47,606 bases of DNA from Zoogloeaceae bacterium (GTDB taxonomy: Bacteria > Pseudomonadota > Gammaproteobacteria > Burkholderiales > Rhodocyclaceae), in assembly GCA_031288305.1 (NCBI GenBank), contig JAITRP010000203.1, forward strand, positions 1-47,606. The letters are read 5' to 3'. Positions within the stretch are counted from its first letter, which is position 1. Each line of letters begins with the position of its first letter. Of the stretch, positions 1-47,606 are shown piece after piece. Position numbers and translations under genes: made by a program. The notes under the pieces were generated by a model. That model did not search any database, had not been told where the DNA came from, and saw nothing but the letters and a program-made list of their open reading frames with translations.

Positions 1-19
1 GTTTGTCGAGTGCCATGAT

Positions 20-520
20 TTACTCCAGTTCTACAGGTTCGGAAGGGGAAAGGACGAGGCGCGAACCTGACAGCGCCACGCCGATGTAAAGGTCGAAGCC
101 GCTCGCGGGCGGCGTTTGCGTGAGATTGCCGCCCGCGCCCAGCCACACCGCGCCGGGCGTGAGATTGAGGCCGGAGGCGTCGAGGACGCCCAGGCGTTGC
201 AGGGTCGCGGGATTTCCCGCCGTCGCCGACGTGACGGCGATCCCGGCAAACAGCGCGACATGCGCCGCGTCCTGGTTGTCCAGCAGATACACCTTTTCGT
301 CCGCGTCTTCCCAGACGACCTTGAGGGCGGAGAGCGTCTCGCCCGCGACACGGGACACGCGCGATTCCGCCGCGTCCGCGCCCGGCGGGCCGGGCAGGCC
401 GCGTTGTCCGTACTCCACAACTTCCACTTCCCGCGCGAAAGCGTCGCCCCGGAAGAAAACCTCTTCGCGCTCGCGACCGCCCTCCTGTCCGTCGCGGAAA
501 AAAACCTGGCGTTCCATCAC
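20..520 (-). CDS. phage structural/tail-associated hypothetical protein with short collagen-like GPPG segment
   Basis: ORF 166 aa collinear with the minus-strand morphogenesis genes; contains GLPGPPGADA; overlaps next ORF by ATGA-type junction. Confidence 0.6.
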   Translation of the reverse strand: MMERQVFFRDGQEGGREREEVFFRGDAFAREVEVVEYGQRGLPGPPGADAAESRVSRVAGETLSALKVVWEDADEKVYLLDNQDAAHVALFAGIAVTSATAGNPATLQRLGVLDASGLNLTPGAVWLGAGGNLTQTPPASGFDLYIGVALSGSRLVLSPSEPVELE

Positions 521-1092
521 GTCCGCTCCCTGGAAACGAACCCGGTGAACACGTGCCGGTTCACGCCGTCCGCGCCAATGGCGTCGATGTCGACCACGAA
601 GCGGCTGCGCTTCGCCTCCCGCAACGCGTCCAGCGTGGCGAGCACATGGATGGCGGAAAGCCCGACATCCGCCGTCACCCCCGCGCCCTGCGTCAATTCG
701 AGAAAAGCCGCCTCGCCCGGACGATCCTTCAAGGACGCGGAAATCGTCATGCCTTGCAGGTCGACGGGGGTGAGAAACTTCACCACGCCGCCGTCATGGT
801 AGCGGTGAAAGCGGCTGGCGTTCACCCGGTTCAGTTCTATGACGTTCGCGTCGAGGACGGTTGCCCTTTGCCAGCCCGTCTCGTTGATCTCGCGCATCCC
901 GCCCACGGATTCGACCTTGACGAACCAGCCGTCGGGGATGCCGTGCGCGGGCACGGTGAGGCGCGCGGGGGCGCTTGCCTCGACGAGCGCGACCTGCCTC
1001 CAGATGAGCGGCGGCGCGCTCCAGCGCAGCGACAGGGCGAACGCGTCGTCGTCCGCGATATGGAAAACGCGCCGCGCGTTGCCAGGCATCAC
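517..1092 (-). CDS. phage structural protein, hypothetical (resembles ubiquitin-activating E1 FCCH-like phage virion proteins)
   Basis: 191 aa ORF in tight minus-strand operon; segment AHGIPDGWFVKVESVGGMREINETGW resembles the domain annotated FCCH in phage proteins. Confidence 0.55.
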   Translation of the reverse strand: MMPGNARRVFHIADDDAFALSLRWSAPPLIWRQVALVEASAPARLTVPAHGIPDGWFVKVESVGGMREINETGWQRATVLDANVIELNRVNASRFHRYHDGGVVKFLTPVDLQGMTISASLKDRPGEAAFLELTQGAGVTADVGLSAIHVLATLDALREAKRSRFVVDIDAIGADGVNRHVFTGFVSRERT

Positions 1093-1739
1093 AAGCCTCC
1101 GTAGGCGACGCGCGCCGGACGCCAGTTGAGGCGTTCCCTGGCCGCGCGCGCGGCCAGCATCTGTTCGTGGTACTCGACCTGCGCCGTCCGGGCGCGGTTG
1201 GGGTCGTAGCCGTCGGCGTCCGGGCGGCTGTAGGCCTGCTGCTTCATATGCGCGATCAGCGCGGGAATGTGCGCTTCCTCGACTTCCGCCACCTCGTCGT
1301 CGAGTTCGCGGATCGGAAAGAGCGGCAGACGCCGCAAGGCAAGCGTCAGCCCGTAGTCTTTATCGGGCGTGGGGGAGAGGCGAATCGCCCCTGTGTCCGC
1401 GCCGGTAATCAGGAAGCGAGGCGTGCCCGGAGGACTGCGATCCTGGGGGATATGCGAAAGGTGGGAAATGTGCCGGAGGGCAAGCGGCGCGCGCTCGCCA
1501 TCCAGTTGCGCGCGCAGGATTTTCTTCACCAGGGGCGAAATGGGAACGCGCGCCTCCCCTTTGTAGACAGGGAGCGCGCCCAGGTCGCCGCCCGTCTCCA
1601 TGATGCCGCCGATGTCGGCCACGAAGGCCGCGCGCGCGTCGGCAAGATAGCGGAGCGCCTCGTCGTCCGACCAGAGGTGGGGGCGCTCCGTATCGAAGGC
1701 GTCCTGGCGAAACCAGCGGATCGCGTCAGCCGCCCGCAT
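1089..1739 (-). CDS. phage head-tail adaptor-like protein (DUF6682-like)
   Basis: 216 aa ORF, N-terminal DEALRYLADARAAFVADIG pattern, position between capsid and tail proteins. Confidence 0.5.
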   Translation of the reverse strand: MRAADAIRWFRQDAFDTERPHLWSDDEALRYLADARAAFVADIGGIMETGGDLGALPVYKGEARVPISPLVKKILRAQLDGERAPLALRHISHLSHIPQDRSPPGTPRFLITGADTGAIRLSPTPDKDYGLTLALRRLPLFPIRELDDEVAEVEEAHIPALIAHMKQQAYSRPDADGYDPNRARTAQVEYHEQMLAARAARERLNWRPARVAYGGL

Positions 1740-1745
1740 GGCCGC

Positions 1746-2069
1746 CTACTCCCTGCCGCCCTTGAACTCCGCCCAGGCTTGCGCCACTTCGGCGGCTTTC
1801 AGGTCGCGCCCGACAATGGCCTCGACCGCTTCCGTCCTGGGCGCGCCCTTGACGGTGAACTTCTCCGCGTCCGCCTCTTCGGCCAGGAGCCGAATCGCTT
1901 CGAGAAGGTCGTCGACCGGCGCGGGCGGATGTACGGGAACCGCGCCGATGCCGACAGCCTCTTCTGCGAGACGCTCCGGCACGTGCGTGGGCAAGCCCTT
2001 CGTGAAGCGGATGGACAGCCCGTGCCGGGAGCGCAACACGAAGTCGCGTTGCAGGATGAAGTCAGGCAT
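1746..2069 (-). CDS. hypothetical phage protein
   Basis: 107 aa ORF in operon with structural genes. Confidence 0.6.
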   Translation of the reverse strand: MPDFILQRDFVLRSRHGLSIRFTKGLPTHVPERLAEEAVGIGAVPVHPPAPVDDLLEAIRLLAEEADAEKFTVKGAPRTEAVEAIVGRDLKAAEVAQAWAEFKGGRE

Positions 2070-2072
2070 CGC

Positions 2073-2498
2073 TTATCTCCCGGAGTTCTCGTCCGCCTTG
2101 CCCGGCGTGATGTACAGCAGGCGGATGACGAGCGCCCCCGCCGTCGCCGCCCCGGAGGTCGCGGTCACGGAAAGCAGCGCGTCGCCCTCGATCCTGAGCG
2201 CGCCCGCCACGCTGAGGGTTGCCGAAGCCGCCCCCGCGGTCGTGCCGATCCGGTCGTCGTCGGCGGCGTCGCCAATCTTCAGCGAGCCTCCCGTGAAACC
2301 CGCCACAGGGGTGACGACTTCCACCCCCGCGCCGATGACGCGCGCGCCGGGCGGCAGTTCGGCGATTGGATAGACGGCTCCCGCGGCGAGCGCGCCCTGC
2401 GTCGCTCCGGCGACGGTGACAACGGTGTCGCCCACGTCCACGAAGTACTCGATGCACTGGACGTTCTGCGAGCCAGTGGTTTTGCGTTTCAAAGCCAT
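2073..2498 (-). CDS. hypothetical phage capsid-associated/decoration-like protein
   Basis: 141 aa ORF directly downstream of the major capsid gene; small beta-rich composition. Confidence 0.55.
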   Translation of the reverse strand: MALKRKTTGSQNVQCIEYFVDVGDTVVTVAGATQGALAAGAVYPIAELPPGARVIGAGVEVVTPVAGFTGGSLKIGDAADDDRIGTTAGAASATLSVAGALRIEGDALLSVTATSGAATAGALVIRLLYITPGKADENSGR

Positions 2499-2510
2499 GA
2501 TGCGTCTCCT

Positions 2511-3638
2511 TTACTGAGCGACGTAGATCGACATCACACCGTGGTCTTGCAGGGTGTTGCCGGAGTATTGGCTGACGAACTGTGGTTTCTTCAGCCCGAA
2601 GATGCGCCCGGAAGCGATGCCGACCTGGTTCTTGTAGTCGAACTTCTCTTCTTCCCAGGTGGGCGCGCCGATTTCGGCGATGCCCAGCGCCTGCGCGCCG
2701 CAGAGCAGCACCTGGCAGCCGTCCACTGTGCCGGAAGCCCCGTACTTGGCGCCGGAGGGCGCGTTGGCGGTGTTCACCACGTACTCGTTGTCGTGGATGT
2801 GCAGCCCGTCCACCAGCACGCCTTCGCCCGTAAACAAGGGGTTGGACTTGCCCGATTGCGCGGCGTCCTTGACGATGTTCATGTAGTTCGGGTCGAGCTT
2901 CAGGCTCGTCATCGCCTGCGGCGAGAGGAACACGTGATAGACCTCGGAACCGCCGGAACCGCGAACCGGGCGGATGTGCTCGATGCGCGCCTGCGCCTTG
3001 CCCTTCACCAGCAGGTTCCAGGTCACGGTGTCGGTCGCCGTCACGTCGGAAGACGCGCCGCCCTGCACCAGGGCGCCGTCGGAGTTGGCGGCGTTCTTCG
3101 CCCAGCGATAAACGCGCCGGGAGGTCGGCGGGGCAATGTCGCTGGCGAACGCCAGGTCTTTCCACTGGTCCTTGTCGGGACGCTTGCCGCCCTGGTTGAA
3201 GTTGCTGTAATCCACGCCGGAAAGCGTGAGGAAAACCAGCTGGTCGAGGGTGTTGGCGAGCCAGTAGCGCAGGACGGATTGCGCCGTCTTGCGGAAATTG
3301 ACCACGCTCTTCATGTCGGCGAAGCGCCCGTAGTCGCGGTGCGCCTTTCGGAGCATGGAGAGATGAATCTCCTGCTCGTAGGAAACCAGCGCGGTTTCGT
3401 TGCCTTCCAGTTGCCGGTCGTCGACCACGCCGCCGTCGATGGAATCCGGCACAAGGGTGATGACCGCCTTTGTGCCGGTCTTGGATTTCGTGAGTTCGGT
3501 GACGCGCTGGAAAAGCGCGTTGTCGTCGCTGCCGATGTAGCGCGAAGCTACCGCGAGATTGCGCGCCTGGCGCCAGAGATCGCGCGACCATACGGTCAGT
3601 TCGTTCTCGGTCAGCGCGCCAAAGTTGGTTTTTGGCAT
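2511..3638 (-). CDS. N4-gp56 family major capsid protein
   Basis: 375 aa; N-terminal TNFGALTENELTVWSRDLWRQARN, KTGTKAVITLVPDSIDGG and EGNETALVSYEQEIHLSMLRKAHRDYGRF are typical of N4-gp56-type capsid proteins. Confidence 0.85.
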   Translation of the reverse strand: MPKTNFGALTENELTVWSRDLWRQARNLAVASRYIGSDDNALFQRVTELTKSKTGTKAVITLVPDSIDGGVVDDRQLEGNETALVSYEQEIHLSMLRKAHRDYGRFADMKSVVNFRKTAQSVLRYWLANTLDQLVFLTLSGVDYSNFNQGGKRPDKDQWKDLAFASDIAPPTSRRVYRWAKNAANSDGALVQGGASSDVTATDTVTWNLLVKGKAQARIEHIRPVRGSGGSEVYHVFLSPQAMTSLKLDPNYMNIVKDAAQSGKSNPLFTGEGVLVDGLHIHDNEYVVNTANAPSGAKYGASGTVDGCQVLLCGAQALGIAEIGAPTWEEEKFDYKNQVGIASGRIFGLKKPQFVSQYSGNTLQDHGVMSIYVAQ

Positions 3639-3780
3639 GATGCTCGTCCTTTGAAAAAGTCATTTCCGCCAGCGCCGCAAAGCGCTGACAACCTGTTCGC
3701 CGGTATCGCGGGCAAGCGAGAAACGACCGGTTTCGGGGACGAGCCGGGCGCAATGTCGTTTGCGCCATACGAATGTTTCC

Positions 3781-3809
3781 ATGATAGTACGTCGTTTCAC
3801 GAAACGCAA
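3781..3809 (-). promoter_or_regulatory. sigma70-like promoter for the capsid gene with operator-like spacer
   Basis: minus strand reads TTGCGT-17 bp-TATCAT; the spacer TTCGTGAAACGACGTAC is shared with the promoter at 23645. Confidence 0.6.
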
Positions 3810-3882
3810 GATATATTGTAAAAAAAGGGCACCGAAGCGCCCTGAAACCGCGCGACCCCCAGCAGGTCGCCGCGCGGCCATC

Positions 3883-4830
3883 TCATCGAAGCGTGTCGCC
3901 GCGCATCGTCGCCAGTTCGCGTTCCGAGAGCTTCTCGAACTCCTCGTCGCTCATCTCGGCAATCTTGCGCTTGTTCGCGCCCGCGGCGTCGGAATTCGCC
4001 CCGGCCTCCCCCATCGCGGCGGGTTGCCGGCGCGAAGTGTCGACGTTCCGGGCGACCTGCGCCGCCTTGCGCGTCGCGCCCACCGCCGCGCCCAATCCCT
4101 TGGCCTTGACGGCGCCCTCCTCGCCGGAGTCGATGAAGCGCGCGACCACCTCGCCCGCCGCCAGGTTCAGGGCGCGCGCCGGGTTCTTTCCCTGGCGGAT
4201 GTGCGCCTGTTGCTTGGCGAGCACCAATTCCACCAGATCGGCGTCGTATTCCTTGGAATCCGGGTTGAACTGCGGCACGGAAGCCTCGAACTGCGCCACG
4301 GCCAGTTGCAACTCGCGCTGTTCCAGGGTCTGCGCGGAGATCGCCAGCGCCGCGCGCTCGGCTTCCACCCGCGAGAGCGCGCGCTCCACGCCGCGCAGTT
4401 CCTTGCCCAGAGCCTTGACTTTCTCGAAATCGCCATCCACCTCGGCCTGGGCGCGCGCGTCTTCCAACTGGTCGATGCGCTCTTCAAGCTGCCGCACCGG
4501 GTCGCCTTGCGGGATTTTGCCCGCCGCGGCGGCGTCCTCCAGTTGGCGCAGGCGTTCCTCGGCGGCCTGGCGCGCTTCGCGCTCCTTGGCGACCGCCTCG
4601 TCGAAGCGCGACTTGGGGATGCGGGTTTCGTCCCTGGCGTCCTCGCCCTCCTCGTCCCTGGCGTCCTCGCCGTCGTCCTCGTCCTCATCCGCTTTCGCGG
4701 CCTGGGCGTCGTCCCCGTCGTCCTCGTCGTCCTCGTCGTCCTCGTCGTCCGGCTCGAACAGGTCGCCGCGCGCCCTCGCCAGTTCCTCTTCGCCCAGGTC
4801 GTCGTCCTTCCCTGTGTCTTGCGTAGTCAT
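3883..4830 (-). CDS. acidic phage scaffolding-like protein
   Basis: about 315 aa, very acidic (DEDDEDDEDDEDDGDD) with long coiled-coil region, between portal and capsid genes. Confidence 0.65.
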   Translation of the reverse strand: MTTQDTGKDDDLGEEELARARGDLFEPDDEDDEDDEDDGDDAQAAKADEDEDDGEDARDEEGEDARDETRIPKSRFDEAVAKEREARQAAEERLRQLEDAAAAGKIPQGDPVRQLEERIDQLEDARAQAEVDGDFEKVKALGKELRGVERALSRVEAERAALAISAQTLEQRELQLAVAQFEASVPQFNPDSKEYDADLVELVLAKQQAHIRQGKNPARALNLAAGEVVARFIDSGEEGAVKAKGLGAAVGATRKAAQVARNVDTSRRQPAAMGEAGANSDAAGANKRKIAEMSDEEFEKLSERELATMRGDTLR

Positions 4831-4834
4831 TTCC

Positions 4835-7009
4835 TCAGCCCTCCTCATCGGCCAGGTTTTGTTGAAATTGGGCGAATCTCGCCTCTTCCTCGCGGCGCGC
4901 GCGCTCCGCCTGTTTCGCTTCGCGCGCGCGGCCTTCCTCGCGTCCGCGCCGTTCGCCCGCCGCGAGCCTTTGTTGCTCCAGCGCCCGGCGCTCTCCGCCT
5001 TCCACCTGCGCGTTCTCGATCTGCCGCGCCTTGAGCGCCAGTTCTTCCTTGTCGCGCACGGCCTGCAAGAGCATTCTTTCGCGCGCCACCTCCGCCTTCT
5101 TTTCCTCGCGCGAATCGGCGGCGAATTCGTCCACCCCCTTCGCCAGGCGCTGCGCGCGCACGATGTTCATCCTTGCGTCGGCCATTGTCTTCTGCGCCTT
5201 GGTTTCCTTGACCGCGATGTCGGCCATTGCCGCGCGCTGGCTCAACTGTTCGCGCATCCGCATCTCCGGCGACTGTTTCGCCGCCTCGATGCCCTTGACG
5301 ATCTCGCCGCGCCGCAACAGGCGGCTGTTCTCGATGAGCACCGAATCCTCGATGGCGACGCCCAACTGGCGCAGCGCCACCGCCTGCTCGAACTGACTGT
5401 CCTCCAGCGAGGCTCGATAGGGCGAGGAACTGATCACGATGTCGTACTCGCCCATCGTCAGGTCGTTCGTGATCTCTCCCGTCGCCGGATCAGGCTGGTT
5501 GACGGCCACCTGTTCCTGCTCGCGCGAAAAATCGTCGTGCGTGATGTTGAGCAGGCGGGGTTCGGTATAGTAGTTCTGGATGAGCGCGAGCACGTTCCTG
5601 GCGAGCAGCCAGTCGGTTCTCTCCAGGTTGTCGAAGAACTTGACCAGGTTGACCGCGCCGCGCTGCTGCTTGTAGGCGATGGCCTTGGCGGCCACGTCCT
5701 CGCGGTCGAAGCCCTGCATCGAGTCGGAGACGTTGGAAATGGACTTGATGGCCTCCTCGGCCTTGTAGGTGACGCGATCCAGTCCCGTGGGCACCTGGTT
5801 GGGCTGTATCTTCTGCGGCGGCTGCGCGCCCTTCCGGTACTCCAGCACCAGGCCGGTCGTCGCGCCGCGCGCTTCGAGTTCGGCCATGTCCATGTTGGTG
5901 AGGGAATCCTGTTCCACCACCCAGCCGGAGTTGGCCGAGGTGTTGATCACGTGCAGTTCCTGGCTGGACGCCTTGTTCAGGATTTCCTGCGGGCCGATCA
6001 GGTTCTCGACGATGCCCACGGCGTTGCCGTGGAAGAAATAGGGAAAGTAGGGCACCACCGTGAAATGGGCAAAGGGCGACCATTCGTCGTGCAACACCAC
6101 CGGCCCCGCGGATACCGTCCAGCGGATGCGCTTGACGCGTTCCTCCATCACCGCCAGCTTGCTCTGGTACTTGTCCAGCGTGGCGGCGATGCGCTCGCGC
6201 GACCAGTCTTCCGGGATGGGGCGGGTGTCGCCGGCGGCGAGGTCTACGAAGAACTTCTGCTTGCCCAGCTTCCTGTGCTGGCGCTCGATGACGCGCACGC
6301 GCCGCCGCAGGGCGTCGTTCTCCAGCCCGTCGCCGGAGAGCGGCTCGCGCCCGGATTCAGCGGCGCCGAAGGTGTCGCGCTCTTCCCACACGTCCGCGCC
6401 GCAGCCGTCCTCCGCTTCGCCGTCGTAGCGCAGCAGTTCGGCGTCGGCCTCGTTGTAGAGCGCCTCGATGTCGTCGGCGGTCATCCACTTGGTGAGAATG
6501 ACCTGGTTCCACTCGTCGGGGTCGTAGGTCTCCGCCTCCGGGTCGATGAGCACGTTCTTGGGGTTCAGCTGGCTAATGCGCGCCTCGCCCAGCAGCGAGT
6601 CGGAGAAGTCCAGGCGCACGTCGTAGAAGCCGCGCCCCGTGACCATGCCGTCCCAGAACACGTCCGAGCGTTTCCAGGGCAACTGGTTGTTCTGCGCCAC
6701 CTGGAGCCAGACTTTGGAGAGCGCCTCCGCCACGCCGTCCGGCGCGCCCGTGGCGGGGCGAAACAGCACTTCCACCCGGTTCTTGATCTGCTCGCCAGAG
6801 ACCGTGCCCAGCACGGAGACGATCTTGTTGATGGTGATGGCCGGGCGTTCCTGCTCGGCCAGGAGGGCGAGGTCGGCCTCCTTCCACTGCCTGCCCGCCA
6901 CGAACCGCGTGCAGGCGGCGGCCTTCTTGATGAAGTCGAGATGCCCCCCGTCTCGCAGCAAGCGATACTGGTCGAAGTTCTCCTGGGCGAGACGCGTGTT
7001 GAGGGGCAC
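4835..7009 (-). CDS. phage portal protein
   Basis: ORF extends 4835..7063; GTG at 7009 preferred because the promoter at 7042-7070 lies inside the longer ORF; RPAITINKIVSVLGTVSGEQIKNR and downstream layout are portal-like, position next to terminase. Confidence 0.8.
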   Translation of the reverse strand: MPLNTRLAQENFDQYRLLRDGGHLDFIKKAAACTRFVAGRQWKEADLALLAEQERPAITINKIVSVLGTVSGEQIKNRVEVLFRPATGAPDGVAEALSKVWLQVAQNNQLPWKRSDVFWDGMVTGRGFYDVRLDFSDSLLGEARISQLNPKNVLIDPEAETYDPDEWNQVILTKWMTADDIEALYNEADAELLRYDGEAEDGCGADVWEERDTFGAAESGREPLSGDGLENDALRRRVRVIERQHRKLGKQKFFVDLAAGDTRPIPEDWSRERIAATLDKYQSKLAVMEERVKRIRWTVSAGPVVLHDEWSPFAHFTVVPYFPYFFHGNAVGIVENLIGPQEILNKASSQELHVINTSANSGWVVEQDSLTNMDMAELEARGATTGLVLEYRKGAQPPQKIQPNQVPTGLDRVTYKAEEAIKSISNVSDSMQGFDREDVAAKAIAYKQQRGAVNLVKFFDNLERTDWLLARNVLALIQNYYTEPRLLNITHDDFSREQEQVAVNQPDPATGEITNDLTMGEYDIVISSSPYRASLEDSQFEQAVALRQLGVAIEDSVLIENSRLLRRGEIVKGIEAAKQSPEMRMREQLSQRAAMADIAVKETKAQKTMADARMNIVRAQRLAKGVDEFAADSREEKKAEVARERMLLQAVRDKEELALKARQIENAQVEGGERRALEQQRLAAGERRGREEGRAREAKQAERARREEEARFAQFQQNLADEEG

Positions 7010-7041
7010 GGATGTATACGACGTGAAAAAACGATTCACGA

Positions 7042-7070
7042 AGTATAGGCGGAGAGAAAACAAATGGCAA
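7042..7070 (-). promoter_or_regulatory. sigma70-like promoter for portal operon
   Basis: minus strand TTGCCA-17 bp-TATACT, followed by TTCGTGAATCGTTTTTTCACG operator-like repeat. Confidence 0.6.
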
Positions 7071-7161
7071 GGGATATGTGTTTTGTGAAATGAAGCGCGC
7101 GCGCCATTCGTTTTCGCATGCTACACTTTGGGTTGTGTCATCCCCCTTCGAGGAGCCTCTC

Positions 7162-7395
7162 ATGAGCAACGTCAAATTCGGGCAGTGGTTTGACGAGCAG
7201 AAGCGGCGAGGGCTTGTAGACATCAAGTTCTCCATCGCGCCCAGTCAGACGACCACCGTCGACAACATCAAGAACGCGATTCTCGCCGCGGAAGACGCAA
7301 TCGCAAAGGGCGAACTGCGCGCGGCGCCCGCGCCAGCGCCCATACCGGACGATAGTGTGGCGAAAACCTTGCGCGCCATTCGCCTGGACGCCTGA
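7162..7395 (+). CDS. small hypothetical protein (moron gene 1)
   Basis: 77 aa ORF with upstream GGAG; plus strand inside the minus-strand morphogenesis module; followed by terminator. Confidence 0.65.
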   Translation: MSNVKFGQWFDEQKRRGLVDIKFSIAPSQTTTVDNIKNAILAAEDAIAKGELRAAPAPAPIPDDSVAKTLRAIRLDA

Positions 7396-7415
7396 TCGCT
7401 ATAAACCAACTGCGG

Positions 7416-7438
7416 CGCCGCGAAGTTCGCGGCGTTTT
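7416..7438 (+). terminator. intrinsic terminator after moron gene 1
   Basis: CGCCGCGAA-g-TTCGCGGCG followed by TTTT. Confidence 0.7.
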
Positions 7439-7454
7439 CATATGGAAATTTTAT

Positions 7455-8138
7455 ATGGAAAATAACCAGGAAGTCTTCGACGCCCGCGCTCGCGCGCTTA
7501 CGCAGGAAATACTCGCCACGCTGTTTGCGAAGAACGGCCTCCCTCGAAAAATCAACTCGCTGCGGCAGGCTTCCGAAGTGCCCATAGAGCGCCGCAGTGA
7601 AGGCTCCTACAGTCTCGTTGACCACATCGCGCAGATGCCTGGCGTCGCCAAAATTGAAATCCTGCGTCCACAGACCGACAATGTGCCGGAGGGGTTTTCC
7701 TCCTACTACGAGCGGTTTGCGCGCAAAGAGGGCGACATTGTGCGCGTCGTGCTGCTTCGAGACTTCAACTATTGTGAATCCCGCTTCTATATCGCCAAAG
7801 AACTGTTGCACTACTGCCTGGACAAGACCGACGACGTGCGCATTCGTGACATGGCGCGATTCGACACCGTTGTTCAGGAGCTTATCACGGACAATCTCGA
7901 CCCGCTGGAGGGCGCGACGATGGCGGATCGCGCGGCGCGCTCTGGCGCGCTGGAACTTCTCATCCCTCATTGCTGGCTGCCTTTTCTTATCAGAATCCAC
8001 AGAGCCGCCATGCCAATCCTCCCGTGGGAGACAGAGGTTATCTCATTGCGCATTGCGCACATTCTGCGCGTGCAGAGCCGATTACTGAACGCGCATGTCT
8101 TCAGCCACCTATGGATCAGGGACGCGGCGCGCAAGTAA
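7455..8138 (+). CDS. degenerate ImmA/IrrE-like metallopeptidase-related protein (moron gene 2)
   Basis: RFYIAKELLHYCLD aligns with the IrrE RF(T)xAHELxHxLLH motif but with K at the first His; MADRAARSGALELLIP resembles the downstream Glu helix/LLMP region. Confidence 0.5.
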   Translation: MENNQEVFDARARALTQEILATLFAKNGLPRKINSLRQASEVPIERRSEGSYSLVDHIAQMPGVAKIEILRPQTDNVPEGFSSYYERFARKEGDIVRVVLLRDFNYCESRFYIAKELLHYCLDKTDDVRIRDMARFDTVVQELITDNLDPLEGATMADRAARSGALELLIPHCWLPFLIRIHRAAMPILPWETEVISLRIAHILRVQSRLLNAHVFSHLWIRDAARK

Positions 8139-8151
8139 ATCGCGCGGCGGA

Positions 8152-10065
8152 TCAAGCCGCCATGTGGCTTTCCCCCCGCCTTGCCGGCGTTAAAAACCTG
8201 TCGCGCCAGCTTTTCGCCCTGGGCGCGATGTTCCTTGGCCTGGGCGCGCCCTTGGCGAGCGTCAATCGCACCGCCCAGGCGAGCGCGTCCACCTGGTCGT
8301 CGTGCTTGCCGTGCGGGAAGGTGAGCAGTTCGCGCTGCAATTCCGTGTAATACGGCGCCTTGGCGTCGAACCACAGTTTGCCCAACTGCATCCTGCCGCG
8401 CAGCGGGTGCGCCCTCGCCATTTTGTCGGTCAGCGGCTTCAGCAACTCGAAGCTCGGCCACTGGCGCAGTTCGTCGCAACGTTTCTGGAACTGGAAGTCC
8501 AGCGCCCTCCATATCTGCCCATCCTCGAAGCCCACGTAATTGGCGCCCCATTCACGCGCGAAGTGCAGCAATTCGTCGATGAGGTAGCCGCCGTCGCTGG
8601 ATTTGAAGCGCCGAATGTCGAGCAGGTAGAGATTATCCTGCGAATCTTGCCCCAGGCATACTCCAACGGTATAATCCGACTCCTTGCCCTCCGAAATGGC
8701 GAAGTCCCATGCCTGGTAGATATAGAGCGCCTCGCGCGCCGGGGGCGCGGCGTAGAAGCGCAGCATCTTCTTCTCGAAGAACACCCCCTCGTCGGGCAGG
8801 GGATTCTGCTGATAGAGCGCGTCCCACACCCGTTTCTGGCCGGAGGCCGTCAGGTTGTACTGGATGGCGCGCATCATCTTCGTGGTGTAGCGTTCGGGGT
8901 GGATGGCCGTGCCCTTGAGGCGGGTGAGCCGCGCGCCCGGCGGCGGCGTCCGCTGCGGGGCGAACTGCTCGATGGCGTCGTCGGCCAGGATGTACTCGTC
9001 GCCCTCCTCGTTGATGGCCGGGTAGCGCACCACCTCGAACACGTCGCCGCCCTCCGCGCTCTTCGCGGCCTTTTCGCTGACCTCCTGGATGCGTCCCGCC
9101 CAATCGTCCTCGTGCCACCAGGTCATCAGCCCCAGCACCCCGCCGCCCGGCGAAAGCCGCGTGTAGGCGGTGGAGGCGTACCATTCCCAGATGTTTTCGC
9201 GGATGGTGTCGCTGCTCGCCGCCTCCATGTCCTTGATCACGTCGTCCAGGATGAGCACGTGCGCCCCTCGCCCCGTTATTCCCGACCCGCAGCCCGCCGC
9301 CAGGTAACCGCCCGCCTGTGTGGTGTTCCAGTTCTCCAGCGACTGGCTGGAGGGGTCGAGACGCGCGGCGGGGAACACCGCAGCGTAACCGGGGTTGCGC
9401 ATCAGGTCGCGGATGTAGCGTGAGAAGGACAGCGCCAGGGACGCCGTGTGACTGGCGGCGATGATTTCCCATTCCGGGTGCTTGCCGAGTATCCACGCCG
9501 GGGTATGGCGGCTGGACAGTTCGCTCTTGCCCGTGCGCGGCGGCATGAGCAGCAGGAGGCGCGGCGATTGCCCGGCCTCCACCGCGGCGACGAAGCGTTC
9601 GATGCGCCGGCAGATGTCGGCGTGCACCCAGCCGGCCAGGTAGCGCGGGCGAAAACGCCGCACGAAGGGCAGCAAACGCCGGCGACACAGTTCGCGCGCC
9701 GCCAGTTCCGCTTCCGGCGTGGCGGGCGGCGCGAAGACCGGCGGCTCATAGGACGCTTCCGCCGCCTGGGGCGGGGCGCCGGGTTCGGAGTCCGGGAGCG
9801 TGTCCAGGGGCGGGGCGCCGGGTTCGGAGGGCGATGGAGACGTGGCGGGCTTGCGCCCGCGCGCCGCCTTCTTCATCGCCAGCCGCTTGCCCTTGGCCTC
9901 GGCCAGGGCGCGTTGCCGCTCGGCCTCGAAGCGTTGGCGCACGGTTTCTTCGGCCTTGTTCACGTCGCCAATCGTGTAGTTTCCCCGCGGGTGCGAGGCG
10001 GCCAGCAGTTCGCGCACGGCTTCGCGAAAACCGGTGGGCGTGCGCCTCACTGCAAGGTCTCGCAT
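8152..10065 (-). CDS. phage terminase large subunit
   Basis: RLLLLMPPRTGKSELSSRHTPAWILGKHP (Walker A region), HVLILDDVIKD (Walker B), C-terminal nuclease D residues; the full 826 aa ORF runs upstream through terS in another frame, so the start is set at ATG 10065. Confidence 0.88.
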   Translation of the reverse strand: MRDLAVRRTPTGFREAVRELLAASHPRGNYTIGDVNKAEETVRQRFEAERQRALAEAKGKRLAMKKAARGRKPATSPSPSEPGAPPLDTLPDSEPGAPPQAAEASYEPPVFAPPATPEAELAARELCRRRLLPFVRRFRPRYLAGWVHADICRRIERFVAAVEAGQSPRLLLLMPPRTGKSELSSRHTPAWILGKHPEWEIIAASHTASLALSFSRYIRDLMRNPGYAAVFPAARLDPSSQSLENWNTTQAGGYLAAGCGSGITGRGAHVLILDDVIKDMEAASSDTIRENIWEWYASTAYTRLSPGGGVLGLMTWWHEDDWAGRIQEVSEKAAKSAEGGDVFEVVRYPAINEEGDEYILADDAIEQFAPQRTPPPGARLTRLKGTAIHPERYTTKMMRAIQYNLTASGQKRVWDALYQQNPLPDEGVFFEKKMLRFYAAPPAREALYIYQAWDFAISEGKESDYTVGVCLGQDSQDNLYLLDIRRFKSSDGGYLIDELLHFAREWGANYVGFEDGQIWRALDFQFQKRCDELRQWPSFELLKPLTDKMARAHPLRGRMQLGKLWFDAKAPYYTELQRELLTFPHGKHDDQVDALAWAVRLTLAKGAPRPRNIAPRAKSWRDRFLTPARRGESHMAA

Positions 10066-10553
10066 TCGCCGTCGATCACCGCGGCGGCTCCGCTGGCGAT
10101 GCGCAGCAGTTCGGCGTCCGTCATCTCCCGGAAGCGTTGCGCCATGCGCGCCAGGTCGGGGCCGATCTCCAGGCTCACCTTGTCGGCTTCGTAGTACCCC
10201 ATCATGCGCCCGATTTCCCGCGCCCCGGCGATCATCTGCGCCGGGTCTTCCAGGCGCCGCGCCATCGTGACCGCTTCCAGGAACAGGCCCAGCACGTCCA
10301 GGCGCTCGATGGTGGTGAGGCTCTTCACCTCGCTTCTCGCCTCCGCCAGATGCCGCCGCACCTCCTCCGACCGCGCCAGGTTCTTCGCGCTGTTCGGCGC
10401 GTAACCGGCGGCCTCGCCCGCCTTGACCTGGGTGTCCCCCAGGAACAGCCGATGGGCGAACGCCGCCCGCTTCTCCTCCGCGCCCGGAGGCGGAGGATTG
10501 AGCACAATGCTCTTGGGGCGCGGGGGTTTGGCGCTGGACTTGGCGCGGGGCAT
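10047..10553 (-). CDS. phage terminase small subunit
   Basis: 168 aa; FAHRLFLGDTQVKAGEAAGYAPNSAKNLARSEEVRRHLAEAR HTH-type TerS signature; overlaps terL. Confidence 0.8.
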   Translation of the reverse strand: MPRAKSSAKPPRPKSIVLNPPPPGAEEKRAAFAHRLFLGDTQVKAGEAAGYAPNSAKNLARSEEVRRHLAEARSEVKSLTTIERLDVLGLFLEAVTMARRLEDPAQMIAGAREIGRMMGYYEADKVSLEIGPDLARMAQRFREMTDAELLRIASGAAAVIDGECETLQ

Positions 10554-10592
10554 GGTTAGTCTGAAAAGTTATCGAAGATAGTGTATGATATA

Positions 10593-10690
10593 GCTCGAAG
10601 TTATAACTATGCAAGTTGTATCTGTGTGGCATAACGTTTCATGGCTCGAAGTCATAGCCCTGCAAGTTATATCTGTGTGGCATAAAGTTT
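10593..10690. repeat. two tandem-spaced 47 bp direct repeats upstream of terS
   Basis: 10593-10639 gctcgaagttataactatgcaagttgtatctgtgtggcataacgttt; 10644-10690 gctcgaagtcatagccctgcaagttatatctgtgtggcataaagttt. Confidence 0.85.
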
Positions 10691-10921
10691 CCGGGAAAAT
10701 TTTGCAAAAATTTCAGGGGCGCGAGGTTGGCGCAGGGGCGGGGTGGGTTCGGAAACGTGGCGGCGGGGCTTTGTTTGCTTCGTTCGCTGAGCTTGCGGAG
10801 GAGCTTTGTTTACGGGGTGAGGCGCCCCCTCCTCGCTCCGCTCGTCGGGGAAGGTGACTTCGGATTTGTGGGTTCCAGCAGACAAGAATTCTTCTGGTCC
10901 TGGAGTCCCAGGGAGAACGTC

Positions 10922-11161
10922 ATGCACACATTCAAAACAGCCCTGCGGTGGCTTAAAGCCGCGCTGAAGCGGTTTCAAACCGCCCTCTCCCAGCTTGGCT
11001 GGAAGAGGCTTGCCGCCCTTGCAGCCGCCGGGTTTCTCGGTGGCTGCCTTTTAACGTTGATTGCCGCTTTTCATTTTGCGGCAGCATTCGTTGCCAGCTT
11101 CGCCATTGGGGCAACGCTGGCAGAAGTCGTCGGTCGCGTCTGTGAAAACGCGACGGCGTAA
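10922..11161 (+). CDS. small membrane protein, hypothetical
   Basis: 79 aa ORF with SD (ggagaa), hydrophobic helices, bounded by terminator at 11170. Confidence 0.6.
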   Translation: MHTFKTALRWLKAALKRFQTALSQLGWKRLAALAAAGFLGGCLLTLIAAFHFAAAFVASFAIGATLAEVVGRVCENATA

Positions 11162-11169
11162 TCGTCCCC

Positions 11170-11210
11170 AAGGCCGAAGCCCTCGCTTGTCGAGGGCTTC
11201 GGCCTTTTTT
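11170..11210 (+). terminator. intrinsic terminator, array copy A
   Basis: AAGGCCGAAGCCCTCG-cttgt-CGAGGGCTTCGGCCTT perfect 16 bp stem with T tract. Confidence 0.92.
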
Positions 11211-11265
11211 CCGTGCCGCTTTGCAGCGGGCATTCGCCCGGTGGAGTCGGCACAGGAGATTCAAA

Positions 11266-11424
11266 ATGAACAAGCTGCTTTTTGCTGCAACTTTCATTCT
11301 GGCGGCGCTCTGCGTTGCCGTCGTCATTGACCCGGACGCCCTGCGCGTCTGGGATTGCGGCACGGCTGCCGCCGACGGCGCGCCTGCGCGCATCGTCGCG
11401 GCGTGCAAGCACGTCGCCGAGTAA
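11266..11424 (+). CDS. small exported/membrane-anchored hypothetical protein
   Basis: 52 aa ORF, MNKLLFAATFILAALCVAVV signal-like N-terminus, SD aggag. Confidence 0.55.
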   Translation: MNKLLFAATFILAALCVAVVIDPDALRVWDCGTAAADGAPARIVAACKHVAE

Positions 11425-11428
11425 GCCC

Positions 11429-11468
11429 AAGGTCGAAGCCCTCCACACATGAGGGCTTCGGCCTTTTT
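11429..11468 (+). terminator. intrinsic terminator, array copy B
   Basis: AAGGTCGAAGCCCTC-cacacat-GAGGGCTTCGGCCTT plus T tract. Confidence 0.9.
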
Positions 11469-11521
11469 CCTGTGCCGCGTATGCCGGGGACGTTCCCTTG
11501 CGCGCGGCACGGGAGAAAGTG

Positions 11522-11731
11522 ATGTATTACGCAAACGATCCCCTGGTGAGCCTGCTGCTCGCCAGGGGAGAAATCGCCCCCGACGAAGTTGGGGGCGAAA
11601 TCGTCGACTTCGAGGCCGTCAAGTATGACGGCCTCACCGAGGTCGACGATCTGGTCGAGGGCGGCGCGTCCCTGACCAGGGAAGAAATCCGCGCCGCCGC
11701 CGACCGGCTCCGGGCGAAGTTTCGCCACTGA
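11522..11731 (+). CDS. small acidic hypothetical protein
   Basis: 69 aa ORF MYYANDPLVSLLLARGEIAPDEVGGEIVDFEAVKYDGL...; SD ggagaaag. Confidence 0.6.
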   Translation: MYYANDPLVSLLLARGEIAPDEVGGEIVDFEAVKYDGLTEVDDLVEGGASLTREEIRAAADRLRAKFRH

Positions 11732-11744
11732 GCCGGTCGTCCCC

Positions 11745-11785
11745 AAGGCCGAAGCCCTCGCTTGTTGAGGGCTTCGGCCTTTTTT
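11745..11785 (+). terminator. intrinsic terminator, array copy C
   Basis: AAGGCCGAAGCCCTCG-cttgt-TGAGGGCTTCGGCCTT plus T tract, nearly identical to copy A. Confidence 0.92.
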
Positions 11786-11853
11786 CCGTGCCGCTTTTGC
11801 AGCGGTCGTCCGCGAATGTCTCGCCGGGCGAATCTCTTGAAGGAGAATGCAGC

Positions 11854-12891
11854 ATGAATACCCTGTTCACCATCCTGCCCGCCGAGGGCAGTTTCTTTCC
11901 CGCCCTGCTGGGCGGCCAGGAAGGTTTCGCAGCCGAAGAGGCGCGGGTTGTCCCCCGCCTGCTTCGCCAGGCGTACTCGGAACTCGCCCGCGCCTGGGCG
12001 GCGGACTCCGCCACGCCGGGCGTGTCGCAAGACACGACCCTGCCGCGGTGGATGACTGCCGAGGCGCTGGCGGACGACCGCCGGCTCGACGACGAGCCAG
12101 GCGTCGAGCCTGGCCGCGAGGCCGGGTTCGACTACCCCTCCGTCGAGGAGGCGGCCTGTGCCGTCTCCCTCGTGCGGCGCTACGCGCTGCACGTGGCGCG
12201 GATTGGCGGCAATGAATGGCTCGCGGGCTTCGACGCCCGCGGCTTTGTTGCCACTGATCCGGCGGATGCCGAAGCCGTCGCCGCCGCCGCGGCCAACGCC
12301 GTGTCGCAAGACATGGTCGAGGCCGGACGTGTCGTCTGGGGCGTGCGGCGCGTGAGCGCCCAGCTTCCCAGCTTCCGGGAGTGGCGGCTCAATGCCGTCG
12401 CCCGCAGCGAGGAAGGCTCGCCCTGGCGGTTCAAGCTGGGGCTGGCCTCCCAGCTGGACGACGAGAGCCTTCTCGTCGCGGTTGACAATGAGGCCGTCAA
12501 GGCCGAGTTGCCGGCGTGGCTTCGGGGGCGCAGCTACCCCGACGCCGACGCCGACCGTTGGGAAACGGCGCTCACCCTGGCCGCCGACGCCGCCTGGCGT
12601 CGCGTCCGGGACGCCGCGCCCAAGGCGCAGGAGCGCGAACTGAAGAAGCTCGCCCTTCTCGTGGCGCACAGCCCGCGCTACGCGCAGGAGCGCGCGGCGT
12701 ACCTGGCCTCGCCGGAGTACGCCACCGAGCAGCTGGAGGTCGAAGTTCGCGCCGCCGAGCGCGCCGCAGCGGAGCAACTCCGCCAGGCGCTCCTGGCGCA
12801 ACGCCAGGACGCCCTCGCCCAGAGGGTCGGCACGGTGGCCGCGCTCAAGGAGCGCGCCACCGCCATCTTCGCCGGCCTGAAGTCGGCCTAA
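11854..12891 (+). CDS. hypothetical phage protein, 345 aa
   Basis: ORF with SD aaggaga upstream of ATG 11854; no recognised family. Confidence 0.65.
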   Translation: MNTLFTILPAEGSFFPALLGGQEGFAAEEARVVPRLLRQAYSELARAWAADSATPGVSQDTTLPRWMTAEALADDRRLDDEPGVEPGREAGFDYPSVEEAACAVSLVRRYALHVARIGGNEWLAGFDARGFVATDPADAEAVAAAAANAVSQDMVEAGRVVWGVRRVSAQLPSFREWRLNAVARSEEGSPWRFKLGLASQLDDESLLVAVDNEAVKAELPAWLRGRSYPDADADRWETALTLAADAAWRRVRDAAPKAQERELKKLALLVAHSPRYAQERAAYLASPEYATEQLEVEVRAAERAAAEQLRQALLAQRQDALAQRVGTVAALKERATAIFAGLKSA

Positions 12892-12896
12892 CCCCG

Positions 12897-12968
12897 CAGG
12901 GTCGACGTTCGTGTCGTCACGACGCGGGCTTCGACCCTGTTTTCCCGCCGCCATGTGGCGGCGTTTTA
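12897..12968 (+). terminator. double intrinsic terminator, array copy D
   Basis: CAGGGTCGA...TCGACCCTG-TTTT then CGCCGCC-atgt-GGCGGCG-TTTT. Confidence 0.8.
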
Positions 12969-12984
12969 TCGAGGAGAAAATGAA

Positions 12985-13239
12985 ATGGAAGTTGCAACCA
13001 TCGCTGTGTTGTACAGCGTTTTCGCCATCCCCGCGAGGATAGCCAGCAGCGAGTGCCTCCTGGGCGGGAGGCGCAAGCTGTGGCTGGCGATTCTCGTCGC
13101 CATCGGCGCCGTCCAGGTCGGCGTCGTTGCCGCCTTCGGCTGGTCAGGCTTCTGGGCGCTCTGCGCCGCGGCAGCCGTCGACAGCGTCATCAACTGGCTG
13201 TGGTTGCGTCATCGCGGCGCAACCATCACGCCGGCCTGA
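12985..13239 (+). CDS. small membrane protein, hypothetical
   Basis: 84 aa ORF with two hydrophobic helices, SD gaggag. Confidence 0.55.
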   Translation: MEVATIAVLYSVFAIPARIASSECLLGGRRKLWLAILVAIGAVQVGVVAAFGWSGFWALCAAAAVDSVINWLWLRHRGATITPA

Positions 13240-13255
13240 AAGGAGACAATACATC

Positions 13256-13576
13256 ATGCTGACTGCCGTCCTGGCCTTCATGGCCTTGATGGCGTTCTTC
13301 GAGACCATTCTTCTCTCCATGCTGCCGGAAGGCTGGCTGGAAAGGAAGTGGCTGAGGAACGCCATCCACGTCGCGGTGTTTGCCCTGAACCTCTGCGTTC
13401 ATTGGGGCACCGTGACCGGCACGATGGCCGCCACGGGCGCGTTCTGCGTCTCCGTGGCGGTCGTTCCCGCCTATCTGTACCTTCGTCGCCTGCTCAAGGC
13501 GAGGGACATCGACCCGCGCGACTGGCTGCTGAGTCAATTGCGCAAGGTGTTCCTCGCCCCTGAGGCGACGGCGTAA
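13256..13576 (+). CDS. small membrane protein, hypothetical
   Basis: 106 aa ORF with three hydrophobic stretches, SD aaggag. Confidence 0.55.
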   Translation: MLTAVLAFMALMAFFETILLSMLPEGWLERKWLRNAIHVAVFALNLCVHWGTVTGTMAATGAFCVSVAVVPAYLYLRRLLKARDIDPRDWLLSQLRKVFLAPEATA

Positions 13577-13890
13577 CGTTTTCGCAACCCTTCGCCGCGT
13601 TTTCGCGACACAGCGACGCGGCGCACGCCCACATGGCGCACCGACCCATGTGGAGACCTCGTTGCCCATAGCCACAAGGCGCTGTGCGGCACGAACGCAA
13701 CGCTGACGTGGGGAGGGGGTTACGCGCCCACCCGCGCAAACGCAATGGCGGTACCGCCACGCGCGTCCTGCGCAGGGTTTGTGGGCGAAGTCTACCCCTC
13801 CCGACCGAGGCGTCGCAACCATCGCCTGGCTTTTTCCCATTCGAGCCTCGCAGCGACACGCCAACCCTGCCGCAGCCTCTTTACGGGCAG

Positions 13891-14115
13891 TCAATGCGTT
13901 GGATGCCGCCGGTTCGCGCTCGATCCGTCGTAGCGGATCGCCGTGACGATGGATCGCCCCGCGCCGAGGGCGACGAACACGAACATGGCTCCGTAGACTT
14001 CCGCCCCGATGGTGGAAGTGGGGGCTACGAAAGTTTCCAGACAGAACATGAGACCGAGACCGTAGAGCGGCAGGAGCAGGCACGACACCCACCGTGGACG
14101 TAGATTCTTTTGCAT
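13891..14115 (-). CDS. small membrane protein, hypothetical
   Basis: 74 aa MQKNLRPRWVSCLLLPLYGLGLMFCLETF..., SD ggagaacg on minus strand. Confidence 0.45.
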   Translation of the reverse strand: MQKNLRPRWVSCLLLPLYGLGLMFCLETFVAPTSTIGAEVYGAMFVFVALGAGRSIVTAIRYDGSSANRRHPTH

Positions 14116-14199
14116 GACGTTCTCCAGGAAAGACCGCGCGCAGTATGCCACAGTTTCACCAGACGTTGCCACAAAACCCGCTAGACCTTGCCAATTGGC

Positions 14200-15084
14200 T
14201 CTCCTCCCCGTTGTCCTAGGACAATATTCTTTTTCAATGACAGTGGCTAGTCACATGGCAACGCGGATGACATGAAAAACAGGGTTGTCCCGGTTTGTTA
14301 ACTACAACGGAACGTCGCTGCGCAGCTATCCATCGTATTGAGTACATGAGCATGCAAATATGACGTTTCCGAGCGAGTGCCATGAACAGAGGGGTGTGTG
14401 CCTGAAAAATGTCATGGCAGAGACATACAGCGCACCTTAACCCTCGTGGTTGATACATTTTCAGCTATTTGTTCCGACGTTCCAAAATTTTTGACTCTAT
14501 TTAGTATACACAACAAACATCACATTACCTCTTACCTTACTCAATACACACCCTATACATTAACTTTTTCAGGATCAGAACAAATCGGAACAATATGGCA
14601 TATTTCTTGTAACCACGAACTTTATAAACGTTTCAATTTTGTCTCAATTCCATTCAGCATATCTTCGCAAAGCGCGTGGTTACGCCAAACCACCACGCCA
14701 ATATCAGGACAAAATCAGGGACACCCCCGTGTTTCCTTGTCATACGCCCCCCTCATTCCCTGTTCATAAACACCATGCCCTGATCATCAAACCCCGATGC
14801 AGGCCTCTCTACGACATACGAGAGCCATGCCATTTCACTTATCATAGCCACATACCCATTCACCATGTGACATAATCTGTCGAAATTTCAAGTTGCTCGT
14901 CATAAAAACGATATTCTGCGCCCGGTTCCCGGATTTATATAACTCAAAGTTATAATTACCCTAGTTTCTTATTCCATTGCATAACGAACGGGGTTTCTTA
15001 TTCCCAAACGTTATTAGCAAGTCTCCCCGAAGACAACTACACTTCGTAACTCACGAAAAGCACGAAAACACAAACGGAGCCAAC
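14200..15084. promoter_or_regulatory. AT-rich non-coding early control region
   Basis: sharp drop in GC against flanks, no convincing ORF, perfect palindrome TTGTCCTAGGACAA (14211-14224), TATAACTcaaAGTTATA (14938-14954), precedes the early gene block. Confidence 0.6.
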
Positions 15085-17352
15085 ATGGACTTTCTCGCCG
15101 CCGACAAGCCGTTGACCAAGGTAATACGGCCAACCAGCGTTACCGCGTACCCGATGGTCAAGCAATTCACCAGTTGCCACGAAGCAGTAACGAATATCCA
15201 CGAAGCGCACAAAGCCATTCTCGCGCACGCGGCACAAGGCCACTGCCTGCTCAAGGGCGTGCTGATGAAGGAACTGAACGACGAATCCCGGCGCGAGAGC
15301 ACTTCGCCAGACGATAGAACCGGGTGGCTGTGCCTGGACTTCGACGGCCTGGAAACGCCAGAAACATCAGGAGTCGACGCCGTTCTCGCCACGCTTGGAC
15401 TCGGCGACATCAGCTACGTGCTGCAATATTCCGCCAGCCAGGGCTTGAAGCCCGGCCTGTACGCGCATGTGTTCCTCTTCCTGGACGCGCCCGCGCACCC
15501 GGCCAGCCTCAAAGCCTGGCTGCAATTGCAGAACCTGGCCTGCTTTGAAAACCAGCTTGCGCTCAACAGCGCCAACATGAACCTGCACTGGCCGCTGGAC
15601 ATCACCGCCTGCCAGAACGACAAGCTGCTGTACATCGCGCCGCCCGTGTTTGAAGGCGTGGACGATCCGGTTCCGCAGCGCATCCTGTTCGCGGCGCGCG
15701 CCAGACAGACCGCCCATCTGGAAAGCGTCGACCCCGCCCAGGTGAAAAGCCGCACGGTGGCGTTCATCAACCGCTTGCGCAACGCCAAGGGCCTGCCGCC
15801 CAGGCGCTGCGCCACCCGCATGGTCGACGGCGTCCTGGTGGAAACCTCGCCCGACACATGCTATGTATCCGGCATCAAAGAGGACCATGAGTTCACACGC
15901 CTGAACCTGAACGGCGGAGATTCCTGGGCATACTGGCATCCCAAAAACAACATCGAATACCTGCACGACTTCAAGACCGACACAATATGGCGAACCAAGC
16001 AGATTGTGCCGGAGTATTACGCGCGCAACAAGCAAAAGGCCGAGCCGGCGCTGCAAAAAGAAGGCGTCATCGCCCTGGGCTTTCGCAACCTGCCGGACGG
16101 CAACTACTACAACGCGCTGTACGAAAACAAAGTGCTGAGCATCTATCCGGCCAAGGACAAGACGCGCATGAACGACTTCGTTGCCAAACGTGGATTTGAA
16201 CCAAATAGATTGGTGGACGAATGGACCATCACCTATGAACCGCACAGTACAATAATCTTCGACCCGGAAAAACACCTGCTCAACACCTTCGTTGGTACGC
16301 CCTACCTGGAGGCGACGCCCAGGGAAGGCAATTTTCCGGTGATTCAGGAGTTGATCTGTCATTTCCTGGCCTGCGCGCCCCCAGACCCTTTATACGCGCA
16401 CTTCCTCAACTGGCTCGCGGCAGTGTTCCAGCACAGCTTCAAGCCACACACCGCCTGGGTGTTGCATGGCGTCGAAGGCACGGGCAAGGGTGTATTCTTC
16501 GAGCAGGTATTGACGCCATTGTTTGGCAAAAGCAACTGCTTTGCCCTCAACACCAAGACGCTGAATGACAATTTCAACGCCTGGGTGAAGAACAAGCTCA
16601 TCATCTTCTGCGACGAAGTTGACAGCGACGATTTTGAACAGAAGGGACGCATCGCGGCGCTGCTCCGAAACCTCATCACGGAAAACACCATCAGCGTCCG
16701 CGACATGCGCACAACCGCTTGCAACAAAACGAACTACGCGAGTTTCTTCTTCGCCTCGAACCGACCCCTGCCCGTAGTAGTGCCACAACATGATCGACGC
16801 TACAACGTGGGAAACTTTCAAAAAGAAAAATATCATTTTCCCGGCGAAGAAGCCATCCAGAAAGACCTGATGCCCTTTGCGCAGCACCTGCGAGCTTACA
16901 AAGTAAACAAGCTTGCCGCCAATACCCCATTGCAAACCGAGACGCGCACAAACATGCAAATGCTCACTCGAACCAGTATTGACGAAGTATGCCAAAACAT
17001 TCTCAATGGTGATTTTGAAGAATTGTGGCTGATGATGCCAGATAAAACCCTGCTCAACAATCGCGTCTTCAACGACGCATTTTCACAGCACGCCGTCCGC
17101 TATGTTGACCTGATGGAAAACATCCTGGAAACACGCCGCCCGAAACTCACTCGCGACGAAATTGGCGTCATCTTGCAACATACTGTGGGTACAGTTCCCA
17201 ACACTCCAAAAAAGCTCACTTCGTTTTTACGCCATCACGGCATCACCACTAAACGCATTCGCCTGGCTTACAACACAACATACGGCATCGACGTGAATTG
17301 GCGCATCCCGCCAAATCTGAAAAAAACAAACCCGCTACGGAGGGTGAAATGA
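15085..17352 (+). CDS. phage primase-helicase (SF3/D5-like helicase C-terminal domain)
   Basis: 755 aa; TAWVLHGVEGTGKGVFFEQVL (Walker A), NKLIIFCDEVDSDDF (Walker B), FFFASNRPLPV sensor; N-terminal region with WLCLDFDGL. Confidence 0.8.
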   Translation: MDFLAADKPLTKVIRPTSVTAYPMVKQFTSCHEAVTNIHEAHKAILAHAAQGHCLLKGVLMKELNDESRRESTSPDDRTGWLCLDFDGLETPETSGVDAVLATLGLGDISYVLQYSASQGLKPGLYAHVFLFLDAPAHPASLKAWLQLQNLACFENQLALNSANMNLHWPLDITACQNDKLLYIAPPVFEGVDDPVPQRILFAARARQTAHLESVDPAQVKSRTVAFINRLRNAKGLPPRRCATRMVDGVLVETSPDTCYVSGIKEDHEFTRLNLNGGDSWAYWHPKNNIEYLHDFKTDTIWRTKQIVPEYYARNKQKAEPALQKEGVIALGFRNLPDGNYYNALYENKVLSIYPAKDKTRMNDFVAKRGFEPNRLVDEWTITYEPHSTIIFDPEKHLLNTFVGTPYLEATPREGNFPVIQELICHFLACAPPDPLYAHFLNWLAAVFQHSFKPHTAWVLHGVEGTGKGVFFEQVLTPLFGKSNCFALNTKTLNDNFNAWVKNKLIIFCDEVDSDDFEQKGRIAALLRNLITENTISVRDMRTTACNKTNYASFFFASNRPLPVVVPQHDRRYNVGNFQKEKYHFPGEEAIQKDLMPFAQHLRAYKVNKLAANTPLQTETRTNMQMLTRTSIDEVCQNILNGDFEELWLMMPDKTLLNNRVFNDAFSQHAVRYVDLMENILETRRPKLTRDEIGVILQHTVGTVPNTPKKLTSFLRHHGITTKRIRLAYNTTYGIDVNWRIPPNLKKTNPLRRVK

Positions 17353-18107
17353 GCAACCTGTCAACGACCACGCCCCCAAACGCCGCGCCATCAAACGCCA
17401 ACCCCGTCGCAAGCTGGTCGTTCAGCCGCCTGATGGTCTTCGAGCAATGTGCCTGCCGCTACAAGCTGGAATTCATCGACAAATTGCCGACGCCGCCCAA
17501 GCCCGCGGCGGATCGCGGCACGGAAATCCACGCCATTGCCGAGCGGTACGTCAAGGGAGACGGCCCACCGACGCCCGAACTCAAGCACTTCGAGATGGAA
17601 TTCAGGAAACTGCGTCAACTCCACGCGGAGAACAAGGTGACCTGCGAGGAACAATGGGCGTTCGACAGCGAATGGAAACCGACGCAATGGACAAGCGGCT
17701 GGTTGCGCCTGAAATGCGATGCCGTGGCGCAACTCACCAGGGCGCATCTGGCGGTCATCGACTACAAGACCGGGCGACGCTTCGGCAACGAAATCAAACA
17801 CGCCCGGCAACTGGAATTGTACGCCCTGTGCGCCCTGTTGCGGAATCCCGACGCCAGGGAAGTCACCTGTGAGCTTTGGTATCTGGACAAGGACGAAATG
17901 ACGACCTTCCACTGTCATCGCGCGCAGGTGGAAAATTACCTGCGAATCTACGACCGGGCAGGCAGGCGGCTGACCGAATGCAGGGAGTGGCCGCCCAGCT
18001 TCAATTGTCAATACTGCCCGTTTCATGAAAAGGAATGCGAACACACCTGTCAAAAAAACACAACACTGCCGGCAAGAACCGCGCACATGCTTGGACGATT
18101 GCTGTGA
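17349..18107 (+). CDS. RecB/Cas4-like PD-(D/E)XK nuclease
   Basis: WSFSRLMVFEQCACRYKLEFID, RGTEIHAIAERYV, HLAVIDYKTGR, FNCQYCPFHEKEC (Cys cluster). Confidence 0.82.
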   Translation: MSNLSTTTPPNAAPSNANPVASWSFSRLMVFEQCACRYKLEFIDKLPTPPKPAADRGTEIHAIAERYVKGDGPPTPELKHFEMEFRKLRQLHAENKVTCEEQWAFDSEWKPTQWTSGWLRLKCDAVAQLTRAHLAVIDYKTGRRFGNEIKHARQLELYALCALLRNPDAREVTCELWYLDKDEMTTFHCHRAQVENYLRIYDRAGRRLTECREWPPSFNCQYCPFHEKECEHTCQKNTTLPARTAHMLGRLL

Positions 18108-18247
18108 AAGAGTCGCCCGATATTCCCCGACGCCTCCTTTTGAAATGGCTCAAGAAACACAGAACCATGAAATACCCAAAACCCTGCAAAAGGCTCGAAG
18201 TTCCTGGCCCGGAAGACATTGCATGACATCGAAAAAAGGAGCGCAAC

Positions 18248-19036
18248 ATGAATCTTCCCGATGAAAATCCCGACATCGTAAAGAATGAAGTCGGTGTTGT
18301 TCACGATAACTCGCAAAAAATCATGATCTTCCGCGATTGCGAAAACGTGACAATAAAAGCAAATTGCGCAGCCTGGCTCACCGGGTGCAACAACGTGATC
18401 TTGAACCCACGCAGTATGATATATCAACTCCGGGACTGCAAGAACGTGGCCGCCAACTGTTGCTGGATTGAAATTGTTGAAAATTCACACTGCGAATTAT
18501 ACCGCCAAGCCATCATCCGGGAGGCCAGTCAATCCACGATACATCTTTATGATGACAGCATCGTTCAACGCGTAAAATCCTGTTGTACAATCCACGCCCA
18601 CGACAAATCAATAATCATGCGTGGCCCGGACAACAACAACAGCATCACGCTGTATGATCACGCAATTTGCCGCGAATGTCAAAAACCAGAGTTCGACACA
18701 GAATGGAAAGGCGTCGAAATTTCACCCTTCATCATCGCCAAGCGGGATTATCTGGTTTACAAAAAACTGGCGCAAAACAAGCTCGCCACATTAAAACTCT
18801 GCAAAGGCGTTCGTTATCACGCGGGCAATAGAAAATGCCGCGCTGAAAAATTGATTGTTGTCAAAATCATCAACGAACGCAACAACCATTGCAGAGTAGG
18901 ATACAGCCTGCAAGATCACACGCATGTGTACCGTTTGAGGCATGAAATAAAAGCACCATTGGATGAATCAATGACCGAATGCGCCAGCGGCATCCACTTC
19001 TTCTTCAGCAAGAAAGACGCGGAAGACTATCAATAG
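18248..19036 (+). CDS. beta-solenoid hypothetical protein with DUF5758-like C-terminus, paralogue 1
   Basis: short repeating hydrophobic/polar strands, C-terminal GNRKCRAEKLIVVKI...YSLQDHTHVYR...CASGIHFFFSKKDAEDY. Confidence 0.6.
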   Translation: MNLPDENPDIVKNEVGVVHDNSQKIMIFRDCENVTIKANCAAWLTGCNNVILNPRSMIYQLRDCKNVAANCCWIEIVENSHCELYRQAIIREASQSTIHLYDDSIVQRVKSCCTIHAHDKSIIMRGPDNNNSITLYDHAICRECQKPEFDTEWKGVEISPFIIAKRDYLVYKKLAQNKLATLKLCKGVRYHAGNRKCRAEKLIVVKIINERNNHCRVGYSLQDHTHVYRLRHEIKAPLDESMTECASGIHFFFSKKDAEDYQ

Positions 19037-19062
19037 CCCGCGCCAACAAGGAAACAAGATCA

Positions 19063-19274
19063 TGCCAAGCTACAAAATCACAGCGCCCAATTGCATGCCA
19101 GAAATCCTGACGCGCGACAATCCGCAACAAGCGGTACAACATTACCTGCGCACGCATCCCATGCTGTACGACCAAGGCATGTGCCTTGACCAAGGCATTG
19201 ACTGCATGTCTGTCACGTTCAAAGTGGATGTCATGGACATGAAAACCCTAACCGCCAAAGAGGCACGCAAATGA
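19063..19274 (+). CDS. hypothetical small phage protein
   Basis: 70 aa ORF, ATGA overlap with next ORF. Confidence 0.55.
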
Positions 19275-19477
19275 CACAACGCAAAACATCTCGCGCCATT
19301 TTCACCAACTGGCGACACGCGTCGCGTCCCGTTTCCCTGTTCATGCCCCGCAGCTTTGTTCGCAGGCTGCGCATCAAATATCTGGAATGGGCGTTGAAGA
19401 ACGTCCGCGCCGAACACCGTATCGATGTTATCTGCGAACTGCGCCACGCCAAATGGAGAATGTATCATGACAAATGA
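19271..19477 (+). CDS. hypothetical small basic phage protein
   Basis: 68 aa ORF translationally coupled at both ends. Confidence 0.5.
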   Translation: MTQRKTSRAIFTNWRHASRPVSLFMPRSFVRRLRIKYLEWALKNVRAEHRIDVICELRHAKWRMYHDK

Positions 19478-20375
19478 AGAACACAGCACATCGAACAAAG
19501 CATCCGGCATGAACCACGCAACCCCAAATGAAGGACGCAGCCCATCGAACGAAGTATCCGACATGAAAGGCAAGACAGAAACCAAAAATGAAATAATTTT
19601 CAGCAAACCGGGATACTACAGCGTCTTCAACTGTCCAAAAAAAATCATCGTCAAAAACGACGGCGTAACATTGAACGCCATAAATTGCCGGCAGATAACA
19701 ATGCCGCGCGGCACACTGCTGGCGGATCACTGCAAATACATCGACCTCTACATGGAAGCCGTTGGCGCCTATTTGAAAACTTGTCCAAAAGTCGTCAGCA
19801 GCGGAGCAATCCTCACGGCGATGGAATGCAGGATAACCTTGCGGCTGGACGCAATCGTGCAACGCGCTTTCCACAGTGAAATTCGCGCAAACGACAACGC
19901 CTGCGTACTGTTCGCAACAACATATTGCATAGAAGCTTTCGACAAGAGTTATCTCCGCCATGCAGGAGACGACTGCAAAGTCGTCCTGCACGACTACGCC
20001 ACCAGCCAGTACTGCAACAACGTGACTGCCGCCGGGGATCACCACGGACAAATTATTTCAGGATTCACCAGGGCCGAACAGGACATGACAGTATTCAAGC
20101 AGCTGCGAGACAACCGCCTGGCGGAATTGACCGTGCCCAAAGGGGCAGACATCTACATCGGCAACAAACAGTACCGGACAAACAAGGTGCGCGTGAATCG
20201 CATTTATGACGCCGACGGAACAGGATATGACGAAGGCTACAGCCTGTATGATGAGACATTTCTCTATATAACCCACGCGGAAATGCAGGTCCCCATGTCC
20301 ATGGACAACGTCGACTACGCCTCCGGCATTCATTTCTACCTGACGGAAAAGGAGGCGCTGGAATATGACAATTAA
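19467..20375 (+). CDS. beta-solenoid hypothetical protein with DUF5758-like C-terminus, paralogue 2
   Basis: GNKQYRTNKVRVNRIYD...GYSLYDETFLYITHAEMQVP...YASGIHFYLTEKEALEYDN aligns with paralogue 1. Confidence 0.6.
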   Translation: MTNEEHSTSNKASGMNHATPNEGRSPSNEVSDMKGKTETKNEIIFSKPGYYSVFNCPKKIIVKNDGVTLNAINCRQITMPRGTLLADHCKYIDLYMEAVGAYLKTCPKVVSSGAILTAMECRITLRLDAIVQRAFHSEIRANDNACVLFATTYCIEAFDKSYLRHAGDDCKVVLHDYATSQYCNNVTAAGDHHGQIISGFTRAEQDMTVFKQLRDNRLAELTVPKGADIYIGNKQYRTNKVRVNRIYDADGTGYDEGYSLYDETFLYITHAEMQVPMSMDNVDYASGIHFYLTEKEALEYDN

Positions 20376-21735
20376 ACTGTACGGACATCAGGAAAGCAGC
20401 GTTGCGTTCCTTGCCGACAACAACGCGGTTTTCGACGCGTCCGACCCCGGAACCGGCAAGACGCTTGCGCAAATCGCCGATTTCACGCAACGGCTTGAAA
20501 AGTGTCGCGCGCAAGGCATACAAAACAGCGGCGTGCTGGTGGTCTGTCCCAAATCCCTGATGCGCGCGGTATGGGAAACCGAAATCAAACGCTACGCCCC
20601 GCAAATCACGGTAGCCGTGGCCGACGCGCAACGTCGCCGGCAAGCGATGAACAGCGGGGCGGATGTGCTGATCCTCAACGCGGATGGCGTCAAGGCGCTG
20701 GCAAACCAGCCCGCGTCCTGGTTCACGCGCTTTTCCACACTGGTCATCGACGAAAGCGAGGTATTCAAGCACCACACCAGCCAGCGCAGCAGGGCGATGC
20801 GGAAAATCGCCAGGCGCTTCCCCTGGAGGCGCTGCCTGTCGGGCACGCCCAACAGCAACGGCATCTGCGACGTATGGCACCAGTATCTGCTGCTCGACGA
20901 GGGAAAACGCCTGGGAAGCACCTTTCGACAGTTTCGCAACGCCGCCTGCGAGGCGCAGCCCATTTCCATCGGCGGCGAACAGATCGTTTTCCAGTATCGT
21001 GACCGCGACGGCATCGAACAAGTGGTGGCCGACCTGGTAAAGGACATTACCCTCCGCCACAAGCTTTCCGACTGCGTGGAGTTGCCCCCCATGCGCCAAT
21101 ATTGCCTGGAATTCATCCTCTCCCGCAAACACAGGGCGCTCTACGACAAATTCCAGCGCGATTCGCTGCTGGAATGCCGGGGACGGACCATCAGCGCCCT
21201 GAACGCCGCCACGCTTGCCGGCAAACTCCTGCAAACCAGTTCCGGGACGCTCTATGACCAGGACGGCAAGGCTGTGGAAATCAGCCCGGAACGCTACGAA
21301 CTGATTGCCGACCTGGCGGCGGCAAGAAAACACAGCGTGGTGTTCTACCTGTGGAACCACCAGCGCGATCAACTCTGCAAACACTTCCAGAAGGCAGGCG
21401 TTCGCCATTGCGTCTGGGAACCCGGCAAACCGCGCCTGGCCGAGGAATTCCAGGCAGGCGGATACCAGGCGATGCTGGCGCACCCAGCATCCGCCGCGCA
21501 CGGCCTGACGCTCACCCGCGCCGCCAGCGTCATCTGGGCGTCGCCCACCTGGAACCTCACCTGGTTCGAGCAGGGCAATCGCCGTATCTTTCGCATCGGC
21601 CAGGAGCAGAAGACGGAAGTCATCACGGTACTGGCCAAGGACACCCTGGAGAACAAGGTATGGGAGCAACTACAGAACAAGAACCTCAATCTGGCAAGAC
21701 TGCTGGCGAGCTTGTCTTCTACGACACCGAATTGA
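20365..21735 (+). CDS. SNF2-family DNA helicase/ATPase
   Basis: YGHQESSVAFL, ASDPGTGKTLAQIA, VLVVCPKSLMRAVWETEI, TLVIDESEVFKH, LSGTPNSNGICDVW, ARKHSVVFYLW, SVIWASPTWNLTWFEQGNRRIFRIGQ. Confidence 0.88.
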   Translation: MTIKLYGHQESSVAFLADNNAVFDASDPGTGKTLAQIADFTQRLEKCRAQGIQNSGVLVVCPKSLMRAVWETEIKRYAPQITVAVADAQRRRQAMNSGADVLILNADGVKALANQPASWFTRFSTLVIDESEVFKHHTSQRSRAMRKIARRFPWRRCLSGTPNSNGICDVWHQYLLLDEGKRLGSTFRQFRNAACEAQPISIGGEQIVFQYRDRDGIEQVVADLVKDITLRHKLSDCVELPPMRQYCLEFILSRKHRALYDKFQRDSLLECRGRTISALNAATLAGKLLQTSSGTLYDQDGKAVEISPERYELIADLAAARKHSVVFYLWNHQRDQLCKHFQKAGVRHCVWEPGKPRLAEEFQAGGYQAMLAHPASAAHGLTLTRAASVIWASPTWNLTWFEQGNRRIFRIGQEQKTEVITVLAKDTLENKVWEQLQNKNLNLARLLASLSSTTPN

Positions 21736-23624
21736 TCGGCGACACCTTCCTGGTCTGTACGCAAACCCTGGAAGGCAAGCGGCAGGCATATTGGCTGACC
21801 AAGGAAAAAGACGACATGTCCAAACTTGCCAGGGCCACGCGAACCGGCGTCTGGGTGGGCTTCAACAACCACGGTTTCGACAACCTGTTGCTGGCCGCGG
21901 CTTTCGCCGACTATACGCTGGACACCCTGACCAGCATTGCCTGGGACATCATCGGCAACGGCAAAAAACCATGGCAAGTCTATCGCGACTATCGCCTGGA
22001 GCCGCCCAGCTTCGATTCCATAGACATAATGAAAGTCCCTCCCGGCGTCGCCGTCAGCCTGAAGCTCTACGCCGGACGCATGGGCGCGCGAAGTTTGCGC
22101 GATCTGCCCTTCGAGCCAAGCGCCAGGCTCGACAAGGCACAGTTGAAAACCTTGAAAGCCTATTGCGAACACGACGTGGAAACGACACGGGAACTCTACA
22201 GAATCGTTGCCCCGCAGATTGCCTTGCGCGAAAAATTGGGTAAGCGTTTCGGCGTCGACCTGCGCAGCAAATCCGACGCGCAATGCGCCGAGGCCATCTT
22301 CAAGGAGGAACTCGGCCTGAACTACAACAACGAAGGCATACCGCGCGTCCTTGTTTACACATCCCCAAAATGGCTGACGCCCAGGACAAAGGAAATACAG
22401 CGTCTGATCGACCTGGCGGAATGCACGGATTTCCAGGTTTCTCCTGAGAACGGCAGGCCGTCCGCCGCCGCATGGATGTCGGAGACCGTTCGCATCGGAA
22501 ACGGCAGATACGCCATCGGCATCGGCGGCCTGCATAGTCAACACGACACAACTGTCGCGTACAGGGAAACCACGGAGTACGGCATCTCCGATTTCGATGT
22601 GGCGAGCTATTACCCAAGCATCCTCCTCAACGCCGATCTGAAACTCAACCTGCCGCCAGGTCTGTCGAATCGCTTCCTGGACATCTACCGGCAAATCCAC
22701 GAAGAGCGCCTGACCCACAAGGCCGCTGGCGCCAAAGTCGAAGCCGACACCCTGAAGATTGTGCTGAACGGCACATTCGGCAAATTGGGCAACCGCTTCT
22801 GCCCGTTCTACAGCCCGGAAGCCATGCTGGCGATCACCCTCACCGGCCAACTGAACCTGCTCGATCTGATCAGCCGCCTGGTTGCCGCGGGCTTTCACTG
22901 CGCTTCCGCCAATACGGACGGCATCCTTGTCCAGTATCCGCACAAGAAAAGGGAAGCGATGCTGGAAATCTTCGCCGAAAACAGCAAACGTACCGGGCTG
23001 GCATACGAAGAAACGCCATACAGATGGATTGGACTGCGGGACGTAAACAACTACATCGCCCGGATCAGCGCGGGCAAAATCAAGAGAAAGGGCGCATACA
23101 GCGCCTCCGGGGTATTGGAAAACACCAACCCGGCGTTCGATGCCTGCGTGGAGGCCGCCGTCGCCCATTGCGACATGCGCCCCTGGCGAAAACTCCTGCG
23201 CCAATGCGCCGACCTGAAGAAATTCCTGGCCGTGCGCACCGTGCGCGGCGGCTGCGTGCAGCACACATCCACACGCCTTGTGAACGACTGGATTGGCGAA
23301 GCGAGAAACTGGCGGCGTCCCGGCTGGCCGCCAGGAAAAAAATCCCTCACGCGCGTCTCCCCGCCGCCGCCCGTGGAAGAACGATTCGGCGGCACGCCCG
23401 CCGGGCGCATCGCGCGCTGGTACATGAGCACCCGGCGCGACTTGCCGCCCGTCACCTACCTGTCGAACGGCAACATCGTGCCCGGCACGACAAACGGCAG
23501 ATTGCTGCTCGACCTGCCCGACAGGTTCCCCGATGATCTGGATTGGGCGTGGTACGAGCAGCGGACATGCGACATCCTGCAAGAAACCGGGCTGGATTCA
23601 CACTTCACGCATCACACAAACTGA
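21660..23624 (+). CDS. family B DNA polymerase with 3'-5' exonuclease domain
   Basis: exo motifs FYDTEL, GFNNHGFDNL, YCEHDVETT; pol motifs DFDVASYYPSILL, KIVLNGTFGKLGN, SANTDGILV; start ATG 21660 inside the SNF2 gene. Confidence 0.82.
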   Translation: MGATTEQEPQSGKTAGELVFYDTELIGDTFLVCTQTLEGKRQAYWLTKEKDDMSKLARATRTGVWVGFNNHGFDNLLLAAAFADYTLDTLTSIAWDIIGNGKKPWQVYRDYRLEPPSFDSIDIMKVPPGVAVSLKLYAGRMGARSLRDLPFEPSARLDKAQLKTLKAYCEHDVETTRELYRIVAPQIALREKLGKRFGVDLRSKSDAQCAEAIFKEELGLNYNNEGIPRVLVYTSPKWLTPRTKEIQRLIDLAECTDFQVSPENGRPSAAAWMSETVRIGNGRYAIGIGGLHSQHDTTVAYRETTEYGISDFDVASYYPSILLNADLKLNLPPGLSNRFLDIYRQIHEERLTHKAAGAKVEADTLKIVLNGTFGKLGNRFCPFYSPEAMLAITLTGQLNLLDLISRLVAAGFHCASANTDGILVQYPHKKREAMLEIFAENSKRTGLAYEETPYRWIGLRDVNNYIARISAGKIKRKGAYSASGVLENTNPAFDACVEAAVAHCDMRPWRKLLRQCADLKKFLAVRTVRGGCVQHTSTRLVNDWIGEARNWRRPGWPPGKKSLTRVSPPPPVEERFGGTPAGRIARWYMSTRRDLPPVTYLSNGNIVPGTTNGRLLLDLPDRFPDDLDWAWYEQRTCDILQETGLDSHFTHHTN

Positions 23625-23637
23625 CTTTTTTCGTGAC

Positions 23638-23673
23638 ACGTCGTTTGCAATTCGTGAAACGACGTATTACAAT
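23638..23673 (+). promoter_or_regulatory. sigma70-like promoter with inverted-repeat operator
   Basis: TTGCAA (23645-23650)-17 bp-TACAAT (23668-23673); ACGTCGTTT/AAACGACGT inverted repeat 23638-23665. Confidence 0.65.
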
Positions 23674-23702
23674 ACGTGTTCCATCACAAAACGGAGACAA
23701 CA

Positions 23703-24434
23703 ATGGCAACAATGACAACGAGAAAACAAGGCAACGCCGTCGCCACGCAGGCCGCCAAGGCCCTGGCGTTCAAGAGGCGGCTTCTGCAACCGACAGGCAA
23801 CAAGATCAAACTGGAAAAGGGCAGATTCCAGATGCCCGATGGGCAAAGCCTGGAGCAATTGCGGGCGATCATCCTGGATTACCGCTTCGTCAACGCCTAT
23901 TACGACAAGCCCTACGACCCCGACATACAAGACGTTGCGCCGGCCTGCCTGGCGATGAGCGCCTTTCCCGGCGAACTGCAAGCCTACCCGAACAGCCCGG
24001 TGTTGCAGCACGAAGGCTCCTGCAAGGATTGTCCGCAAAACCAGTTCGGCTCCTCGACCAACGGCAAGGGCAAGGCGTGCAGCAATCGCATGCGCCTGGC
24101 AATCGTCACCTTCGACGCCGAAGAGGGTCTGTCGGATGTCCATACGCTGGAGGTGCCGCCAACCGGACTGAAGCAATTCAACGGCTATCTGCGCAACCTG
24201 CTTGGCGTGGACATCCTGCCGCACGAAACCGTGAGCCTCATCGAGCAAGACCCCACCAAAACCTATTCCGTGCCGGCATTCGCCAAGACAAACCATGAGC
24301 CGTTCAACAAAGCGGCGCTGACGGCCATTGAAGCCAAGATACAAGAGGCGCAGGAACTGCTCGACGCGGAGCCGGATTTCTCCACCTACACGCCGCCGCA
24401 AGCCATCAAGCGGCGCGCGGGCGCCAAGAGGTAA
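23703..24434 (+). CDS. hypothetical phage protein with Cys motif, possible ssDNA-binding role
   Basis: 243 aa; CKDCPQNQFGSSTNGKGKACSNR putative zinc site; sits after DNA polymerase. Confidence 0.6.
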   Translation: MATMTTRKQGNAVATQAAKALAFKRRLLQPTGNKIKLEKGRFQMPDGQSLEQLRAIILDYRFVNAYYDKPYDPDIQDVAPACLAMSAFPGELQAYPNSPVLQHEGSCKDCPQNQFGSSTNGKGKACSNRMRLAIVTFDAEEGLSDVHTLEVPPTGLKQFNGYLRNLLGVDILPHETVSLIEQDPTKTYSVPAFAKTNHEPFNKAALTAIEAKIQEAQELLDAEPDFSTYTPPQAIKRRAGAKR

Positions 24435-24677
24435 ATGAACATGGATGCCTACACACTGGCCGCCGCGATGCACTCCGTGCGCAGCCTGATGACCGTTGAA
24501 AAAAGTCTCACCCTCCAGGACGTCAAGCGTCTCGCGTTCCTGGAGCGCCGCGGCCTGCGCCGAACAAGCCTGTTGCTGCGACTTCACCGACGCGGACGAA
24601 AACTTGCGAAAGACGCGTTCACGGAACACATCACAAACCCGCCAAAGGAGCAAACAAATGCCCAGCATCATCGTTGA
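24435..24677 (+). CDS. hypothetical small basic protein
   Basis: 80 aa ORF overlapping next start. Confidence 0.45.
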   Translation: MNMDAYTLAAAMHSVRSLMTVEKSLTLQDVKRLAFLERRGLRRTSLLLRLHRRGRKLAKDAFTEHITNPPKEQTNAQHHR

Positions 24678-24888
24678 CAAGAAGACCCTGAAAGCCGAAC
24701 TGAAGAAGCTTTCCGCCGAACTGAAGGCCAAGCGCAAAAACCTGGCGCAACAGGTCAAGGAACACGCGCGCCGGGTCAAGGAACTGGACAAGGCGCTTGC
24801 CGTTCTCACGAAGAACACGGACAAGGAAATCGCCCCCCTCGCCGGCAAACTGGCGAAAATCGAAGCCGCGCTGGAAGCACAGCAATGA
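24658..24888 (+). CDS. coiled-coil hypothetical protein
   Basis: 76 aa Lys/Glu-rich heptad pattern, SD aaggag. Confidence 0.55.
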   Translation: MPSIIVDKKTLKAELKKLSAELKAKRKNLAQQVKEHARRVKELDKALAVLTKNTDKEIAPLAGKLAKIEAALEAQQ

Positions 24889-25550
24889 GCCGCGCCGATC
24901 TGATGCTCGACATCGAGACCGCCGGCCTGCAACCGGGGGCGGCGATTCTCTCCATCGGCCTCGCGCTGTTGGTGAATGGCCGCTATGACAAGCAGGGCGA
25001 CCTCTACCTGGAACTTTCCATCGAAGACAGCAAACGTTACAATTTCGTTGCCGACATCAACACGGTAAGCTGGTGGCTCCGGCAAACCGAACCGATGCCG
25101 CTCTCTGGCACGCTCCGCGTGATCGAGGCGCTGAAGATGCTTGCAGATGTCATCCGCAGGCTTCGCGATCAGCATAGCGATCTGCGTTTCTGGTCGAACG
25201 GCGCGATGGATTACCAGGTGCTTGGCGCGGCGTTTGATCGCCTGTGCCTGCCGCGGCCCTGGAATCATCGGGAACTGCGCGACCTGCGCACAATCCAGGA
25301 AATGACTGGCACAAAAGACGAAGTGCTTTCGATTCGCCCGCACCACGCCCAGCACGACGCCGTGACACAGGCGAAGAGGCTGGAGCAATGCCTGGCAAGG
25401 ACAGTCCGCCTTCCGGTCGAATTCCCTGTCATGAGCACCGATTCATGCGACAGCCTGAACACGCTGCGCGGCTTCCTGGCGCAGATCGTCGCCGACCTCG
25501 ACACGGAACTGTACACACGAGCGACCACGATGCAAAAAAGCCTGTTTTGA
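24885..25550 (+). CDS. DnaQ-like 3'-5' exonuclease (Rv2179c-like/RNase T superfamily)
   Basis: LMLDIETAGLQPGAAILSIG, NTVSWWLRQ, FWSNGAMDYQVLGAAF, HHAQHDAVTQAK. Confidence 0.78.
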   Translation: MSRADLMLDIETAGLQPGAAILSIGLALLVNGRYDKQGDLYLELSIEDSKRYNFVADINTVSWWLRQTEPMPLSGTLRVIEALKMLADVIRRLRDQHSDLRFWSNGAMDYQVLGAAFDRLCLPRPWNHRELRDLRTIQEMTGTKDEVLSIRPHHAQHDAVTQAKRLEQCLARTVRLPVEFPVMSTDSCDSLNTLRGFLAQIVADLDTELYTRATTMQKSLF

Positions 25551-25559
25551 CTGCGCATC

Positions 25560-26003
25560 ATGACGCGCAATCCTGAAACCCGCTTCATCGCCCGCATCAA
25601 CCGGCTTCTGCCCTTGAAGCGCAGGGCGGAATCCTCGCGGGCGCGGGCGAAGTATCCGTTCGCCATCCATTGCGAAAAAATGGCGAACCCGTGGACTTCG
25701 GGCACGGCGGATTGCTGGTATTCCGGCAAACGCGACATCTGGGTGGAATACAAGTGCCTGGGCAAGTTGCCGCAACGCGCCGACATTCACCCGGAAAAAC
25801 TCCTGCGCCCCCTGCAAACCGCCTGGCTGACAGAGCGAGCGACAGAAGGGCGCAGAGTGTGTATCATCATCGGTTGTCCCGACGGCTGCGTATGGTTGGA
25901 AGCAAACGAAATCGGGACGCCCATTCCCGTCGACGTTTTTCGCCGCCGCGCGCTGACCATCGAGACAGCGGCAGAACGATTGCTGCGGGAGATTCAGTCA
26001 TGA
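25560..26003 (+). CDS. PD-(D/E)XK (VRR-NUC-like) endonuclease
   Basis: WTSGTADCWYSGKRDIWVEYKCLGKLP: G.AD..Y......WVEYK core. Confidence 0.6.
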   Translation: MTRNPETRFIARINRLLPLKRRAESSRARAKYPFAIHCEKMANPWTSGTADCWYSGKRDIWVEYKCLGKLPQRADIHPEKLLRPLQTAWLTERATEGRRVCIIIGCPDGCVWLEANEIGTPIPVDVFRRRALTIETAAERLLREIQS

Positions 26004-26012
26004 GGCGCAATC

Positions 26013-26483
26013 ATGTCCACTCCGTTTACCACCAGCAAGATGTACAACGCCATCCTGAAGGCGCTGTCCACAGCCTCGCACCCACTGACCAACGTGGAGC
26101 TTGCGCAGTTGCCGCAATTACAGGAAATCATTGTCCAGCAATTTGGCGCGCATCCTGCCGATCAGCAGCGCAAGATGAGCGACAAACTGGTGCAGATGTG
26201 GCGGCGCGAACTGGTGGATCGCTATGCCGTGGCGCACGACACCACGCTGCGCGGCGTGCGCTACGCCTATTCAACGCCCAATCAGTTCGACAACTACGGC
26301 GAAAAGCTGCTGCCGCAGGTGCGCTCCACCGAATTCCAGGGCAAGGTGTTCAAAAGAACCGGCGCGGAGGGCGAACCCAGCATCGAGATTTGGGAACAGG
26401 GCGACGCGGTATGCGTCGCCTACAAAGGCTTGACCATCCGTATCGCCGCGCCCGGCAAACCCAGGCCGGGCGAAACAAACTAA
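26013..26483 (+). CDS. hypothetical phage protein
   Basis: 156 aa ORF in early operon. Confidence 0.55.
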   Translation: MSTPFTTSKMYNAILKALSTASHPLTNVELAQLPQLQEIIVQQFGAHPADQQRKMSDKLVQMWRRELVDRYAVAHDTTLRGVRYAYSTPNQFDNYGEKLLPQVRSTEFQGKVFKRTGAEGEPSIEIWEQGDAVCVAYKGLTIRIAAPGKPRPGETN

Positions 26484-26588
26484 GCACCTGAAACATCAAC
26501 CGGCAACGCTGCGCGCATGCGGAGCGAACCTTGTTGCGTCCATGGATCGCAAACCGACGTTGCACAACGAAACACGAAAGGAGAAAGC

Positions 26589-28169
26589 ATGATCACGCTG
26601 ACAACCGCGTGGCGCCGCACCAAGGAAGACCACCCGAACCCATCCCATCGAAAAGAAATCTTGCACGATGTGTTCAAGAAGAACATGGCAAGCGGCAACA
26701 GCCCGTACCCTTTACGCGCCGTCAGGCGGACATACGGCTTTTTGTCCCTCGTGCGGGAAGACACGAAACGTCTGGCGAGCATCGCCAGGGACTATGCGAA
26801 ACTGCTTGCATGGCTCGACGACGGCTATGCAGCGAACGTGGTCTACTGCGGACTGGTGCACGCCAAAACGCCGCAGGGTGAATTCGCGCGCGCCTGGTCG
26901 CGGAACAAGAGACGCGTCAACAGCGGAGAATGGAATCTTGTGTATCCCGCGGGGCAAACGAATCATCTGCGATTGCAGAAAAAATTGCCCTGGCCGCTCT
27001 TTCCGCACCAGGCCAAGAAAGACCCGGAAAAAATCGCCTACTATCGCAATCTCGACGCTTTCTTGCGCGACATCCAGACGGTTACGTCCGCGGGCAAATT
27101 CATCAAGACCTGGTACAGCGATCTGTGCGACGCGGATGTGAAGCGGTATGCCGAACGTCATCTGAGCAGGTTTTCCACGGCGGAACTGCACATTTCCACC
27201 GACAGGGACGACTTCATTGAAGTCATGAAACGCACGCCGGGTTCCTGCATGAACCGCACGCTCGAATATCGCGGCGGCGAACATCCGGGCGCGGCCTACG
27301 CCAGCGGCGACATTGAAATCCTGTGGATCGAAAACCCGGACAACAAGCAGGTGGAAGCTCGCGCGCTGGCAAACAAGGCCACCAGGCGCGTGGCGCGCAT
27401 CTACGGCGACGAGGCGAGAATGCTCGCGGCAATGAGCGCGCACGGCTACGCGCAGGAAGCTGGCGCGCTGAAGGGCTGCCGGCTGCTGTGCATCGAGGCG
27501 GAAAATTCCTGCGGCGAGTACCTGATGCCCTACGTGGACGCGGGCGTCTCCTCCGGCGGCGGCGCATTGGGCTATCGGCAACACGACAACGACCACTTCA
27601 TCCTGGTGGATGAGGCGGACGGGGAAAGCACCTACTGCGGCTACGAGCATGGCGGCATGACCGGGAGCCACGACAGCATATGCTGCCATAACTGTGATTG
27701 CCGCGTGAGCGAAGACGACGTGGAATACATTGAGGACGAACCATATTGCAGCAGATGTGTTGCGAATTATTTCTGCTGGTCGGAGTTGCATCAGCGTTAC
27801 CTGGAGGACGAGGCGGCCTACTGCTGCGTGGAATGCCAGCAGTGGTTCCTGCGCGAGGATGTGACGCAAACCTACGAGGAAAACTACGCCTGCCAGGACT
27901 GCCTCGACAGGGACTACACCTGGTGCTGTGACGTTGAGGCGTATGTAGAGAGGCGCAATGCCTGTTTGTGCGCGAGATGTGGCGAATACTATCTGCTGGA
28001 AACCTGCAAGGAAATTGGCAGTGAACTGTTCTGTGCAGCATGCGCGCAGGAAATCGAGGAAGAGGGGAAGGAAGATGACAAGAAGGAACATGAAGCCGAA
28101 GAACACGCTGGTGTGGTCGAATCCCGTGAAGACGTGGAAGACGACGCCGATCAGCGCGCCATCGCCTAG
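26589..28169 (+). CDS. multi-zinc-ribbon phage protein
   Basis: 526 aa; successive CxxC pairs CCHNCDC...YCSRCV...CCVECQQ...ACQDCLD...LCARCGEYY...LFCAACAQE; SD aaggaga. Confidence 0.7.
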   Translation: MITLTTAWRRTKEDHPNPSHRKEILHDVFKKNMASGNSPYPLRAVRRTYGFLSLVREDTKRLASIARDYAKLLAWLDDGYAANVVYCGLVHAKTPQGEFARAWSRNKRRVNSGEWNLVYPAGQTNHLRLQKKLPWPLFPHQAKKDPEKIAYYRNLDAFLRDIQTVTSAGKFIKTWYSDLCDADVKRYAERHLSRFSTAELHISTDRDDFIEVMKRTPGSCMNRTLEYRGGEHPGAAYASGDIEILWIENPDNKQVEARALANKATRRVARIYGDEARMLAAMSAHGYAQEAGALKGCRLLCIEAENSCGEYLMPYVDAGVSSGGGALGYRQHDNDHFILVDEADGESTYCGYEHGGMTGSHDSICCHNCDCRVSEDDVEYIEDEPYCSRCVANYFCWSELHQRYLEDEAAYCCVECQQWFLREDVTQTYEENYACQDCLDRDYTWCCDVEAYVERRNACLCARCGEYYLLETCKEIGSELFCAACAQEIEEEGKEDDKKEHEAEEHAGVVESREDVEDDADQRAIA

Positions 28170-29295
28170 GCGTCCGTTGCCGGAGGATGTGCCGGCGCTG
28201 TTGCGAGAGACGCTCGGCGTCTGCCGTCCGGCGTTCGGGCAGCGCGACACGAATTACGCAGTCGACCTGCTGCGCAGGCGCCCGGACAGCTGGCAGGACA
28301 CGGAAGGCAACGTGCATGTTGATCGAGGCGGCGCGTCCTTGTTCCTCGCGCATACCGACACCGTGCATCATGAAGACGGCACACAGAACCTGTTCGTTGA
28401 CGACGAGGGCCGAATCGTCTCCGACGGCACGTGCCTGGGCGCGGACGACGGCGCGGGACTCTACCTCCTGCACCGCATGCTGGAGGCTGGCGTGCCCGGT
28501 TATTATCTGTTCTGCCGCGGCGAGGAATGCGGCTCGCCCGGTTCCACCTTCGCCGCGAAACACTTCGACTGGCGACGCATTCGCCGCTGCGTGGCGTTCG
28601 ACCGCGCCAATCAAACCAACGTCATCACGCATCAATTCGGCGGGCGTTGTTGCTCGGACGGCTTCGCGCAAGCCCTGGCCGACGCGTTGAACGCGCATGG
28701 CCTGTTCTACAAACCCGACGAAACCGGCATATTCACCGACAGCGCCAACTTCATGGACGTCATCGAGGAGTGCACCAATCTGTCCGTCGGCTACCAGAAC
28801 CAGCACACCGCGTGCGAGACGCTGGATTGGCGGTTCCTGCTGCGCCTCGCGGACGCCTGCTGCCTGCTGGATTGGGACGCGTTGCCCGTGCTGCGCGACC
28901 GCGAAGCCGAGAAAGGAGAACTGCAAGACCTGTACAAGGCGCGCCGCGCGCCAGTTCTTCATGACAACGCGGACAGGAGCGATGAGGACTTCGATTGGCC
29001 GCAAGGCAAGGCAAGACAAAAGTTTCATTCGGACACCTACGACAACCCCTATGATGATCCGTATGAAACCTGGCCGACCTATACAGAAAAAGAAGAAGAA
29101 GAAGAAGAAGAAAACGAAGAACGGACGCCCGCGAAGGAACTGACTTTGGCGGACTTGCGCGACAAGCCGATGGGAGAACTGGAGGCGTGGGTCGAATCCG
29201 TGCCCGCCAGCGCGGTGCTGGAAGCCATGTACGGCATCTACGACGAAGCCTGGGAAGAAGCCTGGAGAGAGGGACGGGAATATGCCAAAAAATGA
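28075..29295 (+). CDS. M20/M28-superfamily-like zinc peptidase
   Basis: FLAHTDTVHHE, LGADDGAGLYLLHR, FCRGEECGSPGS metal/catalytic motifs; start uncertain (ATG 28075 overlaps previous ORF by 95 bp; TTG near 28177 possible). Confidence 0.7.
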   Translation: MTRRNMKPKNTLVWSNPVKTWKTTPISAPSPRRPLPEDVPALLRETLGVCRPAFGQRDTNYAVDLLRRRPDSWQDTEGNVHVDRGGASLFLAHTDTVHHEDGTQNLFVDDEGRIVSDGTCLGADDGAGLYLLHRMLEAGVPGYYLFCRGEECGSPGSTFAAKHFDWRRIRRCVAFDRANQTNVITHQFGGRCCSDGFAQALADALNAHGLFYKPDETGIFTDSANFMDVIEECTNLSVGYQNQHTACETLDWRFLLRLADACCLLDWDALPVLRDREAEKGELQDLYKARRAPVLHDNADRSDEDFDWPQGKARQKFHSDTYDNPYDDPYETWPTYTEKEEEEEEENEERTPAKELTLADLRDKPMGELEAWVESVPASAVLEAMYGIYDEAWEEAWREGREYAKK

Positions 29296-29530
29296 CAAAA
29301 CGAACTTCAGCCCGCGAGAAGAAACCGGGCGGCAGACGCCGAGCGCGCGCGCGGCCTACGCCAGGCGTCTGCTGGATGGACGCTACGAGTATGGCCTCAC
29401 CGTGCAGCACTTCCTCAAGGGCGGCAAGTCCGCCAACGTGGATTACCCGGCAGGCGTCGCCGCCGATCTGGAAGCCGCGCTCAAAGCGAACGGCATGGCA
29501 TTGAAAGGCGAAACAAGGAGAAGAGAATGA
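29282..29530 (+). CDS. hypothetical small phage protein
   Basis: 82 aa ORF overlapping both neighbours. Confidence 0.55.
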   Translation: MPKNDKTNFSPREETGRQTPSARAAYARRLLDGRYEYGLTVQHFLKGGKSANVDYPAGVAADLEAALKANGMALKGETRRRE

Positions 29531-30519
29531 GAATGAGAAAACTGGCAAGTATCCGGCGGATCGGGGATATCCGCCCCATCCCTGGCGCGGACGCCATTGA
29601 GTGCGCGCGCGTCGACGGCTGGGAAGTGGTGGTGAAAAAGGGCGAGTTCCAGACAGGCGACCTGGCGGTCTACATCGAAATCGACGCCTGGGTGCCGCAC
29701 GCCCTCGTGCCCTTCCTCACCAGGGGCGACAAGATTGCCGTGTATGAACAGGTTCCGGGCGCGCGCCTGCGCACAATGACGCTGCGCGGACAGTTGAGCC
29801 AGGGATTGCTCTTGCCGTTGGGCAACCTGTCCGGCGAAGCGGGCACGGACGTTACCGAAGCACTGGGCGTCCTGAAATGGGAGATGCCGATTCCCGCGCA
29901 GCTTGCCGGACAGGTTCGCGGCGCGTTTCCTTCCCGCGTGCCCAGGACCGAGCAGGAGCGCGCGCAAAATCTCGCCGAATCCGAAATATTGGCGCACTGT
30001 CCCTACGAAGTCACGGAAAAGCTGGACGGCGCAAGCTGCACCTTCCATCTGGACAGCGAAGCCGGGTTCCATGTATGCAGCCGCAATCTCGACCTCTGCC
30101 GCGACGAGAACAACACGCTGTGGAAGATTGCGCTGGAACACGCCGTCGAGGCGCGAATGGCCGGCCAACTCCTCCTGGACACCGCCATCCAGGGAGAAGT
30201 CATCGGCCCCGGCATCCAGGGCAATCACTACAACGTCAGGACGAACCAATTCCATGTCTTCGACATCTACAGGGCCGGCGCGGGCGAATATCTTCCTCCA
30301 GATGAACGCGTGCGAATAGCCCGCGACCTGGGACTGCCGCACGCGCCTGTCCTGGCGGCAAAGCAAGACTGCGCAACGATAGCGGAGGCTTTGGCCCTGG
30401 CGCGCGGACTGAGCGCGCTGATCGACAAGCCGCGCGAAGGCGTGGTGCTGAAGAGCCTCGAAGGCCAACGGTACAGCTTCAAGGCGATCAACAACGACTT
30501 TTTGCTGAAGAAGGACTGA
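29527..30519 (+). CDS. RNA ligase, DRB0094/Rnl5-like
   Basis: N-terminal OB-like MRKLASIRRIGDIRPIPGADAIECARVDGWEVVVKKGEFQTGDLAVYIEIDAWVP; motif I TEKLDGAS; QGEVIG; EGVVLKS. Confidence 0.88.
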   Translation: MRMRKLASIRRIGDIRPIPGADAIECARVDGWEVVVKKGEFQTGDLAVYIEIDAWVPHALVPFLTRGDKIAVYEQVPGARLRTMTLRGQLSQGLLLPLGNLSGEAGTDVTEALGVLKWEMPIPAQLAGQVRGAFPSRVPRTEQERAQNLAESEILAHCPYEVTEKLDGASCTFHLDSEAGFHVCSRNLDLCRDENNTLWKIALEHAVEARMAGQLLLDTAIQGEVIGPGIQGNHYNVRTNQFHVFDIYRAGAGEYLPPDERVRIARDLGLPHAPVLAAKQDCATIAEALALARGLSALIDKPREGVVLKSLEGQRYSFKAINNDFLLKKD

Positions 30520-30521
30520 TC

Positions 30522-30725
30522 ATGGAAGACATAATCCACTTGGTTCACGAGCTTTTCAAGCTGACGCGGCGCCGCGCGCAACGCCAGCAGACGCCCTTTG
30601 AGGACACGCTCTTCGACGTGCTGGTCGACTTGCTCTACAGCGCGGCCTCGCCGGAAATACTGGCGCTGATGCAGCAGCGAGCGCAGTGGATGAAGGCGCA
30701 AGAAGCAAAGGAGGCCGCCCCATGA
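30522..30725 (+). CDS. hypothetical small phage protein
   Basis: 67 aa ORF in operon. Confidence 0.5.
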   Translation: MEDIIHLVHELFKLTRRRAQRQQTPFEDTLFDVLVDLLYSAASPEILALMQQRAQWMKAQEAKEAAP

Positions 30726-30937
30726 GCAACTTCGTGCGCGTCACCAACACCGCGCAAGAAAAAACCCTGTTCGTCAACCTGGACGCGACGCGCTGGATGG
30801 AAGCCTGCGACGGCGCCACCTTGATATGTTTCGACGGCGAGCACGCGTTGCTGGTCAAGGAAACGCCCGGCGAAATCCTTGCGCGGCAACGCCCGCGGAG
30901 ATCACAGCGCGCTGTCAATTACAACCTGGCTTCATGA
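30722..30937 (+). CDS. hypothetical small phage protein
   Basis: 71 aa ORF, ATGA coupling. Confidence 0.5.
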   Translation: MSNFVRVTNTAQEKTLFVNLDATRWMEACDGATLICFDGEHALLVKETPGEILARQRPRRSQRAVNYNLAS

Positions 30938-30951
30938 AAGGAGGCAACATC

Positions 30952-31341
30952 ATGACACATTGGCACAGCAAGGAGGAAGAGCCGCCCGAAGCCACGCCGC
31001 TTGCCCTCATCGTAACTGATCCGCTACCCGCCAGCAAGCTCGTTTCGACCGCGTGGTTCAGCCGGGATACAGGGTTTCGTGACAATTTCGCTCACAGGAT
31101 TCCAGCTGACGTTATCAAGTCCTGGACTCTGAGGAAGGAGCTGATGAACTGCAACTTTGACCTGAAACTGCACAACGCGATAGACGAGACGCTCTTTAGC
31201 CAATGGCACGTCTTGCAGCCCGCGCTTGCGACCCATCTTTCAGGCGACAAAGAGGCCGCGCGCGCCATGTGGTTGCGCAAGCTGGATGAATTGGCGAAAG
31301 ACTGCCGTGCGTTGTTGGGCTGGGAGGAGGAAGACGAATGA
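30952..31341 (+). CDS. hypothetical protein carrying duplicated C-terminal domain (copy 1)
   Basis: NCNFDLKLHNAIDETLFSQWHVLQPALATHLSGDKEAARAMWLRKLDELAK. Confidence 0.6.
   Translation: MTHWHSKEEEPPEATPLALIVTDPLPASKLVSTAWFSRDTGFRDNFAHRIPADVIKSWTLRKELMNCNFDLKLHNAIDETLFSQWHVLQPALATHLSGDKEAARAMWLRKLDELAKDCRALLGWEEEDE
31144..31307 (+). repeat. about 164 bp direct repeat, copy 1
   Basis: near-identical to 31503-31666, offset 359 bp. Confidence 0.92.
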
Positions 31342-31700
31342 ATCGCGATGAAGCAACAGACCTGTGCGCGCTGCTGTTCCGGCTTGACCCGAAAGGCTAC
31401 TACCACCAGGAAATCGTAACGCGCCTGCGCGCCCGATATGGAATCACGTTCACCTCGTTCTGGAAACTGCTGGACGACCTGATCGACACAGGAAGAATGA
31501 AAATGAATTGCGACTTTGATTTGAAACTGCACAACGCGATAGACGAGACGCTCTTTAGCCAATGGCACGTCTTGCAGCCCGCGCTTGCGACCTATCTTTC
31601 AGGCGACAAAGAGGCCGCGCGCGCCATGTGGTTGCGCAAGCTGGATGAATTGGCGAAAGGCTGCCGAAAGTTGCTGGACGGCGAGGGGGAAGACGAATGA
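31338..31700 (+). CDS. hypothetical protein carrying duplicated C-terminal domain (copy 2)
   Basis: NCDFDLKLHNAIDETLFSQWHVLQPALATYLSGDKEAARAMWLRKLDELAK joined to a different winged-helix-like N-terminus. Confidence 0.6.
   Translation: MNRDEATDLCALLFRLDPKGYYHQEIVTRLRARYGITFTSFWKLLDDLIDTGRMKMNCDFDLKLHNAIDETLFSQWHVLQPALATYLSGDKEAARAMWLRKLDELAKGCRKLLDGEGEDE
31503..31666 (+). repeat. about 164 bp direct repeat, copy 2
   Basis: near-identical to 31144-31307. Confidence 0.92.
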
Positions 31701-31921
31701 ACACGGCAAACGACACCATCATCCTCGAAAATGACGTTCTGGCAGGGTTGCTCCTTGCCGCCATGCTGCACGGCCAATCTCACCGCAAAAAGAAGGATGA
31801 GTTTTTCTATGTTGCCCTGAACGTTGTAGAACAATTGCCCAAAGACGTTCGTATCGGCAAAGAGGTCGTTATGAACACCGAAGCGTTTGACAAACTTCGC
31901 TGTACAGAGGGGGACAAATGA
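31697..31921 (+). CDS. hypothetical small phage protein
   Basis: 74 aa ORF, coupled ATGA. Confidence 0.5.
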   Translation: MNTANDTIILENDVLAGLLLAAMLHGQSHRKKKDEFFYVALNVVEQLPKDVRIGKEVVMNTEAFDKLRCTEGDK

Positions 31922-32169
31922 ACGTCATAACGTTTACCAGGGAAGCCTATTGCCAAGCGATTTACTGCGCCATGTTGTTTGGCAAGGAACAGGCCGGTAA
32001 AGGCAAGCGGTATTTCTACGAGATTGCCGCGATCTGTGCGGAAAACATTCCCGGCCACCGGCTCGTCGAGGGCAAGAACCTCGAGGGCAAGAACCTCATC
32101 GCGGGCTACCCGCCGCCCGATGAACACGTTGCCCCGTCTCTTGATGACGAACCGCTCCACACGGAGTAA
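31918..32169 (+). CDS. hypothetical small phage protein, weakly similar to preceding ORF
   Basis: 83 aa; AMLFGKEQAGKGKRYFYEIA versus AMLHGQSHRKKKDEFFYVAL. Confidence 0.5.
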   Translation: MNVITFTREAYCQAIYCAMLFGKEQAGKGKRYFYEIAAICAENIPGHRLVEGKNLEGKNLIAGYPPPDEHVAPSLDDEPLHTE

Positions 32170-32198
32170 TTTCGTCCTGCCACACCCCTCTCTCCTTC

Positions 32199-32254
32199 AA
32201 CGCGCCGGCCGGCGCGTTTTTCATTGCCGCTGCGCTGACTGGCGCAGCGGTTTT
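32199..32254 (+). terminator. tandem intrinsic terminators closing the early operon
   Basis: AACGCGCCGGCCGGCGCGTTTTT followed by CCGCTGCGC-tgactg-GCGCAGCGGTTTT. Confidence 0.8.
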
Positions 32255-32291
32255 CATTGGCCCGCTACGCCACTTGCCAAGGAGCATTTCC

Positions 32292-32438
32292 ATGCCGCAC
32301 CGTCTCTATGCCTTTGCCCGGACCATGAAGAACGTGGTCAGCATCATCGGCAACCTGTTGTTGTCCGTCACCCTTGTCGCCGCGCTCTGGAACTGGCTGA
32401 AGAAAACCTTTGTTCGCCCCGCCGCCTACCAGAGATAG
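32292..32438 (+). CDS. small membrane hypothetical protein
   Basis: 48 aa ORF, SD aaggag, hydrophobic core; 3' end overlaps integrase 3' end. Confidence 0.4.
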   Translation: MPHRLYAFARTMKNVVSIIGNLLLSVTLVAALWNWLKKTFVRPAAYQR

Positions 32439-33445
32439 CCCGCCAATTCCGACGCGCGCAGGTTGGCGTAGCGTTGCAGGCTTTTCAGGTCGGTATGCCC
32501 GGTAATCTTGGCGATTTGCAGGTCGGTCAGCGTGGTGCGCTCATAGAGGCGTGAAGTCGCCTCGTGGCGCAGATCATGGAAGCGCAAGCCTTCGATGCCG
32601 GCCTGGCGCGCGCGAATGGCGAACAAGCGGCTGAGCCGATTCGAGGCCACGCGTACCGGCCTGTGTTGCCAGGAGGGGAACACCCGGCCTTCGCAGCCCG
32701 GCAGCCAGGCCGCGAGTTCGCGGCACATCACGGAACTCATGGGCACTTGCCGTTTGCGCCCGTTTTTCGTGCGAAACAGATAGATGGTTTTTTCGGACAG
32801 GGACACCTGGTCTGTCCGCAAGCTCAACATTTCAGAGAGTCGCATGGCCGTTTCCAGCGCCATGTCGAACAAGAGGCGCTCCTCCCTTGTCCGCAGCGTC
32901 TTGCGCAGAGCCTCTTCTTCCGCGGCACTGAGTCTGCGGTCGCGTTCGCCGGAAACTCCGGGTATGGCGGCGTAGCCTCGCGGCAACAGGCGCAGGGGAT
33001 TTTCCCCCAGGGGCAGGAGTCCGCGGCGCTTCGCCCAATCGAAGCAGCGCGCGAGGCAGCCGACGCGCTTCTTGATGGAGGATGCGGAGAACCGGGCGTT
33101 CTTCAGGCTCCTGACCCAGCCCTCCGCCCACTCGTAGCCGACCGACAGGGTTTTGACGCCCTTGACCCGGAGGCGGGTGTAGCGCACCAGTTCGCGCTCG
33201 GAATCCGGGAGACCGGGCGCTTCGTTGTAGGCGTCGAGCAAATCCTCCAGGGTCTGTGGCGCTCCCATCTGGGCGGCGAGTTCCGTGGGCACCGTGCCGC
33301 GGGAGAGCAGCGCGCTTGCGTAGCGGCTGAATTCCTCGGCGTCCCCGCGCGTGGGGAAGGTCATATAGACGGGCGCGTCGAGCACCCCTTTCTTCAGGAA
33401 CCGCACCTCGAAGGTTCCCGACGCTCGTTGCCGAATGGAAGCCAT
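32426..33445 (-). CDS. int: tyrosine-type phage integrase
   Basis: ALETAMRLSEMLSL (Arg I), FHDLRHEATSRL (HxxR), KITGHTDLKSLQRYANL (GH...Y); start set at ATG 33445. Confidence 0.9.
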   Translation of the reverse strand: MASIRQRASGTFEVRFLKKGVLDAPVYMTFPTRGDAEEFSRYASALLSRGTVPTELAAQMGAPQTLEDLLDAYNEAPGLPDSERELVRYTRLRVKGVKTLSVGYEWAEGWVRSLKNARFSASSIKKRVGCLARCFDWAKRRGLLPLGENPLRLLPRGYAAIPGVSGERDRRLSAAEEEALRKTLRTREERLLFDMALETAMRLSEMLSLRTDQVSLSEKTIYLFRTKNGRKRQVPMSSVMCRELAAWLPGCEGRVFPSWQHRPVRVASNRLSRLFAIRARQAGIEGLRFHDLRHEATSRLYERTTLTDLQIAKITGHTDLKSLQRYANLRASELAGYLW

Positions 33446-33563
33446 GATCGTCCTCTTTTTGTAACACGCGAGATTGCGTGAAGTTGCCCGGTGAACCGTG
33501 GTTTCAACCACAATCGGACATCGCTGCGAGGCACGATATTACACGATCCAGCACGAATAGCAA

Positions 33564-33583
33564 ACTTTCGTGCTACGACGTGA
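33564..33583. promoter_or_regulatory. operator-like site near integrase/right prophage end
   Basis: TTCGTGCTACGACGTGA resembles TTCGTGAAACGACGTA; also in AGCACGAA...TTCGTGCT inverted repeat 33550-33574. Confidence 0.4.
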
Positions 33584-33765
33584 TGATGACAAGAGGGTGC
33601 CTGCCAAAGAAAACCCCCGTAGAATCGGGGCTTTTGTGAGCAATCCCAAAACCTCACGACGATTCACGATGACGGACATCCTGTCCGCTGAAAATTCACC
33701 CGTCCGTCACGCGAACAGGATAGAATCATGCGCTTTCGATTCTTTGCGCTCCTCTTGGCCACGCC

Positions 33766-34863
33766 ATGCATTTTGAAAAACTTGAAAACATTAACGTCGC
33801 GGCGTTCGATACCATGCCGACGCCGCGTGAACTGCACAAGCGGCTGCCCATCAGCGAGCGCGCCAGGGCCACGGTTGGTTCGGCGCGCAAGGCGTTGAAC
33901 GCCATCTTGGATCGCCGCGATCCTCGCGTTTTCGCGGTGGTCGGCCCATGCTCCATCCATGATCCGGTGGCAGGTCTGGATTACGCGCAGCGCCTGAAGG
34001 CGCTCGCCGACGAGGTGCGCGACACGCTGTTCGTCGTCATGCGCGTGTATTTCGAGAAACCGCGCACCACCGTGGGCTGGAAAGGCTACATCAACGACCC
34101 GGACATGGACGATTCCTTTCGCGTCGATATTGGCATGGAAAAGGCGCGCGATTTTCTCCTGCGGGTGAATAATCTGGGTCTGCCCACCGGCACCGAGGCG
34201 CTCGATCCGACTTCGCCGCAATACCTGGGCGATCTGGTCGCCTGGTACGCCATAGGCGCGCGCACCGCCGAATCCCAGACGCACCGCGAAATGTCTTCCG
34301 GCCTTTCCACGCCGGTCGGCTTCAAGAACGCCACCAACGGCGACTTGAGCGTGGCGGTGAACGCCATTCTTTCCGCTTCCCGTCCGCATTCCTTCCTGGG
34401 CGTGGATATCGATGGCCGCGTCGCCATCGTGCGCACCACCGGCAATCCTTACGGTCACGCCGTCCTGCGCGGCGGCGACGGCAAGCCCAATTACGATACG
34501 GTATCCATCGCGCTGGCGGAAGATGCCCTGCGCAGGGCCGGACTGCCCGCTAATCTGGTGGTTGACTGCTCGCACGCCAACAGCCACAAGAAGCCGGAAA
34601 TGCAGCCCCTGGTGCTTGCCGATGTGGTCAGCCAGATTCGCGCCGGCAACCGCTCCATCGTCGGCGTCATGATCGAATCCAACATTGAGGCGGGCAACCA
34701 GCCCATTCCCACCGACTTGCGGCAGCTCAAATACGGCTGTTCGGTCACCGACGCCTGCGTGGATTGGGAGACGACGGAAAAAATGCTGCGCGACGCAGCG
34801 AGCGCGATCAAGGAGGCGCCGCCGCGCAGTCTGGACGCCTGCCGACCGGCGGCAGGCTCATGA
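33766..34863 (+). CDS. aroG: 3-deoxy-7-phosphoheptulonate synthase (class I DAHP synthase)
   Basis: FAVVGPCSIHDP, RVYFEKPRTTVGWKGYINDP, GLPTGTEALDP, GARTAESQTHREMSSGLSTPVGFKN, VDCSHANS. Confidence 0.95.
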   Translation: MHFEKLENINVAAFDTMPTPRELHKRLPISERARATVGSARKALNAILDRRDPRVFAVVGPCSIHDPVAGLDYAQRLKALADEVRDTLFVVMRVYFEKPRTTVGWKGYINDPDMDDSFRVDIGMEKARDFLLRVNNLGLPTGTEALDPTSPQYLGDLVAWYAIGARTAESQTHREMSSGLSTPVGFKNATNGDLSVAVNAILSASRPHSFLGVDIDGRVAIVRTTGNPYGHAVLRGGDGKPNYDTVSIALAEDALRRAGLPANLVVDCSHANSHKKPEMQPLVLADVVSQIRAGNRSIVGVMIESNIEAGNQPIPTDLRQLKYGCSVTDACVDWETTEKMLRDAASAIKEAPPRSLDACRPAAGS

Positions 34864-35636
34864 CCGCGCTTATTCGATACCGGCAGGAGGCCGGGCGGGC
34901 GACGGTTACGCTTGACAATCCCGAAAAGCGGAACGCCATCAATCTCGCCATGTGGCGGGAATTGCGCCGGGTCATCGAGGCCGCCTCGGAAGATGAGGGC
35001 GTGCGCTGCGTGGTGCTCGTCGGCGCAGGCGAGCATTTCGCGGCGGGCGGCGATCTGGAGGAATTCCTGACGCTGCGCGCCACGCTGGAGCAGGCGCTCG
35101 TCTATCACGAGGAGGTCGCAGGGGCGCTCACGGCCATCCGTCATTGCCAGCACCCGACGCTGGCGATGATACGCGGCGCCTGCATTGGCGGCGGGCTGGA
35201 AATCGCCGCCTGCTGCGACATTCGCGTCTGCGACGCGAGCGCCCGTTTTGGCGCGCCAATCAGCAAGCTGGGCTTTTCCATGTATCCCGGCGAATTGTCG
35301 GGTTTGCTGAAGACATGTGGTCAGGCGACGGTGGCGGAAATGCTGCTGGAGGGGCGCGTGCTCGACGCCGCGGAAGCCGCGAGGAAGAATCTGGTCAGCC
35401 GCGTGGTCGCGCCGGAGGACTTGCAAGGGGAAGTGGACGCCGCCGTGCGGCGCATTCTCGCGGGCGCGCCCAGGGTCGCCAGTTGGCACAAACACTGGAT
35501 GCGCCGCCTCGCGCACGACGCGCCGCTTGCCGACGAGGAAAAAGCCGCCGCCTTTGCCTTTTTGGATACCAAGGATTATCGCGAAGGACTGCGCGCCTTC
35601 ATGGAAAAACGCCAGCCGCGCTTTACGGGCAACTGA
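34860..35636 (+). CDS. enoyl-CoA hydratase/isomerase family protein
   Basis: VTLDNPEKRNAINLAMW, VVLVGAGEHFAAGGDLEEF, MIRGACIGGGLEIAACCDIRV, AARFG crotonase signature. Confidence 0.9.
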   Translation: MTALIRYRQEAGRATVTLDNPEKRNAINLAMWRELRRVIEAASEDEGVRCVVLVGAGEHFAAGGDLEEFLTLRATLEQALVYHEEVAGALTAIRHCQHPTLAMIRGACIGGGLEIAACCDIRVCDASARFGAPISKLGFSMYPGELSGLLKTCGQATVAEMLLEGRVLDAAEAARKNLVSRVVAPEDLQGEVDAAVRRILAGAPRVASWHKHWMRRLAHDAPLADEEKAAAFAFLDTKDYREGLRAFMEKRQPRFTGN

Positions 35637-35957
35637 GGATCAGAGGACAGAAGACAGAGAACGGAGCGGTCGCTGACACGGCCTTTGTCGTCAGGGATCA
35701 GGCATCAGAACGGGAATCTGTAGCGCCAATTGCGCAATGATCGCCAAACAAGGAGGTAGGGGCGCGTGACGGCGGACGGACGTGCGTCCTTACAGGATCG
35801 TATAGATGGGTAGTGGGTTGCGTTGCATTTATTCCAAAAAAAAGAGCGAGCTTCGCTTGTCCTTTTTTGCTGATTTGAACCGGCACAAGGCCGCAGGACA
35901 GCCAAAAGCTGGCCTGGCGAAGCCAGATGCGGCTTTGCCGCACAAAAAGTGGTTTTT

Positions 35958-37322
35958 TTACTTTTTGACGATTGGCGCGGCGCTCCCGATTTCCGGGTAT
36001 TCCATGAATTCCGGCTGGTGGCGCAGCAGGATGTCGTAGAAGAGGCGCACGTTTTCCACCAGGATGACCGCCTCTCCGCCGCGCGCGCGGCCGGACTTGA
36101 GGTTGTTGTAGTACTCGGGGCGCGCCAAGAGCGGCAGGATTTTTTTCATCTCGAACCAGGCGTCGCCATTGACGCCCTTACGTCCAGCCAGGCGGCGGGC
36201 GGCGTTGAAGTGGCCGGGGCCGATGTTGTAGGCCGCCAGCGCCTGCCAGGTGCGATCCGGCTCCGGCGTACTGGCCGGGATGTAGCTTTTCAGGACATTC
36301 ACGTAGCGCGCCCCGGCGAGGATGCTTTCCCTAGGGTCGAGACGATTGGAAACGCCCAGCCGGTCGGCGGTGTCTTCCGTCAGCATCATGATGCCGCGCA
36401 CTCCGGTGGGACTGGTGTTGAGCGGGTTCCAGTGCGATTCCTGGTAGGAAAGCGCCGCCAGCAGCCGCCAGTCGATGCCGGTTTCCTGTTGTGCCTGCTG
36501 GAACAGCGCGCGGTATTTGGGCAGGAGAATCTTGATGCGCCCGATGAAAACCGTCACGTCTATGGGACGCAGACGTTCCACATGTCCCAGATAGCGGTCG
36601 CGCAGGATCGCCAGTGTGCGATCCTCCTGTATCTTGCGAATGAAGGTTTGCGCCCGCTCATACAGACGGGCGTCGCCATTGGCGGGGAACATCCAGGCTA
36701 TCGGCTGCGCTTCGCCCACTTCCAGCCCGGTTTGCAGCATCGGGTAATAGTTCTGGCCGATGTCGATGATCGCCTGATCGACCAGCGCGATTTCCACCTT
36801 GCGGCTGGCGACATCAGCCAGCAGATCCAGCGGAGAGCCGGCGCGCGACTCGCGCACTGTCAGATTGGGCACCTGCTGTTGCAGTTCGCGCAGGGCACGA
36901 TATTGGCGGCTGCCTTGGGCGACGACGGTTTGCCCCTGCAACTGGCTCAGGTCGCGCAGGGGCAAGGCGTCCTCATGGCGCACCAGCACGTCGGACGTGG
37001 AAAGAAAAGGATCGCTGAACACAAAGGTTTTACCTGGCATGGGCGAAAACCAGCCCGCCGCCATGTGCGCTTCGTGCCGCGCCAGGCGCTCGCGGATTTC
37101 ATGCCGGGGGACGGGCACGAAACGCACGGAAACCCCCAGTTCGGCGGCGAACATCCGCGCCAGATCATGCTCGAACCCGACCGGTATTCCGCCTTCCGTG
37201 TCATAGGTCAGCGGCCCGGCGTGGGTGAGCACGACGATTTCCTGCCCCGCTTTCGGAAAGGGCAGCGGCTCCTCCGTACAAGCGGACAACGCCAGCAACA
37301 GCGGCAGAAGCCGGGCGAGCAT
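35958..37322 (-). CDS. mltF: membrane-bound lytic murein transglycosylase F
   Basis: MLARLLPLLLALSACTEE lipoprotein signal, SBP_bac_3-like domain, C-terminal ALSYQESHWNPLNTSPTGVRGIMMLTEDTA SLT domain; ORF extension upstream overlaps tRNA and is not used. Confidence 0.92.
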   Translation of the reverse strand: MLARLLPLLLALSACTEEPLPFPKAGQEIVVLTHAGPLTYDTEGGIPVGFEHDLARMFAAELGVSVRFVPVPRHEIRERLARHEAHMAAGWFSPMPGKTFVFSDPFLSTSDVLVRHEDALPLRDLSQLQGQTVVAQGSRQYRALRELQQQVPNLTVRESRAGSPLDLLADVASRKVEIALVDQAIIDIGQNYYPMLQTGLEVGEAQPIAWMFPANGDARLYERAQTFIRKIQEDRTLAILRDRYLGHVERLRPIDVTVFIGRIKILLPKYRALFQQAQQETGIDWRLLAALSYQESHWNPLNTSPTGVRGIMMLTEDTADRLGVSNRLDPRESILAGARYVNVLKSYIPASTPEPDRTWQALAAYNIGPGHFNAARRLAGRKGVNGDAWFEMKKILPLLARPEYYNNLKSGRARGGEAVILVENVRLFYDILLRHQPEFMEYPEIGSAAPIVKK

Positions 37323-37408
37323 CCGGCGAAAACGGCACGATCCCTCTTTCCCCGATTTTCTGTCCTCTGTCCTCTGTCCTCTGTCTTCTGGTATCATCCG
37401 CCCCCTCT

Positions 37409-37501
37409 GGAGGGGTACCGAAGCGGTCATAACGGCGCCGACTCGAAATCGGATGGTCGGGTAAAACCGGCACGGGGGTTCGAATCCCCCCCTCTCCGCC
37501 A
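37409..37501 (+). tRNA. tRNA-Ser (anticodon CGA)
   Basis: GGAGGGG...CCTCTCC acceptor, anticodon loop CTCGAAA, long variable arm, GGGGGTTCGAATCCCCC T-arm, encoded CCA. Confidence 0.95.
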
Positions 37502-38041
37502 GTTTGCCTCCTGCCCATGCTTTTTCTGTCCGCATTCTGTTTTCCCCTCGCTTGGCTGCCCCGATCTTAACAGCAGGCGTCGAAAAACCAGAAGGCGGAA
37601 GACAGATCGGCGGGCGACGGCATCCAAACCGCAAACCGACGGCCTGCCGACATCCTTATGATCCCTGGTTTTTGCGAGGGTGCGATTAAAAGTAGCGGAA
37701 AAACCTTTCCAGACGAAGCACGACTGCTTGCCGTTTCCTCGCTCCCCTTGAGGGGGAGAGGGTAGCCTGGCAGGGCAGGGAGAGGGAGTTGTTCAATGCG
37801 GCGCGTAGCGCCGGGCACTTTCCAAAAGTCCCTTGACCACGCGCCGCGCTGCCCCCTTCCCGCCTCTGCCGGAGTACCCCCCAAAGTGTCGGGAAAAAAA
37901 AGGAGGGAGGGCAAGCGGCGGCGCTTCGTTTGTTTCCTCCACTTTGAATTACACCCTTTTTGCGAGAACGATTTGACCTCTGCCGTGTTTGCGCGTAATT
38001 TCCGCCGTTTGCGTTGCAACATAACCGGAACAGGAAACGCC

Positions 38042-38698
38042 ATGCGACTGATTCTTTTAGGCGCGCCCGGGGCTGGCAAGGGTACCCAGGCGCAATTCAT
38101 TTGCGAAAAATTCGCCATTCCCCAGATTTCCACGGGCGACATGTTGCGCGCCCAGGCCAAGGCGGAAACGCCCTTGGGACTGGAGGCCAAGAAATTCATG
38201 GACGCGGGTGCGCTGGTTCCAGACGCGGTGATCATCGGCATGGTCAAGGCGCGGCTTGCCGAGGCGGATTGCGCGCATGGCTATCTGCTCGACGGTTTTC
38301 CGCGCACCATTCCGCAGGCCGAGGCCATGCAGGCGGCGGGCGTGGCGCTGGATTTCGTGCTGGAAATCGATGTGCCGGACGCTGACATCATCGAACGCAT
38401 GGCAGGACGCTGGGTGCATCCGCCTTCAGGGCGCAGCTATCATCTCAAGTTCAATCCGCCCAGAATCGCGAACAGGGACGATGTTACTGGCGAGGCGCTG
38501 ACGCAACGCGCGGATGACCAAGCGGAAACCGTGCAGAAACGTCTCGCGGTCTATCATCAGCAGACCCGCCCGCTGGTGCGCTTTTATGCGGATTGGGCGG
38601 CAAGTGGCGCGGCGGACGCGCCGAAGGTAAAACAAATCAAGGGTGTGGGCGGCGTGGAAGAAATCACCGCGCGCGTTTTCTTGGCTCTGCAACAATAA
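38042..38698 (+). CDS. adk: adenylate kinase
   Basis: [60 protein letters not shown]. Confidence 0.97.
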
Positions 38699-38708
38699 AA
38701 GGCGCGCC

Positions 38709-39965
38709 ATGCCAAAGAACGCTTTTTATGCCCAGTCCGGCGGCGTGACTGCCGTCATCAACGCCAGCGCCTGCGGCGTCATCGAGACCGCGCGCCGACA
38801 TCCCGAAAGAATCGGCAAACTCTACGCCGGACGGGACGGCATCATCGGCGCGCTGACCGAAGACCTGATCGACACCTCGCTGGAATCCGCCGCGGATATT
38901 GCGCGTCTGCGGCATACGCCGGGCGGGGCGTTTGGTTCCTGCCGCTACAAGCTCAAGTCACTGGAAGAGCAGCGGGTGCAGTATGAGCGACTAATCGCGG
39001 TATTTCAGGCGCATGACATTGGCTACTTCTTTTACAACGGCGGCAACGATTCCATGGATACGGCGTGGAAGGTGTCGCAACTGGCGACACGCCTGGATTT
39101 TCCGCTGGTTTGCGTCGGCATTCCCAAGACCGTGGATAACGATCTGGCAGGCACCGACAATTGTCCGGGTTTTGGTTCGGTCGCCAAATATGTGGCGACT
39201 TCCATGCGCGAGGCGGGTTTCGATGTCGCTTCCATGGCGCGCACCTCGACGAAGATTTTCGTGCTCGAAGTCATGGGGCGCCATGCCGGATGGATCACGG
39301 CGGCCTGCGGATTGGCAAGCGAAACCGAGGGCGAAGCGCCGCATCTCCTGCTGTTTCCGGAAATTCCCTTCGACCTGGAAGCCTTTTTGCAGCGCGTGGA
39401 TCATTGTGTGCGACGCTATGGCTACTGCGCCATTGCGGCCTCCGAAGGACTGCGTGACGCAGACGGCAAGCTGATCGCCGAAACCGGGACGCGCGACGCC
39501 TTTGGTCACGCCCAGCTGGGCGGCGTGGGACAGTGGGTGGCGCAACGCATCCAGGATCGATTGGGCTACAAATACCACTGGGCGCTGGCGGATTACCTGC
39601 AACGCGCCGCCCGCCACATCGCGTCGCGCGCCGACGTGGAGCAGGCGTATGCCGTTGGCTGCGCCGCCGTGGAAGCGGCGCTGGCGGGCAAGAATGCCGT
39701 CATGCCCGCAATTCGCCGTCTCTCGGATGCGCCCTACGCCTGGGAGATTGCGCTGACGGAGTTGCGACAGGTCGCCAATGTGGAGAAGAAAATGCCGCGC
39801 GAATTCATTTCCCCGGATGGCTTTGGCATTGCCGATGCCTGCCGCCGTTACCTGTCGCCGCTCGTGGAGGGCGAAGACGCGCCGCCCTTCCTGCGCGGAC
39901 TTCCGGATTACGTGCGGTTGAAGAATATCGGGGTTGCAAAAAAACTCGCGGATTTCGTACCATGA
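38709..39965 (+). CDS. pfp: pyrophosphate-dependent 6-phosphofructokinase
   Basis: YAGRDGIIGAL, FFYNGGNDSMDTA, VGIPKTVDNDL, VMGRHAGWITAA; GGND and PKTVDND signatures of PPi-type PFK. Confidence 0.9.
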   Translation: MPKNAFYAQSGGVTAVINASACGVIETARRHPERIGKLYAGRDGIIGALTEDLIDTSLESAADIARLRHTPGGAFGSCRYKLKSLEEQRVQYERLIAVFQAHDIGYFFYNGGNDSMDTAWKVSQLATRLDFPLVCVGIPKTVDNDLAGTDNCPGFGSVAKYVATSMREAGFDVASMARTSTKIFVLEVMGRHAGWITAACGLASETEGEAPHLLLFPEIPFDLEAFLQRVDHCVRRYGYCAIAASEGLRDADGKLIAETGTRDAFGHAQLGGVGQWVAQRIQDRLGYKYHWALADYLQRAARHIASRADVEQAYAVGCAAVEAALAGKNAVMPAIRRLSDAPYAWEIALTELRQVANVEKKMPREFISPDGFGIADACRRYLSPLVEGEDAPPFLRGLPDYVRLKNIGVAKKLADFVP

Positions 39966-40057
39966 TGGGCAACGATGCCGCATTTTCCATTTTTGACCGC
40001 AGCACACCCGAGGTCGGGTGGCAGAGGGCTGTGGTCTTTTAGCAAAGAGGAGTCAAT

Positions 40058-42109
40058 ATGTCATCTGGTTTAATCCTGGCGCTCTCCTGCGCGCTTGTCG
40101 CGGTGCTGTATGGCGCTGTTTCCAGCAAATGGATTCTTTCCCTGCCTGCGGGGAACGAGCGCATGCAGGAAATTGCCCGCGCCATCCAGCAGGGCGCTTC
40201 CGCCTATTTGAACCGGCAATACGCCACCATCGCCGTTGTCGGCGTGGTGTTGTTTCTGGTGATTGGTTTTGCGTTGTCCTGGCTTACCGCGATTGGCTTT
40301 TTGCTGGGCGCGGCGCTTTCCGGCGCGACGGGCTATATCGGCATGAATGTTTCCGTGCGCGCCAATGTGCGCACGGCGGAAGCCGCCTGTCAGGGCTTGT
40401 CCGCCGCGCTCACCGTGGCTTTTCGTGGCGGCGCCATTACCGGCATGCTGGTGGTGGGCCTGGGCCTGCTCGGCGTTGCCGGTTACTACGCAATCCTGAA
40501 ACTGCTCACGCCAGAGGCGGAAATTCATCAACTGGTTGAGCCGTTGGTGGGACTGGCTTTTGGCGGATCGCTGATTTCCATCTTCGCCCGTTTGGGCGGC
40601 GGCATCTTCACCAAGGGCGCGGACGTGGGCGCCGACCTCGTGGGCAAGGTGGAAGCCGGCATCCCCGAGGACGATCCGCGCAATCCGGCGGTGATCGCCG
40701 ATAACGTCGGCGACAACGTCGGCGACTGCGCGGGCATGGCCGCCGACCTTTTCGAGACCTATGCCGTGACCGTGGTGGCGACGATGGTGCTGGGCGCGCT
40801 GATGCTGAAAGCCACGCCCGGCGCGGACGACGGCCTGGTGATCTATCCGCTGGCGCTGGGCGGCGTTTCCATCATCGCTTCGGTCATCGGCTGCTTCTTC
40901 GTCAAGGCGAAGGAAGGCGGCAAGATCATGAACGCGCTCTATCGCGGGCTGGCGGTTGCCGGCGCGCTGGCGATCGCGGCGTTTTATCCCGTCACCCAGT
41001 GGATACTGGGCTCGGGGATTGAAACCGCTTCCGGCGCCATCGGCACGTCGGCCATCTTCGGTTCGGCGGTGGTCGGGCTGGCGCTGACCGCCCTCCTGGT
41101 GTGGATCACCGAGTTCTACACCGGCACGCAATACAGCCCGGTGCAGCATGTCGCCGCCGCTTCGCAGACTGGGCACGCGACCAACATCATCGCCGGCCTG
41201 GGCGTTTCCATGAAAGCCACCGCGTTGCCCGTGCTCTGCGTCTGCGCCGCCATTCTCGCCGCCTACAGTCTTGCCGGGCTGTACGGCATCGCCATCGCCG
41301 CGACTTCCATGCTTTCCATGACCGGCATCATCGTCGCGCTCGACGCCTACGGCCCGATCACCGACAACGCGGGCGGCATCGCGGAAATGGCGGAATTGCC
41401 GGATTCCGTGCGCGCCGTCACCGACCCGCTGGATGCCGTGGGCAACACCACCAAGGCGGTCACCAAGGGCTACGCCATCGGTTCCGCCGGTCTCGCCGCC
41501 CTGGTGCTCTTCGCCGACTATACGCACGCGCTGGAAGCGGGCGGCCAGGCGCTGACCTTCGATCTTTCCGATCACATGGTCATCATCGGCCTCTTCATCG
41601 GCGGCATGATTCCCTATCTCTTCGGCGCGATGGCGATGGAAGCCGTGGGCCGCGCCGCCGGCTCGGTGGTCGAGGAAGTGCGCCGCCAGTTTCGCGAGGT
41701 GAAGGGCATCATGGACGGCAGCGCCAAGCCCGACTATTCCCGCGCCGTGGACATGCTCACCCAGGCCGCGATCAAGGAAATGATTGTGCCTTCGCTACTG
41801 CCTGTGCTGGTTCCAGTGATTGTCGGCCTGGCGCTGGGAGCAAAAGCCTTGGGCGGCGTACTCATGGGCACCATTGTTACCGGATTGTTCGTCGCCATCT
41901 CCATGACCACGGGCGGCGGCGCGTGGGATAACGCCAAGAAATACATTGAAGACGAACACTTTGGCGGCAAAGGTTCGGAAGCCCACAAGGCCGCCGTCAC
42001 CGGCGACACCGTGGGTGACCCTTACAAGGACACCGCCGGTCCGGCCGTCAATCCGCTCATCAAGATCATCAACATCGTGGCGCTCTTGATCGTGCCGCTG
42101 ATGATCTGA
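40058..42109 (+). CDS. hppA: membrane-bound K+-insensitive H+-translocating pyrophosphatase
   Basis: [67 protein letters not shown] (K/T residues of the K+-insensitive class). Confidence 0.96.
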
Positions 42110-42308
42110 AACAGCGGCAACGCCAGAAACCACAGACCGGGTTGCCGCGCCGAGCGCGTCAATCCGGTTTTTTTCCGGGCGCGATTATGCGAACACAACG
42201 CGGACGGTCACGTCATGGCGATCATTGGAAAGAAATATGATTGTCTCGCACAACCATACAATAAGCGACATGGATAATCTGGCCTGAAAATTGTGCTGTC
42301 GCAGCGTT

Positions 42309-42716
42309 TCACGCGGATTGAACCCTATAAAATTCAATCCATGCAAAATGCCTGAAAGACAAGGACGACGCCGCGTGGTATTTGTAGGGCGCATTGTGTG
42401 CGCCCAGTAGGATCAGATGGATGGGCTGATTCAGCGCAGAATATTTGTCGGTGCGCCTCTTCTCCCTGATCTGCTGTAACGCCTTGCCCTTGGCTTCTCC
42501 TTCCGCCACCTTGAAGAACTCAAAGAGATAGACCTGCCCATTGAACTTGACCGCCATGTCCAGCCGTCCGGCGTTGCTGCTCTCTTCCGGGATCGCCTCC
42601 ATGCCGGTGGAGGAGAAAAAGGCATAGAAGACGTTGGCGTAATAGCCTTTGTAGTCCTTGATCTTGTTCTTGCGATACCAGTCCGCCGGAATCCCCGCAA
42701 ACAGCGCGTGAATCAA
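42309..42716 (-). pseudogene. truncated PD-(D/E)XK nuclease-superfamily (AAA-ATPase-like/DUF1703-type) remnant
   Basis: YYANVFYAFFSSTGMEAIPEESSNAGRLDMAVKFNGQVYLFEFFKVAEGEAKGKALQQIREKRRTDKYSALNQPIHLI; N-terminal ATPase domain missing and C-terminus degenerate. Confidence 0.7.
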
Positions 42717-42765
42717 CGACGCTACTTGGACTCCGCCACTTTCAGTCCCGAATCTTCTTTTTGGG

Positions 42766-42960
42766 GACGAAACCCGTATCCATGGAGACAGTGCCTATCG
42801 GAACCAGCCCTTGAGCGATGCCGACAAGGCTGCCAACTGGCGTGAATCGATAATCCGCGCCAAGATTGAACATCCTTTCCTCACCCTCAAGCGACGCTGG
42901 GGATTTGCCAAAATGCGCTATCGGGGCCTGGTCGAGAATGCCATGCGCCCAAACCACCCT
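42766..42960 (+). mobile_element. IS5-family transposase 3' remnant
   Basis: [61 protein letters not shown] typical of IS5 transposase C-terminus; no complete gene. Confidence 0.75.
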
Positions 42961-43029
42961 GCCCCCACGGGCGATGCGGCCGGGAGAAGGTATAATCACG
43001 CATCGTCTTTATCACCGGAGTCCCTTCTC

Positions 43030-44085
43030 ATGCCGATTGTTTCCCTGCGCCAGCTGCTGGATCATGCCGCCGAAAACGGCTACGGTCTGCCCGCTTTCAA
43101 CGTCAACAACATGGAACAGGTATGGGCCATCATGGAGGCCGCGCGCGAACTGGACGCGCCCGTCATCATGCAGGCTTCCGCCGGCGCCAGGAAATATGCG
43201 GGCGAGGCGTTCTTGCGACATCAGATCCTGGCGGCGCTGGAGGCGTATCCAGACATCCCTGTCGTCATGCATCAGGATCACGGGCAATCCCCGGCGGTGT
43301 GCATGGCGGCCATACGTTCCGGCTTTTCGTCCGTGATGATGGATGGATCGCTCCTTGCTGACGGCAAAAGCGTCGCCAGCTACGAGTACAATGTGGAGGT
43401 CACGCGCAAGGTGGCGGAATTCTCCCACGCCATCGGCGTTTCCGTGGAGGCGGAACTGGGCGTTCTGGGGTCGCTCGAAACCCTGAAGGCCGACAAGGAA
43501 GACGGACATGGCGCGGAAGGCGCGATGCGGCGCGAAGACCTGCTCACCAATGTCGAACAGGCCGCCGATTTCGTGCGCCAGACGAATTGCGACGCGCTGG
43601 CGATTGCCATCGGCACCAGTCACGGCGCGTACAAATTCACCAAGAAGCCGACCGGCGATATCCTGGCGATCGATCGCATCGCCGAAATCCACGCTCGCCT
43701 GCCCAACACCCATCTGGTCATGCACGGATCCTCTTCCGTGCCGCAGGAACTGCTGGCGCAAATCCGGCAATTCGGCGGCAAAATGAAGGAAACCTATGGC
43801 GTGCCCGTGGAAGAAATCGTCGAAGGCATCCGGCATGGCGTTCGCAAGGTGAATATCGACACCGACATCCGCCTGGCCATGACCGCCGCGATTCGACGCC
43901 ATCTGTTCGAGCGCCCGGAAAAATTCGACCCGCGCGACTACCTGAAACCGGCGCGCGAAGCGGCAAAACAAATCTGTCTCGCCCGCTACCAAGCGTTTGG
44001 CTGTGTCGGACGCGCCAGCCAGATCAAACCCGTCCCGCTGGAAAAAATGGCCGAACGCTATCTTGCCAAGCCAGCAAGAAATTAG
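43030..44085 (+). CDS. fba: class II fructose-1,6-bisphosphate aldolase
   Basis: [40 protein letters not shown]-like, [24 protein letters not shown]; last codons and stop lie in a repeat element. Confidence 0.95.
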
Positions 44086-44188
44086 CGGCAGCCCTTCAGG
44101 GCTGCCGGTCCAACGTCATTGGGAAGGGGTTTCTCCCCCTCCCCAATGGCTACGGATTGATCCCCCGGCCTTCAGGCCGGGGTCTCAC
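44071..44188. repeat. double-hairpin interspersed repeat, copy 1
   Basis: ccagcaagaaattagCGGCAGCCCttcaGGGCTGCCGgt...CCCCGGCCttcaGGCCGGGGtctcac; near-identical copy at 47488. Confidence 0.92.
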
Positions 44189-44238
44189 CTTCGCGCCGAT
44201 TCTTCCGGGCGGGGTTTCAAACCGGAGTTGGTTTTACG

Positions 44239-44832
44239 ATGAACCCGCAAAGACTGGTATTGGCTTCCAATAACGCCAAGAAACTGGGAGAACTGACCGC
44301 CCTGCTCTCCCCGCTGGGCATCCAGCTCGTGCCGCAGCGCGAACTGGGCGTTGCCGAATGCGACGAGCCGCATTGCACCTTCGTGGAAAACGCGCTCGCC
44401 AAGGCCAGGCATGCCGCCATCATGACCGGCCTGCCCGCGCTGGCGGACGATTCCGGCCTATGCGTCGACGCCCTTTTGGGCGCGCCCGGCGTGCATTCCG
44501 CGCGCTATGCCGACGAACCGAAAAGCGACGAACGCAACAACCAGAAACTCCTCGACGCCCTGCAAAACGAGGATAACCGCAACGCCCGCTTTATCTGCGT
44601 CATCGTGCTGGCGCGCCATGCCGCCGACCCGCAGCCGATCATTGCCGAAGGCGAATGGCGCGGTGAAATCCTGCGCGCGCCCAGGGGAGGTGGCGGTTTT
44701 GGCTACGATCCGATCTTTCTCGACAAGGAAAGCAATCTCGCCTCCGCCGAACTCCCGCCGGAAGTCAAGAATCGCAAGTCACACCGCGGCCTGGCCATGC
44801 GGGCATTGATCGAAAAATTGCAAGCCTCATGA
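44239..44832 (+). CDS. rdgB: XTP/dITP diphosphatase (non-canonical purine NTP pyrophosphatase)
   Basis: [65 protein letters not shown]. Confidence 0.96.
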
Positions 44833-45897
44833 GCGCGCCTTGTACTGGTGCACGCTTTCCACCAGCGCCGTCACGTGCTCCGGCGGCGTAAAGCGGGAAA
44901 TGCCGTGACCAAGATTGAAGACATGGCCGGTATTGCCGGCTCCGAAGGCTTCCAGCACCTTTCGGGCTTCGGCGGCGATGACTTCCGGCGAGGAAAGCAG
45001 CACGCCGGGGTCGAGGTTGCCCTGTAGCGCCACCCGCCCACCCACCCGGCGGCGGGCGTCGGCGATGTCGGTCGTCCAGTCCAGGCCGATGCCATCGCAA
45101 CCGCTGGCGGCGATTTGCTCCAGCCACTGACCGCCGCCCTTGGCAAACAGGATGGAGGGAATCGTCTCGCCCGCCCAGTTCCTGTGTATGCCCGCAACGA
45201 TGTCCCGCATGTAGGCCAGCGAAAATTCCACATATGCCGTGTGCGCAAGCGAGCCGCCCCAGGTGTCGAAAATCATCACCGCCTGCGCGCCGCATTCAAT
45301 CTGCGCGTTCAGGTAGGCGATGACGGCTTGGGTGGTGACGGCAAGAATGCGGCGCAACAAGTCGGGACGGCCATAGAGCATGCGCTTGATGTGGCAAAAA
45401 TCCTTCGAACCGCCGCCTTCGACCATGTAACAGGCCAGCGTGTAGGGACTGCCGGAAAACCCAATCAGCGGCACAGAGCCATCCAGCGCCTTCCGGATCG
45501 TCCGCACGGCGTCCATGACATAGCCCAGGCGGTCATAGGGATCAGGCGCGGTCAGATTGTTGATTGCCCATTCCTCGCGCAGGGGACGCTCGAAACGCGG
45601 CCCGTCGCCCGCCTCGAAACACAACCCCAGACCCATCGCGTCCGGCACGGTGAGAATGTCGGAAAAAAGGATGGCGGCATCCAGATCGTAGCGCGCCAGC
45701 GGTTGCAGAGTGACTTCGCAGGCGAAATCGGGCGATTTGCACAGGGTCAGAAAATCTCCGGCGCGCTGCCGCGTGGCGCAGTATTCCGGCAAATAACGCC
45801 CCGCCTGGCGCATCAACCAGATCGGCGTGTGATCGACGGTCTGCCTGCGCAGGGCGCGCAAAAAATTGTCATTCTTGAGACGGGAAGCGGGCGACAT
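44827..45897 (-). CDS. hemE: uroporphyrinogen decarboxylase
   Basis: [68 protein letters not shown]. Confidence 0.97.
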
Positions 45898-46030
45898 GGA
45901 AGGACTCAATCAAAGAAAGCCGCCATTATCCCGGATCAGGGATCAGATGTCAGGGGTCGGGAATAAGGGATCAGAATCTTTCCTTGGCGTAGAATCTGGT
46001 TTCCATACGAGTATGGCGCATTTACCTGCA

Positions 46031-46701
46031 ATGAAAATACTGATTGTCGATGACGAACCGGCGATTGCCGATACGCTGGCCTACGCGCTTTCCGCGGAAG
46101 GCTGCGCCACGGATTGCTGCGCATTGGGGCGGGAAGCGGTGGAATGGACGCGGACGCGGGATTATGCGCTGGTAATCCTGGATGTTGGCCTGCCGGACAT
46201 GAGCGGATTCGATGTCTGCCGCGCCTTGCGCCGTCATTCGGAAGCTCCGGTGATTTTTCTCACGGCGCGCGCCGAGGAAGTCGATCACGTCGTCGGGCTG
46301 GAACTGGGGGCGGATGATTATGTGTCGCCAAGCCCTTCAGTTTGCGCGAACTGGTCGCCCGCGTGCGCGCCATCCTGCGCCGCGCGCGCGGCAATGGTCA
46401 TGGCGGCGCGGAGTCCTCGCTGTTCCAGGTGGATCGCGAGGGCATGCGTATCGCCTGCAAGGGGCGATGGCTCAATCTCGCCCGTTACGAATACCTGCTG
46501 CTCGCCTGTCTGCTCGAACGTCCGGGGCGGGTATATTCCCGCGCCGCGCTGATGGACAAGGTTTGGCGCGATGCCGGGGAGACGGAAGAGCGCACCGTAG
46601 ATACCCACGTCAAGACCCTGCGCGCCAAACTGCGCGCCGCACTTCCCGAACGCGATCCCATCGTCACCCATCGCGGTCTGGGCTACAGCATTGATCCGTG
46701 A
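46031..46701 (+). pseudogene. creB: CreB-like response regulator, frameshifted
   Basis: MKILIVDDEPAIADTLAYALSAEGC...GLELGADDYV then frame shift near 46328 to KPFSLRELVARVRAILRRARG...winged-helix ORF ending 46701. Confidence 0.8.
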
Positions 46702-47487
46702 ATATTTCCGTCCGTCTTTTTCTCGGCTATTTCCTGGTGGTTGGCATCTCCGCCTGGTTCGTGCTCGACATCGTGACGCAGGAAGTGGAGCCGGGATTGC
46801 GTCAGGCCACTGAAGAAACGCTGGTGGACGCGGCGCATGTGCTGGCGGAGATGGCCGCCCGCGATCTGGCCGCGCGGCGCATTCACGACGGCAATTTCGC
46901 CAATGCCCTGCAAGCGGCGCGGCAACGCCTGCCGACCGCCAACATCTACGGCGTCAAGAAGAAAAGCGTGGATTTTCGCGTCTATGTCAGCGACGCGCGG
47001 GGCATTGTGGTCTTTGATTCGGAAAACAGAATGCTGGGCAGCGATTTTTCCCGCTGGAAGGATGTTTCCCGCGTGCTGCGCGGCGAATATGGCGCGCGCA
47101 CCACACGGGAAAACCCGAATCTGCCGAATACCTCCTCCCTGTATATTTCCGCGCCAATTTTCTGGCGGGGCGAACTCATCGGCGTACTCTCGCTCGCCAA
47201 ACCAACCGCAAGCCTGCAACCCTACATCCAGCGCGCCATAAGCCGTTTGCGCCGCGATGGCCTCGCCATGCTCGCCATTTCCGCCGTCATTGGCCTGGTT
47301 TTTTCTTCTGGCTGACGCGTTCGATTTACGGCTTCATCCGCTACGCGCAAGCGGTCAGCGTTGGCGAGAAGACGGAAGCGCCCACTGGCGGCGGACGTCA
47401 ATTTTCCAAACTGGCGGTCGCCCTGGCGTCCATGCGTGAACGGCTGGAAGGCAAGCAGCACGTGGAAAAATATGTCCAGAACCTTGC
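46698..47487 (+). pseudogene. creC: CreC-like sensor histidine kinase, frameshifted and interrupted by repeat
   Basis: periplasmic sensor ORF to 47315; frame shift at T6 (47299-47304), then HAMP-like ...RERLEGKQHVEKYVQNLAQ cut by repeat before the expected HELKSP motif. Confidence 0.8.
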
Positions 47488-47606
47488 CCAGCAAGAAATT
47501 AGCGGCAGCCCTTCAGGGCTGCCGGTCTAACGTCATTGGGAAGGGGTTTCTCTCCCCTCCCCAATGGCTACGGATTGATCCCCCGGCCTTCAGGCCGGGG
47601 TCTCAC
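47488..47606. repeat. double-hairpin interspersed repeat, copy 2 (runs off window)
   Basis: near-identical to 44071-44188. Confidence 0.92.

What the first reader, a model, noticed from the sequence alone, without database searches (positions are those of the whole stretch)
10922..13576. Terminator-punctuated array of small phage ORFs: candidate undescribed cassette system
Six consecutive plus-strand ORFs, four of them small and hydrophobic or exported, lie between terminase and the early control region. Three intergenic gaps carry near-identical hairpin terminators (AAGGCCGAAGCCCTCG-cttgt-CGAGGGCTTCGGCCTT-T6 at 11170; variants at 11429 and 11745), then ccgtgccgc and a second hairpin directly before each SD (GTGCCG...CGGCAC 11213-11253; GTGCCGCG...CGCGGCAC 11472-11510). 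A fourth gap has a double terminator (12897-12968). One gene plus terminator plus leader looks like a repeated unit, unlike a normal operon. Inference: serial attenuation, a dedicated antiterminator, or a recombining cassette array.
Basis: partly seen in the sequence, partly recalled or inferred. Interest (0 to 1): 0.72.

Follow-up and report, generated by a model that had tools for sequence, protein, structure and literature searches.

The report
Hairpin-punctuated small-gene array in a prophage
A prophage related to Pseudomonas phage KPP25 carries a row of tiny unknown genes, three of whose gaps hold near-identical RNA terminator hairpins that probably insulate each gene; relatives use the same layout with different sequences, beside a conserved control element that appears undescribed.

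Summary
Six plus-strand ORFs (10922-13576) are present; four of five gaps carry strong stem-loops, three of them near-identical 61-nt terminator repeats. The contig holds a KPP25-like prophage, truncated at its left end. The array lies between divergent terS and the replication genes. Five ORFs are orphans; o6 belongs to a membrane family found at the same place in 46 phages.

The unit sequence is private to this prophage, but the design recurs: in 74 related phages, 117 of 198 gaps hold a strong hairpin between stop codon and SD (shuffled: 12). Units resemble each other within a phage more than between phages, and some inserted or duplicated orphan genes come with them. Linkers lack promoters. 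Many hairpins are not T-tailed, and some relatives lack them.

In the window every downstream SD is paired in the predicted fold, by the terminator U-tract in three of four gaps. I favour gene-by-gene insulation (attenuation) of small accessory genes.

A second find is a conserved ~100-nt element between terS and gene 1 in about 55-60 of 86 phages, with a covarying stem in a subset and no Rfam match. It could be an antitermination leader; this is unproven.

The parts
10561..10691 (+). Candidate promoter/operator region: sigma-70-like site (CTGAAA-17-TATGAT, 10561-10589) next to two 51-bp tandem repeats that contain AAGTTATAACT-like palindromes
   Evidence: Promoter scan (9 of 12 match; 2 found against 1.1 expected in shuffles, so weak); repeats; palindrome copies
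10825..10896 (+). Window copy of the conserved leader element (CTTCGGATT at 10858; AAGAATTCTT at 10887-10896, as in KPP25)
   Evidence: sequence model R1 (built without window and KPP25) scores 6.4 bits, E 0.0028 in 401 bases; not found at E up to 1 in the 374-kb, 20-source search
10922..11161 (+). o1, 79-aa membrane-type orphan ORF
   Evidence: no Pfam/PHROG match
11170..11206 (+). Stem-loop A1, intrinsic terminator (16 bp, T6 tail)
11208..11259 (+). Hairpin B1: U-tract + CCGUGCCG pairs with CGGCAC + SD (AGGAGA) of o2
   Evidence: Fold; duplex
11266..11424 (+). o2, 52-aa ORF with signal-like hydrophobic N-terminus, orphan
11429..11465 (+). Stem-loop A2, intrinsic terminator (repeat copy 72% identical)
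11465..11517 (+). Hairpin B2: UUUUCCUGUGCCGCG pairs with CGCGGCACGGGAGAAA, covering the SD of o3
   Evidence: Fold; duplex -29.2 kcal/mol
11522..11731 (+). o3, 69-aa acidic soluble orphan ORF
11745..11781 (+). Stem-loop A3, intrinsic terminator (repeat copy 98% identical)
11854..12891 (+). o4, 345-aa orphan ORF; position resembles the ~260-380-aa gene of relatives, but no homology to family F1 by profile comparison
12896..12940 (+). Stem-loop A4 (unrelated sequence), followed by TTTTCCC
12941..12977 (+). Second stem-loop of gap 4 (CGCCGCC-ATGT-GGCGGCG, T4) with UUUUCC pairing the SD GGAGAAAA of o5
12985..13239 (+). o5, 84-aa membrane-type orphan ORF
13256..13576 (+). o6, 106-aa membrane protein of the family with an HWGT-type motif (KPP25 gp32), the one conserved gene of the array
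   Evidence: In 46 phages; alignment; 5 of 10 members match phrog_29412, unknown function

Best explanation
This is the early accessory region of a KPP25-like prophage. It is probably transcribed rightward from a control region between terS and o1. Each small ORF is an insulated expression module. Stem-loop A, placed right after the stop codon, ends the transcript of that gene for most polymerases (intrinsic terminator) or fixes its mRNA 3' end. RNA that reads through folds so that the next SD is paired: in gaps 1, 2 and 4 the terminator's own U-tract plus CC does the pairing, and in gap 3 a small local hairpin does. Downstream genes are therefore kept low at both the transcription and translation steps, giving a stepwise decline and limiting leaky expression of small membrane proteins. 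The layout is old in this phage group; unit sequences are lineage-specific and some orphan genes come and go with their units. Shown: the anatomy, the statistics, recurrence at the syntenic locus, absence of promoters in linkers, predicted SD pairing. Inferred: termination in vivo, translational shut-off, direction of regulation, biological reason.
For: Three 61-nt terminator repeats plus a fourth double hairpin with fold z-scores -4.1 to -7.7. All four downstream SDs are paired in the predicted folds. The same tail:SD design occurs in L114 (three units), L136 and L117; for T-tailed units, own partners pair better than permuted ones (3 of 2000 permutations). At the syntenic locus of 74 phages, 117 of 198 gaps hold a strong hairpin against 11.9 shuffled, starting a median 9 nt after the stop codon. 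KPP25 has the same punctuation with other sequences. Linkers contain SDs but fewer -10 boxes than shuffles (5 against 13.4), so genes probably depend on upstream transcription. Units are more alike within than between phages (0 of 500 label permutations). Duplicated or inserted gene+unit modules occur in L144 and L029.
Against: There is no expression data. 70 of 117 hairpins in the group have fewer than 4 T in the tail window, so termination cannot be the general function. The tail:SD pairing is not significant across the group once window, L114 and L136 are removed. Isolated relative phiA008 and close relative L098 lack repeated units. KPP25, handled as a lytic phage in the literature, also has the punctuation, so protection of a lysogen cannot be the only reason.
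Confidence: 0.48

Rival explanations
1. Processive antitermination. The conserved element between terS and gene 1 is transcribed as a leader RNA (put-like) or recruits a phage protein (nut/Q-like), making RNA polymerase pass the intergenic terminators, so that the array is silent unless the leader-modified polymerase transcribes it.
For: TTCGGATTC is in 44 of 86 phages at this place. Exact CTTCGGATTCG occurs 35 times inside and 2 times outside in 1.13 Mb. A sequence model built without KPP25 finds its copy at E 7.5e-10. A covarying inner stem exists (0 of 2000 permutations; shifted controls not significant). Phages with the element have hairpins in 64% of gaps against 45% without.
Against: RNAalifold finds no consensus structure. 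The window copy is diverged (E 0.0028 in 401 bases) and its leader does not fold better than shuffles (z -0.05). L114 has T-tailed arrays without a recognisable element. No Rfam match. A promoter, operator, packaging site or origin would also be conserved here.
Confidence: 0.2
2. Stem-loops act on mRNA stability or processing rather than termination: A protects the 3' end of each gene's mRNA after cleavage in the linker, B protects the 5' end of the next.
For: Stem-loops sit directly after stop codons whether or not they have a T-tail. In relatives a stem-loop pair also precedes the first gene (L029, L050, L164), where a terminator would make little sense.
Against: In the window all three repeats keep 5-6 T after the stem and 15-16-bp GC-rich stems, as intrinsic terminators do.
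Confidence: 0.17
3. Recombining cassette array: the repeated units serve as short homologies for gene exchange, like PeSLs of T4-type phages.
For: Within-phage homogenised units; gene+unit duplication in L144; orphan genes inserted between near-identical units in L029; variable gene content on a conserved skeleton.
Against: No pair of close relatives sharing the window's unit was found, so exchange at units is not seen directly. Homogenisation could follow from duplication alone. Only 61 nt of homology.
Confidence: 0.12

Closest known systems
PeSL (promoter-early stem-loop) cassettes of T4-type phages (doi 10.1093/gbe/evq006, 10.1093/gbe/evu129; cited in PMC4503421)
   Same: Repeated intergenic stem-loop units among small, variable early genes; proposed to help gene shuffling
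   Different: No early promoter in the units here; different phage group; leader with SD pairing instead
SAS/ESAS of cluster K mycobacteriophages (PMC3203893)
   Same: Repeated sequence with inverted repeats just upstream of translation starts of small genes, phage-specific consensus
   Different: No shared asymmetric start-site sequence here; inverted repeats carry T-tails and follow the stop codon of the gene before
Terminator-rich conjugation operons with bipartite antitermination (Gram-positive plasmids such as pLS20; PMC8955417)
   Same: Several terminators inside one transcription unit and a conserved element at its start
   Different: No antitermination protein or activity identified here; small phage genes
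HK022 put antitermination RNA (PMC9378689)
   Same: Candidate cis leader upstream of early terminators in a phage
   Different: No sequence or Rfam relation found; structure supported only in a subset; function untested
Early region of Pseudomonas phage KPP25 (Kochitakasuvirus)
   Same: Syntenic locus, o6/gp32 homolog, hairpin in most gaps, leader element
   Different: Different ORFs and hairpin sequences; hairpins not annotated in the record

Membership tests
KPP25-like phages (Kochitakasuvirus relatives) | Homologous TerL, small terminase, portal, capsid and primase with the same order | tested here: met
   TerL 38%, TerS 34% only to the KPP25 group, primase 33.5% over 94%; capsid and portal families; synteny
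PeSL cassette | Stem-loop terminator repeated in several intergenic spaces | tested here: met
PeSL cassette | Early promoter within the unit | tested here: not met
   No promoter-like site in 10922-13576; linkers of the group depleted of -10 boxes
PeSL cassette | Units mediate gene shuffling between related phages | tested here: inconclusive
   Gene+unit duplication and insertion in L144, L029; no close relative with the window's unit
SAS/ESAS | Conserved asymmetric sequence at translation starts | tested here: not met
   Sequences around the six starts share only the SD
put-type antitermination RNA | Structured leader RNA upstream of terminators, conserved | tested here: inconclusive
   Sequence conserved; stem covaries in a subset; no consensus fold; window fold z -0.05
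put-type antitermination RNA | Suppresses termination in cis without phage protein | not testable with these tools
   Needs transcription assays
Bipartite antitermination (conAn-type) | Dedicated protein acting with the leader | not tested
   No candidate protein was singled out
Intrinsic terminator | GC-rich stem of 5 bp or more, loop 3-8, followed by a T-tract | tested here: met
   A1-A3: 15-16 bp, 9-11 GC pairs, T5-T6

The most novel reading that the evidence does not exclude
The conserved ~100-nt element between terS and the first array gene is a new class of antitermination leader RNA of a large, almost unstudied phage group, and the hairpin-punctuated accessory genes behind it form a switchable array of insulated cassettes that are read only by leader-modified polymerase.
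Probability: 0.16. Interest if true: 0.72.

Novelty: new variant of a known kind. Interest (0 to 1): 0.45.

Why it matters
Phage accessory regions full of small orphan genes are common, but how each new gene gets regulated is unclear. Here a whole phage group uses one layout: stop codon, stem-loop, short leader, SD. In the window the terminator's U-tract can also mask the next SD, which would couple insulation at two steps in about 90 nt. The conserved element at the head of the array, present in roughly 55-60 phages and matching no Rfam family, is a concrete candidate for a new regulatory RNA or DNA site and can be tested with isolated phages of the KPP25 group.

Tried and rejected
Known families for o1-o5: no Pfam or PHROG match. 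o4 has no relative in viral contigs or 299 family genomes and no profile relation to the ~300-aa F1 family.

The window's exact unit elsewhere: none in viral contigs or phages. The short matches in 8 family genomes look like ordinary host terminators.

Promoters in every unit (PeSL model): rejected.

Rfam: no array or leader family at threshold. Weak sRNA matches over terminators are below gathering scores and discounted.

Consensus fold of the leader by RNAalifold: none. Kept only the permutation evidence for a stem.

U-tract:SD pairing as a general rule of the group: not significant without window, L114 and L136.

boxA-like ends of small hairpins in L022 and L029: seen by eye, not general, dropped.

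The PeSL papers were not held; they are cited through PMC4503421.

Full report
What is there. The window is one whole contig (C73) of a 2.7-Mb draft genome. It carries a prophage cut off at the left contig end: capsid, portal and terminase genes on the minus strand, replication genes on the plus strand, integrase at 32426-33511. Its nearest isolated relatives are Pseudomonas phages KPP25, phiR18, YMC17/07/R4900a and CRPAP1904 and, for TerL and the primase-like gene, Aeromonas phage phiA008. The six ORFs of the finding lie between terS (divergent) and the replication genes, which is the same place as KPP25 gp26-gp32.

The repeats are real. Stem-loops at 11170, 11429 and 11745 form a 61-nt repeat family (98% and 72% identity to the first copy) that occurs only here in the genome. 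The repeated arm is found 11 times with up to 3 mismatches against 2.4 expected, and the six best copies are the arms of these hairpins. The fourth gap has two unrelated stem-loops. Folding gives z-scores of -7.0, -7.7, -4.1 and -5.9. The fifth gap (16 nt) and the region before o1 have no unit.

In the folds of gaps 1, 2 and 4, the U-tract plus CC that follows the terminator pairs with the SD of the next ORF (UUUCC with GGAGA). In gaps 1 and 2 this stem is extended by GUGCCG/CGGCAC or GUGCCGCG/CGCGGCAC. In gap 3 a small local hairpin pairs the SD. L114 (three units), L136 and L117 have the same design. For T-tailed units of the group, own partners pair better than permuted ones (3 of 2000), but across all units the effect disappears once window, L114 and L136 are removed. 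It is a recurring solution, not a rule.

Relatives. Terminase-based searches brought in about 190 related loci. I called genes on the divergent strand with a simple codon/SD scheme of my own, so gene borders are approximate. In 74 phages, 117 of 198 gaps of 45-220 nt hold a strong hairpin against 11.9 (sd 3.9) in dinucleotide shuffles. It starts a median of 9 nt after the stop codon and ends a median of 46 nt before the next start. Only 47 of the 117 have at least 4 T in the tail window. L022 has five copies of one unit; L029, L050, L114, L149, L164, L192 and others have their own families. Stem-loops and the 20 nt after them are more alike within a phage than between phages (0 of 500 label permutations for each). 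Linkers are rich in SDs and poor in -10 boxes.

Gene content. o6 belongs to family F0, found in 46 phages, an unknown membrane family (phrog_29412 for 5 of 10 members). A group of relatives shares a skeleton F3-F5-F0-F4-F1, with orphan genes in between that often carry units. L144 has a 120-aa gene duplicated in tandem with its unit. L029 has two orphan genes inserted between F5 and F0, flanked by units that resemble each other. phiA008 and L098 (Uliginosibacterium, TerL 65%) have the locus without repeated units.

A second, unexpected element. Between terS and gene 1 most of these phages share an AT-rich stretch, then GAGTCTC-CCTCCCC, then ACCCCACTTCGGATTCGG, then AAGGAGTCTCTT or a variant, with nearly fixed spacing. 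TTCGGATTC is in 44 of 86 phages in this region. Exact CTTCGGATTCG occurs 35 times inside and twice outside in 1.13 Mb. A sequence model from 28 members finds KPP25's copy at E 7.5e-10 and nine other relatives' copies at the expected place. The window copy is diverged: CTTCGGATT at 10858 and AAGAATTCTT at 10887, as in KPP25, E 0.0028 when only this region is searched, no hit in the wide search. A stem between the C-rich stretch and the bases before AAGGAGTC covaries across 46 phages (0 of 2000 permutations, z -5.5; shifted controls not significant), but the other strand gives nearly the same value, so RNA and DNA structure are not separated. RNAalifold finds no consensus, and the window's leader does not fold better than shuffles. 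Whether the element is transcribed is not known; promoter, operator, packaging site or origin remain possible.

How it most likely works. I favour insulation: each gene is closed by its own stem-loop, and read-through RNA masks the next SD. Antitermination by the leader element, mRNA processing, and recombination between units are the rivals, and they can partly coexist. None was tested by experiment.

Compared with what is known. T4-type PeSLs (and my own knowledge of those papers, which were not held) are the closest idea, but their promoter is absent here. SAS/ESAS of cluster K mycobacteriophages share position but not the conserved start sequence. Terminator-rich conjugation operons with antitermination are the best functional parallel for the leader hypothesis. 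I found no paper describing hairpin arrays in the KPP25 group; the one full text checked does not contain the words terminator, promoter or hairpin. The literature searched is open-access only, so absence is weak evidence. I rate this a new variant of a known kind.

Noticed in passing
10590-10691 and 14937-14966: Two 51-bp tandem repeats (86% identical) with AAGTTATAACT-type palindromes upstream of the array, and a third related copy just upstream of the primase-like gene; they look like operators of a phage repressor at two control regions.
   Followed up: partly
10912-10926 (+) and 14111-14125 (-): A perfect 15-nt copy of the SD-start region of o1 (GGAGAACGTCATGCA) lies inverted at the start of a minus-strand small hydrophobic ORF (MQKNLRPRW..., within ORF 13891-14172), so this ORF may be a further member of the set.
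   Followed up: no
L144 array, hairpins at 1247 and 1714 of the reverse-complemented upstream region: A 120-aa gene (MNTFIPTNG.../MNTFVPTNG...) is duplicated in tandem together with its 20-bp stem-loop unit.
   Followed up: partly
L022, L149, L155, L173: In some gaps CATGTGT after the stem-loop can pair with ACACATG that includes the next start codon, with the SD in the loop: a possible start-codon-masking variant.
   Followed up: no
KPP25, L015:12619-12834: Three 49-nt direct repeats ending in poly-T (AAACCCGCGTGGCACTAAGGCTCCAGCGTGTTACGAAATTTTTT) and an inverted partial copy in a 676-nt gap of the KPP25 array; unexplained.
   Followed up: no
L231 (G056 contig C131), about 2210-2271: A same-family genome carries terS and the leader element on a short contig with no small-gene array after it, apparently a prophage remnant.
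   Followed up: partly
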